64,000 nucleotides of DNA from Karstenula rhodostoma CBS 690.94. Its lineage: Eukaryota > Ascomycota > Dothideomycetes > Pleosporales > Didymosphaeriaceae. Both the position numbers and the translations under genes were made by a program. The DNA is taken from positions 1,519,937-1,583,936 of the forward strand of contig MU001494.1 in NCBI GenBank assembly GCA_010093485.1, in the 5' to 3' direction. This document shows, piece by piece, positions 1 through 64,000 of the stretch; position 1 is the stretch's first letter; every line of letters begins with the position of its first letter. Under the pieces are notes generated by a model. That model searched no databases, was not told the origin of the DNA, and saw nothing but the letters and a program-made list of their open reading frames with translations.

Positions 1-1035
1 TGCGAGGAGCCGCCAAAATGTGAGCGGTGTGGGCGGTGCCTTCGGACGGTCGAAGCGCGCGACGAGTGCGAGGTTGAGGTTACCGAGGGCCGACGGCGGA
101 TGGTGAGCGAACGCTCTGCGCCTTGCGAGTCGGGGTAGGAAACCATGCGGGCCTGCTACGAGTCCCGGCTGTTCCGATGCGATGCGGAGTCTGCAGACGA
201 GATGATGGCGATGTGCGCTCCGGGGGCATGCAATGGCGGCGGAGAGGCTGGAGCGCAGGCGTGCACAAGGTGGCTGCGAGTTGTGTTGTTCGCTGGTGCT
301 GCAGGTCGAGGTGCAGCGAGGCTGGAGTAATGCAACAGGCCCGCCCTCTCGCCCCGCCCTGGACGCTGGACGGTGGGTGGGTGCGCAGCGGTTTGAGCTC
401 GTGGAATGACGGCGGCGGTGGTCGGCGTTCCTTGTCCGGTGCTGTATTGTCGAGCGTTTCAGGAGCTCACGGTGGCAGGAAGTCGGTGGCTGTGGCGACC
501 GCCATCGCGTTGCCCGCATGCAGCTGGTCTGCAGACAAGCGGCCAGGATGCCCCCGGGTGCAGCATGTGATGCGCCAATCGCCGCTGTTCCCCCAGCCAA
601 GCTTCTTCGACTGACATTCATTCGCTACCGAGCGCTGGCGCATATTCGCCGACACGGAGCGCGGCCATGGTGTCCAAAAGATGTGGTGCAGCAGTTCGTT
701 CTCCGCTGTTTCGTTTCCCGTTGCTAGTTTGCACACTAGGGAGAGCAAGAAAGGGATCTCACTCTGGCCGTACAATCTTTGGCATTAATATGGACAAGGC
801 GGATAAGGTTGAGAACACGAAAAGAGAGCTATAGTTGAAGTACACATCGAATACAGTGTTATACCTGCCTGGAAATACACCCATGTCGCAAGTTTGAACA
901 AACTTATGATACACCACACATTCGAGAGCCAGATTGCACATCGCATTTACGGAAGCCTGCTCTCTGCCAACGAAACCGCGCCATCGAAATCCGGCACCAG
1001 AACAAGTGCAGCTCGGCTTTGACAGCGAGCATGTC
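1..1035. other. Left edge, no gene recognised
   Basis: No open frame here shows a recognisable domain. The first 600 bases are GC-rich, and the part from about 750 is closer to average composition. The right end is presumably 3' flank of the RING-like gene, which is read on the minus strand and ends at 1036. A gene entering from the left edge cannot be excluded. Confidence 0.5.
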
Positions 1036-2270
1036 TCAAGTGGTGACCAGCCTGTAAGCCCCTTAGCATTCGCGCTCTACATCATATTAAAAGAAAGTCG
1101 AACACATACCTTAAGTTCCGCCAACGCGATAAGAGATCGGCATCAGTCATGTCCTTCAACTTTGCATGAATGCCGACCGGGCCGAAGTCGAGCCGCAGTT
1201 TGTTCCTCAACATCAGGCATTTGTTGTCTTCTCTCCAGTCGACATCGTCCGGTGAGGTCGGATCCCCATTGCGATGATATGAAAATGTCCGCTTGATGAT
1301 GTGAAGTGGTTGACACAAGAGCATCGCGGACAAAAGACGCAGGGCTGGGACGTGTGCATCGTTACATAGACGCACTGCGTCACCGAAGACGCGGTCCCAG
1401 GGTAATCCGTCTCGTATCTCGCCCCTCTCGTCCGAATGCGACCAGATACCATCTCCGTCACCAACAATCGCGTTGAAAAGACCGGCGTCTAGTTGTGCCA
1501 GCTCGTAAGAGGGCATCATCTCCGCACATCGCACCATGAGGTAGGTGCAGTCGAAAAGTGGTCCAATTGCCTGGTACGCTTGCCCTCCTCGTGGTGTCAA
1601 AGGGATACCAGGTTCCGAGACAGCGTCGTTCAAATCGAACAAATGTAATGTTACCCAACCCCAACCCCAAGAATCCCCTCCCGTCGGAAGACCGCTGTTT
1701 CGGACAACGCGCTGCACTATCTGCAGGATCTGCCTCCATTGCGACACTCGATCTGGAGAGCTGCGGATCATCTCTATGTTCGCTTGGATATCCGTCCACA
1801 TTTGTGCGAATAATCCTTGGTGTTGGTGGATCATGTCCCAGAGTTCATACAGAGTCGGACTCGAGCGTAAGAGGCGGCTGCGTTGCCCCGAGTCTTCAAG
1901 GCTCGTAGTTCGCGACATGTCGGGATTGTCTTCATCCTCATCATCGCTTGCATCTTCACTATAGTTCTCAGCTTCATCAAAATCGTCTTCCTCCCCGAAC
2001 AACAATTGTCGGCACTGCGCGAAAGTAGAAGTTAGCTCAGACATCTTCGCCTCACAGCCTGGGCTCACTCACGTGGGGACAGCGGTTGTGGTTTTCGTTG
2101 TCGCTCCTGATCCAAGCATCCAGGCACGATTCGCCAACCACTTGCTTGCAGCACTCCATGGATACGGGTTCATGCTCCTTGGTGAACGGCTCCCAACAGA
2201 AGCACAGCGCCTTCCGCTCGCCGAGTGTCTTGCGGAAGTCGTCCTCGCTGCGGACGGACGGTCGCGCCAT
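1036..2270 (-). CDS. RING-like zinc-finger protein, paralogue of 20793-22122
   Basis: Exons 2270-2073, 2014-1110 and 1051-1036 (introns of 58 and 58 bp) give 372 aa. The first splice joins CPH to CRQ, restoring a CPHC pair. The N-terminal 68 residues form a RING-like cysteine cluster: C23, C25, C40, C41, C49, C64 and C67, with the signature CCKQVVGESC and NHNRCPHCR. The usual RING histidine after the third cysteine is replaced, so zinc binding or ubiquitin ligase activity is uncertain. An acidic stretch follows (about residues 72-95), then a C-terminal domain with GPLFDC and VPALRLLSAMLLC motifs. The second RING-like gene in this window shares both ends, so they are paralogues. If the last intron is retained the protein ends at 1082 instead (376 aa). 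The C-terminal domain is not one I recognise, so no function is assigned beyond possible protein or ubiquitin binding. Confidence 0.8.
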
Positions 2271-2723
2271 GGCAGAGAAAGTCGAGGGGGCTGTCGAGTG
2301 AAGGCTGGATGTGTCGATTTTGGGGACGCGCGACTCTGATATCTACGTCATGTTAGCGGTCGCGAGGGCTCACGAGCTGGGGCTTTTGCTTACTGAAATG
2401 ATTGGCGGAGGAGCCGCAAGGTCGACGTTGCGTGCCGCGCGACGGGCGGGGAGAGACCAGAGTCTGAGGTCTCTCGTAAAACAGGTGCTGCGGGCGCGCA
2501 GATTGCGCGGCTGACTAACCAATCGATGACACGGAACGAAGTGAAAGGCCCACCACGTGAGGCTTTGGTGGTCTCATCAGAACTAGTTATCGTGCGTTGA
2601 ACTTGGAATCAAAGAAACCGTGACGGATTCCCAACAAAGGGATATGTGCAATTAGCTTAGTGGATACATAACATACAGAGCTGTACTCAAACAGGTTGAC
2701 ATACGACAGCAGCTTTTAACATC
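2271..2723. other. Intergenic: upstream of RING-like gene, 3' flank of SerRS
   Basis: Both neighbours are read on the minus strand. This stretch should hold the promoter of the RING-like gene and the terminator of the seryl-tRNA synthetase gene. No further gene was seen. Confidence 0.5.
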
Positions 2724-4277
2724 TCAATAGTTGCCCGTGCCATGGATTTTGTGACCCTGAATCTTATCCTGTCCTCCCATGAATGGCTGCAGCACCTCCG
2801 GTATCGTCACAGAGTAATCATGCTCATTCCACGAATTCTCTAGTATGGCCGCTAGCACGCGAGGGACGGCGAGAGCAGTGCCGTTGAGTGTGTACGGGAA
2901 CTCAAGCTTGCCACCGGTCTTCCCCAAGCGAACCCTGGTGTGCAATCGTCGACTCTGGTAGTCTGTGCACATCGATGTGGAAGTGACCTCACCCCAGCCT
3001 TCGTCCTTTTCGCGTCTTGATGGAAAGAATGCCTCAATATCAATCTTTCTCGTAGCGCTGGCGCCGAGATCGGTGGTAGGCATCTCCAGAACGCGGCAGT
3101 GCAGGCCGAGGCTCAGCAGGATCTCCTTCTGTATGGACAGCATTTCTTCGAATATCGTTATTGAGTTTGAGGGTGTGTCAGCGGCAAAATGCTCCTGCTC
3201 GTTGGTGTCCGGCAGCGTCCATGCAAACATCTCCACCTTGGTAAACTCATGCACGCGGTAAAGACCCTTTGTATCAATACCGCGAGCACCCGCTTCGGCG
3301 CGGTAGCATCTTGAGACTCCGACCGTCTTTAGCGGGAGTTCGACGTCTTCGAAGGTCTGGTTTGCCTTCATGCCAGCGAGCGGTATCTCGGCCGTACCTG
3401 CTAGTACCAGCTGCGGTTTCGCCTGGTCTTTCTCCGCTTGTTCAATTGCATATACTTGTTGCTCTCCGTTCTGATCCCGTGGCTGAAACCCACATGCAGA
3501 TGCGACATGCGAGTATACCAGCGATGGTGGTGCCACGGCCTTCCAACCCCGTTTCCGTGCTACAGTGAGCGCATACTGCACAAGAGCCTGCTCCAGCATC
3601 GCCGCATCGCCCACAAGGAAGTACCAGCCCCATCCCGATGTCTGCGCCGAGGCCGCAAAGTCCAGTATCCCGAGCTCTGAACCAATGTGTACATGCGATC
3701 TCCAGACGCGGTCCGATCGCGAAGGCTCAGGCTCGGGGTGGTCATTGATGTATTCGAGGAGTTGCGGTTCGGTGCCAACGGGCGTATCTGTGCTGCTCAA
3801 GTTGGGCAGGTCCTGGGCGAGGTTGTCGATCTCTTCTTGCAGCAGCGCTTCCTTTGCCTCGACGGCTCCAATCTCGGCTTTCAACGCTTTCGCTTCGTCG
3901 ATGAGCGATTCTCTTGATTGACCCTCTCCTTCGCCTGCGCTGTGCGACTTTGCTTTCGCTAGCTGCCCACGTATTTGGTTGTTCCTTTCCCTCAAGTGAC
4001 GGGCGTTCTGTTGAAGCGCTAGCCATTGCTCATGAAGCTCAATGATGCGCCACGAGGATTTGCTGTGGGCCGCGTAATTACGGTCGATGCAGTTCTGTTC
4101 GTAGAGGCCAGGATTTTGGCGGATATGCTTGATGTCGATTGCAGGCTTCGGGGCGAATGCGGGTCTTGTATATGCACGGCGAGCTGTGCGTGGTATTCGA
4201 GTAGTCGTTCGTACGGTCTGGAGCTGCGTTCGGCATGCCGCGCATGTTCGCGGGAAGAGGGTTTGCAGTGACTTCAT
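2724..4277 (-). CDS. DIA4: Seryl-tRNA synthetase, mitochondrial
   Basis: A single exon of 517 aa. The enzyme charges tRNA-Ser with serine. The first ~35 residues are rich in Arg, Thr and Ala with almost no acids, as in a mitochondrial targeting peptide. Residues ~50-150 form the charged long-helix arm that grips tRNA-Ser. The class II catalytic domain follows, with motif 2 (SRCYRAEAG, then RVHEFTKVEMF) and motif 3 (NGTALAVPRVLAAILEN). The order and length fit the organellar SerRS family (yeast Dia4, animal SARS2). The targeting sequence and motif spelling suggest this is not the cytosolic enzyme, which should lie elsewhere in the genome. Mitochondrial location is inferred from the N terminus. 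Confidence 0.93.
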   Translation of the reverse strand: MKSLQTLFPRTCAACRTQLQTVRTTTRIPRTARRAYTRPAFAPKPAIDIKHIRQNPGLYEQNCIDRNYAAHSKSSWRIIELHEQWLALQQNARHLRERNNQIRGQLAKAKSHSAGEGEGQSRESLIDEAKALKAEIGAVEAKEALLQEEIDNLAQDLPNLSSTDTPVGTEPQLLEYINDHPEPEPSRSDRVWRSHVHIGSELGILDFAASAQTSGWGWYFLVGDAAMLEQALVQYALTVARKRGWKAVAPPSLVYSHVASACGFQPRDQNGEQQVYAIEQAEKDQAKPQLVLAGTAEIPLAGMKANQTFEDVELPLKTVGVSRCYRAEAGARGIDTKGLYRVHEFTKVEMFAWTLPDTNEQEHFAADTPSNSITIFEEMLSIQKEILLSLGLHCRVLEMPTTDLGASATRKIDIEAFFPSRREKDEGWGEVTSTSMCTDYQSRRLHTRVRLGKTGGKLEFPYTLNGTALAVPRVLAAILENSWNEHDYSVTIPEVLQPFMGGQDKIQGHKIHGTGNY

Positions 4278-5590
4278 CTTCGAGCCATTTGACGATATAC
4301 GAATACAGAAAGAACCCAGCTAGTGTACGATTAACAGACGACAAGATGTCCGTTCAGCTTGGTATGGGGTGAGGATGATCTTTGGAGCTACCATGTCGGA
4401 ACTTCTGCGCAAGCTCCCGTTCGCCAAGCAGGACCCCTGCGGCCCCACGACGCGTCCACGTTCACGCACATCCAGGTACGCGTCATGTTGCCTTCCACAT
4501 CATCTTTCCAGGGTGGCATTGGATCTTTTCAGGGGGGCGATAACGAGGCGTAAACATGGCCTTCAATAGAAAACAACCAGATCCAGCTTGACGAGAATGG
4601 CATACCCGAGAAACTTTCAATGGCTCTCGCGAATGCCCTCTTTTCCTTGAGGCCAAGCGTGATTCCAAAAGATGCGCCTAAGACTGAATTGCAATCGCCT
4701 GGCCAGCCAAGGCATCGAAAGAGCTTTTCAGGAGCGCACCGCATCTTCGTTTCCACCAATGTCATCCTTCAAAGATCCCACTTCTCTGTTCCCAACACCC
4801 TTCCACCCTGCCGGCGAACGGCGATATTTGTGTCTCAACGCCCCCAGTTTCACAGACGCGTCCTGTAATGTACAAGGACTGCTGGTCCAGTGCTACGTGG
4901 AAGAGCCGGCATGATGTTGAAGTCCTTTGTTCCTTTTTGTACTGCTGAGATGATACCCCATTTATGGAACTTGCCTATAGGTGTCGCATACATACAACGC
5001 TTGAATCCAGTCATGGCTCAACTCTGATTGGCTGTTCAAAATGCTTTTTAGATTATAGGTACACACATTCTGGATGCACAGGACACCAACCTGTAAGATC
5101 AAGAGACCATTTCACTGTCGCACTTCGGGCCAGAGGGGAACTAGCACGCAGGCTAGTGCGCGCCTCATGTGGCGGTGTGCAGGGAAAGAAAGGTATCCAG
5201 CCGCCCGCCTGCCAACGTCAGCCCATGACGTGGTCTCGTGAGGCGCACACGTCTTGAATTTGAGCATCTTGCCAGGTGCATTTGTGACGGTATCGTGTGA
5301 GGAAACTAGGCCTAGGTCTTGTTAGTTGCGTGAATGCCTGGCCGTGCTGTCGTCTGATTGAAGGGCTTTGTTCGTTGGGCACGAGATCGGACGTGTATCA
5401 GTCGCTGAGCGCCTGAGGAGCTGCCGCCCGCTGCCTTGGCCGCCCGCTTCGCACATAAACACACCATCTTCCAGGCCACCTCACCGCCCGCTTTCGAGCG
5501 CTGTAGTACCTGGGTGCTCCTCACCATCGCTACCGCCAGCTACCGAGCACGCAGCCCTTGCTTCAGACGACCCGCGACCTGCGTCCCACC
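4278..5590. other. Intergenic with two coding-looking blocks in different frames
   Basis: This 1.3 kb lies between the divergent SerRS and TLC-domain genes and should hold both promoters. On the plus strand, about 4565-4870 reads NNQIQLDENGIPEKLSMAL, and 4700-4914 in another frame reads FPPMSSFKDPTSLF and ends in VQCYVEEPA before a stop. Intron-like signals lie at 4474-4510. I could not join these into one frame, so this is either a small multi-exon gene I have not solved or a decayed one. Confidence 0.35.
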
Positions 5591-6813
5591 ATGCACGACC
5601 CATTCCCGTTCCCATGCCCGGTTTGGTTACGGCAGCTCACCGAGCCCTTCGCCGACTACGTCTCACTCAAGACCCTCCCGCTGCACATTCATGAAGTGCT
5701 CCTCGCCTTCTCCCTCTACTATGCTGTCCACCTCGTTGTCGCGCCGCTGCTTTCGCGCTACTTCTTTCCGCGGACATACAACAGCCTCAGTGCCCGCACC
5801 AAGCTTAACTGGGATGTGCACATTGTGTCGTTCGTGCAAAGCACCGTAATTTGCGTTCTCGCCCTCTGGGTCATGGTGAAAGATGAGGAGCGGAGCGAGA
5901 TGAACTGGGCCGGCAGGGTACACGGATACACCGGTGCTGGAGGGCTGATACAGGCGTTTGCGGGAGGGTATTTCTTGTGGGATCTCGTCATCACACTCCA
6001 GAATGTCAGCGCCTTTGGGCCGGGTATGCTGGCGCACGCCATCTCCGCCCTGTTCGTCTTCTCGCTTGGCTTTGTACGTTCCCTTCAAGCTATGCGCAGC
6101 CTACGAAAAGCTAACAAATGTATCAGAGACCCTTTGTCAACTTCTACGCACCCACGTTCATCCTCTACGAGCTCTCGTCGCCTTTCCTAAACATCCACTG
6201 GTTCTGCGATAAGCTCAACATGACAGGCTCGAAACTTCAGCTTTATAACGGCATCCTCCTGCTCGTCACCTTCTTCGGCTGCCGCCTCTGCTGGGGCTCC
6301 TACCAATCCGTGCGCGTCTTTTCCGACGTCTACCGCGTGATTTCGGCCGGCGAGTTCGTGCTGGAGGACCCAGAGCTCGGCAAGCTCAACAACGGCACCA
6401 CCATCGATCCCAGCGCTATCCCGACATCCGACATCATGCAATTTGCCGGTGATCGCACCGTCCCGCTGTGGCTTGCCGCTTCCTACCTTCTGTCGAACTT
6501 TACGCTCAATGGCTTGAACTGGTTCTGGTTTGGCAAGATGATCGAGACGATTAGGAAGCGGTTCGACCCACCGCTTGGCACAAAGAAGCCCGAAGCCAAG
6601 GAGGCGGAGAAGGAGCAGGTGCTGGTTGAGGGCATCAGCCTGCAGTCACCGCCGTCGACACCCTTTGCGCAGACGAGTGGCACCGACGTGAATGACTACA
6701 TTGGCAAGGTGAAGGTGGAGAAGAAGTCGAACCACTTGGAGATCGAGCAGATGGAGATCAGGAAGAGAACTGGCGAGGATGGGAGACCAATGAGCAGTGC
6801 GAGGGCTGCGTAG
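5591..6813 (+). CDS. TLC-domain (TRAM-LAG1-CLN8) membrane protein
   Basis: Exons 5591-6073 and 6127-6813 (53 bp intron) give 389 aa. The join reads SLGF-RPFVNFY. The start is the first in-frame ATG (CCACCATGC); the frame is open further upstream but without an ATG. Six hydrophobic segments are visible, e.g. EVLLAFSLYYAVHLVVAPLL near residue 35, VSFVQSTVICVLALWVMV, FAGGYFLWDLVITL and LYNGILLLVTFFGCRLCWG. The HAISALFVFSLGF and FYAPTFILYELSSPFLNIHW motifs are typical of fungal TLC-domain proteins of the TMEM56/DUF887 type rather than ceramide synthases. The C-terminal ~90 residues are charged and probably cytosolic. Substrate unknown; ER or plasma membrane location is inferred from the family. 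Confidence 0.85.
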
Positions 6814-7928
6814 GGTGGTTGCGGGTTAGTGCTTTTCGGTTCCGTTAATCATTCATTATGCATAGCATGGGCGGATGGTTTTACGACGGGGATACTGCGG
6901 GCGTACGTGTTTAATAGAAGCTATTTCTTCGAACGGATGGTACATAGGATTCGCGCAACAGGAAGAATTCTTCTGTTATTCGCAAGGCACATGTTTGTTA
7001 GTTGGATAGTTAGAAAGCCTTCGATAATACGAATGCAATCAAGCACTATCGTCTCCGAAAAGGTCGCAAAGGATCTCCGAGCTTCGGCCGCTTGCTACCC
7101 CTCCCCGCAGTCCCACACAAACACCAAAATGTCTTCTACGCATGTATCGTGACAGCCACAGGCATCCTAAAGACATTTTCAATGATATACGGTATTTGAC
7201 TCTGTAGACTTTGGAGTATCGAGCACTGACATGGACATAATTCTTTGCTGGGATTTATCTTACAGATTGCCCATCCCTCTGTGATTAAAAGATGCGCACC
7301 ACGGTGACTCGGCGTATCTGGTTGTATTCAGCTCGGTTTCAAACTCAAGGTCTGCAGGTCCTCATCACACCCGGAATACCAAGATCGGAGGGAAATTGGC
7401 CGAAAAGCGAACTTTCTGGTCTGCGTTGCTTCTAGGATCCATCTGCCATCTCTCCTCGGGAAGTCGAAGCGCAGCATACCACATTCGAAGAGCACAGCGC
7501 CGCACGGGCCTTGTGCGAAGACCACGGCCTGTTTGGAAGGTCCATTTAAGCACATCTTATTTGAGTCCGTCGAGTTGTGGCAAGATGAACATTATATCAA
7601 GAGATCTGGTACAAGTGCGTGGTTCAGGAAGCTTCAGGTGCAGCACGCAACCTGTATCCAGTCGCACGAAACGAGCTCGACCCGTCAAACACTTTGAGAG
7701 CTCGCTGAGGCCGTTATGGTCATTTTCCGGACGTTTGGATTGGCCTTCTGATGGAAAGTCAATACGGTGTTCCAGGAACGCACCCAACCTTTTGTTGCGC
7801 AACGGCAGCATCAATCGCCGATCCGCACCACGGTTGGAGCGCACTGCTCGCGCGCACAGACTCGCGCTTGTCAGCCGCAATTCCACTTCCAAGTCTTCCA
7901 GGCCGCCGCGCCCACTTTTCGACTTTCT
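6814..7928. other. Intergenic: 3' flank of TLC gene, upstream of U6
   Basis: Open frames occur on both strands at 7330-7900, but none shows a domain or convincing splice joins. The right end leads into the U6 promoter. Confidence 0.4.
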
Positions 7929-7939
7929 GTTCGAGTCCG
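7929..7939 (+). promoter_or_regulatory. B-box match upstream of U6
   Basis: TGTTCGAGTCC matches the tRNA-type B-box consensus GGTTCGANTCC at 10 of 11 positions. It lies about 52 bp before the predicted U6 5' end. No tRNA T-stem can be drawn around it, so it is not a tRNA end. Function is inferred only. Confidence 0.35.
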
Positions 7940-7960
7940 CTCACCGCAAAGCGTTTTGTC

Positions 7961-7968
7961 TATATGTA
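7961..7968 (+). promoter_or_regulatory. TATA box of U6 gene
   Basis: TATATGTA lies 30 to 23 bp before the predicted U6 5' end, the position of the TATA element in U6 genes transcribed by RNA polymerase III. Confidence 0.7.
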
Positions 7969-8069
7969 TTCTACTGTTTGCATCAACTTCGTTCTTCGGA
8001 ACATTTGGTCAATTTGAAACGATACAGAGAAGATTAGCATGGCCCCTGCACTAAGGATGACACGCTCAA

Positions 8070-8123
8070 GTGAGTCAGTTCGAGTCCCACTGTTGACAAA
8101 ACAAATACTAATGCAAATCGCAG
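8070..8123 (+). other. Spliceosomal intron inside U6
   Basis: This 54 bp intron has a GTGAGT donor, a TACTAAT branch site (8106-8112) and a GCAG acceptor. It is proven by comparison within the window: the U6 copy at 8407-8497 lacks exactly these bases. It carries a B-box match. The inner part can form a short hairpin with CAGT and ACTG flanking the B box. Confidence 0.9.
8077..8087 (+). promoter_or_regulatory. B box inside the U6 intron
   Basis: AGTTCGAGTCC matches GGTTCGANTCC at 10 of 11 positions. Schizosaccharomyces U6 genes also keep a B box in their intron, where it recruits TFIIIC. By analogy this is an internal promoter element of this gene. Confidence 0.7.
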
Positions 8124-8140
8124 TCAAAGAGAAGCTACCA

Positions 8141-8147
8141 TTTTTTT
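8141..8147 (+). terminator. Pol III terminator of U6
   Basis: A run of seven T directly after exon 2 sequence GAAGCTACCA. Further T runs follow at 8197-8201 and 8214-8220 and could stop read-through transcripts. Confidence 0.8.
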
Positions 8148-8161
8148 CGTGATTTGTTGTG

Positions 8162-8172
8162 AGTTCGATTCC
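8162..8172 (+). promoter_or_regulatory. B-box match downstream of U6 terminator
   Basis: AGTTCGATTCC matches the B-box consensus at 10 of 11 positions and lies 15 bp past the terminator. Saccharomyces U6 uses a downstream B box, although much farther away. In the inverted U6 copy the same place reads AGTTCGAGGCT, so the box is broken there. Confidence 0.5.
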
Positions 8173-8406
8173 GCGACGGTGCACTGGTTTGCATTCTTTT
8201 TATTAACGACATCTTTTTTTAAGCCCTGCCAGCAACACCTCCAGTACAAGATGCTTGCTTGCAGCCTAAACGTCATTTTTATCATCGCCTAGAACCACGC
8301 TGCGAAAGCGCACGACTACTCATCCCCTATCCTGGGGTAACTCGTAGCCTTTTCGCATTATAAACCTTCGCCGCCTACGGCGCTCCTGATACCATGCGCC
8401 GCAGCC

Positions 8407-8497
8407 TCGAACTCACACAAATCACGAAAAAAATGGTAGCTTCTCTTTGATTGAGCGTGTCATCCTTAGTGCAGGGGCCATGCTAATCTTCTCTGTA
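8407..8497 (-). pseudogene. Intronless, 5'-truncated U6 copy
   Basis: Read on the minus strand this begins TACAGAGAAGATTAGC, at the ACAGAGA box, and matches the U6 gene base for base through exon 1, across the exact exon junction (CTCAA-TCAAAG) and exon 2 to a run of seven T. The intron is absent and the first 32 nt of U6 are missing. The match goes on past the terminator for about 20 bases (GTGATTTGT-GTGAGTTCGA) with one deleted base, and weakly further to about 8391. It lacks the 5' stem-loop and the TATA box, so it cannot make functional U6. No clear target-site duplication was seen. Confidence 0.9.
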
Positions 8498-9995
8498 ACT
8501 CTCTTGTCTTCACTAGGGCCTGTAGCTGGATAATGTGTCCTGGTGAAACACAATGCTCCAAGTAATCAAATGCTCTCTCCAGTGCTGCGAGTCCCGTCGC
8601 GGAACGCGGAGTCACAAAGCCCATCTCCCGCATCTGACCACACCAGCTTCGACGGCGCAATCAGCGTCCGCCGCCTCCCCCGCCCAACCCGCCTCTTCAA
8701 CCTCGAAGTCACCTTCGACGACCCTGCACGATACTAGTCCCCTCGCCTCCCACCGCTAGCGCTTGATCCGTATACCTATAATAACTTTTGTAGAAGATCT
8801 CATCGAGCATGCGCGGCCCATCAGAACCCGGCCTTTTAAGCAGAAACCTCGTGTACCGATGGTCATTAGAAGGCGGCAACGGTACCGCCCTATTTCTGCA
8901 CCACGCCGGCATCTCCAACTCCCTATCGTCAGACGTAAGCCGGATTCCGACATCTACGTCGAGCCCGCCGTTGAACATTTCGATGCACTCTGGCTGTAGA
9001 TCGTGGGAGTGCTGGGGTGGCTCCTGGGCGCGGAGTTCGTGCATGTGTGGGTGATGTGCTTTGTGTGGGTTTCCCCGACTGTTCAATTGATGCGAGGAAT
9101 TCATTACAATCCTGATGTGATGACCGAAGAAAGAGGAGATGTTTGATGCTGGGGGGTCGTGTCTCGCGCTATCTACTATTATGCCGTTCAATATGATGCT
9201 GTCGAAGGCGATCACGGTCGTTGTTGGTAGGTGGTTGGGGAGTGTGCTTGGCTATCAACCGTACTACGAGGGATGGCCGACGGATTGGGAAGCGGCGAAG
9301 AGCCAGATGAGCAACTCCAGCTTCCAGATGCGGTTTGCTGGTGGTAAGTTGCATGCTCCTCCCCTTCCACCGTTGAATGTTGGGAAATTTGCTTTGAAAG
9401 GACTGACATCTCGGAGGTACTTGTGAACATCAAAATAGTATATCTCATGTATGTATCCGGTGATGTTCCCGGCCATGTCGAGGGCCGCACCCTTGGCGAT
9501 GCTGCAGTTGTAAAGTTGCAAGCTGCCTGTGGAACCTTTTGCGTATGTTGCTCCTCAAGTACATCCTGATGGTGGAACAGCAGAGCATTTAGTCATTACA
9601 TCAATCGTGGTAGCCATCCGATTATCCTCATCGGGCGGTAAATAACGCCAACGAGTGCAGACTGCAGTCCATCTGATTCAATACAATTGTGGAGCGCCTT
9701 AGCCGCTTTTTTGGTCCCCCTTTTTTCGTGCATTGGCAAAGCACAACGCGCCTTTTTTTCCCCCCCTACTTTATCAAGTCACCCTACCTCATAGTGAATC
9801 TCTACAATATATACAATTGTGGATAGCGTCATTTGTTTTTGTGCCAGAGGGTTCTACAAGGTTGAACCTGAAGAGTTGATGTCAGTCAACCGCATAGTGA
9901 TCAATTCTCCGGGCTTGTATGCATCCCAGTTCGAGGAAGTGAGTCAGCACAACGAACAACTATCCCCGACAGTATCCCCCATCCCACAGCCCATA
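8498..9995. other. Intergenic with unresolved minus-strand frames
   Basis: Minus-strand frames at 9521-9264 (with ITGYIHEIYYFDVHKYLRDV) and 9215-8709 look partly protein-like, but I could not join them into a gene or recognise a family. Homopolymer stretches (T and C runs) occur at 9710-9770. The right end is the 3' flank of the DUF7730-type gene. Confidence 0.3.
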
Positions 9996-11836
9996 TCATG
10001 TACCCTGTGCCTGACCCGTCTGCCATCCAACATTCCGATAATACGCATCCATCGTCGGCTCATCGATGATATCTCTCATCCCATACCGGTGCACCCCCAC
10101 CCGATCTAGCACATTCCCCACAGTGATTCCCTTCAGCCTCTCATGCGGATTCTCCGCTGGTGGATACTGCCTCTCCAGGCCCTCCTTTTCCGCAAGATGC
10201 CTGTCCGCCTCCTCCGCTGGAATTATCTGCGCACCCTGCAACACGCTCCACTCCTTTCGCCCACCGTGATACTGAAACTCGATCCATCCGCCGCAAAACA
10301 CGTGGAATGTCCAGTAGCGTATGAGGACCTGGGATAGCGTGACATTTTCAGGCGGAGTACAGGACAGGGAGAGTGGGAGGAAGGAGACTTCGGCGCGGCC
10401 CCCTGTGCCGCGACGGATTATGGTGTAGGATGCGCAGTGGAGACATCGGACATCGAAGGGGATGAAGAACGCCATAAATCCAGTGGGTGATTGCCAGGGA
10501 ATCATTCTGAGATGGAAGTTGCGAGAGTTCGCGGGAGGCAGGTACATTTCTCGTCCCCAGTAGCTGGGTGATAAGGCCATCATGGTGGCCACGGACGTGT
10601 ACAATACGTACCCCGTTGGCTCCTCGGGCCATGCAAGGGTAACCGGTGTAGATGCTTTCAAGAGGTTGAGCTTGTGCGTAAATTCGTGAATGTAGGCAGG
10701 GATAACTTGGCGGTGGCACGTGGGAGCAAAGTCCAGCCCGAATTTCGGTGTGATCGTGAGGGAGTGGATTGTAGGATGTTGCTCTAGGACGTCGAGGAAC
10801 CGACCCAAATGAGGAAACGAGGCTATGGATAGCTGAACTGCGACGAACACGTCTCTGTGACTGAAACTATCCCAATCGCGCTCAAGTACAGGCACCAGGT
10901 GGAAGGACGTTATGATGCAGGCCCTAGATGGAAGCACGGAGCCTAGAAACGCACACAATAAGGCTGAATCATCAAAGGCGAATGTGTTGTGCGAATACAG
11001 GAAGTCGATGCATTCCGAATATCTCTTCGATATCAGCAAAGAGGTCCGTAAGAGAGTCAGTTGAGTTACATCTGTCGACAGCTCACCAATAACGCCAATG
11101 GTTTTGTGTCCGTCGGCCAAGCACTCATCACATGGTAGCCATCCTCATCTCTCCTCGTGCAGAAGTCTCTGTGAACTGGATCCGTGGGGTCTTTGGCCGG
11201 ACAATAAACACTTCCCCACCTTTGCCTCCTCTTCACGATATGCACATGGTTGCCGCCAACTGCATATTTCCAGATCGTCTCGCGCACCTCGAAGGGGAAC
11301 CTCCAGAGATCGCACGCTCCAAGCTGATCCACAGTATTCTGCTTCACGCGGCTCCGGTCATGAGTACGCAACTCGTCCTTCAAGGCAGGCGTTCCATCGT
11401 CCGAACGCAGCGTAAGCGCCCTCGGCCTCATCTTTGGCAGCGCCTTCACCTCGTCTCTTTTTAACTTTGTTTCCCGTCTCTTTGCGACCTCCGTTTCACT
11501 CAATAGATGGCGCCGCGGCTGACTCAATCGCCACCTCAATTTCCCAATCGCCTCCACAAATTCCTCCCCGGCCACAACGAATACGCCCAAGATATAAAAC
11601 ACCGGGAAGAAAGACAGCAATGCTAAAATAATCGCCACAACCTCGACAGCCCAATATCGGTGGACAAAACCTTCAAAACGATCCTTGAGGTTTCGCCAGT
11701 GCGCGTCAAATGCCCACCTCATTGCCATATCAAGGAGATGCACAGGAACGAGGCCTCCACATATCAAGCGGTCGTTGGTTGTTCTCAGCAGCTGTTCCCA
11801 TCGCGGGCGCGGGCGGGTCTGTCGACGTCGCGCCAT
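9996..11836 (-). CDS. DUF7730-type protein with a membrane segment
   Basis: Exons 11836-11070 and 11022-9996 (47 bp intron) give 597 aa. The splice restores CRQ-IYSECIDFLYSHNTF, the classic pattern of this large family of fungal F-box-like proteins (LPFEVRE...ALLVSCRQIYSE). The start is the ATG at 11836 (MARRRQTRP); the frame extends upstream without an ATG. A hydrophobic segment, VEVVAIILALLSFFPVFYIL, lies at about residue 60, followed by a basic linker. The DUF7730 core begins at about residue 185 with FPFEVRETIWKYAVGGNHVH. These proteins are expanded in filamentous ascomycetes and their role is unknown. The N-terminal membrane anchor is not usual for simple family members. Confidence 0.8.
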
Positions 11837-13013
11837 GGATATATGTCGGACGGTGCAAGATTGAAGAATAGGCAGAGGGTTGGCACCCGACGAGTACTGA
11901 GACAGACACAAAGTAGCGTTCAGGGTCGTGGAACAAACAGGCAGCACGGCGTATTGTTACTATTATATAGATATGGCGCGCGAAACAGATCGAGAAGAAG
12001 GTTAGGGGTTTCGCCAGGCAGGCGAGGAGGATGGCAAGGATGCCACATTTGGCGATAGCGCGGCAGTGATTAATAAGGTGGGTGTAAACCAAGCCTCACC
12101 AAAACAGAGCTTTTGTGAAGGTGCAAGGATCAAGATTTTCTTTCTAGAAGATATTTGCATGATGAAGGCCGCAGTAGTTTGGGTACATGCATCGTGGAGG
12201 CCCTGAACGTGCATCGCAAGTGACAGCATCGCGACTTCAAACGCCAACAAGGCCGAATGCGTTCCAAAAATAGAAGTGCGATGGAAACAATGTTTACCAA
12301 CAATGGAAACCGGGAATGGAAACAATCTCTTCATACGAGCAAAAGCGGTTTATAGTGTTTTTGGAATGAGAAGCGAACAACGCCATCCACCCATTTTTAC
12401 CCTTGGTTGATGCAGGATGCACCGAACGCCGACCTTCCTCGGTAGCTGTACAAGGTGCCCCAAAGCAAGTCTCCTATTCGAACTGCCCGCCGATCCCACA
12501 CAGGTCGAAAGCCGGCGATCGCGTCTCGAATGCGGTTCTTTCAAAGGACGAAAGCGCAGTGTCGCGCCACTCTTCATCTTCTCCATGAACAGATCGCACT
12601 GACGATGCGAGCTCCGACGACACATGAGAGGCAACCAAGGCACGTAGCTGCTGTTGGTTCAGCCACCAGATGTACACGGCGAGAACATCTCGTCCATCAG
12701 GAATGCCGATGGAACGGAGAGAAGGGCGGCGTGGAGGCTTGACGGTGGGCGGAGCTAGGCACTGGGTTAGCTACACAGTGAACGACGGGTGACGGGCCAT
12801 GTTGGCGAGCGGCCGGGGGTGTAACGCGGGGAAGCAGGGGTGCAACGTGGAACAAAAGCGGGACGAGTCGCCAGGGTCCGGCTCACCAATGCGCGCCATT
12901 TGGCTGATTGACGATTGTTCAGTACCTGCTGTATCGGTCCGCTCGAGTAGAGGCGACGAACAGTGAAGGGCGTGTGCTTGCGTGTGCTTGCGTGGACGAC
13001 GAGGGTAGGGCGT

Positions 13014-13050
13014 GGGTGACGATCAGGGTGGGTGACGATCAGGGTGGGTG
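13014..13050. repeat. Two-copy tandem repeat, 16 bp unit
   Basis: The unit GGTGGGTGACGATCAG occurs about twice in tandem. Just upstream, at 12972-12992, GTGTGCTTGC is also doubled. Confidence 0.7.
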
Positions 13051-15170
13051 CCTCGTCAGCTAGAGACGAGCAGCATCAGCGGCCAGGAACAGCGTGCATG
13101 CGACGCTTTATATTGTTCGATCGAATGACCCGGCTGTCGCCATTGCGCCTTGGACGAGTCTTCCACGCGCATCCACTCATCATGATCAAATGGCGAACCC
13201 ATCCCCACGCCCTAGGGCCGGGGCGGCGGCCCCTTGCGTAACCGCAACCTCTCTCCCCACTGCCAGCGCAGACGGGCGCAGACGACTCACGGACGCAGTG
13301 CAGAGGGGGAACGACCGTGCATTTGCCGCACGACGCCACAAGTCGCAAGTCCCGTTCGCATCTTCACCGGTTTAGCATTGCCAGCACTGATTCGCATGTC
13401 AAAGCGCAGGCACATAATCGTGACCCACCCCATCTGCACCTGCATCTGCAAATTCAGATTAGCTGCATCTGCTGTTACCCACACATACGCTAGCAGTCCC
13501 TCTCATGACGGACCACCGGGATGTGTACTATCTTCACTGCTGCAGCGGTGTCGTGGCCCGTGGGGAGTGTTGTACGGCGGGGACAGCTTTACCTTGGTCC
13601 CGAGCGTCAGCGCTAGTAGTACCAGGAAATTTGGGGACGATGGGGACGACTGAACATGTATGTTGCATAACGTGAACGCGGATGAAGCGCCCCTGTCGTG
13701 GTCGGCTGATGGTTGCACTGCAGCCAAAACAACATGCTGGGCATTTGCGGATGCAGATGCGTCGCCTCCGAACACTCCATGGATCGCACATTGGTGTCCT
13801 CGGACCAACGATGGCGTAACGAGCCTTGCGAGGCGCACAAGCCGCATGCAACGGCCAGGGTGCATGGCGCTGATCAATTAAGTTCGGATGGGATCCACTT
13901 TGCCACGGCTACATCTACGTACACACCTCTCGCTCGCCAGTACAATGGCAGCGTTCGGTAGCGGCTGTCGCGGTTGCTTATCGCATTATGCAGTGCTTCG
14001 CCTGTGGCCAAACGGTTAGCCAGCCGCTGTTGGCGAGAAACAAAGGACGAAACAAACAATCGGAGCTTGGGCCAGGTGTGAATGTCTCATATTCGAGTAC
14101 GCGCATATGGTCGTACGGCGCGGTGCAGCCAAGGTTGCGACTGCCAGGAAGTAGATCATGCACGAGCATGGGTGGGCCGGGGGCCTGCAGACATCGTACG
14201 TCCACAGCTAATCACCGTGCGTGCCTGCAGGAAATTATCGAGATCAGGAATACTCCAATCAATAATCAGTACTGCCAGCAATAATACCTCCGTATCATCA
14301 CGTACGCTGAGCGGTACATGCACACTGATTCTTGGTCTCGGACGCGCGTGCTGACCGACTGCATCCGGCAGCATATTGATGTACTTGGCGTGACTCAACA
14401 CAGGGTCGAAACACTGCAGAGTGCACCTCTGTAATATCAAATTAGCGGTGTCAACGGTACCTGCGTTCGTTTTGCGAGCAGGCTCGTCCGAAGGACGGGT
14501 TGTGTCGTCGACCGAGCAGTCGGGCGACTGCGCGTTGATCCGCGCAGTGCACGCAGCGCCGATGGCGCGTGTTGAGAATCAATTGGATGGCCGAGACAAG
14601 TGATTTGGGTTTCCGTCTGCCAAGAGACACCTGAGGTTTACACAGAGGACGTTGACAGTCAGGACAGGACAATGCGTATGGTGACTCGCCAATCACGTCT
14701 TGAATGTGTAGTGTTGGCGAATGCCCTATCCCCGCTTCAACCACTTTGGGATGCAAAACAGGCAACCATCGCGCAAGCCTCTGCGCACGCTTCTGCAGAA
14801 TTTTCACCTGCACGACCGACAGTGCATGTTTCATCGGCGCGCGGAAACTTCTTTGCTGAATCAATTACACCGCGCCAGCGATCGGGGCGGAGCAACTCTT
14901 GCACTGCCTTCAACTTCAACCCATCTGAGGTGATAACGCTTGGCGCAACCACGAGGCTCATCAATTAGGCAACGAACACGGGCCGGCGCCATATGCACAC
15001 CTGTGGCAACTCGGAGGCCGGACTGACGGTGATTCGTATAAGCGAGGCTGCCGCGGGTTGTGCCGGTTTGTGAACGTATTGCGCGTGTAGTTCGAGATCT
15101 GGAACAAAGCGCCAGTATGCGCTGGTTCCGAATGCCTGCAACCGAAAAGGGGATGGCAAAATAAATATTG

Positions 15171-15200
15171 TGACATTGACATTGACATTGACATTGACAT
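15171..15200. repeat. Microsatellite (TGACAT)n
   Basis: Five perfect copies of TGACAT in tandem, ending in TGGCATAAT. Likely length-variable between strains. Confidence 0.9.
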
Positions 15201-15355
15201 TGGCATAATGAGAGCCAAGGGAATGGTCTCAAGACGTAGTGTACCAATCCTGCGCCGTAAGATGTTTGGGCATGTATCGTGCGTCCTCGATCATCACGAA
15301 TAGGAACCACGAGCCCCTCAGCCCATAAGAATGTGAAAGCCGATGTGGATGCGCG

Positions 15356-16439
15356 TCAGGGAACATGTTCCATAAAGTCGCGGATCTCGATAACCAAGGC
15401 GAAGCCGATAACGAATTCCAATAAGCCCGCGAGCAAAGCCTCTTGCAGAGCTTGCCTCGCCAAAATCATGATGAGAACTGTACACATAGAAATGAGAACC
15501 GTAGCCGAGAAGATGATACCTTTTGTACAAGCGAGGCGACCCTTGCCAGTATGATGCGCTGCGAATACCGAAAGGGCGAGTGTGAGAGCGATGAAAACAC
15601 AGAGGACAATGACGACGTTGAGACGCGCGCGCGAGAAGCGGCGTGCAGGATTACGCTCGTCGCTAGGCGAGACGCGTTCTTCATCAGCGAAGACGTCATC
15701 CGACTTCTTCACCTTGCGGGTACGAAGGTATTTCGTTTCTGAAACATGGTCAATGGTGTTCTCTGAATAAGTGCAGGGTCCTATGCCACGAACCTTTGCT
15801 ACTGCATCGAGAACTGTGCTCGATGACAGGATCCAGATCCTCTCCAGACGATGCATGAACAGGGCCATTGTAATGAATTACGAGAGGCACTTTCTTCGGC
15901 CTCGAGACCCTGTTTGCCCGTGGCCGTTTGCGAGCTCTTGCAGCACCCCTGAGAGTACTGCTCTCAAACTGATCGCCGACACCGAAAAGAACGTTATCTT
16001 GTTCGGCCTCTGCTTCAGAACCTGACCCATGAGTGGCTGACAAGGAAGACGCATATGTCTTCACAATCTTGCCTTTGCCTTTGCCCGTGTAGCCATCAAC
16101 AATGTAGCTTGTGCCCGCCGAAGTCGGTTTGGTGACGCTTGATTCTTTTTGAGAACTGAGCACGGTCGTTGTGTGTGTACCCATGGTAGATGGGAAGTCG
16201 TGAGGTGGACCGGCCCGGTTGAGGTCGACTAACTCGTCTAGACTGATAGGATGTCCAATCTCGCCACGCAGTGCGACAGTCAACGGGTCATCGTTGCGGG
16301 AGAGAACGGTAGATGTGTTTGCAGTTGCGGCAGTGGACGACTCGTCGTAGTCGCTCATGGCGTCTTCGAAGGCGGCTAGAAAGAATCAAATTAGTGTGAT
16401 CAAAGCGGTGATGAATCGGGGACACATACTCTCATCCAT
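15356..16439 (-). CDS. Predicted three-pass membrane protein, function unknown
   Basis: Exons 16439-16430, 16375-15794 and 15738-15356 (introns of 54 and 55 bp) give 324 aa. The first exon is only 10 nt (ATGGATGAGA), so the start MDETAFEDAMSDYDES depends on that splice; without it the ATG at 16358 (MSDYDES) serves. The N-terminal ~195 residues are polar and low in complexity, with a basic patch (ARKRPRANRVSRPKK) that may be a nuclear or membrane-proximal signal. Three hydrophobic segments follow at about 237-258 (VVIVLCVFIALTLALSVF), 270-289 and 298-315. I recognise no family. The C-terminal join (SSK-ETKYLRTRKVKK) is well supported by frame continuity. Confidence 0.65.
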
Positions 16440-18213
16440 CTTGGAGGTATGAGTCGACTTTGCTTACCAGCACACAGACGTCGACTGTTGCACATATACT
16501 CGAACTGAAAGGAAGCGAACAAGGGCAATGCAGTGTACTAACGACAGACGAGAAAGGGACCCAAGGTGTGCGATGATATAAGAAGGGACCCGGAAGCAGA
16601 GGATGGGAGAATGCTGTCGAGTTTGGCACAGCGGGGGCGCGGCCAGATGTAAGGCGGGCGGGGACTGGTGGTGAATATATGCGGGAATCAGTCAAGGCGC
16701 GACCAGGCACAGGAGCTTCAGTCGCACCGCCGGCAGCAGCGCCCGCGGCTGGTGCCAAGAGCCAGCAAAGAGCCGTCGTCGGTCGTCATCCTCGCACTGC
16801 ACCAGGACCCCGTGCAACGATCTAGCCCTGGGCGGCCGGCCATCCCAGTGCGTCGCGTCTCTGCCCAAGCCTTCTGATGTCACCGGCTGAGAATCGGAAC
16901 ACCACGGCAAGCTGTTCAAGGTCTCGGTGAACATCAAACCAAAGCGTACTCCAAAAAGGCGTGATGCCGAAGTCCAAGCAAAGAAGACATGGCACAGTGG
17001 GCCAGGGTCCAGGGCCAGGGTTGCAGGCTCCGCAAACTTCAAAGATCCATCACGGCGCCCAGCAAGAGCACTTGCTGGCGTGCGTCAACAAAAACAAACT
17101 CCAGCGGAGGGCATGGCGCTTGTCATTGCGTGGTGATCATATCCTCTTCGGGGCAGTAGTTCTCTACTGTGTAGAAGCCTCGGAGTGTGATGTTGTGGGA
17201 GGCAAGCCCCACGGCAGGCGCAGGCGCAGGCTGCGCATCGAGTCTCGTTGGGCTCCAGGTGAAGCACACGGCCCTCGCTACTCGCTGGCGCGCAGTTCCG
17301 TAGCGAGGCTCAGCGCCAGCCTGGGCGAGGGATGCAGCCATGTCGACGATGGGGGTGAGTCGCGGTGGTGGTGGTGCAAAGAAGCTTCCGGGGCCCGCTA
17401 ATCAGAGTGATCGGTCCCAGACAATTGCGGCCTCTCCGTTTCGCCCGCCCGCTTCGACGCGCCCGCACCCGCGCCCGCCTGCCAACACACACACGTCGGG
17501 ACTCACGCTTGCCGATCCCGTTTGGTTTGAATACTCATCGTTGCATTCCCTGCCTAGTCTTGGCCTGCAGTCGCGTTTGCATGCATGCATGCAGCAGCCA
17601 GGAATACCCGCGCCGCGCGCAGTCCGCTCAATTGAGCAGCAAGTCCACAGACCCAGCGTTCGGTGCTACAGTAAGCACCACATATGCTCCGACTGCTTGA
17701 GTGCACGCTCTTGTGACACGGCGGCCGCAGCACGCTCTCAAGTGGTCAGAGATGCCTCACTGCGCCCGGCCCTGCATCTCTTTTACACAGCAACCCACTA
17801 GCATGAGAGGGGCGAGTGTTGCCGGGAACCATTATGGACTGCACCCTGGAGACCTGTGGTACCACACAGGTTTGCGCTCAAGATAGAGTCTAGACCCGGG
17901 CATCGGCTTTACCGACCTCGCATGTTATGTTATCGCCGATGCTGCTCCGGTTCCAAGGTTCCAAGGTTCCCACGGCCCTGAACACGTGACTTTGAGCCTC
18001 ATTCGCATCCAAAGCCCGAAGCGGAAGTGAAAGCGAGAATGCGAAATAGCCACAAGTAAGGTACCTGAGTACGGATACCAGCACGTGATCTACTCACACT
18101 TCTTTCAGTTGAGCAATTCATGGATAGAAAAGAAGGAATGTTGGGTTACGGAGCTCATAGTCGAAACTAAAATCATGCCCAGTCGAATGGTTCGATATAT
18201 GCTCGATGCGATG
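16440..18213. other. Gene-free interval
   Basis: 1.8 kb between two minus-strand genes. It is GC-rich around 16600-17500. Small repeats include a CATG run near 17580 and GGTTCCAA repeats at 17949-17970. No gene was recognised. Confidence 0.4.
17949..17970. repeat. GGTTCCAA tandem repeat
   Basis: GGTTCCAA occurs twice in tandem, followed by GGTTCC. The unit is nearly self-complementary. Confidence 0.7.
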
Positions 18214-19503
18214 CTATACGATCAGGTCCCTCCACGCCAGAATAGTCTCTCGCTCCTTTGTGATGGCGGCATCGTCGGGAAGCAGCCGGTGTGCATTCTC
18301 GATGGAAGAAACTGCGTAAGGAATCGATTGCCGATTTCCTTCTAGCCTGAAAAACAGTGCCCGCCGATACCCCAGTTTGGCCTTGTGCACGTCTGTTGGT
18401 TGCCAGCGAAACCCGGGTAACCAGAAATCCTTCCTGGTTGATCGTATCGCCATGTTCAGAGCGTCCGAGGCCATCATTTCCGCCATGAACCTTCCCTCTT
18501 GCATGTTTTTTAGGTGGATATGAGCAATGTTGAGCTTCATCAAGAAGTAGAGCTCAGACATGCGAGCAACGAAAGGTACGCCACCCTTTTCAGTAAGCAC
18601 TGCCCATGAACTGCTTTCGTGCAGTTGCTCCATCTCAAGTGCAGCGTCCATCCACTTCAAGTTCGCGGCATCTGTTTGTTTCGACCTATAAAGGTTTTGG
18701 CCTTCATCCTTCAAACCTTGGAATTTGGATAGCACAGTTTCTGGATCCGATGCGGCGTCTTGAGCCAGCTCCTCCTCAACAGCTTCAGCGAAGGAGCGGG
18801 ATACAAGACCTCGGACCTTGATTTTCTTGAATCCGCGGAGACGGTTTCGGAAAGGTTGAAGGAGAACCTGTTGGGTTTTCTCTGAGAAGAATTCTGAGAT
18901 CGGGTACTTATAAGAACAGGGCGACAAAATACTGCCTGGGGCCACTGCGATCTTCATAGCGGTCTTTGTGCCAAAGCCTGGCAGATATGTGTCACCGTCC
19001 ATCAATATGTCGCAGAAAATGTCCATGTCACGACCAAGCAGCATCAAACTGCACGGCTCCGCTGGGAGATTCTTGAACGTGCTTCCATGCTCTCTTGGAA
19101 ATGTCAAGGTCACGGACAGCACATAGCCGTTGAAACTATTAACGCTTCCTGGGTCTTCAGTCACCACGGGGACGCGAAGGTGATTGAGAAGAAGTCGTAG
19201 AGGAGATCTGCCAGCTGTCGTAACGCGAACGAATCGGTTGGTCTTAACCATAACATCGTATGCTTCTTTATGAATATGCTTGGAGACGAGGAGGATGGAG
19301 GTGTCAATCTCATGTTCAGCGACTTCGATTGTGTCCATAAAACTCGGATAGACGTCGAGGCTTGGCGGCGGGTTGACCGTGGTCGCTCGAGTCTCGAAAG
19401 TGCACAGCACTGCACGATAGATCTTGTTGCGTATCTCTCGGGGTAATGTAAAGAAAATAGACTCGGATGAAGTCATGTTGCCCAGTACAGTGCTTGTGAT
19501 CAT
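18214..19503 (-). CDS. F-box-like protein with helical C-terminal half
   Basis: A single exon of 429 aa. Near the N terminus, FTLPREIRNKIYRAVL is the short F-box-like helix common to many filamentous-fungal proteins, and SILLVSKHIHKEAYDVM is the second family motif. The C-terminal half from about residue 260 is helical, with LKDEGQNLYRSKQTDAANLKWMDAA and later pairs of helices that resemble tetratricopeptide-like repeats. A role as substrate receptor in an SCF-type ubiquitin ligase is a family-based guess only, since F-box function has rarely been shown for such proteins. The ATG at 19503 was chosen; an in-frame ATG nine codons later is possible. Confidence 0.75.
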   Translation of the reverse strand: MITSTVLGNMTSSESIFFTLPREIRNKIYRAVLCTFETRATTVNPPPSLDVYPSFMDTIEVAEHEIDTSILLVSKHIHKEAYDVMVKTNRFVRVTTAGRSPLRLLLNHLRVPVVTEDPGSVNSFNGYVLSVTLTFPREHGSTFKNLPAEPCSLMLLGRDMDIFCDILMDGDTYLPGFGTKTAMKIAVAPGSILSPCSYKYPISEFFSEKTQQVLLQPFRNRLRGFKKIKVRGLVSRSFAEAVEEELAQDAASDPETVLSKFQGLKDEGQNLYRSKQTDAANLKWMDAALEMEQLHESSSWAVLTEKGGVPFVARMSELYFLMKLNIAHIHLKNMQEGRFMAEMMASDALNMAIRSTRKDFWLPGFRWQPTDVHKAKLGYRRALFFRLEGNRQSIPYAVSSIENAHRLLPDDAAITKERETILAWRDLIV

Positions 19504-20792
19504 TCACGAGGATCGAGGAGCGCGCAGTGAAAGAGGACGGAGATCGAGTGGTGATTTGGAGAGGATTGAGATGTTGCATGTAAAAGTGGGCAAGTACGCG
19601 GAGGGCCTGAGGGGTAAGACGCGACGGCAGACCCTCTTTTGAGGTTTAACCAATGAGATCCCTTGGAATTTTGGAGCCCCAGAAACGAGCACGTGATCGC
19701 GCGTTTACCACGCGTTAATCTTGAGAAGCCACTTTCTCGGTTCGACCCATGAATGCAGCCTTCTCGTCAAGATCAATCCCAAGGAGGGTAGATGCGTGGG
19801 ACTCTGTACATCCTTGAAACTGCTGACGTTGATCTCAAATGAGCGTATATGCTTAACCGGGTTAATCTGGTGCTTGAAATGGCGTTCTGGAATATGCTAC
19901 GGGTCTTCCGCTTGGAACTTCGAAAGTACAATATCTGGGCTTTATTTCTATATCATGTAGAGCTCTATGTTGGTAGAGCCAAGACGAACCTGGCTACGAA
20001 ATACGCTGTGCTGAGTGCCTCGGAGGCAGTCTTGCAGCCAACGTGATCTTGCTGAAGGATGAGGTTGTCCTGCAATTTCTTCTTTGAATCCCAGCGGTCC
20101 GTTGACAGGTGTTTTTGGTTAGTCCTACTTGAAGCCAGTCCCTATCATAGGACTCCCAATATAGTCAATGAATTTTGTTGTGAAGCTCTCCCTATAGCTT
20201 GAATGCATAACCCTAGCGAACCTTGCCGGGGTCTTCTTGACCGCGAGGCGAACTCGAAAGATTCATCTTTTCTCCCGTCTGGATCTTGTACACTAAAGGG
20301 AATAATTGTCATGCGCGACACGTACTCTATCCATTGCGACTTCCTATACTTAAGAGCTCGTATCTTCTTCTCCATTTCCTGTGTTTGGGCATTAATACTA
20401 TCTATATCGAGTATAGGCTTTGTAAGGAATAGAACAATTGGTAGGCTTTACTCATAGTTCGGTGGCCGCGTTCAGGCTATGTGTCGATACCAGCCTGGAC
20501 GACCCGGGGTGCATTGCTGGAAGCACTGACGTGTGTGTGCGTGGATTCGCATCTTAATTTTGACCGTTAACAGGATTCTCATTCTGAGAAAGGCTTCAGA
20601 AGGGGTGCAAGTCATCCCAACCCTCGACTCGGAAAGCGCCTCAGAGCCACGTGAGTCCAGACTAGCGCACCCAGCCAGAGGTTCCGCCTTGTTTGCTGCC
20701 CTACCTATACACCTGGTCCCGCCCGCCGTGGTCACCACCCACTCGAACTTTACGCCCACACCCACGACCGCCAGTCGACACTCAACAACAAG
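19504..20792. other. Intergenic between divergent F-box-like and RING-like genes
   Basis: It holds both promoters. The middle part (about 19740-20460) is AT-richer than its surroundings, and holds the coding-looking relic described separately. Confidence 0.4.
20145..20452 (-). pseudogene. Coding-looking open fragment, unidentified
   Basis: On the minus strand a ~100-codon open stretch reads LTKPILDIDSINAQTQEME, then KKIRALKYRKSQWIEYVSRM and FSVQDPDGRKDESFEFA, and ends at a stop. Amino-acid use looks protein-like (charged helix, few rare residues), but I found no flanking exons. It may be the tail of a decayed gene or mobile element. Family not recognised. Confidence 0.25.
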
Positions 20793-22122
20793 ATGGCGCC
20801 GATCGGCCAGACCGACTTCCTCGCGACACTCGACAAACGCGTGGCTCAATGCTGGTGCATGGAACCGTGGACAGATGCGGCGCACGTACCCGTGCAGATG
20901 GACTGCTGCAAGTAAGATACTCCCCAGTACAAAGTCGCTATGTCTTGGACATGTACACTTCGTACATAAACCCACTTTTGTGACTCAGCTGACTTTGTAC
21001 CCGCGAGTATAGGCAGCTCGCAGGCACAGAATGCATCAAGCAGTGGGTCACAAGCTCTGCCGCCAACCACAACAAGTGTCCGCATGTAAGATTTGCGAAC
21101 TTCGGAAGCAGAAAGTATGACTGACTTTGTGCTTCTGCGTTTAGTGTAGACAAGAGCTGTTCAGAAAGGAAGGTGCGCCCGGCAGCTCTCCCCGACAAGC
21201 GCCGACGGCAATTGCTCCCCTGATATGGTCTGAACCGTCCTTCCCGGCCCTGTTCTTACGATCTACCTCTGCCCGCCCGTTGCCAATACGTCAGCCAGCT
21301 CCGGCCGCTGTGAGCCCGCCTCGCTCGTCTCTAGGTTTGACATCTATGCCTATCGGCGGCGCTGTCCCAATCCTCCTGCCGGCTGCCGGCAACATAGGCA
21401 ACCGCAACGAAGCCTTCGATCTTTGGAAAACCACCTTCGCCCACCCAAGCCTGTTTGAGCGACTATGGGCGCATATCCAGGTCAAGCCTCAATGGCCGCT
21501 AGCGGCTGAAACAAAGTGGCACTACATGGTCGCTCTGCTGCACAGCGTCATAGGCCAGGAGATCTTTGTGGCTACAAGGGACGGCCGGATTCAACAGGCC
21601 CTCGCGCTGCACGGATACTTGTACCACTTGGAGCGGCTTCCCGCTCAAAATCTCGCACATACGGAGGAGCACACGTGTGCCATTCTATCCACTGGTCCGC
21701 TGTTCGACTGCGTGGATTTCATGATGATGATTGTCAATTTGGTGCATCACATGCAGCCCACGCATATAATGGCCGACACCATCGCCACGGTGATGGATAA
21801 TCTATACTATGGTCGCGACGACCACCGCCAGGTGTCGGAGTGGCGGAGCTGGGACATTATCTTTGGGGAGGCGATGAGCTTGTGCCGCTATCAAGACGTC
21901 CCGGCCTTACGTATCCTGACGGTGCTGCTACTGTGCAATCCGCTACCGGTTGTGAAGCAGGCATTTGGCACGAATACTTCGCGGTACGGACCGTACGACC
22001 GCAGGTGTCTTACGGTGGTCGATAGGTTGCGGAACAGGCTGGGACTGAGGCTGAAGGACATGCTCGAGGAGCTGGCGAGGATGTCGGACGATGGGCTGTT
22101 GATTTTCTGGGGCCTCGCCTGA
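20793..22122 (+). CDS. RING-like zinc-finger protein, paralogue of 1036-2270
   Basis: Exons 20793-20911, 21013-21085 and 21145-22122 (introns of 101 and 59 bp) give 389 aa. The joins build an N-terminal cysteine cluster: C20, C22, C38, C39, C47, C62 and C65, with CCKQLAGTEC and NHNKCPHCRQELF. The layout matches the paralogue at 1036-2270, including the unusual CxC start, the CCKQ core and the CPHC end. The C-terminal domain also matches: GPLFDC, WDIIFGEAMSLC, VPALRILTVLLLCNPLPVVK and a final Leu-rich helix. The linker between is Pro/Ser-rich instead of acidic. The CPHC intron sits at the same place in both genes, between CPH and the last cysteine, which confirms common descent; this gene has an extra intron after CCK. 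Function unknown. Confidence 0.83.
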
Positions 22123-22422
22123 TGGACTAGAATGGGACGTTATCGGCAAGTAAGAGTTGTGCGATGTACTGGGTATGAGCATCCAGTTAACGAGTGCTGA
22201 CTGGAGACTGTTGCAACCATTTTTGGAGTGAGTCAAAATCATGCCATTGGCTGAAAATGCTATAGCAGCCCGCCCAGGATATCGCGGCACTGTGGATGAC
22301 CCAAAATCTCGCCCTTAATAGGTTGACAGTCATAGCCTGTACTCTCAATACTGAACATCTCTTTCTGCAAAGCTGCCTAATCCTGAATGTTCTTCCTTGG
22401 GCTGTACAGTATATCCACCCAC
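22123..22422. other. Convergent 3' flanks
   Basis: 300 bp between the stop codons of the RING-like gene and SPB4. Nothing further seen. Confidence 0.5.
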
Positions 22423-24315
22423 TCAATCACTAAACCCCTCGAACGCCTCCTCCTCTTCCTCCTCCACCTTCTTCCTCACCTGCGCAATCATCTTCTGCAA
22501 CTCTTCCTCTTTCTTCCTCTCTTCCTCATTCAACCCAGCCACACGCTCATGCTCCCTCTTCTTCTCCTTCTTCTCCCTCCTCACCTCCTTGGTTGCCCTC
22601 TGTTCCTTCTTCAGCGTCCATGCATCCTTCTCCTTATCCCTCTTCTCGAACCGCTTCTTCTGCGCGCCCTCGGCTAGCTCCTCCAGCCGCTGCTTCTCGC
22701 GCACCTTGTCCTTGTACGCAAGGGCATTGAGCTCGAACTCCAGCCCAAGCGTGCGGTCGCCCTCGAACTTCTTCAGTTCAGGCATGCTCGGCAGGCGGAG
22801 CAGACCCCATGCGTGGCCCAGGTTTTCCCAGTCGAGGTCGGCGACGCGGAAGATGGAGCTGGCGGTGTGCTTGCTGTAGGCGCGGACCCAGGAGACGAAG
22901 CCACGCTGCGCTTTGTCGAAGATTGCTCTATCGGACCTGGCTACGGCTCTCATTTTTTTGCTCGCGGCATCTGCGTCGATGGATGTGATGACAATCTCCG
23001 GTGTAGTGAGGGGCGAGATGGGTGTTTGTCGTATACGGAGGAACTCGATGTAGTCTTCCTCGCGGCCTGGGTTGAGGAAGGTCAGTGCCAGCCCCCTTCG
23101 TCCCGCGCGACCAGCACGGCCACAGCGGTGGATGAAGGTTTTGGGGTCGCTGGGTGGGTCGGTTTGCAGGACAAGGTCGACGGCGGGGATGTCGAGGCCG
23201 CGGGCTGCAACGTCGGTGGTGAGGAGGATGGAGGGTACCATGCTGTCGACGAACTTGGCAAAGTTCTTTCTGCGGACCTTGTCGGGGTGCTTGCCGTGTA
23301 GTGGGATGATTGCGTGACCTTTGAGCACTTCTGGGAGCACATGTTGAAAGTAGTCGACGGAGTAGCACGTCGCCAAGTACATGATGGCCTTTTGGGGTTG
23401 CGGTTGGAGAGTTGCTAGCAGCTTCTTGATTGCTGGGATTTTGTGCGAGGGTGGCATGACTAGATAGGACATCTGGAGACTGGCTGGTGTGCGCTTGTCT
23501 TGAATTATGCCTTCTTCGCCCTCTTTTGGTGCAGCTCTGGCTTTGACTTTGACGGCGATGCGGACTGGATTGCGCAGACCAACACGGATAAGCTGGTCAA
23601 CAGCTTCGCTGACGCTAGCGCTAAACAGCCCTGTTCGCCGCTGTTTTGGCAGTCTTGAGAGTATCCTTTGCAGATCATCCTTGAAGCCCATGTCCAAGAG
23701 GCGATCCGCTTCATCCATCACTAGCGCATCGAAGGATAACTGTGGGCAGTGAACGTGCGGGGAGGATAGTAGCTCTAGCAGGCGACCAGGCGTTCCGATG
23801 AGGATATTGGGCGAATTTTTCAAGAACCAGCTCAAGTCTTGAGCAGGAGTCACTGTCCCACCCAAGAGAAGCTGGGGCACGACTTTCAGGGTGCCAGGAG
23901 GGAAGGTTGGAGGAGGAGGCGCATCCGCATCTTCCATATCAGAATCGTCGTCATCCGTCTTCATGACGGCCGCCGATGGAGCGTGAAATTTGAGCAGCGA
24001 AAGGAGAACAGTATGGATTTGCGTTGCCAGTTCTCGTGTTGGCGTGAGTATGATGGCTCCAACGTGATTTTTCTTCAGAGGCGCATCCAGTCGAAGGAGG
24101 CGCTCAACCATTGGAATCATGAAGGCCAACGTCTTTCCGGATCCAGTGACAGCTTCGACCACTACATCTTTGTTGCCCATGAACAATGGAATCGCGGCGT
24201 GCTGTACAGGTGTCGGCTTCGTGAAACCCATGGCGGAGATGGCGTCCAGTATCCATTCTGATAGTGGTGGCGTCAGGGCACTCCAGGACCGTTCAGTTTT
24301 GGTTTGAGGTGCCAT
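22423..24315 (-). CDS. SPB4: ATP-dependent RNA helicase Spb4 (60S ribosome assembly)
   Basis: A single exon of 630 aa. DEAD-box motifs occur in order: Q motif GFTKPTPVQ (30-38), AVTGSGKT (55-62), PTRELA (92-97), TPGR, DEAD (201-204), SAS (232-234), ARGLDIP and [11 protein letters not shown]. The Spb4-type C-terminal extension follows: [11 protein letters not shown], then a long Lys/Glu-rich coiled coil from about 530 to 625. Spb4 remodels pre-rRNA in nucleolar pre-60S particles. An acidic insert, [16 protein letters not shown] (about 121-136), lies between motifs Ia and Ib. Length and domain order fit the fungal Spb4 family (about 600-640 aa). Confidence 0.93.
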
Positions 24316-25120
24316 GATTGTACCCCCCCAGCCTGGTCAATCTCCTACTCTTACTGTGGCTGGCGTCCGGTTGGGTTGGTGTTGCTGTGCTCGCGCTCAC
24401 GATCACGAGCGGTAAAAGTTTGGCTCAGAAAAAATAAGTGGGTGCTGTGGCGCAACGCCGAAGCGGTGGCGGTGCTCCCAAGACCACAAGCTTCTGGAGG
24501 TGACGCAAGATGATGCATGTGGTGACTTGCAACGGACAACAATCAAGCTTTTGCCACGATACAGGAAAGAGAACAGCAGGCTCCAACGCAAATCAGGATC
24601 CAAGTAGAATTGTCTCCATCTCCCAGACCAAGAGCATGCATCCTGATCTCATCCGCCAAGGCGGTAGCCCCCCGTCACGATCCGCATGAGCGCATGAGCA
24701 GGCAGCTCGCAAAAATATCCGCGTGAACCCTGCTGTTGGCTGAACAACAAAAGCATCAATATCCTGCACCCCTATCACCCCCCGTAATCCTCTCGAGGCT
24801 CACCGCAAGACACGGTGGCCTCTTCTCCCCCAACCCCGCCACCAGACGATGCGCGTCGCCCGGACGAATTCGCATTCGCAGCCCCGGCCCTGGCAGTCGT
24901 AGTCACAAATCACCCACCCGCGCATGTCGAACCGCCCGCCGCGCACACCGCGCACCTCGACGCTCAGCCTGCACCCGCTTACAGCCTGCACCCGCGACCC
25001 CCGGAAGACGTCGCACTCGTCGCGCGCCTGACGCACCTTTACCTCGAGACTTCGGCTCACTTCACCGGGCTCATCCGCCACCCTCCGCTTCCCGCATTTC
25101 CTCTCTGCTGGCAGCGTGCC
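24316..25120. other. Shared promoter region of SPB4 and DGK1
   Basis: 805 bp between divergent start codons. The DGK1 frame stays open back to about 24815 but has no ATG there; that stretch is Pro/Ala/Arg-biased and probably 5' leader. Confidence 0.5.
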
Positions 25121-26337
25121 ATGTCGTCGTCCAGGCAGTACTCGATTCCGCACACGCCGCGCGTGATTTCGCCGTCGCCCACGCCCACGCCCTCGGAGCT
25201 GAGGGAGAAGGAAAGTTACTTTGGCCCGGTGACGCGCTCGGCCAGTCGCAAGCAGAAAGTCACATCGCCGCCGCCCATCGACGAGGACTCGTCGGGCTCG
25301 GATCCAGAGAAGAGGGCCAGGGCTAGGAGTCGGAGTCCCATCCTGGAAGGGCGGCGGCGGCGCATGAGCGGGCTCACCTCCAAGCGGCAGATGAACGGCA
25401 ACTCCAAGGCGAAGAAGGTGGACCTCGCGCTGCCAAATGGGACGGTCAACGGCCATCTCTCGCCGGCGGCCGCGAACAAGAACTACTGGCGCGAGATGAG
25501 CCGGAGCCCCAGTCCGCTGGGCCTGATCCCCATCCACCAAAAGTGGAGATCCTTCGTGAGTAGATCCCACCGACACCCGTGCGTGCCTGACAGCTAACGG
25601 CCAGCCAGATCCACCGCCACGAAGTCCCCCGCAAAATCCTCCACGTCTCCATCGGCTTCATAACCCTCTTCTTCTACTGCACTGGCCGCCAGCCCGCCCA
25701 GATCCACCCCGTGCTGCTCGCCATGCTGATCCCCGTCGCCGCGACCGACTTCATCCGCCACCGCTACTGGCAGGTCAACCGCATGTACATCCGCTTCCTG
25801 GGCGCGCTGATGCGCGAGTCCGAAGTCGACGGCTGGAACGGCGTCATCTCGTATCTCCTCGGCGCGTGGATCGTCCTGCGCTTCTTCCCAAAGGACGTCG
25901 GCGCCATGAGCGTGCTCCTGCTGTCCTGGTGCGACACCGCCGCCTCGACCTTCGGCCGCCTCTGGGGCCACCGCACCTGGCGCGTGCGCAAGGGCAAGTC
26001 GCTCGCGGGGTCCATCGCAGCCTGCATCACGGGCGTCATCACCGCGGCGCTGTTTTGGGGCTGGCTGGCGCCCATATACGGCGAGTACAACACGGGCGTG
26101 AACGCGTTTGCGTACCAGGGCGTCCTTGCGCTTCCCGCGCAGGTCCGGGAGGCGCTGGGTCTGTCGATCACGCAGGGCTCCGTGACGGGATACCTCGCGC
26201 TGGGCGTCATGTCTCTGTGGGCCGGCGTCGTTGCGAGCGCCAGCGAGGCCGTCGACCTGTTTGGTTGGGACGACAACTTGACCATCCCGGCGCTATGCGG
26301 CGTGGGGCTGTGGGGATTTACCAAAGTGTTCGCGTAG
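25121..26337 (+). CDS. DGK1: CTP-dependent diacylglycerol kinase
   Basis: Exons 25121-25555 and 25609-26337 (53 bp intron) give 387 aa. The join reads KWRSF-IHRHEVPRKILH. The enzyme phosphorylates diacylglycerol to phosphatidate using CTP, at the ER/nuclear membrane. The N-terminal ~145 residues are Ser/Pro/Arg-rich and likely disordered and phosphorylated. The membrane-bound CTP-transferase domain follows, with FIRHRYWQVNRMY, LGALMRESEVDGWNGVISYL, FPKDVGAMSVLLLSWCDTAAS and RKGKSLAGSIAA, all hallmark stretches of the Dgk1 family, and several hydrophobic helices. The start is the first in-frame ATG (GTGCCATGTCG). Assignment to Dgk1 rather than a phosphatidate cytidylyltransferase rests on the WCDTAAS and KGKSLAG motifs and the size. 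Confidence 0.9.
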
Positions 26338-26978
26338 CTCCTTTCCCTTGCCTTACCTCTTCACCCCAGTCATCGCATCTTTATTCTTTTCTAAATTCTT
26401 ATTGCATGGTAGATCGTGATACCATATTCTTGTATTCTTAGTTCCTTATGTTTACGACGTCATGGCACTCGGGCAAACGCGGCTTATGCGGTTTGGGCAC
26501 GGTTGGAAACAGCGCACGGCATGTATGGGGTGGGTACATTTGCAACTAGATCTCACATCTGTTGAGCATCCAGAACGCGCGGGGCATGCACAAAGTAGAT
26601 GGACTGTATGTAGAGATACCAATCATCGCAAAATCGCATCGACAACGACGAATGCTTGGGATTTTCATAAGACTCTACCTCCCGTTTCGGATATGGACCC
26701 CAAGGCTGAGCATCACGGCGTTGTCCGTACCAGGAACAGCATGTTTTCAAAAGCACAGGCATTATATTACGAGCACGTACACGCGCCTGCATGTTGGACT
26801 CCACCTAAGCACCTGCGCTAAAGAGGGGTATATAGCAAGCCGAAAAAGACATTGAAAGAATCCTAAACCAAACTCCGATTCCATCCTTTTTGTGTTTGTA
26901 CCATTCCAGCTCGATGCATGAAGCAGAGAAAAAAGTATGTGATGCGTCCAGTTGGCGTGATTGCATTGGTATGCCAAG
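26338..26978. other. Convergent 3' flanks of DGK1 and kelch gene
   Basis: 641 bp holding 3' untranslated regions of both genes. No gene seen. Confidence 0.5.
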
Positions 26979-29439
26979 CTACAGAGCAGTCCCGGGAGGT
27001 GTCGGTGACTCTGTAGGTTTCGTCGAGGGCGTAACCGGCTCAGGCGGGGATATCTGCCTACGCAACAAGCTCGCATCTTTTCTCGATGCAAGGACTGGCT
27101 CAGGCGGAGAAACTTGCTCGTGCGGCGTCCGGAAGACATCTTCGCTCCCAGGGCTCTCGACTCTGGAAGAGGGATCCGTCGTAGGCTTGGCGAAGTAATC
27201 TTTCTTCTGGTCCAGCGGCTGCTTTACAGGTGCCGGTTGTACGCCTCTAACTTTGTTACTGCCCGTGCTCGAACTCCTCCTTCGTTCACCACCTGCGCTG
27301 GATGGCCTTCTCAAACCCGGCGTATACTCCGGGCTCTCTGGCAGATCGTCTCCCGGTGTACGGACGATAGGTACGCCATGCACACCACCAGCAACTGTGT
27401 TCGTACCCGGGAGCTCCGACGCCCACGCCGCTGTGTCGTGGTCCGCTTCCACGAACTCCCTTGGAGCGTTCAACTCCTGCGCCTCAGGACCTGCCAGTTC
27501 GGCGGGGTCATTCTCGTTCACCCCCTGGAGCTCGTACTTTTCCTTTTTTTCGTCGCTGCTGGAGCGCGGAATTTCGTCGCCATGGAGTTCGGAAGCAGCC
27601 CTTGCCTTAACGCGTCGGCGGTGGAGAAAGAAAAGGATGCCCGCAATGATCGCTAGACCTGCGACACCGCCCACAACCCCACCAGCGATAGCGCCAACAT
27701 TTGTCTTCTTGGAGTCTTGGGAGTCTCCTGAACCTGATGTGTTGTTGGAGGTGGGCCAGCTCGAGGGCATCGTGTATCGGGACTTGCGGAACACATCGCC
27801 TAGCCCCTTCTCCGTCCAACCCTGCTTCGGATCACTGACGGTAGCTCCCCCGTTAGCCTTGCCACCTGTTACGTTGAGCAGCTGGGTCGGGACGTCATAA
27901 TCCGTATCGGTTATGTTGCTGTAAAATACGCTGCCCCATTTGGCGGTTGATAGTTCAAGGAAAGCGACGCCTTTGAGCTCCCAGTCAAAGCGTAGAGTAG
28001 TGACATTTCCTCCCACTGTGACCATCTGTCGCTTTCCGACCCGATGGCAGTTGTGCCCCATTCGAGGAGCCCCGCCGTTATCAAAGAGAGTTGTCCACGT
28101 GAATGATGGGATCGAGAGTACGGCAACGTCATCGTAAGCTTTATTGTTGATCGGGTCGAAACCACTGTAGAGATAGATGTGATGACTTGAGTTATCCGGC
28201 GCGGAAACGTAAACGGTACAGAAGTCGATTCGCGGAGCCGGTATATCGCCGGTGGTGGTTTGTTCGTACCACGTGCCATTACTAGATGATGGATCTCTGA
28301 AGTAAGAATCTAGATCAAACACATCTACGGTATTGAAGTCGATCTATGGCAAGTAAGCAGCGCGAAGGGTGTCAGATGGTTGCTTTCAAGACAGGTCTGG
28401 CTGTACTTGGGAAATATATGACTTACGAGCTCTCCCTGCGTTCTGTTGGCGATTTCGCCGAACTTGAGGCCCGGCTGAATCTGACCACCTAGGGCTACCA
28501 GAATGCCACTATCGCCTACAGCATCGATGTATTCCAATGTTCCTCCTACTCTCGGAGAGCTCCTTTTCATGCTGGACGTTGATATATTTGCCGCACGAAC
28601 GTCAAGATCAACCAGGTTGATGATCAGCATGCCGTCCAGTGGCATATATAAGTTCTGAGTGGGATCTTTGAATGGGTTGGACAAAGTCAGGGTAGACGTT
28701 CCCATATCGATTTGCCCGCCTAGATAAAAGCCAACTCCTCTTTCAATATCCTCAGCTGCAGCGCCATGGTTTGGTTGCCAAACCTGTTGGATAGTGTGTT
28801 TATCCCATGGACTGTCTAGCGTGTGGTCATACGTCCAGAGAGGGTATTGCGAACTGTCTGGTTGCCGATAGCCTTCGAAGGATTGGTTGTTCATGTATGT
28901 CGTTCCACCAAAGTTGTAAATCGTGTCGCTTTTGTTACGAGGCCCGTGGAAAAGATGTCCTCGTATGAGATTTGGTACGGCCGTGCCCGTAGACGGGCTT
29001 GTCACATTCTTGCGCTTGACGTCTATAGACAGGCCCCCAGATTTATTACTGGGTATTTGCCAATCCCACGTCTTGGTCATATCAATGGTCAAGAGGTAAT
29101 TATCTGGACACGTTAATGGTCAATCATATCTTGTGAACGAGAAAACCTACTGATTCCAAGATAAACATCGCCTGAGTCATTGAATCTCTGAACACCACTG
29201 TCGATGTACAGGGTGTTGTTCTTCACGACAGCTAATGCCTCGTCAGCAAAAAATTATATGCCAGAGCAAAGAATCTAACATTGCGACCACCATCTCATGC
29301 AAAAGTTCTCGACTGGATCGGGGCCGGCATTCTTCGGTGGTTGCTGTGCGCCAACATGCGCTACAGTGAATGCCCAGATAGCTATTAGTCCGAGAGGCGC
29401 GACTCGAAAATATTGTAGCCAGCCACTGCTGAAGGCCAT
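26979..29439 (-). CDS. Kelch-type single-pass membrane glycoprotein
   Basis: Exons 29439-29280, 29231-29151, 29103-28427 and 28343-26979 (introns of 48, 47 and 83 bp) give 760 aa. A signal peptide is visible (LGLIAIWAFTVAHVGA, about residues 15-31). The extracellular part to about 500 has kelch/galactose-oxidase propeller features: TLYIDSGVQRF, YLGINNYLLTIDMTKTW, IYNFGGTTYM, ILVALGG, IYLYSGFDPINNKAYDDVAVLSI and MVTVGGN. It also has many Asn-x-Ser/Thr sites. A Gly-rich membrane helix follows (VGAIAGGVVGGVAGLAIIAG, about 522-546), then the basic stop-transfer HRRRVKAR and a ~210-residue cytosolic tail rich in Ser/Pro/Glu with two ISPPEPV-like repeats. Such proteins are common in filamentous fungi and resemble cell-surface sensors or Rax2-like cortical proteins; ligand unknown. 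Confidence 0.82.
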
Positions 29440-31501
29440 GCTACCTGAACATGTGCGCACTTGAAGGTGCCCGCGAAGATGAAGTGTCGAAGTCTACAAG
29501 TGGGGGAACTATCAGTAGCTGCATTAATTAATCACGGCTTCTCGGGGGCAATGGCTCCAGTGGCTGTTCTCAGCCTTGCAGCTCCTGCACCCTCCTGTCA
29601 CTGGAGGCGTTGCTGTCGTCAGATCATAGTGGAAGGTGGAAGCCGCGCTGACATGCCCTGTACTCGGCGGAATCAGTATGATAGGTTCGGCATACCGAGT
29701 CGCCGTCAAAGCTTTGATAGGCGACTAATTTCGTTTTAGATACGCGCATAGGCGAGCGAACGATACCGTGAGTGGTCGCAACTGTGCCCTCTTCAGCCCC
29801 GCCAGGTTGACGGTTCAGCGTCACAAGGTAAGATTTGAAGAAACTCCGGCCCGTGAAAGCAAGAAGGCAAGCTGCCGACCTAGCTTGCTGTGCAATTGCC
29901 TCGCAGAACATCCCACAGTGCGGTCAATCCGCCGCAGATCTGGGGACAGGGATATGCTTATTCACCATTCAGGTGCACCACATCCCTGACGATGTGGACG
30001 GGACACGGACACGGACAAACTGGTTAGACTAACGCCTCCCGTACAGCCTCAGCAAATGGTCGTTAAACTCAGTGAGGAGTCGATGCAGGGAGAATCCCAT
30101 GCCACAACTTGGCTTCGGCGTTGGAGGTTTTCCAGAAAGATAACCAGCTCTAGTATTTAGTCACCAGGCTGAGCGGCGGTTTAGTAAATTGATTGGATGC
30201 CTCTTGGCCTATTTGCGTAGGTCGAAGCACAGGGCGCTGTCCGCAAGGCTTCTAGACTCTCGCGAATGCGGTTGGTTCGAAAGTACGAATCGTGCGATCA
30301 GTGCATGGTTGCAAGGAGATTATCCGTGTGGCTATATTGTCCTCGCGGTTACCGACGATACAAGAATGACTGACCGCTGCTCCAAACGTCACTAGATACG
30401 GATGGACCGGAAACTGCCGGCTTTTGCATCAGCTTGCTGAGCAGGATGACAGCCCGAGCCTTTTGCGAGAGATGTGGAGGTGGGGCGCAGTACTAACACA
30501 GACCCAATGTGTGGCGCAGCTTCGTAAATTGAGAACACCTCTTTAATCGCGGCGTACTTCAGCTGTTCGCAACTCGGTGATCGGTTCATAAATGGAGCGG
30601 AGTTGGCGTCAGGCGCAGTAGAGCAAAGAAGCCAGATGTCAATAGTAGCCAGATGCGAACCCGAAGATGTCCGGTGCTTTTGACTGATGTAGGGGTACGT
30701 CGAATCGCAATAGAGTCCAGCTACCACTCGTATAACGAGGACAAACCCCGAATGTCGTGCTGTATACAGTCTTTGCATGTATTCATCTGTCTCTGGGCGA
30801 CTTCATGTACTTGGTATCTCTGTAGATCTCTTTCTGGCGGTGCATGCTCGATCAAGTTTGTCAGGGAGTAGAATCAGATTGCTCATCATCATTCCTTTGT
30901 TGGCCTTGGACGATGCTTGGTAGGTACGCTGGATCGATGAAACGACCTGCCACTCAGCCTCACGTTGTCGTCGGAGAACCCACCGGGAAGGAAATTGTCT
31001 CATAGCGCGATCCCCGGCATGATGTAAGACATCCAGGGGAACATTGGGGGCGGAAGGACTTGCGGAGAGGAGGGGAGACGGCCGGTGATGCCTCGGATGC
31101 AAGCGGTGGGCGGCCCGAATTCTTAGCGCGTACCTCCACTTGGGTGGGAGCTTGAGACTTGACCAGTCTACACTTTGTTTCTGCCACACTCACACACCAC
31201 AAACACGCGCCACGTCTCCAGCAGCTTCTAGTTATTGCCTCGGCCCCTGGCGACTTTTCACCGCAAGAAACACGACCAGACAATAAGCTATATCCACCCC
31301 ACTTCCCCTCCAAGTGCCCCGCGCACAGCACGCAACATCGACCATTCAAGTGAAAGACTTCCTCGACGAACACAGACCCGCGCTTACCGACTGCGAACCA
31401 CACAAAAAGCCCCCGGGCGCCTTCCGATAGTCCCCCAACTCCCCTCACCTGTATATTCGCCATCAACTCCCGCTACACCTCAACTCCGAAATACACATAC
31501 C
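29440..31501. other. Intergenic between divergent kelch and UBC7 genes
   Basis: Two kilobases with no convincing gene. The last 300 bp, before UBC7, are C- and A-rich with few G, as in a long 5' leader. The left part should hold the kelch gene promoter. Confidence 0.45.
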
Positions 31502-32068
31502 ATGGCCTCGTCCTCCGCCGCCGCCGGTCTGCTGGCCCGTCAACTTAAACAGATGCAGAACGACAAGGACATCCCGGGGATATCGTGCGGGCTGGTAGAC
31601 AACAACGTGTTTGAGTGGGAGGTAATGCTCATGATCAACGACGAGACCAAGTACTACGGCGGTGCTTCTACCCTATCTACCCTTCCGCACGCACATGCAG
31701 CTGACTGACACGCCGCAGGTGGCTTTTTCCGCGCACGCCTCACATTCCCCACCGAGTACCCCCTGCTGCCACCTAAGATGCGCTTCGAGACGCCCCTTTT
31801 CCACCCAAACATATACCCCAACGGCGACGTCTGCATCTCTATCCTGCACCCCCCAGAGGAAGACAAGTACGGCTACGAGTCTGCCGCCGAGCGCTGGTCT
31901 CCCGTCCAAACCCCAGAAACCATCCTTCTCTCCGTCATTTCCATGCTCTCGTCGCCCAATGACGAGTCTCCAGCCAACGTCGAGGCTGCGTCGCTATGGC
32001 GGGATAATTTGCCCGAGTTTAAGAAGCGCGTGCGGAAGTGTGTGAGGGATAGTTTAGAATTTGAGTAG
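31502..32068 (+). CDS. UBC7: Ubiquitin-conjugating enzyme E2 of the Ubc7/UBE2G class
   Basis: Exons 31502-31661 and 31719-32068 (57 bp intron) give 169 aa, the usual length. The join reads [11 protein letters not shown]. The UBC fold is complete: HPN triad (82-84), catalytic Cys92 in [10 protein letters not shown], and the acidic insert after the active site ([18 protein letters not shown], about 98-115) that separates Ubc7 and Cdc34 types from other E2s. In yeast Ubc7 works with Cue1 and the Hrd1 and Doa10 ligases in ER-associated degradation. The N terminus ([14 protein letters not shown]) is typical of fungal Ubc7. Highly conserved, so the call is firm. Confidence 0.95.
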
Positions 32069-33287
32069 GCCGGGGCAAGAGGGTGGCGTCGGATCGAATG
32101 GGATACGATAGGAACCTAGACAAAGATATTCTTGGAGCGTCATGGACGCAGGACGGTGACAACTTGGCTCGACTCTCCACGAAGTTGGACCTGCAGTCAT
32201 GTCACAGATTCTGGTTTCTACGCATCAGCATGGTAGGCAGCAAATGCTCTACAATTTCTCAAACAAGCGAGCGTGCAATACATTCATGGAGATCAACTCG
32301 ACTGTTTATGTGTGGCGAAGTGAGATGTGACGAATTGTCGTTGTGACTTCGATATCCACACTAGGTTTCGACAAGTAGCCGCATTTATATATCCAGTCCA
32401 AAGGGGACCGCATCCTGGCTGCACTAGTACAGAAATCCGCTAGCCTAACCCAGCACCATCATCCCTAGCTCCCCAGCTCCCCACCGACCCCTTGCCTGTG
32501 CAAAAGAAAGACAATCATCCTCAGTTCAACAGATGGTACAAGAAAGGTAATTCTGCCGACCGACCGTATCGTGTCACACAGTGACTACCTATGGGGGAAT
32601 CCAAAATAAAAAGTCGCCTTCAGAACAAAACATTAGACCAACAAAGCAGTAACCGTACGTGTAATGGGGACGCCTCATCACCATCCGACCGGATAACAAA
32701 GACGACAATAACCGGCATAACGAAGGGGAGGGAGGGAAATGACCTGCCTCCCATGGTACTCATGATTAGATATTTTGTGGCGCTGGAATGAATCGGTACA
32801 ATGTCGAAGGCCGCTGTTCGCTCGCCGAAACGCCGCAGAAAAGGAAAACAAAAGGATGAGAACGGGGAAGTAATTCGGGCGGACAAGGACAAACGAGAGG
32901 ATGGCGCGTGGGGTGGAACGTAGTGAAGGGAATAACAGCCGCAGCAGCAGTCGGCATCCCCCCCGGACCGCCCCATGAGAAGCGAAAGCAAGAGGGACGG
33001 ACGGTAGGCATATCGTTTCGTCGTGTCGTTTGATATCGGCATCATGGTGCATGAGTACTGATTTCGAGGATTTCTGGATTTTCCGTGATCTCTGTAGTTT
33101 TTGGACAGAGGAAGGGGTGGAAGCTCGTGATCAAGTACGGTGCGGCTGTGAGGTGAGGAGGGCGCTGCTGGGGGCTCGCAGTGTGAGATGCGATGTCCCA
33201 TTCCTGTTCTGTCGACGGAAAAGGTTCCATAGCCCAATGCACCTGAGGAAATTGTACCTTTGGTAATGGCCCTGTATGAGTCCCGTC
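32069..33287. other. Convergent 3' flanks of UBC7 and Btz gene
   Basis: 1.2 kb. Open frames on the minus strand at 32620-33240 are low in complexity and overlap the expected 3' untranslated region of the Btz gene. No gene supported. Confidence 0.45.
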
Positions 33288-35426
33288 CTACTGGGGTTGG
33301 TAGAAAGGCGCCGGCTGCATCTGTTGTGGGTAGTAGTATGCATTGTCAGGAGGACCAGGCGTCATCATTCCGCCCATACCGGGAACTGCATAGCTAGCTT
33401 GGGGATAGCCTTCCATGGGTGGAGGAGCATATAGCTGCGTAGGGTCGACATAGTAAGTCATGCCATTCGACTCGTAGGCCACTTGACTGGGCTGGACAGC
33501 AGGAGCAGGTGCGGGAACAGGTGCTGGAGCAGGTGCGGGAGCAGCAGGAGCAGCAGGTACAGCCATAGGCATGACGTAGCCGCTCTGTTGCGCATTTGGT
33601 ACAAACATGGGCACCATACCACCGGGAGGCATGTACGGAGGCTGAGCGCCGTTCTGTGGGTAGTAGTAGCCCTGAGGCATCGCAAAGTTTTGGGGTTGGT
33701 ACCCAGGCTGGAACGGTTGGAAGGCTGGAGCGTGAATAGCTCTTTCTGGGATGTTAGACAAGGGTGTGCCGGTTGAAGTCTGATTAGGAAACGAAGGCTG
33801 GCGAGTATGAGGATAGTAAGGTTGGGGCTCGGCAGGCGGCGCTCCTCCATGTGCGTGTGCAGGAATCTGCTGGTGGAACGGCTGCTGTTCTTGTTGCTGC
33901 GGCGGATTGAAAGTCATGGACGCCGGCGACTCGATGCCTGCGACTGAGACAGTTTTCTGAGGACGAGGTTGGTGCATGGGGATTTGACCTTGGGTCCAGT
34001 TCTCGCGGAAGGTCGGCTTCTGGGGAAGCGGGTAGGATTGCGGGAACCCGCCCGAAGGCGTTGCACTTTGCGGTGAGATAAGGGGCGGAGCATTGGGAAG
34101 TTTGGGGCCTCCGGGCGGGAGTCGAACAACTGGGCGCGAAGGATCGTAACCTCCGCGAGACATAATGGACCCGGCCGGGGAGACCAAACTATCTCGACCC
34201 ATCTCGCGAGCCATGGATGACCGTCTGCTCATTGCTACGCTTGGCGAGTAAACACTGCCGCCGTATGCACTGGTCCTTCTGCTGGAGAAGCCACCACCAT
34301 AGGAGCCGAAACCGCGTCCCCTTCCTCGTCCAAAGCCTTGCTGATTGGGTCTGAGCGCTCGTGGTATGAATATGAAAGATCGTTCGACCGTCGGGAAGAT
34401 GTATCGTGGGGCAGAAGGGGGTAAAGAGATGCGCACGGGCTTGTCGCGGCGAAGAGGCGGTCGGTGGTTGGGCAGGCGTGTGTGTTGCTTGATGGGAACA
34501 TTCTGGAACAGGATCGGTTCCTTCATCGTGGGCAGGAACACTCGGACAAGCGCATTGTGGGTATGCCGAGTAGTCGAGAAGTTGCGCGTCTGCGGAGGTT
34601 TCGGCGCCGGCTGTGCTTGCCCTCTTCCATATTGTTGTATAGGAGCAAGTCCTTGTTGTGCAGGTCCGCCAGAGTGAGCAGATTGGGCTTGTGACGACGG
34701 ATTCTGCGCGTTGGCCCCGTTGTTGACTGTCTCGTGAAGATCGTGCTGCCACGGCGAATCTGTTGCCTCCGTAGCCGGTTTCCTCATGCTCGCTGGTGCA
34801 AAAGGCCCGCCCATCCCACCTCCTCGCCCGCCTCGCCCGCCAAATTGTCTGAAGCCGTTCTGGGCAGGCGCGGATCGCTGGTCGTGCATGAAGAAAGCGC
34901 CACGGTTCGGGATGAAAGCAGGATCCGAGTCCCTCTTCTTCTTGTACTCTTCGTGCTCCCGTCTCTTCCGTTCTGCAAACGTTTCAGAGCGATCTGGTGC
35001 AGCGACCGCAGGTGCTGAAGGGCCTACGGCTTGGCCTGTCTCGAAATCCAGCACTTCATCATCGGCGGCCTTGTCTGCTAGCGTGAGGCCATTAAGCATT
35101 ATCTCTGTGTCCTTGGTTGCCGTGAAGGTTGCATCAGACCGTGCAATGGGCGGGGAAGGCACCCGCCGACTGGTGACGTCTGCCCGCGGTTTTGCGTCTC
35201 GGGCGCCATTTGTTTTCCGCTTTGCCTTGCCGTCTGTCAGCGAGGCCGAGCTGTCCACCTCGCTGAGGTCGCTGTTGTCTGCGTCGGCATCCTCGTCCAC
35301 GTCGCTCGGCACCGAGACGTCGCTCTGGGAATCCTCGGCGCCCTCGGTCGCCACAGACCGGCTGTCCTCGTCGTCCAGTCTCCTGCGGCGCGCAATGCCA
35401 GTCTGCCTCTTCCTGATGCCGGCCAT
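33288..35426 (-). CDS. Btz/CASC3-domain protein (exon junction complex)
   Basis: A single exon of 712 aa. Residues ~168-232 match the Btz (SELOR) motif that clamps eIF4AIII on spliced mRNA: FIPNRGAFFMHD (171-182), a Gly/Arg-rich linker GGRGGRGGG and PWQHDLHE (225-232). The N terminus has an Arg-rich patch (KRQTGIARRRR), an acidic region (28-60) and a charged helix AERKRREHEEYKKKR. The remaining ~480 residues are disordered and rich in Pro, Gln, Tyr and Gly, with an RG-rich block (GRGRGRGFGSYGGG) as in RNA-granule proteins, and a PAPAPAPVPAPAPA run near 640. In animals the protein (Barentsz/MLN51) is a core exon junction complex part linking splicing to mRNA localisation and decay. The role in this fungus is inferred. 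Confidence 0.85.
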   Translation of the reverse strand: MAGIRKRQTGIARRRRLDDEDSRSVATEGAEDSQSDVSVPSDVDEDADADNSDLSEVDSSASLTDGKAKRKTNGARDAKPRADVTSRRVPSPPIARSDATFTATKDTEIMLNGLTLADKAADDEVLDFETGQAVGPSAPAVAAPDRSETFAERKRREHEEYKKKRDSDPAFIPNRGAFFMHDQRSAPAQNGFRQFGGRGGRGGGMGGPFAPASMRKPATEATDSPWQHDLHETVNNGANAQNPSSQAQSAHSGGPAQQGLAPIQQYGRGQAQPAPKPPQTRNFSTTRHTHNALVRVFLPTMKEPILFQNVPIKQHTRLPNHRPPLRRDKPVRISLPPSAPRYIFPTVERSFIFIPRALRPNQQGFGRGRGRGFGSYGGGFSSRRTSAYGGSVYSPSVAMSRRSSMAREMGRDSLVSPAGSIMSRGGYDPSRPVVRLPPGGPKLPNAPPLISPQSATPSGGFPQSYPLPQKPTFRENWTQGQIPMHQPRPQKTVSVAGIESPASMTFNPPQQQEQQPFHQQIPAHAHGGAPPAEPQPYYPHTRQPSFPNQTSTGTPLSNIPERAIHAPAFQPFQPGYQPQNFAMPQGYYYPQNGAQPPYMPPGGMVPMFVPNAQQSGYVMPMAVPAAPAAPAPAPAPVPAPAPAVQPSQVAYESNGMTYYVDPTQLYAPPPMEGYPQASYAVPGMGGMMTPGPPDNAYYYPQQMQPAPFYQPQ

Positions 35427-36304
35427 GGTTTCGGAGAGAAAGAGTGTTGGGCGGCGTAGCGGCGGCGATGGGCGGCGTGGTACGTAGATTCGGCCGGCTT
35501 GAGGGCGGAGGACGGTGCGATGAGACGATGGCTCGGCGGCGGAAATGCCCGAGAATGAGGGGGATCCAAGTGCGGGAGGGTTGCTGCGGGTGCGAGCGCG
35601 GTATCAGCGGCCGTGATGTAGCGGCGATGTAGCGAGGGCTCGGGCTGGGGGTTGAGTGTACAATGGGGATTTCGCAGGCATCGACAGAGAATGATGGCGC
35701 TCAGACCATGTCTGTTGTCGCGCGGCGGTAAATTCCGTGCCCGCACCAAAACTCCCAATGACGGTTGGGGCACGGGGTCGGGCCGTGCTGGGTCGGTGCC
35801 AGTGCCAGTGAACGACCAGACGGCAGTAGCTCACTTTGCTAGGGCAGCTCGCAGTCGCTCAAGTATACTTTCGCGCCGCATTTCGAGCTCGATTCACGTG
35901 AGCGTTTCTAGCTGGGTTTCGTTACCCAGCGTGGAAGCAATCCGGATTCAATGTCACCAAGACGTAGAGTGAGATATTACAATGTAGTTGCTAATACGAG
36001 CATTTGCATTTCATGCTCTCATGCACGCTCATTTGGCGATAAACCCCTCCGAAGAGATCGCTACCTGCCTATGACTGCCGCCCACCAACGCCATGAAATG
36101 CTGCCATCGAGACCAAAGCCTGCGACTACAAAATACGCCTTCTGATGCATGCATGCGTTATGAGAAAGCCGTTTTGAAACCGCCGAGTATGCAGAGGACT
36201 GTCTGTCCAAAAAACGGGATGTCGAAGAAGAAGACAGGGGGTATTATACATGGAAATCGAAAGAAAAACACCAAAACAACATTCTTCGGTGGGTACGAAG
36301 GGAC
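35427..36304. other. Promoter region of Btz gene, 3' flank of next gene
   Basis: 878 bp between two minus-strand genes. No gene seen. Confidence 0.5.
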
Positions 36305-39300
36305 TTATTGCTGTGGGTGGATGAAGGTGCATTTGGCACCTTTATTGCACTTGCCCATCTCGAAGAACTTGCACGGGATGACCTTGTACGGCCCTCTCTC
36401 GTGCTTGCCGCGCTTGTCACGGCCATGGGCCTCAGAGCCGTCATCAGACCGTTGTCGTTTGCTGGACCCGCTGCCGTGCTGCCCAGGTTGCTGGGAGCCC
36501 TGGGTGGGGTACATGGAAGCCATGTCTGGTTGTTGTTGTTGAGGCATAGGAGGAAATCCGGGCCAATTCGGTAGAGGCGGCGGAAAAGCTGCGTTACCTT
36601 GCTGCGTGAATTGCTGGGCCATGGCCAGGATTTGCGCCATATCCATTGGAGGCAGGGCGGCAGGTTGCGCAGGAGGTGGGACCATAGGGGCTTGAATCGG
36701 ATTCTGATTTTGACCCTGGCCGAGCAAACTCAGTAAGCTACTTATGTCGGGTGTCCCAGTGGATGCAGCGGGAGGAACGGAAGCGACAGGAGCCGGTGCT
36801 GGCGGGTAGCTGGCCTGATTCGAATTTGATTGTCCCGCCAGTTGTTGCACGATGTTGGTAATGTTGTTCATATCGATAGGCGGGACTGGCGGTGCGGTTG
36901 CCGCAGATGCCGCAGACTCGGGTAGCTTGTTCAGGACGTAGTCAGGCGGCGAACCGAAAGTAATGACAGGTGTATCGGAGGGTTGCGATTGCTGAAGTAG
37001 AGGCTCGCGTGGTGAGGTCGGAATGTCGGCCGGGCGAGAGTAGAATATCTCCAATGTTGTTTTATCATGCGCAATATTGGCATCCCGCTCGGGACAGGTG
37101 GGCTGGAGTTCACCGCCTCCATACGGCGCATAGTTCCTTTTCCGCTCTCCTTCACTGACAATGCTGAAGTCGACTGGAGAAGGTTCCTTCCACGGGCGGT
37201 AGTCGATCTCCTTTTCTTCGTCGTCGTCGTCTTCGTCATCCATCTCCTTATGTTGCTTGAACATACGGCCCTCGCCACCAATGTCGCCAGCATCCCGGAC
37301 AAAGTTTTCATCGTGGCCAGTCTCTTCCTCTAGGTCGTGATGGAAATATTTGATGCTGACGAGGGCATCGCCAGGACGAAACTTCACCCGCAAATGACGT
37401 CGCGATTCCTTACGCAAGCGTTTAGCCTTTTCCTCGGGTGTCTCTGGTGGTAGCTGTTTCTCTGTCTTGGATGGCGCCGCTGACTTCTCTTCTTTGGGCT
37501 TCAACAACTCTGCCATTGTGTCTTTGAATGAGAATGTGGGCTTCGCAGCAGGAGCAGCAGATTTTTTCGCTGCGAGAGTGGATACTGAAGACTTGACGGC
37601 GGGCTTCGCAGCGGATGCAGAAGCGGCCGCACCAGTGGGCTTCTTGCCGGCCGCGTTGAGTGAGGCGAATAATGAAGACGGTTTGTTTGTGATCTTGATA
37701 CCTTGAGTTCGGACGGGGATCGGCGCGGTCCTGTCGCCGGGTCGTTTCTGTTGTGTGGCTGGAACAACCTTTGAAGCACCTGTAACGGTGAAAGGCTTCT
37801 TGTCACCATTGGTCGCAGGTTCTGTGGGCTTCAACTTCTTTGAAGGGCCTTCGCTGAATGTGCGACCGGCAGGTGGTAGCGCAGGTCGCTTGACAGGTTT
37901 CGCTTCTGCTGTCACATCCATCTCAGGCGGCGAGCCTACCTTGGCCTTCTTGGAGCCGGCGGCAGCACCATCCTCAATCTTCTGAATAAGCGTCTTGTGT
38001 TTATCATTTACTTTCTTCTTGAGGACGTTGAGTGCTTTAGAGACTTTGGTCTCCTCAAGCATTTCAGTAGTTGTAGTGCCTGAACACCGCGATAACATCT
38101 CGAGGATAGCAGAAGTCAACTCTCCGTCGTAATCTAAGACCTTGACCCGATTGGCTAGAAAAAGGTAACAGAGATAAAGAAAACCCTTGACCTGACCGAG
38201 GTGGTACAGGACATCGGGGTGGGTGAACTCAAGCGACGACATCAAGGCAGACTGCAGCAGATCACGCTGTTCAGCCACACGACGCTTGAGCACGGGGAGC
38301 TCACCCGTCTTCTTCTGGTCTTCGGCCTCCTTCAACAGCTTGCTATCCAGGCGCCAACGGTTCTGGATGGTATTAAAAATCTCCCACAGCTGCTTCAAGC
38401 TCGTCTTGATCTTCTCGGAGCTTGGCTGAGATCGGTGAGAATACCAAGACGCTTTGATGATGTCATAGCGGAAAGCTCCCTGTGGTTCTTCTGGTTTCGT
38501 TGCTGGTAAGGGTGAAGGCTCTTCCTCCTCATCCGAATAATCACTGTCATCAGATGAGTCGTCATAGCTATCGCTGTCGCTGAATTCCCGTTTCAGTACT
38601 CTGCCAGCGGACAGCTGCTTGGTAGGATCTTTCTTGGCCAGCTTCTTGCTGTGTGCCCCCACCTTCTTAAGGTCTTTCACCGACTGGCGGGGGGTGTATA
38701 TGGGGAGAGCAGCTGAAACGATTAGACATGGTCTTATCACTTTCAAAAGACAAATATTCTTACTTCTATTGGTTGGGAGATGAAAGGGCTCAGTACCCAG
38801 GGTCACGAATTTATTCAGAGCAATTGACTTTGTAGCCTTTATCAACGCAGCCTGATCAAAAACGTAGAATGAGCCAGATGTCTTGCCCTTTGGAATTTCG
38901 TACTCCGGGACAGCTACAGGCTGAACAAACGGTGTGTGAACAGGACGCTGGACAAATGTCTCTGCTGTTGGTTTGGGTACCTGCGATGTTGGTCAGTGGA
39001 GGTTCACATGGGCAAACAGTGTTGACTTACTTGGTAAGAGGTTGTCGCACGCGGGTCCTGGGCCTGCAAACCGTGCTGCAGAGATTGGGGTGTTACGGTG
39101 TTTGGTCGAGCTTGCGGCGGGGTGGTTTGCGCAGAGAGCTGGTATGGCGATGGTTGTTGTTGGCGCATTGCGCCGGGGTTGACGCTCAACGAGGGGTCGA
39201 CGTTTGCCGCATGGGCGTAGTTTGCAGCAGCGGCATGGTTCCCAAACTGGCCGTATTGATATGGCGAGGCGGTCCGGCTTGTTAGGCCCTGATTCACGTA

Positions 39301-39519
39301 CGGCGAGCTTATTTGGCTGTATGGCTGGGCCGGGTAGGTGTTGTGGTGCCAGGTCTGTGTCTGGGGATTATCGGGCACCAAGGCGGCATGCTGGAGCTGA
39401 CTGTTCCACGACTGGGCATCGTACTGGTCAACAGAGTAGATGTTTTGGTATGGCGAGTTGGTGTACAGGTTCTGGCCCTGCGGCGGAAGCTGTTCACCAG
39501 GCACGTGAGAGGGCGCCAT
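36305..39519 (-). CDS. PNUTS/Ppn1-like protein phosphatase 1 targeting protein
   Basis: Exons 39519-39031, 38980-38764 and 38712-36305 (introns of 50 and 51 bp) give 1037 aa. The N-terminal ~165 residues are Gln/Pro/Tyr-rich. A helical region from about 335 to 475 ends in LEETKVSKALNVLKKKV, which resembles the last helices of the TFIIS N-terminal (LW) domain. RVKF at about 677-680 fits the RVxF motif for protein phosphatase 1, and is followed by DALVSIKYFHHDLEEE, comparable to the stretch after the PP1 motif of animal PNUTS. A CCCH zinc finger, CKFFEMGKCNKGAKCTFIH, closes the protein. This order (LW domain, RVxF, CCCH end) is that of PNUTS/PPP1R10 and fission yeast Ppn1, which act with PP1 in transcription termination and 3' processing. 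Function here is inferred from architecture. The second intron is 51 nt with no in-frame stop. Confidence 0.72.
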
Positions 39520-40645
39520 GGTGTGGGCAACGATTGACGTTGACGATCAGCCCTATTGGCCGGGCCCACACTGTGCCACGGCAGAGGTCTGGATCCGGCA
39601 ATTGGGAATTTATGCGACAACGTAAAAGGCACTAAGCGACGATCGGCCTCGCGCTGACTCACAGGGGTGAAGGAGAGCCGGTTCGGGACAAAAGGCCCGT
39701 AATACTTCCGAACTGGGCGGTAGCGCAGTGGTTGCTGAGTCTGTCGGGGTCTGCTGCAGAGTCCTGCGCTCTCGAGGGAGTCGGAGCGAGGCAGCAGATG
39801 CTGCGAGGGTGAGACGCGCAGACGCTTGCTGGCTGGCCAACTGTCCAACGCACGCGGCCGTAACCCGGAGTCGTAGCCTTTTGGATTTATTAGGCGGCAC
39901 GTAGGCCTGGCTATGGCGACGCGGACACGGCGGGTACGTCACTTGACGTATCGCACCCAGCACAGCACGGCGCGAACGAGACGGGCACGCTGCTTGTCGC
40001 TCGCGCAGAGCTGCTCTACGCTTTGTGCAATGGCCCGCTAGACGTCCGAGATGCCCCGCGGCCTGTCGACGCAGCTGTATTAGTACAGACGCTGGGTTGA
40101 GTGTCACTGCTGCCCTGCCCTTCCTGCGTCCTGCAAACCGCGCCCAACAAAGCCGCCACCAGCCAGACCTGAAAGCACGACTCGCGCACGGCGAGGGAAA
40201 TGAATCTAGCTTGAAGTCCAAACGCCCTTATTAAGTGGGCAAAGGGTCACTGAGGAGTGGCATGAAGCGGAGAAGGGAAGAAGTTGGGTGATGTCGGCGG
40301 GCGAGGTGATGTGATGAGGGTAAGGAGAGAGGAGGTGCGACAGTGGGCAGGCCTCTTTTTCAGAGGCAGGGCGGGGGCACGCCGGCGGCTACCGCGAAAT
40401 AGGACCGCCCTTGGCGCGCTAGGCCCCATGCGCCCTCGCGCCCTGCGGTGATGCAGTTGCCAGGTGTAGCTGTGAATTTCGCTGCGCGCCACGCTGCGCC
40501 ATTCCGCCGTCGCTGTAGCTTTCCGCGCCTCGGACGCTGCTGCACTGCATTTGTGTCCTCTTTGCGACTCCGCCGACCCGCGCATGAGGTGATCGGACAA
40601 CGGGCGGGCGCCGGACACCACTCCTCCACCTCCACCACCATCATC
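39520..40645. other. Shared promoter region of PNUTS-like gene and SLY1
   Basis: 1.1 kb between divergent start codons. Open frames on both strands are Arg/Ala/Ser-biased and show no domain. Confidence 0.5.
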
Positions 40646-42934
40646 ATGGCTTCTCTCCGCGATCGCCAGATCGGTACGTAGCATGCATTGTGTCCTCCTA
40701 CATGGCCTTCTAGGAACAATCTGCCCCGGCTGCCCAAGCTAACAGCAGTATTCAGCGTCCATCCAGCGCATCCTCAACCTAAACGCCCCAAAGCAGCCTT
40801 CCGATGACGACGCGAACAATGCTCTGCCCGCCGCCAACACCCCAATTCTCTCCGAAACGGGCGAGCCGATATGGAAGGTCCTGGTATTTGACGACTTCTC
40901 GCGGGATGTCGTCTCCTCGGTCCTGCGCGTCAACGACCTGCGGGCCTGGGGCGTGACGATATACCTGTCTATCAATACCACGAGGCACATGATCCCCGAT
41001 GTGCCAGTCATCTACCTCATGGAACCCACCGCCTCGAACCTCCAAATCGTCACGAGCGACCTCTCGCGCAACCTATACTCTCCCGCCTACATAAACTTTC
41101 TCTCTTCGGTACCAAGACCCCTCCTCGAGGACTTCGCCCAGCAGACGGTGACCTCGAGCACTGCAGAGCACATTGCCCAAATATACGACCAGTACCTGAA
41201 CTTTATCGTTTCGGAACCTGATCTGTTTTCGTTGAATATGAAGGGCGCATACGGCACGTTGAACAGCGCAAATGTCTCAGACCAGGAACTGGATGCGCTC
41301 GTGGACCGGATTGTGTCTGGGCTTTTCTCCGTCGTTGTAACCATGGGCACCATCCCAATCATTCGCTCGAGCAAGGGTGGCCCAGCTGAACTCGTTGCGG
41401 CGAAGCTAGACAGGAAGCTGCGAGATCACATCCTGAACTCAAAGACAAATCTCTTCTCCGGAGACCAAAAGTCATCCTCCACAAGTTCCAGACCTGTACT
41501 TGTTCTTGTGGATCGGAACGTCGACTTAACGGCCATGCTCAGTCACAGCTGGGTCTATCAGTCTCTAATTTATGATGTTTTATCGATGCACCTCAACAAA
41601 ATCACCATGAATATCCCAGTGGATGGCGACCATCCTGAAAAGGGGACCAAGAAGCAGTCCTACGACCTCACCGCTTCAGATAGTTTCTGGCTACGCAATT
41701 CCTCCCTTCCGTTCCCAGAAGTAGCCGAAAACGTGTCGACAGAGTGGAACAAATACCAAGAGGATGCCAATGAAATCACAAAAAAGACAGGCACTTCATC
41801 GATAGATGACCTTTCGGGCGATACGAATTCATTTGCAGCACATCTGAAAGGTGCATTGGCAGCTCTGCCTGAGTTGAAGGAGCGAAAGGCGACCATTACA
41901 ATGCACATGGAAATTCTCGAAGCTCTCATGAGGGGTATCAAGGGTACGGTATTTTACTTTACAATGGAGACTGTTTAGTTTACTGACCGATTGAAGATCG
42001 CAAACTCGATGAATTTTTCCAGCTGGAAGAAGAACTTTCCAAGCAGACCAAGGCCCAGGTACTGGAACTCATCAAAGCGTCCGACAAGGGCAACGAACCG
42101 CTCGATAAGCTAAGGCTTTTCCTCCAATGGTATAGCAGCCGCCGCTCGCTCATGTCTGAATGTCATGCTCACATATCTCAGGTATCTCACAACCGAGACA
42201 GAACTTAACAGACCAGACTTAGACAGCTTCACTCAAGCCCTAGAAGCCGCAGGTGCAGACACAACATCCATTAAATACGTCCGAACTGTTCGACAACTTA
42301 CCCGCATGGCCATGATCTCCTCTGCCCCAACACAACCAGCGCAAAACACAGCTTCTCAACTGTTCGGCGGTTTCAGCGGCCTCTCATCTCGTGTTACGGA
42401 CAAGTTCAAGGAAGCTGGATTGGGCGCCAACATTGGCGGTCTTCTCGAAGGAGTCAAGAACTTCTTGCCAGCGAACAAGGATCTTACTTTGACCAAGATT
42501 ACGGAATCACTCATGGACCCCGCGAATGCGTCATCGAGTGCCATACAAAAGACAGAGAACTACCTCTACTTCGACCCACGGTCTGCGAATGCTCGAGGTA
42601 CATTGCCTCCTGCGAGCCAGGCCCGCAATCAGCAAGGCACTCGAATTGGCATTGAAGCCACATTCGGACAGCGCCGACAAGCTTTCTCTGAGGCTATCGT
42701 CTTTTCCGTCGGCGGCGGCAGCATGGAGTAAGTTTTTCCCATCCATGCTCGATCGTGAAGCTGACTGCCTATAGCGAGTATGGTAACCTGCAGGAATGGG
42801 CAAAGAGGACGAGCGCGGGCGGTGCAGCAGGTACAGGTCAGAAGAGGAGAGTAATATACGGGTCCACGGCGATACTCTCAGCAACTGAGTTCGTCACCAC
42901 AGACCTGGCGATGCTGGGCAAGGAGAGCTCATAG
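40646..42934 (+). CDS. SLY1: Sec1/Munc18-family protein Sly1 (ER-Golgi fusion)
   Basis: Exons 40646-40673, 40756-41943, 41997-42129, 42182-42728 and 42776-42934 (introns of 82, 53, 52 and 47 bp) give 684 aa, close to yeast Sly1. The first exon encodes nine residues (MASLRDRQI) and joins to ASIQRILNLN, the conserved Sly1 start. Typical stretches include WKVLVFDDFSRDVVSSVLRV, DVPVIYLMEPT, RPVLVLVDRNVDLTAMLSHSW and YQSLIYDVL. The C-terminal domain has YLYFDPRS and FSVGGGSMDEYGNLQEW. Sly1 binds the syntaxin Sed5 (and Ufe1) and promotes SNARE assembly on ER-Golgi vesicles. All joins keep the frame. Confidence 0.94.
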
Positions 42935-43723
42935 CCCGGTGCCGAGCGTCTCCGCGGCGAACAAAGCAACGCAATGCACATGCAATAATATAGACGCGCG
43001 AGCCAGTTGACGTGCTCGCCTCCCACATGATCCACCTGGCATTGTCCCCCGTGTTCCACTGCCCTGCCCGCTGTCAAACATCCCCCTCCCAAGCCGGCTC
43101 CGCCCGCAGCCTGACTCGGGGACGTCAAACCTTCCCAACGCCGCGCAGAAACTTCCGAAACGCGTTTTATCGCGCGAATAACGCGATATGTACACGCATG
43201 TTTCTATACGGCAATCAACCGAAAAAAAGGGGGCAGAGACGTTGAGTGCGATGGCACTGCATGCGAACGTGTTCCTAGAAGGGTTGCACGGTGCGGTGCA
43301 CAGGGCTTATGTTTCGGCTCTGCGCGCCGGATCGAGAGGGCCCTGCAGCAAAGGTGAAGCAGCTGCCAAAAGCAATGGTGAAACCTGCATGGTGGGTCGT
43401 GGCTCCGCGGGATTGCGCCCCGGGTGGGAGGGTTGCATTACATGTCAAAGGGACGGCGTGGGCATGGTTATCACGTGGAGCGCGTCATAGCAAGGAGTAG
43501 CGGAAGGCAAATACTTGACTTCATCTGTTGAGATGGATGATACTACTGTAAGTAAACGCTTGAAGGATGAAAGATGATCTATTATAACCGTGATGTCCGC
43601 TCTACCAGCCAAAAGCCCTAATGTATATCATCATCGCTAAAGTCTTCTAAACAGATATCATGTACGTCTATATGCAAGCCCAGATGTATCCCATATGTCC
43701 CGACGCTCCTCCAAACTTTTGTT
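42935..43723. other. Convergent 3' flanks of SLY1 and HET gene
   Basis: 789 bp. Short plus-strand frames at 43190-43500 show no domain. Confidence 0.5.
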
Positions 43724-46006
43724 TCACACGCCACCAACGCCAGGCCCATACACCCTATGATTCATCACGCTCTCTCTCCCACTTCCGGCCAACCCTCCAT
43801 TGAACGCGTCTTCCCCAAACACAATCGCCTTTCCTCGCAGGACCCAGCTCACCGTCGCCTTGGGACTCCCCCTCCATGTGCCCGTGCCCGTGTAAGGATT
43901 ACTCGGCGTGAGAATCCAGCCGCGAGCCAGCGCGGCATAATCTAGGCTTTGCACGGCAGCCGGGACGGCGACGAGCAACGTTTTGGAGTGCGCGAAGGGG
44001 GCGAAAATGAGGGATTTGCCCAGCGCCGGGAGGTCGGGGGCGGAGGTTTGCTGTGAGGGCGATGGCGCTGAGACGACGAGCGGGCCGTGTGTGCGTTCGC
44101 TCGCGGTCGAGGCCCAGGGGATGCCGTGGGCGATGAATGTCCCTACGATGCGAAGGAGCGCAGAGAAGAAGGGGAGGTTGACGTAGGTGTGGACGATCAC
44201 TTGCGGGTTGAACAGCACGTCCAGAGCCGCAGGGTCTAATCCGGAAACACTCTGTGAGAAGGACGGTTGTGAGACCACATCTAGCAACCAGGCGGCACCG
44301 CATCCAAACACACATGCTAGTGTTTGTATGAAGATATTTCGCATAGCCGGAGCTCGCGGATGCGTTGGTGTTTGTGCCAGGTTCCAGAGTGTGTGGCTCT
44401 GCACTTGACATTGTATGCAGAGATCGATGAATTCGCCAGCTCGACGTACCATTGCGGAGAAGTTGGGGTTTGGCTGCGCACGGTACGGAAGGTCGAGGAA
44501 GATAAGGTCAAGCTGAACGTATTCCACTCGTCCGTCTGAGCCTTGTGTGATTGTGTTCACTGTTTGTGGAAAGGCTGGAGGTGGAGTGGAGTACGAGGAT
44601 GGCTGATCGAGCGGTGTAGGCTTGCAAAGCCATGATATAGAGCCGTCGTGGAGCTGTAATGGTGCACCTGTTGTGCAAAGTGTGACGGGGTCTCTTGCTG
44701 CTAATCCTACGAGGAGAAGCTGGCGGAGACACTCATCCTCGATTGCTGGACGTTGCAAGGGTGAAGGTGATTTGAGGACCAAAGGTGTGCTGGCTACATT
44801 CAATACAATCGACGTCTTGTCACGGTTTGCATCCAGTCTTCTCACATACTCTGGAAGCCGTGGGTTTCCTCCAGCCTTCATGTTGAAGATCTCTGAAATG
44901 GCAGGCACCAACGATCGTAATAACGATGGTCTCGGTTCACCGTAAGGGTCTCGAACAGCAAGAGCCTCTTGTTCGTAATATGGGTAAGAGTTTGAAAAGA
45001 GTCGAAGTAGAGACATGATCTGTTGTTGCGTTGCAGAGGACGTGACGACTTCGCTAGCAAGTACCAGCATATGAACGAAGAACCCTCCAGTGAACCGAAC
45101 AACCGTAGATGCGGAATCTTCTCCGTCTTCTATATCGCAGGGTACAAGAAAGACGTGGCTACGTCCCATACGTAGCTCATGGGCACACCAAGCTCTCTCA
45201 AACCACATCGAACCAAGAATCCGCTCCACGAGAGATCGTAACCAGGGATACTGCTGCATAACCGGTGGGTTTAGTCCACGATTGGGATGCTGATCCAGTG
45301 GTAAGTCTGAAAAGACGTACTGATGGTAGTATTGCTCGAGATGGTGTAGCTCCCCCACCGTGATGGAAACATCGTCCAGAGCTGCTACCACGATTCGCGC
45401 ATTCCTGTAGATGGAATCCATGGCTCCAATGGCCAGGGCTTTCTCGATCTCGTCTTCTTGATTGATGCACACTTGGTCGAACCATAAGCCCTCGCCTGCC
45501 CTTCTCTCGTTCAGCACCGCCTGGAACATTCCTTTCGTAGTGGGAAGGGGAACCTGCTCGACAGTCTGAACCCATCCAAACGGTAGATCGCCGACGGGAG
45601 AGATGAGCTTCTTCGGAATGTCTCGACTGACTTTGTACCACACGTAGCTCATAGCTATGTAAGAATCTTCTTCGCCTTCCGGATACGCGTCGTTGATGAG
45701 ACGAAAGGCGACATCATCCCGAATAGAAGGCCTAGAAAGGAAGTGTTTGGCAACGGATGGTGCAAGTCGATGAAGATCTGCGAGGAGGGAAGTTCCGGCT
45801 TCATCGTGACTTTCATGCCCGTGCTGCGGTTGCTGTGGGTAGAGTAATGCTTGCTTTACTCCAGGGCTGACAAGATGTGCGTGGATGTTCGATGTATCGA
45901 AGTCGAGCTCGTCGACCTCGAGAAATTCGCAATGGCCTGCTCTCAGGCTACGAGGTGACTGCACTGTATGTGCAGACATGTCATAAGGTATAGGCTGCGC
46001 AACCAT
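43724..46006 (-). CDS. Heterokaryon-incompatibility (HET) domain protein
   Basis: A single exon of 760 aa. The HET domain is clear: YIAMSYVWY (116-124), LWFDQVCINQED (174-185) and AIGAMDSIYRNARIVVAALDD, ending near residue 300 after WFERAWCAHELRMG. The start is the ATG at 46006; one codon upstream is open but is GTG. The remaining ~450 residues have no recognisable NACHT, ankyrin or WD repeat partner, but contain a hydrophobic stretch (IFIQTLACVFGCGAAWLLDVV, about 565). HET domains are TIR-related and in some fungi trigger cell death when unlike individuals fuse; most family members are untested. No neighbouring partner gene (such as a NACHT protein) is seen. Confidence 0.87.
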   Translation of the reverse strand: MVAQPIPYDMSAHTVQSPRSLRAGHCEFLEVDELDFDTSNIHAHLVSPGVKQALLYPQQPQHGHESHDEAGTSLLADLHRLAPSVAKHFLSRPSIRDDVAFRLINDAYPEGEEDSYIAMSYVWYKVSRDIPKKLISPVGDLPFGWVQTVEQVPLPTTKGMFQAVLNERRAGEGLWFDQVCINQEDEIEKALAIGAMDSIYRNARIVVAALDDVSITVGELHHLEQYYHQYVFSDLPLDQHPNRGLNPPVMQQYPWLRSLVERILGSMWFERAWCAHELRMGRSHVFLVPCDIEDGEDSASTVVRFTGGFFVHMLVLASEVVTSSATQQQIMSLLRLFSNSYPYYEQEALAVRDPYGEPRPSLLRSLVPAISEIFNMKAGGNPRLPEYVRRLDANRDKTSIVLNVASTPLVLKSPSPLQRPAIEDECLRQLLLVGLAARDPVTLCTTGAPLQLHDGSISWLCKPTPLDQPSSYSTPPPAFPQTVNTITQGSDGRVEYVQLDLIFLDLPYRAQPNPNFSAMVRRAGEFIDLCIQCQVQSHTLWNLAQTPTHPRAPAMRNIFIQTLACVFGCGAAWLLDVVSQPSFSQSVSGLDPAALDVLFNPQVIVHTYVNLPFFSALLRIVGTFIAHGIPWASTASERTHGPLVVSAPSPSQQTSAPDLPALGKSLIFAPFAHSKTLLVAVPAAVQSLDYAALARGWILTPSNPYTGTGTWRGSPKATVSWVLRGKAIVFGEDAFNGGLAGSGRESVMNHRVYGPGVGGV

Positions 46007-46434
46007 CACGCACGTGGGAGTGAACTATTCAGCACTATCATCATTCGCATGGTCCCTGCACGACGCAAATAGATTACAACGGCGTTCTTTCCGAACAAAC
46101 AAGCAGACGGTGTGGGTGTTGAGTCGCGTGCGCTTGGTGGTATCGGTCACTAACTAACAGTCAGAAACAGACATGTCGGAAACATTGCCCGAACCGCTTA
46201 ACAGTCTGAAGCATACACTGCACGAGGATTGCGGTACAGATGAAAAAATAGAAAGGCTTGGAAGAAGTGAATCCTATTCCGGGAGAAACAGCGTTTCATA
46301 CCCAACCAAGCAATCGCAAACTGTTTACGTTTCGCCACGCGATCTCACACCTCATCGTGCCCTTCTCTCGACCCCACACTAGACTCAATGCCGTTGGAAT
46401 ATGACACCTTTTGACAAATCTCCATACAAAAACG
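46007..46434. other. HET gene promoter and 3' flank of UspA gene
   Basis: 428 bp between two minus-strand genes. Nothing further seen. Confidence 0.5.
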
Positions 46435-48509
46435 TTAGTCGATTTTAGCGTTGACGAGCCGACCGTTGTTAGACGGCGAGATGACGTTGGACATCCGCAG
46501 ATTCTTGCGCTTGTACTTGCTATGCTTGCGGAGCCGTTTCCTTGCTACCATCACTGGAACCGAAGATTTGGTCACAAGGTAGTTGCTGAAAGATCCCAGG
46601 AGGACACTAACGAGAGGTCAGCAACCCGACCGAGATGTGTTGCGGAAAGTACTCACCCTTTCAATGCGTTGCGTCCTCTGGACCCCAGGATCACCAATGT
46701 GGGGTCCAAGAAGTCGATCTGTCAGTCAGCTGTCAGTAGCACGCGATAGGTGTCGAGGCTGTTTCATACGTACCACTTCTGTGAGCATGTGTTTAGGGCT
46801 CTTGCAATGAAAAACTTCTACCACCACCCGAACTTGCAAGCGAGTTTTCCGTAGAAGTTTGACACAGCGATCGGACACTTCAACAGCCGCTTGATATCGG
46901 TCCTTCTCTGCTTTGTTCATGGTGTTCGTGTCCGTCTCTGATGCTGATACGCTATTGGTCAAGGGCGACGACCCTGGTCCTTCCGCTACAAGGCCTTGGT
47001 GGCTTTCGAGCGTCTTCAGCAGACTAGCCGACTCTTGTTGCGCCGTCATAGGGACACTGCCTCCAGGAGTATCCGTTCCGCCAACACCAACTTCCTCATC
47101 CACTGCATAAACTGCGAGCAAGGTATCGCCATCCCGAAGCACTGTCCCTATGGTCCACTCTAAAGCATAAGCTGCTTCTTCGCTTATATCAGTTGCTACC
47201 AAGTAGACACGCTGTCGTCGCAGACCGTTTTCAGCATCTGCTAGGAACTTGCCATAGTTGCCACGGACGATTTGACGGACGCAACGGTGGGCCTCCGGGC
47301 TTGACTGGATAGGGGAAATATTCATGGACAGCAATTGAGCCGACTTGAGCTCAGACAGGTCTGCCTCCGTATCTGAATGGTAAGGGGTAGACACAGCAGA
47401 CCCGCCCTGATCAAAGCTCGTATGCGGGTGCACTCCTGATTTCTTGTTCGACAGTTTCTCGCCTGCTAATGTGATACCGTCTGGACCAGTGATGGTCACA
47501 TCTGGCTCCAACATTGATCGCACCCTGTGAGAAGAGGAAACGTCTTTGCCTGCTTTGGTCAGTACTTTCCATGCTAGATTGTACATTTCTTCTGCTCACG
47601 TTCTTCCTCAGCGGCTGCTAGTAAACTTCTCGGACCTGTGTCCTCGCCACCGTCGCTCCGCCGACGTTGTCTGCCCCGTCTCTTGGCACCTCCCCAGCTG
47701 TCAACGTCGGAATCTTCGCTGTCATCATTTTCGCTGGATTCGACTGCAGCCTCGTCGTCACCAAAGTCGTCTGTAGCTAAGCGAACGCCTCCTCCGGGAG
47801 CAAGACTTATTCCCTTGGTAGGGTCAGAGCCTTTGCGATTTGGAAGAGACGAGAGACTCCCGCCTGACCGGCTGAGATTTGCATCTGAAAGTTTACGATA
47901 TGCGGATGACATGTCGATGACTTTGCCGGAATCGGTCACATACTTGTTCGGAGAGGCCATCTGATTCATGGTATTTGTGTTGAGCATGTGGCCACCTGGA
48001 GACTGAGATCTGCCCGGTCCAGGACTACTAGCCTTCTTGCTTTGGTAGCCGTTGAACGAACCGTGTCGGTCCCGGTCTCTGTTCGACGCTGCCTTCCCGG
48101 ATTGGTCGCCGAAGACGGACGACATGGCTCGAGGTTTCACCGTAGTGCTCGCCTTTCCGCCTTGCGATACGCGTTTTGGCATAGAGTGCGCCTCTATGGT
48201 GGGCAGCATTGAGAATTGGTATTGCGACTCCGGGTCGACGGAAGAACCCCCAAAGCCGCGGGCGGAAGGCGGCGGAGACGAGGGATTGCTGCCGCGACTG
48301 GTGTTCCGTTTCTTCTTCCCAAGATGCGACCAATCTGCTACGTGCGTGCCGCCGACGTCCAGCATACTGCGGACAGGCGACATGGCGGGGCTTCCTGCGC
48401 GGCCACCCACATGAGGGCTTCCGGAGCGCCCTGAGTTTGCCCGGGTATTAGCTTCGAGCAAAGCCAGCACCTCCTTCCTCTCGTCGTCCAGCGCCGCTTC
48501 CATAGACAT
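46435..48509 (-). CDS. UspA (universal stress protein) domain protein
   Basis: Exons 48509-47600, 47549-46774, 46718-46657 and 46606-46435 (introns of 50, 55 and 50 bp) give 639 aa. The first ~300 residues are Ser/Gly/Pro-rich and disordered, with an acidic SSENDDSEDSDVDSW followed by a basic RRGRQRRR. The UspA fold spans roughly 435-600: RVYLVATDISEEAAYALEW, GDTLLAVYAVDE, and, across two splice joins, FLDPTLVILGSRGR-NALKG-VLLGSFSNYLV, which gives the G-2x-G-9x-G(S/N) nucleotide-binding loop. The domain end SSVPVMVARKRLRKH is also typical. About 60 residues of poorly conserved sequence interrupt the fold after DEEVGVGG. Tandem acceptors at the first intron (AAAG and GCAG) are both in frame and swap one or two residues. 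Cellular role unknown; family proteins bind ATP and respond to stress. Confidence 0.85.
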
Positions 48510-49626
48510 GGCGGGTTCTCGCGGTGGGGGGTTGGGCTATTCGAATGTGTGTGTCCGCAAGCGTAGGTGTGGCGTCGCGGTCGCCTTGTAGAATAGTGCT
48601 CAAGGGCGGCGTTACTGCACAGCAGCACAAGTAAAGTAATTGCTCGGAGCGAAGGCTGGTTGCCTGGGGGCGTTTGGTGCAGTCGTGGGGCGCTTCGTTT
48701 GGTGCGGGTGGCTAGTGGGGCTTACAGCATCCTCTGCGAGCACTCAAGTGAAGGTGAACCGACGTTGCAATCGCCGCGGCCTTGTCGCGTGATAGGCAGT
48801 AGCAATAGTCGCAGCGGGGTAAAATGTGGGAGAGACACTCGCGGGGCTGGCGAAGGGCTGGGGCTGGGGTGTCGTTAGCCGCTGTCGGAGAACAGCTTGT
48901 TCTTCAGGGCGGTGGTGGACGACATAAGGAAGCGTGCGTGCACCTGAGCAGGCGATGATGCGCAGGGTCCCGGGGCAGCAAGCGCGAAAGGAGACGATGG
49001 GTCGAGGTGCTAGTGGAGGCTGGCGGGTTGAGGGGGTCTAGTGAGGCTGCGCCCTTTGCCGCGCTGCAGCGCTTGGCACGCACCTCTCGTATGATGCTGG
49101 AAGCCTCTGGGGGAAGTTTGGAAATTTGTGGAGTACCTTTGAGCCGGTTGACTGCTGTAAAAGCGGCGAACAAGAGTTGGGCCTCGTAGGGCCGTCTCCA
49201 CAATGTGCGAATGAGGAAGCCATCATCGATTTGATACTGCCAAGACCGACAATCACATGATGATTGCATCACCTCAATGCTGCCCGGTTCCCGTGTTGCT
49301 CAGAAGCGCACGAAATGCATAAAGTCGGCTGCCATCGGAAGCATTCGGGACGGACATGCGAGCACCGAAATGGTCACGCTGGTTTTTGCTTGTGAAGCTC
49401 AGATCGGTTGTGTAATCACATCAACTATGCAGTGTCTTGCGCAGAGTATCGTCGAAGCGGACTGTGACTCCTATCTGAAATTGAACCATCACAGGCAACA
49501 CACGAATGCCTTTGCGACATGGAGCGCTTGGTTGAACATGGGAAGGAAGAGCACTAATTGTGTCACAATACATAATACAGATGCAGAATGTCAGTTCTGC
49601 ATTGCTAGTCCCAGCTCTGTGTGCGT
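48510..49626. other. UspA gene promoter and 3' flank of uS7m gene
   Basis: 1.1 kb. No supported gene. Confidence 0.5.
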
Positions 49627-50721
49627 TTATCGCTTCCGCGGCAGCACAATGTTGGCCCGAGCGGAGATGCCCAGCTTGTGCACCATGTTCCTTCTCTCCC
49701 ACACACTGCTACGACCCTCAATAACAGCGATCAGCTCTGACGCCACTCGCTGCGCGTAGCCAGTCTTGCCGCTGGTGTTTGTCTTTCTCTTCGATGCCGC
49801 CCCCAAAATCCACTGGATTGCTATCCTTCGTCGCTGCCGCTGGCCTAGAGGGACAGGAATCTGTAAAGCCACACCACCACCCGCAGCACCCTTCTGGCTT
49901 CGAATTCTGAGCAAAGGCGAAACCGAATCAATGGCAAGGGTGAGGTAGAGAACGGGATTGAGCGGGAGGTGCGATGGCGGCGGTGCACCAGGTAGAAGCG
50001 GTCGTTGCGGGTTGATCGTAGGGACAGAAGCGGTACGAAGTTGTTGCAGAATGAGCGCCATGTTCTGTTTCTTGTCAGACCCAGGTCGCTAGCGTTCTTC
50101 GAAATGATGACGTACCCGCTGAGCAACGCTCTTCTTTCCATGCCGCATCAAGAGGTTGGTGACTTGGTCAACCACCGGGTCGTATCTGTGCTTGACGTGC
50201 CCATCCTTGGGAAGAGGCAACACAGGCATTTCGAACTTCAGGCCTGGTGCCGCTGGCACGGCCTCGACTGGCGGCGATGTAAAACTCATGAGACCCATGT
50301 CGAACGCGCCGCTTCCACCGCCAATTGGTGTCGTTGTGGTCGAGTACGAGCGCGAGCCTTTCGGAGCCGAGCTCGCGTTCGACTTGAGTTGCTCTTGCAT
50401 GACCTTGGGCAGCTTCTCCTGTGCCTTTTTGTCGCCCTTGACAATATCTTGAACCGGTGTGCCTTGGCTCAGATCCGGACCTTCACCACCTGTGATGTCT
50501 GCCATCTGTGATGCCTCTTCGCTGACATGGCCAAGAGGCTTCGCATCGATGCGCTTCGAGCGATCCGCGGCGGGAACTTTGTCTTCGCTCTTCGCATCGG
50601 AATAGGCACGGGTCTGCGTCGGTGCCAGTCGCATGGTAGGTCGGGAAAGCCATTGGGCTTGTGCTTTTGGCCTGTATGGAATCGTTCGCGCCAAGCTGAG
50701 GACATTCAATCTCGGAGGCAT
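49627..50721 (-). CDS. RSM7: Mitochondrial small-subunit ribosomal protein uS7
   Basis: Exons 50721-50116 and 50064-49627 (51 bp intron) give 347 aa. The join reads KSVAQR-NMALILQQLR. The first ~35 residues are Arg-rich and nearly free of acids, as for mitochondrial import. A spacer of ~140 Ser/Thr/Lys-rich residues precedes the uS7 fold (about 185-347): HRYDPVVDQVTNLLMRHGKKSVAQR, PLLRIRSQKGAAGGGVALQIPVPL, RRRIAIQWIL and the C-terminal MVHKLGISARANIVLPRKR. uS7 binds 12S/15S-type rRNA in the head of the small subunit. The start was set at MPPRLNV; the frame is open upstream without ATG. Confidence 0.92.
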
Positions 50722-53700
50722 ATTGATGGTTGCGACGATCAATTGTGTCGAAGGGGCGCGCTGTCTTTCGAAAATGATGCGGACATGTGGACAAGGGCGG
50801 GTTAGCGCGGTAGGTCACGTGGCTATCACAAAGCCCCGAAGTCGCTTCGCCCGAAGCTAGTTCTCCTACTAATTAAACCCACCCTAGTTACTTATCACTT
50901 AACTATTACTATTAGCTACTACCTAACTACGTATTGCCCGTCAACCACGTACCGCGAAGGCTACACTCGTACCGTAGAGTTTTGCAACATCTATCAAACT
51001 CTACCCGGGCTGACTCCATACGCCCAACGGTAACCACTCAACGCGTGAATTATGAACTGGGTGCCATGAACGTTCGGGCTGGAGCCATGTCTTGAAGCGA
51101 CGAAAGAGCCCGCTTATGAAAACCGCCTCCGTTGGCTCAAATGTCTCGCGTGATCTTGGCGAATATCCTCAGTACTTTTGCAGGAGCTAGAAAACAGTGA
51201 TGGAGTCGAGTCAAGATGTAGCCTGGCAGGGCAAGCTCGAGTGACATTTCGAACAAATAGCAGTGCAACGGATCCAGTCTCGCACGATAATATCTGGCAT
51301 AATGGATGCCCTGCGTCCGAACATGCGCTTCGTTCGTATATATACGTCGGGCTAGTACTCTAGCCAACTGCGTATTCGCAGGCCTCGTCTAATCCATGAA
51401 CTAACAAGATTCCAGAGTTGGAGGTGACTAGCAGACTGTGGGGGCCAGTTTCAGGAGTTTCAGGCGTCAGCACTAAGCTGCGTAGAGATAGTCAAGCAGG
51501 CCTAGAGATGTATGCAATGCTAAACCAAACATGATATCATTAACTCCTATAAACCGGGGCCGTCCGGGCGAGGATTTGTAGAAGGGCCACTTACATCAGT
51601 AAGTTCAAGACCAACGCGCCGGTCTTTTGTGCTGACTACCTGCCCGCCCAGCGCTTCTGTTGCTATATAGATTTGCACGTTCTTGAATGTCGTCTGGTCC
51701 TCGCCCAAATTACGATGTTCTCTCGTCAGGTGTCGGACACAATGAAACTGAAGACTATGAGTTACAATCCTCAGGGATGAGACAGCAACTCCGACGTCTC
51801 CTTCTTCATGAGCAAAAGATCGACACACGGAATGGTAGCCTTTTGCATTCAGAGGACCGCATCGCGAAGTCTAGGCGATCGAGTATCACACGTCTAGGTA
51901 CTTGATGTTCACCATCACTTTTGTCTGCATCAGAAAACGGCACCTACCAACAGAAATCCCTCAAAGAATCACTGATGGATTCGCGAAATCACCACAGGGG
52001 GATTGCTACAAGCTGGCAGACCATCACCTTGGTGTTTGGTAACCATATTATCGCTATGAGATAAGTGGATATGATAAGTCTACATACTGATGATCTTTTA
52101 GCTTTACTCGTCGCCACCCTACACTTCGTAACGATGTACTATCTGAACGCAAAGCCAACTGACAACAGAACTTACCTGACTCAAAAACATGTCACCCGGC
52201 TTTCTCTGCTCCCGGTCACTAGTTTCAGAGTCTCTCCAGTTGCCCGACTCGTACGACCTTGCTCGCTTGGTGGCAACGAGCTAGCCACGACCGAGCTCAA
52301 AAACACACGGATCATGTATGCGATATTAAGTGCTAAAGAAGCGGAAGATGATACGCATCATAGGATGAGATTTGGACTGGAGGAAGAAATATTGTCTGTG
52401 AGGGGTAGGCAAGCACGATGATACGAACATGACCGGGGAATCGATTGACTCTGGAGGAAATATGGAGTGATCAAAGACAAACACTGGCGTTGCTCAGGAT
52501 TACATATCGTGTCGTCACTATCGATCCCATAGTAGCATGGATCACCGCACTACTCATCAGAGCTCGCTACTACTACTTTGATGATTTATGAGCAATTCGT
52601 AAGCCTACCAACTGGATCTGTTAAACAGGATCGCCTTGTTGACCAAGACGCGGGAGAAACCAATCTCCTTTCGCTGCTGACAACACGGCTTTCGCCGTAC
52701 TCAGTGCCAGCTCGGCATGTGGGATATACGACCACCGACGTACATTTCATCACCATACGACTTTATAACAGCAAGATCAGGCATTACTCCTCACCTGGCA
52801 TGTCGATAAAAGATAAACTTCAGGGCAATTTCTGCGTCTGGCATCTTGAACTTGAATCATGAACCCATCGTTGTAGCATACATATCTGCATGGCCAGCAG
52901 GTAAGATGCGCATTGAATCTGACTCTAACCGCACCACAAACCATAATCTATTACGACCGAGGTCTGTCCCAAACCGTTCCCTTTCAATCCATCCTCCTTG
53001 GTCCGACGACCAGAATTGATGCCGGGATTCCAAGTGCGTGAACGGATACCTGTCTTCATCAACTGGTCGTTCATCTTGGACCGGGGGCAGTGCAGTGTAA
53101 GTTTTAGGTAAGACTACTCGGGATATTGACTAAAACAGGTCGTGTATATGCGCTGAATCTCGCAGATGTGCCCCGCTTACCGGCTATGCAGAGTGCGGTG
53201 GGGGCCGGCATTGCCTTGCTGAAATTGATCATTAGAACAGTGAGAAATTGCCCCGTTGCATAGCAGTTTGGTCGCAAGAAACTCCAATACCGACCATGGT
53301 ACCTGAAGACGGGATGAATTAAGCTGACAGAGATTGCCCAGCGGCCTAACTTCTCGACACGAATGCGATATTCGCCTTGGGATTACCCCATGGAGTTGTG
53401 GCTTGCGGAGTAGCATGCGTGTATGCGAGTATGCACACAAGGGGTTGGAAAGGAAAGCGTTGTAAGAAACAAGAAGTGTGAAAAGTGCTACTGGAAGCTC
53501 TTCTTGTCTTCACGAGTAACAAGGTACCATCCTAGCTCTATAACACTTGATAATCGTTCTGAGAAAATCCTTGTATGCTTAACAGGGGTTACTGTACAGA
53601 CTCCCTACGAGATATGCCTAAAAATAAAAATAACCCCGTTTGTCCACCACCTGCATACGCTCAGAGAGAAAATCAATATTGTAAGGAACCGCCCGGCTGC

Positions 53701-54048
53701 ACAGCTTCTCACACAGAATACGAATCTGTTGATGAACACAATAGTTTGACTGGGCAAGAGGACCACACTGCTAAACCATTTCTCAGTTACGCAGCTTCTC
53801 GTACGGAAAATAACCCCATGACGCCTACCAAGGTTTCCAACTGTCATGAAGGATCATGTAGAGAAGTCGGGATGTTTCTACTGGATGGTCTCTGGAACTT
53901 CCCCTCTGCTTCTGAACTAGGACAATGAGCACGTCCAAGGCTGGATGCCTTAGCTGGGGGATAAAGTGTATAAGAAGCAAGCAGAACGCACCCATTCAAT
54001 ACTTCCTCACCCCATCAGTTCGATCAATCCTCGAACCTAGACTGTCAA
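50722..54048. other. Gene-poor interval
   Basis: 3.3 kb without a supported gene. It starts with a TA-rich stretch of short related words (TTACTATTAGCTACTACCTA, 50860-50935) and stays AT-richer than the flanks. Plus-strand open frames at 53423-53930 show no domain. A decayed repeat or transposon is possible; repeat-induced point mutation could not be measured here. Confidence 0.4.
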
Positions 54049-54770
54049 ATGCATCTAATCATCATGCACTTCGTTCAAGTCATCCTCGGGCTCGCCGCGA
54101 CGGTCTCTGCCCTCGATATCCGTATCCACGACAATGCAAACTGCAATGGCGGTTCCTGGTACGTAACACAGGGGAACAAGTCTCGAATTCTAGGAAACGC
54201 AAGCAGTGCTTAGACTTTCAAATACTGCTCGCAGAATTCCAGCACAGCTTGCTTCCCCCTCCCTCTCTTGTACCTAATCCCTTCACGAGATGAACCCATC
54301 AATAACCTGTATCCCTACTTTCAGGCAGTGTCTTAGACGGAACCCCAACACGTGTTGCTCGGCCCCTCTCTCGCCGCAACACCATTCGGTTGGATTCTAC
54401 GGTGTCGTGGAGAACTGGCGGTTCGAAGCTCGTGCCTATCAAGGCCAGAACTGTCAAACACAGGTTCAGAATCAGCGTGTTCTTGGGCAAAACTTTGTTT
54501 GTCTCTCCGCCGGAAGCGGTACGATTGGGTCCGCGGGTTACGGTTTCTGGAGCAGGCAGGCTCAGGTTGAGGCCGAGACTTGCACGGAAAACAACGAAGC
54601 CACAGGACAGAAGTGCTTAGAGTCGGGGACAGCCGATAGCTTGGTGCTCGCGGATGGAGTTACGACGTACACTATCGGCGGTGTTTCAGACGACGTTGTG
54701 CTCGAACTGGTGCGTAATCATCCTATCATTGGTAAATTTACCGACCTGATGTGCTAACTTTGTGTAGTGA
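54049..54770 (+). CDS. Small secreted cysteine-rich protein
   Basis: Exons 54049-54158, 54325-54709 and 54768-54770 (introns of 166 and 58 bp) give 165 aa. The signal peptide is clear (MHLIIMHFVQVILGLAATVS, cut near VSA). The mature ~143 residues hold eight cysteines: NANC, WQC, NTCC, QNC, FVC, ETC and QKC, enough for four disulfides. Size and cysteine content are those of fungal secreted effectors or cell-wall proteins; no family is recognised. The last exon is only the stop codon TGA; the intron before it has a strong TGCTAAC branch site. If that intron is kept the protein gains 16 residues and a ninth cysteine and ends at 54757. The first intron is longer than usual and less certain. Confidence 0.65.
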
Positions 54771-55710
54771 GTTGACCCTGTCTCAAAGAAGCTCCAGAAA
54801 TTCACGACGAATGTTATTTTGCGCCTCTCTGCTAACGTACTTAGGGCCAATTTCGTGTTTAACGGAACAACCACCAAGAACATCCCTCGGGAGTTCGAGG
54901 AGTACAAGATCATGCTCTAAGTCCGCTCGGACAAGGAACGGTACGCGGTACACCGGGTCTTCGCAAAGGTGATCAAGGTGTCTACGACGACATGTTGAAG
55001 CACCGGCTACCTTCGTTTTCTGAGGACCCTACCTTGTCCTGGGAGTGTCGTTGTGTTCAGACTCGTTCCCGCGTTCGCTGTTGAGGTTCCATTCACGCTT
55101 CTGGATGTCGTTCATGTATCCAGTCCTCTTTACTGCTCTTATAGCAGCAGAAGATAGCTTCCCAATCAGCCGTTTTCCCTCGCCGAATGCGTGCTCTTCG
55201 CTCAAGTCCAGACGGGAGCACTTGTGGACAGTCCGTCCGTGTTCACGCAAGGCTGCTACCCGAGCATAGGCTGCTACTGCCTATGAGTGGGGCAGTCGCG
55301 TTCACACCCCCGCGCTTGCACGCACGGGCCCAAGGCAACAGCAAGGGTCGCGATACACGACGCCCAACCACTCGCCCAGCCACCTCGCCTTTTGCGTTTC
55401 ACTATTCACCCCTAGCCCCGGTGGGTTTGCTGGCGCTCCTCCCCGCGATATAGGAGCCCGTGCGTCCACGAGAGGCGACACTCCTCACATCTTCTAGAGC
55501 TCTTATCCTTCATTCCTCATTTCCCCGGTAGGCTCCGTCACAACTAACTTCAAGCGCATCACGAGATCTTTCCATGTGCCGGCTGGCTTCTTTGCGCGTG
55601 CTCCATTGTACCGCTCCATGGTAAACAACAGCCAGTTCCCAGCCACCTACCCCTCCCACTGCACCTTTCCACAACTTCGCGCCCACGCCTTTCGACCAGC
55701 CATCAGCCGA
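54771..55710. other. Intergenic with a possible coding relic
   Basis: On the plus strand 54843-54916 reads ANFVFNGTTTKNIPREFEEY and soon stops; it looks like a protein tail and may be a decayed exon. The rest holds the promoter and 5' leader of the next gene, whose frame is open back to 55576 with an in-frame ATG at 55618. Confidence 0.35.
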
Positions 55711-57529
55711 ATGACGGATCCCATGGATCGCGATTCCATCTACTCTGATATGTCACTGAGCGCCTCGCTGAGAGACTTCGATCCCGAGCGCAGCATGCAT
55801 AATTCCGCATATAGCGCGCATTCTAACATGCATTCGTCTCGCTGGAGTGCTCCTCCCGAGGAAGAGTCTGAGGTCGAGTCCGAAGGACCTTGGGCACCGC
55901 CAGCCTGGCAGAACCATAACAACAAGTGGTATCGCAAATCCTATCTGCAAGAGTCAGCACCGTCCAAGTCTCGCACTGCGAGCCCGTACGAGCAGCGCTT
56001 TGACCGGGAGGTCACGCCATCACGTATACCTCTTCCAGAGTCGCCGCGCAAATGCACACCACGCACGAGTCCAGAGCCCATGGAGCAGCGTCACTTCACT
56101 CCCGATGCCATCGCATCGAGGCTTCAGAGCCCTTCCGTTGAACCTGAGATGACTGCGGGTGCGCAACGACACCTGGAAGAGGAAGAATCACCCAAGCGCG
56201 ACGGATGTAGGTATCTTCTCTCCTACGGTACCTCCATGCCCTCTTTCTCCTCTCATGCCCACACGAACCCCAGTCTTACCATGTTTAGTCATTCGCGTGG
56301 TGTTCAAGTCCGAGAGCCTGGTGAACATGGGACCCCTCGAGGAGCGCATTTCTTCCATTTCTCGTGGCATGTCCAAGGCAAGAGTGTTGTGCAGTTTGGT
56401 CGTTCTTGTTCTAGCCTGGCTACTCATGCACCCTTGGGGCTCCGAAACAGGTAGTCCGGGACCCAACATCGCCCATCTAGTAAGCATGGTGAGGCGCTTC
56501 GAGCCGCTTCTGTACGCATCGGAGAAAGTCATTCCACGTTCGCGCGAGCTCAGCGACGCATCTATTGCGGTAGAAGATCTCGGCGAGAGTATACGGGCGA
56601 GTAACATGTCTGGATCGAAGATCATCGTAACCCAGCTGGACGATTTGAGCGATAACCTCAAGACGCTTTCACAACAAATTCAAACTTTCTTTGTTCACGT
56701 TGACGGTGACATGGATAGGTGAGTAGTAGTACTCAGTTGCCATGTACGAGTATTAACAGCCCCCAGCACCATCAGCGCCATCGGTTGGGCTACGCGCCAG
56801 CTTGAGGGGATTCAGGGCTCACGCGCCGGTGTGGTAGACACCGTCATCGCCAACGTTCACGGTGGACTGAACAAGATTGGGGTGTTAGGATCAGACGACC
56901 AACCCAGCGCTGTCGGATCTGTAGTGACCAGTCTGATGGGATCAACAACGCAGCAGAAGGCCAAAGCAGCTTTGCAAAGATCGTTTGATTTCGTCCTCTC
57001 GACATTGGAAGAAAACCTACAGAACGAGCTCGGCCGGGCGGACAGTCTGTTCCAGATGTTCGACAATGTGGACTTGCAATTCCACAACCTCCACCGGACT
57101 GTGGCCAAGGAAGAAGACACACTGGCTGCGCAGAAGGACGAGTTTCTGGCGTCCATGTGGCGCACTACAATCACCAACAAGCTCCGACTCAAGAAGTACG
57201 AACGGAATCTGAAGCTCCTGAAGAGTTTGCGTTCGAGCGCACTCGCGAACAAGTCTGAGCTCAAGAACAACATCCAGATCATCCGGGCAGTCCAAGACCA
57301 GCTGGTGGTAGCGCGGAAGAGCCTGATATCGCCAGTGATACGAGGGGCCCAAGCAGACTCGTACAGCATCGAGAAGCAGCTCGAGGATGTGGTGGCCACG
57401 CACGACTTTTTGCAAGGGATCCGCGACACGCAGAAGCACAAATTCACCAAGCAGCTGTTCGCGGCGCCCAGCCGCCCAGCCATATCGATTACAACAGGGC
57501 GAGACGAGGATGAAGAGGCGGAGTACTGA
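55711..57529 (+). CDS. Single-pass membrane protein with coiled coil
   Basis: Exons 55711-56206, 56289-56718 and 56767-57529 (introns of 82 and 48 bp) give 562 aa. Joins: KRDG-F-IRVVF and DMD-S-TISAIGW. The N-terminal ~165 residues are polar and rich in Ser/Pro/Glu with the start MTDPMDRDSIYSDMS (an in-frame ATG at 55618 would add 31 residues). One membrane helix, RVLCSLVVLVLAWLLM, lies at about 197-212. The rest is mostly helical with heptad-like stretches (e.g. SKIIVTQLDDLSDNLKTL, KNNIQIIRAVQDQLVVARKS), and ends in the acidic RDEDEEAEY. I recognise no named family. The layout (disordered head, one helix, long coiled coil) recalls nuclear-envelope or organelle-tethering proteins, which is speculation. 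Confidence 0.72.
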
Positions 57530-58844
57530 GGTGGCGATCAGAGAGCTGCAGCGGCCAGGGTGTACGAGTCTTTTGTGGTGATTACTACGATGCAAAGCAT
57601 AGCGAAAGGGATAGACAAAGGATGCATGTCAGGCACGGAGTTTTGGTTAGTGGGGCGGAAGGCGGCGGAGTTTCATCAGGCGCAATTGGCCTTGTCAAGC
57701 TGTGTTTTTCTTGGCTTCCTGCATACCTACAATGGTACGGTGCTGAGCAGCGGCGGGCTGTGTTTACATATACCCTCTGTAGAATTCTAAATTCTAGCGC
57801 AACCACACCTTGGCGTTCTGCCTCAGGTTGCTTTTCCTTTTCCGACTCCGACATGCGCTGGCAGTGGCACGGGACACGGAGGCACAGAGGCACGGGGCAA
57901 CGGGTGCTCCGCGGCCCGAGGAGGAGCTTGGGCCCGCATTGTTGACGTCAGCGCCATGTACTGTACCACGGCGTGTTCCCGCGCACCTCCCACGGCGCGC
58001 TTTGGACGTCGCAGATGGCCTTTTGACCCGGGCAAAGGTGTAGACCTCGAAGCAGCGACTGCTGCGCACCGCGAGCTTCCCAGAGCCTGTACGCGCTGAC
58101 AAGATGGGCGAAGAGCGCGGCCCAGCTCGGGCGATCGACAGGTCGCGCCCCGCAACGGGCATGGCGCGCTCGGTTAGGCGGCGTCGGCTTGGCAAAGGGG
58201 CAGTGCTCGCAGCGCATCTGGCAACATGGCTGGCTGGGAGCCGGCGCCCAGCGTCATCGCTCTTGCTGGGCTGCCCGTCCGTCTGCCTGTCTGCCCGCCT
58301 GCCCACCTGCCCGCCTGCCCGTCTGTTCGTCTGTCTGTCTCTGTCTGCTGGGCGCTCCCTTTCCATCACCTGCCGCCTAGTCACTGTCAAAAGCATTCAA
58401 CCCCTTAGGCTTTGATTCGTGGCCGGCCGCTCATCAAGCTCTTCAACCAGTTGCTTGACCGGGATCCACGCACTTGAAGCAACCGACATTCCCGCTGCAC
58501 GCAGATTCTGACTCCCGTACACACGCAGAGCAATGAGTGAGTACTAACTGCCTTGCCCTGCCCGTTCCCGGTGCCCCAAGTCCCAAGTGAGCCGCCGTCG
58601 CCCTGCCTCGCCGCCTTTGTCACTGGTCTTGGTGCTCGGCAATCTCAACACCCATCCCATCGCCGTCCGCCGGTGCTGGACCGCCCATCACTCACCTGCC
58701 CGGCGCAGCCACAACTCCCACGTAGTCCTGTCGCCGCGAGAGCTTGGCTAATTCCACGCGCTTGGCGCTCCACCAGACAACTTAAGGGCCCAATTCCACC
58801 GCCACGGCCGTCACAAAAGCTTTCCCGAGAACTCGCGATCGAAC
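57530..58844. other. VCX1 promoter region with repeats
   Basis: 1.3 kb, GC-rich, containing the CTGCC/CTGTC repeat at 58271-58349. ATGAGTGAGTACTAA at 58532 is a four-codon upstream open frame and also overlaps a GTGAGT donor-like site, so a 5' leader intron is possible. Confidence 0.45.
58271..58349. repeat. Imperfect CTGCC/CTGTC tandem repeat
   Basis: About 80 bp of 4-5 bp pyrimidine-rich units (CTGCCCGC, CTGCCCAC, CTGTCTGT) on the plus strand, about 0.5 kb upstream of the exchanger start. Confidence 0.8.
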
Positions 58845-60791
58845 ATGCCCGCGCCCACAAACGGCTCTCTCGGCGAGTCGACTCCGCTGCTCGGCTCCCA
58901 CCGCGAAAATGAGCCCAAGTGGAAGTCGTACGCCAAGAGCCTGTGGACGATGGTCTGGGGCACCCTCTGCAGCAACTATGTCAACGTGCTGCTCGTCTTC
59001 GTCCCGCTCGGCATCATCGCCGGCAAGCTGCACTGGTCGCCCACCGCCGTCTTCATCCTCAATTTCATCGCCATCATGCCGCTGGCCGCCCTGCTGAGTT
59101 TCGCGACTGAGGAGCTGTCGGCAAAACTGGGACAAACCCTGGGTGGGCTGTGCAATGCGACATTTGGAAACGCGGTCGAACTTATTGTAAGCATCCGCGC
59201 ATACCCGCTGCGCGACATGGAAGAAACGGGACACCACTGCGAGCATCTCCGTGCGTTTTATTCCGGGACGCGCAACCATCAGAACTCAGCCGTGTAGCTT
59301 TCTATGCTGCACGCCTGAGTGATGGAAGCTTAGAATAAAGTGGACGAGATGCGCCTGATGGCCGCTTCTCTTCTTTGGCTGCACGCGGTATGCCGCTCCG
59401 AAATCCTTGTCTAACTTCAACAGGTGTCGATCGTTGCGCTTCAGGCGAACCAGATCCGTGTTGTCCAGGCTAGTATGCTGGGTAGTATTCTATCCAACAT
59501 GCTTCTTGTAAGTACACTCCACTTGTCCATGGCGTGCAACAAGCTCCCTTGGGTGCATAGAACAAGAAAGCAGTGAATCGGTTGGCACTCCGTCGTGACA
59601 CAATCCTTCAATAACCTATGTACGGTCCCGTGTTGTGCGCGGTAATATACTCGGTTACGGTGGCGCAAGATCGGGACGCATATATGGCGCAGCGCTGACA
59701 CAAAACTAGGTGCTCGGATGCTGCTTCCTCGCAGGTGGAATCCGCGCGTCTGAGCGTGAGTTCAACGCGACCGTGGCGTCAACCATGTCTTCTTTGATGG
59801 CCGTTGGTTCAGCGGCGCTGATCATTCCCGCGACCCTCTACTCAGCCATTTCGGAGCAGAGCGACCACAAGATCCCTGAAGATGACCCCAACATCCAGTT
59901 TTTGTCCCGCGGCACCGCCATCATTCTCCTCGTCCTCTATGTTCTTTACATCATCTTCCAGCTCTTCACCCACCACGAGATGTTCTCTGATGCCGAGGCA
60001 CAAGAAGGAACCGATGATGAGGAAGGTCCCAAGGACGGCGACACCCTCGGTCCCGTTGCCGCCATGGTCGCACTTGTCCTGGTGACCGTTGTGATTGCGT
60101 TCTGCGCCGACTACCTCGTCGACAGCATCGATGCCATCGTGGAGACCGCCCACATCAACAAGACGTTCATTGGTCTGATCTTGATTCCTATCGTCGGAAA
60201 CGCCGCCGAGCATGTGACCGCCGTGGTGGTCGCGCTCAAGGGCAAGATGGACCTCGCTGTCAACGTAGCCATTGGCAGCAGTCTGCAAATTACGCTCTTC
60301 GTGACTCCCTTCCTCGTCATCCTGGGTTGGATCATGGGCCGCAACATGACGCTGCACTTCGAGGGCTTTGAGACAGTCATCTTCTTCCTTTCGGTTCTGG
60401 TCGTCAACTACCTCATCCAGGACGGAAAGTCGAACTACCTGGAGGGCTGCATGTGCCTTGGAATGTAAGTAACGAACCCCCGCACCCACGTCTCCTCCCA
60501 GAGTGCGCTTTTCAGAGACACGCGGAAGCCGTGGCAGTATGACGTCACGGGTTTCAGGACCTCTGGGAAGCGCATCTCGTCTGTCTCGACCAACAACTCG
60601 CAAGATTCGTCGAAAGACGTTGAAAAGAGTGAATTGGCCGATTTGCGAAACGAAAGGTGAAAGTGGCCGTGCAATAAGATGTGGCGCTGACGCGGGTTTT
60701 AAGGTACATCATCATCGCCCTAGCTTTTTACGTCAAGCCCGAAGACGCCTCCGGCAATCTCGGCAGCAGCTTCTTCGCGAAGCTCTTCTAA
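58845..60791 (+). CDS. VCX1: Vacuolar Ca2+/H+ exchanger, CAX family
   Basis: Exons 58845-59186, 59424-59507, 59710-60464 and 60704-60791 (introns of 237, 202 and 239 bp) give 422 aa, the yeast Vcx1 size. The two CaCA signature repeats are present: GLCNATFGNAVELI-VSIVALQ across the first join, and LIPIVGNAAEHVTAVVVALKG. About eleven hydrophobic helices are seen. An acidic loop (AEAQEGTDDEEGPKDGD, about 240-257) lies between the two halves, as in this family. Members use the vacuolar proton gradient to move Ca2+ (and some Mn2+) into the vacuole. The introns are four times longer than most in this window. Start MPAPTNGSLGESTPLL resembles other fungal members. Confidence 0.93.
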
Positions 60792-61922
60792 TTCTCGGAT
60801 ATGCGGAATGCAGCGGCCCCACACCGCTGCAGCCCCCAACGCACCACCACTGGCGGCCACACGTTACCTCGCAAGTGTAGCTGCCCTACCTATAAACGGC
60901 AAACCGAACATCCAGTGGTTGTGCCGACGCCCGGGGCGTGCAAGTCGACACGACTGTACCGCGCACTTCCCAATTACCCGTCCTACCCTTGCCTTTCTGT
61001 ACATAGTGTCTCATTTTGCTGACCCTGTTGCACGCCAGCTGTGCTGAGCTGGGTACGCACCACGCACGTTTTCCTTTGTCCACACTCCTGTGTATCTGTT
61101 CTCATTTTTGTGCGAGTAAGCAAGAAAGTTGTACGATAACATATACTGGTAGTTTCATTCCCGTGTTTCATTATCCTGGCGTTGGTATCGATGTCCTCTC
61201 GCGGGTGGTTTTCCTTTTAGACGCTGAGCGGAGCGGAGCGGCGTCGTGCGGAGACGTCTGTGGACAACGTCGAGACTCGTCGCACTGGGACAACAAGCAA
61301 GAACACTGACAAGTCTAGCCAGATGGAAAAAGGCTGCCAGGTTGCTTGTTGTCCCACGGCACATCTCTGCTCAAACAGACTATTCTTTTCTCCGCGCAAA
61401 CTAATCATCACGACCTCGAACTTGCCATTGTCTATGGCGATAATAGATAGTATCCAGCTCGAGGCGACGAACGAATTGCAAAATAACGAGGTTTCTGGTT
61501 CAGTGGTGGGTGGGTGGTCCGACCGAAAGGCGCGGTAGATAACTTTGAGCAAGACACAGAATGGATACTTGTTACTCAAAGTAGCGTTTGTCATGGAGCA
61601 GGGTGATGTTGGCCACGTGAAAAGTGCATCCGTTTCTGTTGCGCAGTGCACCGCTTCGGTACGGGCTAAAATGCTAGGCGTGCGCGTCCCCAGGCGTAAA
61701 CAGTGAACGGCAGGAGAATACTAGCGCCGGATGCACCTCTCAGCAGAGCAACTGTAACCGCGCCGCGTACCCGGCCCAGACATGCATGCATGGTGCCAGG
61801 CTACCGACTCGTCACGTGTTACAAGCATCATCAAGCTCAGCACAATTCTCCTATTTCACACAAGCACTGCAACAAGGCCAACCACTTTGAACCCCTTCCG
61901 CCCCTCCCAGCCAGCACTTACC
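60792..61922. other. Convergent 3' flanks of VCX1 and GH81 gene
   Basis: 1.1 kb. Pro/Thr-rich plus-strand frames at 61700-62170 overlap the GH81 gene in antisense and are not supported as genes. Confidence 0.5.
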
Positions 61923-64000
61923 TCACCCCCTCACCCCCACACCCCCCAAACTCGCACACCAAACCAAATACCAACTCCTCGTCGCCCCATCATCCACCCA
62001 TCTCTCATCCCACGCGCCGCTCACCCCGTCCCTGAAGAAGGCATACGCACTCTTCGCATCTATCAGCGCCAAATTCGCGAACAAGACCCCGCGCCACCCG
62101 CCGTCAACATACGGTCCTCCGGTGGGGGGATCCGCTTTTGTTACCGTTGCAGAAGACTGTTTGGGTGATAGGATGGGTCTGTGGCTTGAAGGCTGTGGCG
62201 TCGACGGATGGATCGCAGCGGGCGCCGGAGCGAAGAATGCGTCCCACTCCTCTTTGACGAAGGCGCGGGGACGGAGGTACGCACTGGGTGGTGCGAGGGG
62301 CAGCATGTGTATCCCGTGGACAAGATGCGGTGCGTCGCCGAAATATGTGGCATAGTCTACCTTGTTTTGGAAGAGGATGCCTGAGACCTTGTGCGGGATG
62401 AACTGCGGCGGTTGATTCGTGTTCGTGGACGCGAGGTAGAAGTATGAGTTGAAGGCGCGGGCTTGGACCGCGAGCATGAGGTTGCCTGCGATGTGAGTCA
62501 GTACCATGTTGTGACTTGAGCTGTGGCGGGATGCGTAATAGGACAAGGAGGTGGAAATACCTCTCTTTTCCATGCTCGCGTCTCCGATGACTTTCCCCCA
62601 CATCTTGATCGCGTAGCTCGCGAAGCCGTCCTCGCTTGTGGACTCTTCGTCTTTGCCGTCTGCGCTCTCAAACAGTCCCTTAGCCCAACTGTGGCCGGCA
62701 TACCAGTCGAAGCACCGCTGAAACGGAAAGTCCCTCCCTGCGTACTCGCTTTCTGCGATATCCTACATTGATTCTCGTTAGCAGCCATCTCATGATATAA
62801 AAGTGCACCCCACCTTCACCAACATATTCACAAACCGCTTATTAGCCCCCTGTTCCAACCACCCTGGGTCCAACGCCCCAATAACCGCCGCCGTATGAAT
62901 GAAGTATCCGAAATGGAAATGGTGATCGTTATAGAATGTGTTCCCAAAATCGCGTCCCTGATCGCCATCCAGGCCTGCTTTGCTCACGAGCCCCTTCCAC
63001 GTATCGTCGTAGTACAGCGGGAACTGGGCCACATTGTCGATGTACCGCGCCATATCTTGTTTGAGCTTTTCCAGCCCTTGCTCAACCCACTCAGGGTTGT
63101 TGAGAACCTCTTTGATCACCCATAAAAGCGTTGCAAACTTGTAGAGGTACTTGCCGGCGTAGTAGTATGAGTCTTGAGGTAAGGCCTCGGACATTGCGCG
63201 GCGGAGGTCCAGTTCCGCAACGGATGAGAGGAAGAGGAGGAAGTCGGGTGGGAACCGGGTTCGTGCAGTGGTCATGGTGGGTGTCCAGGGGGCGAATGCC
63301 ATGCTCGTGGGTAAATTTGTTTCGGCGAAGGAGAGACTGTCAGCGGGCGCCCAGACGGCTGTTGCTAGACCTTTCGTTGTGGTCTGTAGCTGCAACTTTG
63401 TGACGCTTGACTTGAGCTCTGCGTCGAGTGACTGAATGTGGTGAGGCAGGAGGAACATGAGTAGAGGACCAGAGCCGACCTTTGTGTAGAGGAAACCGTA
63501 GGTCCCGCGAGTATCATTGACAGTGGCATAGAGTTTAGCTTCGGTCGCGAAGGTTCCATATGTCTTGTCGTAGAGAGCTTCTGCGTCTGTTCCAGGAGGA
63601 CTTTTCGCTACTTGTATCATGCCTTTGAAGTTTGGCGGGAAGGCGATTGTATTGGCGTCTATCCTGGTCATCTTTGTAGCATCATATTCCAAATCCCTGG
63701 TCGGATTGATGTACATGAGCCAGTCACGCCCCTCGCAATCGTTGAAACGGTACTTGGTCGATCTTCCAATCAGTATTGGGTTGCTAATCTCCCCTTGAAA
63801 CCCCTTTCCAGATGTGTTGATGAGAGGCGAGGCATTTATATAGCCTGCTGTGACGAAGCTCATGCCCTGTACAACAGAAAATGTGACTTTTGGGGAATTT
63901 GTTGTAGTTCCACGCCTAGGAACAGGTCATTAAGTGAAAACCCATACTCTGTTGGAACATGAAAACGCACCTCAAGTTTATATTCACCGAATATGGGAGA
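61923..64000 (-). CDS. Endo-1,3-beta-glucanase, GH81 (5' end outside window)
   Basis: Exons: beyond 64000 to 63971, 63915-62814, 62762-62561 and 62485-61923 (introns of 55, 51 and 75 bp). About 630 residues are visible and the N terminus is missing. The GH81 core is clear: KVTFSVVQGMSFVTAGY, FYNDHHFHFGYFIHTAAVIG, FDWYAGHSWAKGLFESADGK and then DEESTSEDGFASYAIKMWG, which carries the catalytic acidic residues, then ARAFNSYFYL and GIHMLPLAPPSAYLRP. The enzyme cuts linear 1,3-beta-glucan; fungal Eng1/Acf2 members split cells or recycle wall. A Pro/Ser-rich insert (about 40 residues, with HPSTPQPSSHRP) interrupts the domain near the end. Secretion cannot be judged without the start. Confidence 0.92.

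What the first reader, a model, noticed from the sequence alone, without database searches (positions are those of the whole stretch)
8407..8497. Inverted U6 copy that is exactly intronless and runs past the terminator
Seen: the copy lacks exactly the 54 intron bases, matches both exons without a mismatch, starts at the ACAGAGA box and continues about 20 bases past the T7 run. Inferred: the missing intron points to an RNA intermediate (reverse transcription of spliced U6), and the 5' truncation fits that. A normal U6 end cannot explain the flanking match, so the template must have been a spliced read-through transcript; T runs at 8197 and 8214 could end such a transcript. The opposite reading, that the intron was gained in the gene after duplication, would be a recent intron gain in a catalytic snRNA. 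Either explanation is unusual, and the perfect identity says it was recent or is kept by gene conversion.
Basis: partly seen in the sequence, partly recalled or inferred. Interest (0 to 1): 0.9.

Follow-up and report, generated by a model that had tools for sequence, protein, structure and literature searches.

The report
Spliced U6 copy beside its gene
Next to its only U6 spliceosomal RNA gene, which carries an intron, this fungus has a short backwards copy from which the intron is cleanly missing, best explained by spliced U6 RNA having been copied back into DNA on the spot.

Summary
The genome's only full U6 gene (7991-8147, +) has a 54-nt GT-AG intron. An inverted, 5'-truncated copy (8407-8497, -) matches 71 of 71 exon/T7 bases, has none of the intron, and runs 20 bases past T7 with a one-base gap. 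Of all 54-nt deletions of gene 8023-8147 only the exact intron gives the copy. No third copy was found in 44.3 Mb.

New here: the match past the terminator ends inside an external pol III B box; further B boxes lie in the intron and upstream. The copy sits 238 bp from its parent, so a local event is likely. The intron's B box argues against a brand-new intron. U2 loci of this genome show a patchwork of two introns, one locus being 5'-truncated and lacking intron 1 only.

Best reading: a recent, non-functional processed copy templated by spliced, 3'-extended U6 RNA (0.68). Rivals: DNA inverted duplication plus cDNA-driven intron loss; duplication before intron gain. Junction repeats are at chance level. 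No fungal relatives were reachable; they would decide.

The parts
7991..8069 (+). U6 snRNA gene, exon 1 (with 5' stem-loop, ACAGAGA box, internal stem-loop)
   Evidence: Rfam RF00026 74.8 bits; only full U6 found in the genome
8070..8123 (+). 54-nt spliceosomal-type intron GTGAGT...TACTAAT...CAG, with a B-box motif
   Evidence: sequence; absent from the copy; splicing not tested with RNA
8124..8147 (+). U6 exon 2 and T7 terminator (8141-8147)
   Evidence: sequence; 24 of 24 in the copy
8163..8172 (+). external B box GTTCGATTCC downstream of the terminator; the copy's homology ends at GTTCGA inside it (8168)
   Evidence: (4 matches in window, expected 0.50; 0 of 100 shuffles reach 4)
8078..8087 (+). 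B box GTTCGAGTCC inside the intron
7929..7938 (+). B-box-like GTTCGAGTCC upstream of the gene
   Evidence: 13-nt direct repeat with the intron, 12 of 13
7961..7968 (+). TATA-like TATATGTA at -30 of the U6 start
   Evidence: sequence
8451..8497 (-). copy: part of exon 1 (gene 8023-8069), 47 of 47
8427..8450 (-). copy: exon 2 and T7, 24 of 24, joined directly to exon 1
8407..8426 (-). copy: 3' flank past T7, 20 bases against the gene's 21, one single-base gap, ending at GTTCGA
8410..8414 (.). AACTC at the left junction, repeated at 8497-8501; could be a 5-bp target duplication or microhomology but is at chance level
   Evidence: a repeat that long is found at 631 (or 559) of 5000 random junction pairs

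Best explanation
8407-8497 is a recent, 5'-truncated processed copy (retropseudogene) of the genome's single intron-bearing U6 gene. Shown: exact absence of the intron, perfect identity of the exon parts, retained 3' flank into the external B box, inverted placement 238 bp downstream, no other copy found in the genome. Inferred: a U6 transcript that was spliced but ran past its T7 terminator was copied into DNA by a reverse transcriptase or a polymerase with such activity, probably at a break or nick close to the gene. There a target 3' end ...TCGAACTC could have paired with GAGUUCGA of the transcript (8 nt). Synthesis ran up to the ACAGAGA box and was joined back. The copy lacks the 5' stem-loop and has a broken B box, so it is probably dead as U6.
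For: Exon-exon junction exact and unique among 54-nt deletions, both flanking TCAA repeats kept. Orientation, 5' truncation and 3' extension all fit synthesis starting downstream of T7. 0 substitutions in the aligned bases (95% upper bound 3.2%). The intron contains a B box, as titled for Schizosaccharomyces by Frendewey 1990 (title seen in a reference list), so it looks like a settled part of the promoter. The genome holds reverse-transcriptase sequences: 105 RVT_1 matches, 7 without a stop inside the match. In the same genome U2 locus L016 lacks intron 1, keeps intron 2, has no blastn homology to its paralogues upstream of nt 17 and, alone of 7, no TATAWA within 60 bases upstream: perhaps a second 5'-truncated, partly spliced copy.
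Against: The copy's position 238 bp from its parent is improbable for ordinary retro-insertion (about 1000/44.3e6 for within 500 bp; own arithmetic on the size) and is what DNA template switching does. No A-rich tail, no LINE fusion; the 5-bp junction repeat is at chance level (631 or 559 of 5000). Reading through a T7 terminator should be rare for pol III (established knowledge). No RNA data; no fungal relatives were reachable.
Confidence: 0.68

Rival explanations
1. Two steps: a DNA-level template switch (fold-back at a stalled fork, microhomology TCGAACTC) made a local inverted duplication of gene plus flank with the intron; later a cDNA of normal spliced U6 converted the copy and removed the intron.
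For: Explains closeness, inversion, junction microhomology and the flank past T7 without a read-through RNA. A third, weaker inverted match to the same flank at 8594-8617 (20 of 24) hints at more than one local inverted event.
Against: Needs two events in a short time (0 substitutions). cDNA would as readily have converted the real gene. No intron remnant. The 8594-8617 match is near background (score 26; elsewhere in the window, the copy apart, the best is 27 and the next 25).
Confidence: 0.14
2. The duplication is older than the intron: an intronless U6 was duplicated in inverted orientation and the intron was then gained by the working gene, for example by reverse splicing into U6 RNA.
For: U6 intron insertion occurred several times in fungi (title of Canzler 2016, seen in reference lists; its content is recalled). 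U2 loci of this genome differ in introns: an intron in 3 of 7 covariance-model matches, so gains or losses are recent on the scale of these paralogues.
Against: The intron already contains a perfect B box, which a random stretch of this length would have at a few in ten thousand (own arithmetic). The copy's identity leaves little time for gain and adaptation. A U6 promoter 'with 1st intron' is listed for Trichoderma reesei, another Pezizomycotina class (table passage of PMC9518982); its position is unknown to me.
Confidence: 0.13
3. Ordinary trans-mobilisation by a LINE that happened to land beside the gene.
For: snRNA retropseudogenes made by LINEs are well known in mammals (PMC4476161, passages), including 5'-truncated U6 copies in opossum and platypus (same passages), and LINE-made chimeric retrogenes exist in Magnaporthe (PMC2104539, passages); RVT_1 matches exist here.
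Against: No A-rich tail, no LINE piece, no 10-20-bp target duplication, only one copy found and that beside the parent. The Magnaporthe paper's RNA partner is mainly a non-U6 RNA.
Confidence: 0.03
4. Assembly or library artefact.
For: Inverted copies close by can arise from chimeric long reads (general knowledge).
Against: An artefact of that kind would not remove exactly an intron, and the copy is embedded in sequence with no other match in the genome.
Confidence: 0.02

Closest known systems
snRNA retropseudogenes of mammals (PMC4476161, passages read)
   Same: A DNA copy of a spliceosomal RNA away from its gene, truncated, presumably non-functional.
   Different: There the copies are many, most are 3'-truncated with target duplications, others have A-rich tails or LINE fusions, and the parents have no intron (recalled). 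Here one spliced copy beside its parent, 5'-truncated, with flank past the terminator and none of those marks.
Intron-bearing fungal U6 genes (S. pombe, passages; Canzler 2016, not held)
   Same: U6 gene with a GT-AG intron and a B box inside the intron (title).
   Different: Adds an external B box downstream, a B-box motif upstream, and an intronless inverted partial copy next door.
Mixed intron-bearing and intronless U3 snoRNA copies in fungi (PMC5832005, section 3.2 read)
   Same: Copies of one small RNA in one genome that differ in a spliceosomal intron (eight genomes there).
   Different: There separate U3 gene copies; here a truncated inverted fragment 238 bp from its parent.
LINE chimeric retrogenes of Magnaporthe (PMC2104539, passages)
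   Same: Fungal reverse transcription of a non-coding RNA.
   Different: Those are full-length RNA fused to LINE or SINE ends with 10-20-bp repeats; none of that here.

Membership tests
Processed pseudogene (retrocopy) of an intron-bearing gene | Introns removed exactly at splice sites | tested here: met
   Only deletion 8070-8123 gives the copy
Processed pseudogene (retrocopy) of an intron-bearing gene | Ends agree with an RNA: start and stop within the transcript | tested here: inconclusive
   5' truncation fits; the 3' end lies 20 bases beyond T7, so a read-through RNA is needed
LINE-mobilised snRNA retropseudogene | Target-site duplication | tested here: inconclusive
   AACTC at 8410-8414 and 8497-8501, but as good at 631 or 559 of 5000 random junction pairs
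LINE-mobilised snRNA retropseudogene | A-rich tail or fusion to LINE/SINE (a mark of some classes, not of all) | tested here: not met
   Neither seen in the sequence; flanks without other match in the genome
Intact U6 gene (for the copy) | 5' stem-loop, upstream promoter, working B box | tested here: not met
   Copy begins at U6 nt 33; no homology upstream (score 0); B box altered after GTTCGA
Intron-bearing fungal U6 gene (for 7991-8147) | U6 match interrupted by a GT-AG intron with branch site | tested here: met
   by sequence; splicing itself not tested with RNA data
Introner-like element (repeated new introns) | Near-identical copies of the intron elsewhere in the genome | tested here: not met
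   No other match to the U6 intron; each U2 intron matches one other U2 locus only; DNA searches at E 0.001, diverged copies not excluded

The most novel reading that the evidence does not exclude
The copy records RNA-templated DNA synthesis in cis: the spliced, read-through U6 RNA, still near its gene, served as template for sealing a break 240 bp away. Together with the U2 loci that carry either, both or neither of two introns, it would show that in this lineage spliceosomal RNAs are repeatedly written back into DNA, the step that the reverse-splicing model of snRNA intron gain and loss requires.
Probability: 0.3. Interest if true: 0.78.

Novelty: new variant of a known kind. Interest (0 to 1): 0.52.

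Why it matters
The intron of S. pombe U6 is thought to come from reverse splicing (PMC10484740, introduction passage), which needs U6 RNA to be reverse transcribed and returned to the genome (recalled model). A recent intron-free copy of spliced U6 RNA in DNA would be a physical trace of that step in a fungus with a U6 intron. The U2 loci of the same genome, with introns next to the branch-site recognition sequence in some copies and not in others, make gain and loss of snRNA introns testable within one genus.

Tried and rejected
Slippage or microhomology deletion between the TCAA repeats that flank the intron: rejected, since the copy keeps both.

A longer, diverged duplication: anchored extension beyond the 3' end of the match is at background (274 of 1000 random extensions as good); beyond the 5' end there is none (score 0, which redoes one search's 5' test, off there by one base). 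The ungapped 21-nt arm pair 8158-8178/8397-8417 at 81% contains the 11 matched bases and adds 6 of 10, and the gapped alignment also runs on for some 20 bases, so a slightly longer homology is not excluded.

Target-site duplication: AACTC looked promising. One search gave 3.6% by chance with too narrow a window (it found only 4 of the 5 bases); redone, 631 and 559 of 5000 random junction pairs do as well. Dropped as evidence; the odds were not resting on it and are unchanged.

A transposon in the flanks: 8169-9300 has no other match in the genome apart from the U6 gene.

Relatives: U6 patterns in bacterial and archaeal genome contigs gave 0, then 1 locus (L006, apparently a eukaryotic contaminant, with an intronless U6), in viral contigs 0. 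No fungal relative was available. Canzler 2016 is not held.

I briefly read the 3' flanks of U2 loci L016 and L017 as a longer shared duplication from one alignment; blastn limits the shared part to about 45 bases past the gene, so that was dropped. In one search the word search for intron 2 of L016 caught a wrong start; the 52 nt are read from the alignment printed there.

In print: no title or abstract start reporting a spliced or intronless U6 copy in a fungus, or this U2 pattern, showed in the listed rows of ten searches; lists were capped and most subscription papers are not held.

Full report
Organism and setting. The window is G000:C3:1519937-1583936 of a 44.3-Mb, 29-contig genome. The SPB4 helicase encoded at 22423-24315 is 95% identical to that of Paraphaeosphaeria minitans, 91% to Didymosphaeria variabile and 87% to Kalmusia sp., so the host is a pleosporalean fungus of or near Didymosphaeriaceae (the family placement is recalled). 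ARAGORN, with the bacterial code, found no tRNA in the window.

The U6 gene. Rfam finds U6 at 7991-8094 (+) at 74.8 bits. Read by eye and script it has exon 1 7991-8069, a 54-nt intron 8070-8123 with GTGAGT, TACTAAT and CGCAG, and exon 2 with a T7 run ending at 8147. A TATA-like box lies at -30. GTTCGANTCC, the B-box core of pol III promoters (motif recalled), occurs four times in the window (expected 0.50; 0 of 100 shuffles reach four), and three of the four lie here: upstream at 7929, inside the intron at 8078 and just past the terminator at 8163. A B box inside the U6 intron is the title finding of Frendewey 1990 for Schizosaccharomyces (title seen in a reference list); a B box downstream of the terminator is how S. 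cerevisiae SNR6 is built (recalled).

The copy. On the minus strand 8407-8497 holds 47 of 47 bases of exon 1 from the base before ACAGAGA, joined without any intron base to 24 of 24 bases of exon 2 and T7, followed by 20 bases equal to the gene's next 21 except for one missing T. The exact match stops inside the external B box: the gene goes on TTCCGCG, the copy GGCTGCG. Upstream of TACAGAG there is no homology (score 0). Of all 54-nt deletions of gene 8023-8147 only that of the intron yields the copy, which keeps both TCAA repeats that border the intron. No third U6 was found in the genome: covariance search 2 hits (47 of 2445 candidates scored), DNA searches with gene, copy and flank only these places, a 29-mer with up to 3 mismatches one hit on each strand.

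Age. With 0 substitutions in the 91-base copy the 95% upper bound on divergence is 3.2%. The copy lacks the U6 5' stem-loop and has an altered B box, so selection is unlikely to preserve it; it is then probably younger than the split from P. minitans, whose SPB4 differs at 5% of residues (inference). At 91 bp it is likely too short for repeat-induced point mutation (general knowledge); the stop-ridden RVT_1 matches, 98 of 105, suggest that such mutation works in this genome.

Mechanism. Exact intron loss speaks for splicing, hence for RNA. The retained flank needs an RNA that ran past T7 by at least some 20 bases; T5 at 8197 and T7 at 8214 could end it. The place speaks for a local event: the only copy found in 44.3 Mb is 238 bp from its parent, about 2e-5 for a random landing within 500 bp (own arithmetic). 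The left junction is compatible with priming by pairing: target ...TCGAACTC against GAGUUCGA of the transcript, with the one-base gap a few bases further on, where synthesis would have just begun. The other junction repeats AACTC, but that is at chance level (631 or 559 of 5000). I therefore favour RNA-templated synthesis at a nearby break, mark the splicing step as well supported, and the enzyme, the priming and the break as inferred. A DNA fold-back duplication explains place, orientation, flank and microhomology equally well, and fails only on the intron, which then needs a second event.

Intron gain instead of loss. The intron's perfect B box makes it look like a settled part of the promoter; gain after a duplication with no substitutions since would leave little time for that. 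A U6 intron is also implied for Trichoderma reesei ('U6 snRNA promoter with 1st intron', table passage of PMC9518982). [quoted passage not shown] I could not check introns in other Pleosporales, so this rival keeps 0.13.

Genome context: other small RNAs (in these covariance searches only 41 to 48 of several hundred to 2744 first-look candidates were scored, so counts are lower bounds). U3: one match, 221 nt over all 219 model positions, no intron seen, although U3 introns occur in the vast majority of Pezizomycotina examined in PMC5832005 (section 3.2). U4: two matches, U5: one, lengths near the model, no intron seen. U1: two matches below cut-off, not examined. U2: seven matches, six over cut-off. 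Intron 1 (55 and 62 nt), right after GTGTAGTA, which holds the branch-site recognition sequence (recalled), is in L017 and L018; intron 2 (52 nt, 49 of 52 identical), after CACTAAAA, is in L016 and L018; L014, L015, L019 and L020 have neither. L016 has no blastn homology to its paralogues upstream of nt 17 and is the only one of the seven without TATAWA within 60 bases upstream: it looks like a 5'-truncated copy of a half-spliced U2, the same signature as the U6 copy, although a promoter replaced by other means is possible. An eighth place, L027, matches only the 3' half of U2 by DNA search. None of the introns belongs to a repeated family at this sensitivity. A U2 intron is known from Rhodotorula hasegawae (title in a reference list). 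So presence or absence of introns among snRNA copies is a wider feature of this genome, which fits repeated RNA-to-DNA traffic, but gains cannot be told from losses here.

Consequences for RNA. A transcript through both arms folds into a long hairpin (-237.1 kcal/mol against a mean of -125.6 for 100 shuffles), simply because of the inverted repeat. Whether any such RNA or small RNAs from it exist is unknown.

Verdict. Observation confirmed; RNA-intermediate reading most likely but not proven; a new variant of known things (snRNA retropseudogene, fungal U6 intron).

Noticed in passing
L014-L020 and L027 (genome contigs C14, C5, C19, C11, C15, C23, C17): U2 snRNA loci carry a patchwork of two spliceosomal-type introns: both in L018, one each in L017 (intron 1) and L016 (intron 2), none in L014, L015, L019, L020. 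L016 also lacks the shared 5' end and TATA.
   Followed up: partly
L010:1501-1721: The only U3 snoRNA match found in the genome is intronless, though most Pezizomycotina are reported to have a U3 intron.
   Followed up: partly
8594-8617 (-): A third, weaker inverted match to the U6 downstream flank (gene 8157-8179), 20 of 24, 11 of them in a row, about 95 bp beyond the copy; near background for the window.
   Followed up: partly
7926-7938 and 8075-8087: The upstream B-box motif and the intron B box share 12 of 13 bases; three B-box motifs around one U6 gene is unusual as far as I know.
   Followed up: no
genome G000: 105 reverse-transcriptase (RVT_1) matches, 98 with TAA/TAG stops inside, as expected of repeat-induced point mutation; 7 have no stop inside the match.
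   Followed up: no
L006:2150-2605: A bacterial MAG contig (JAIYDP010000129.1) carries what looks like an intact eukaryotic intronless U6, so it seems contaminated or misbinned.
   Followed up: no
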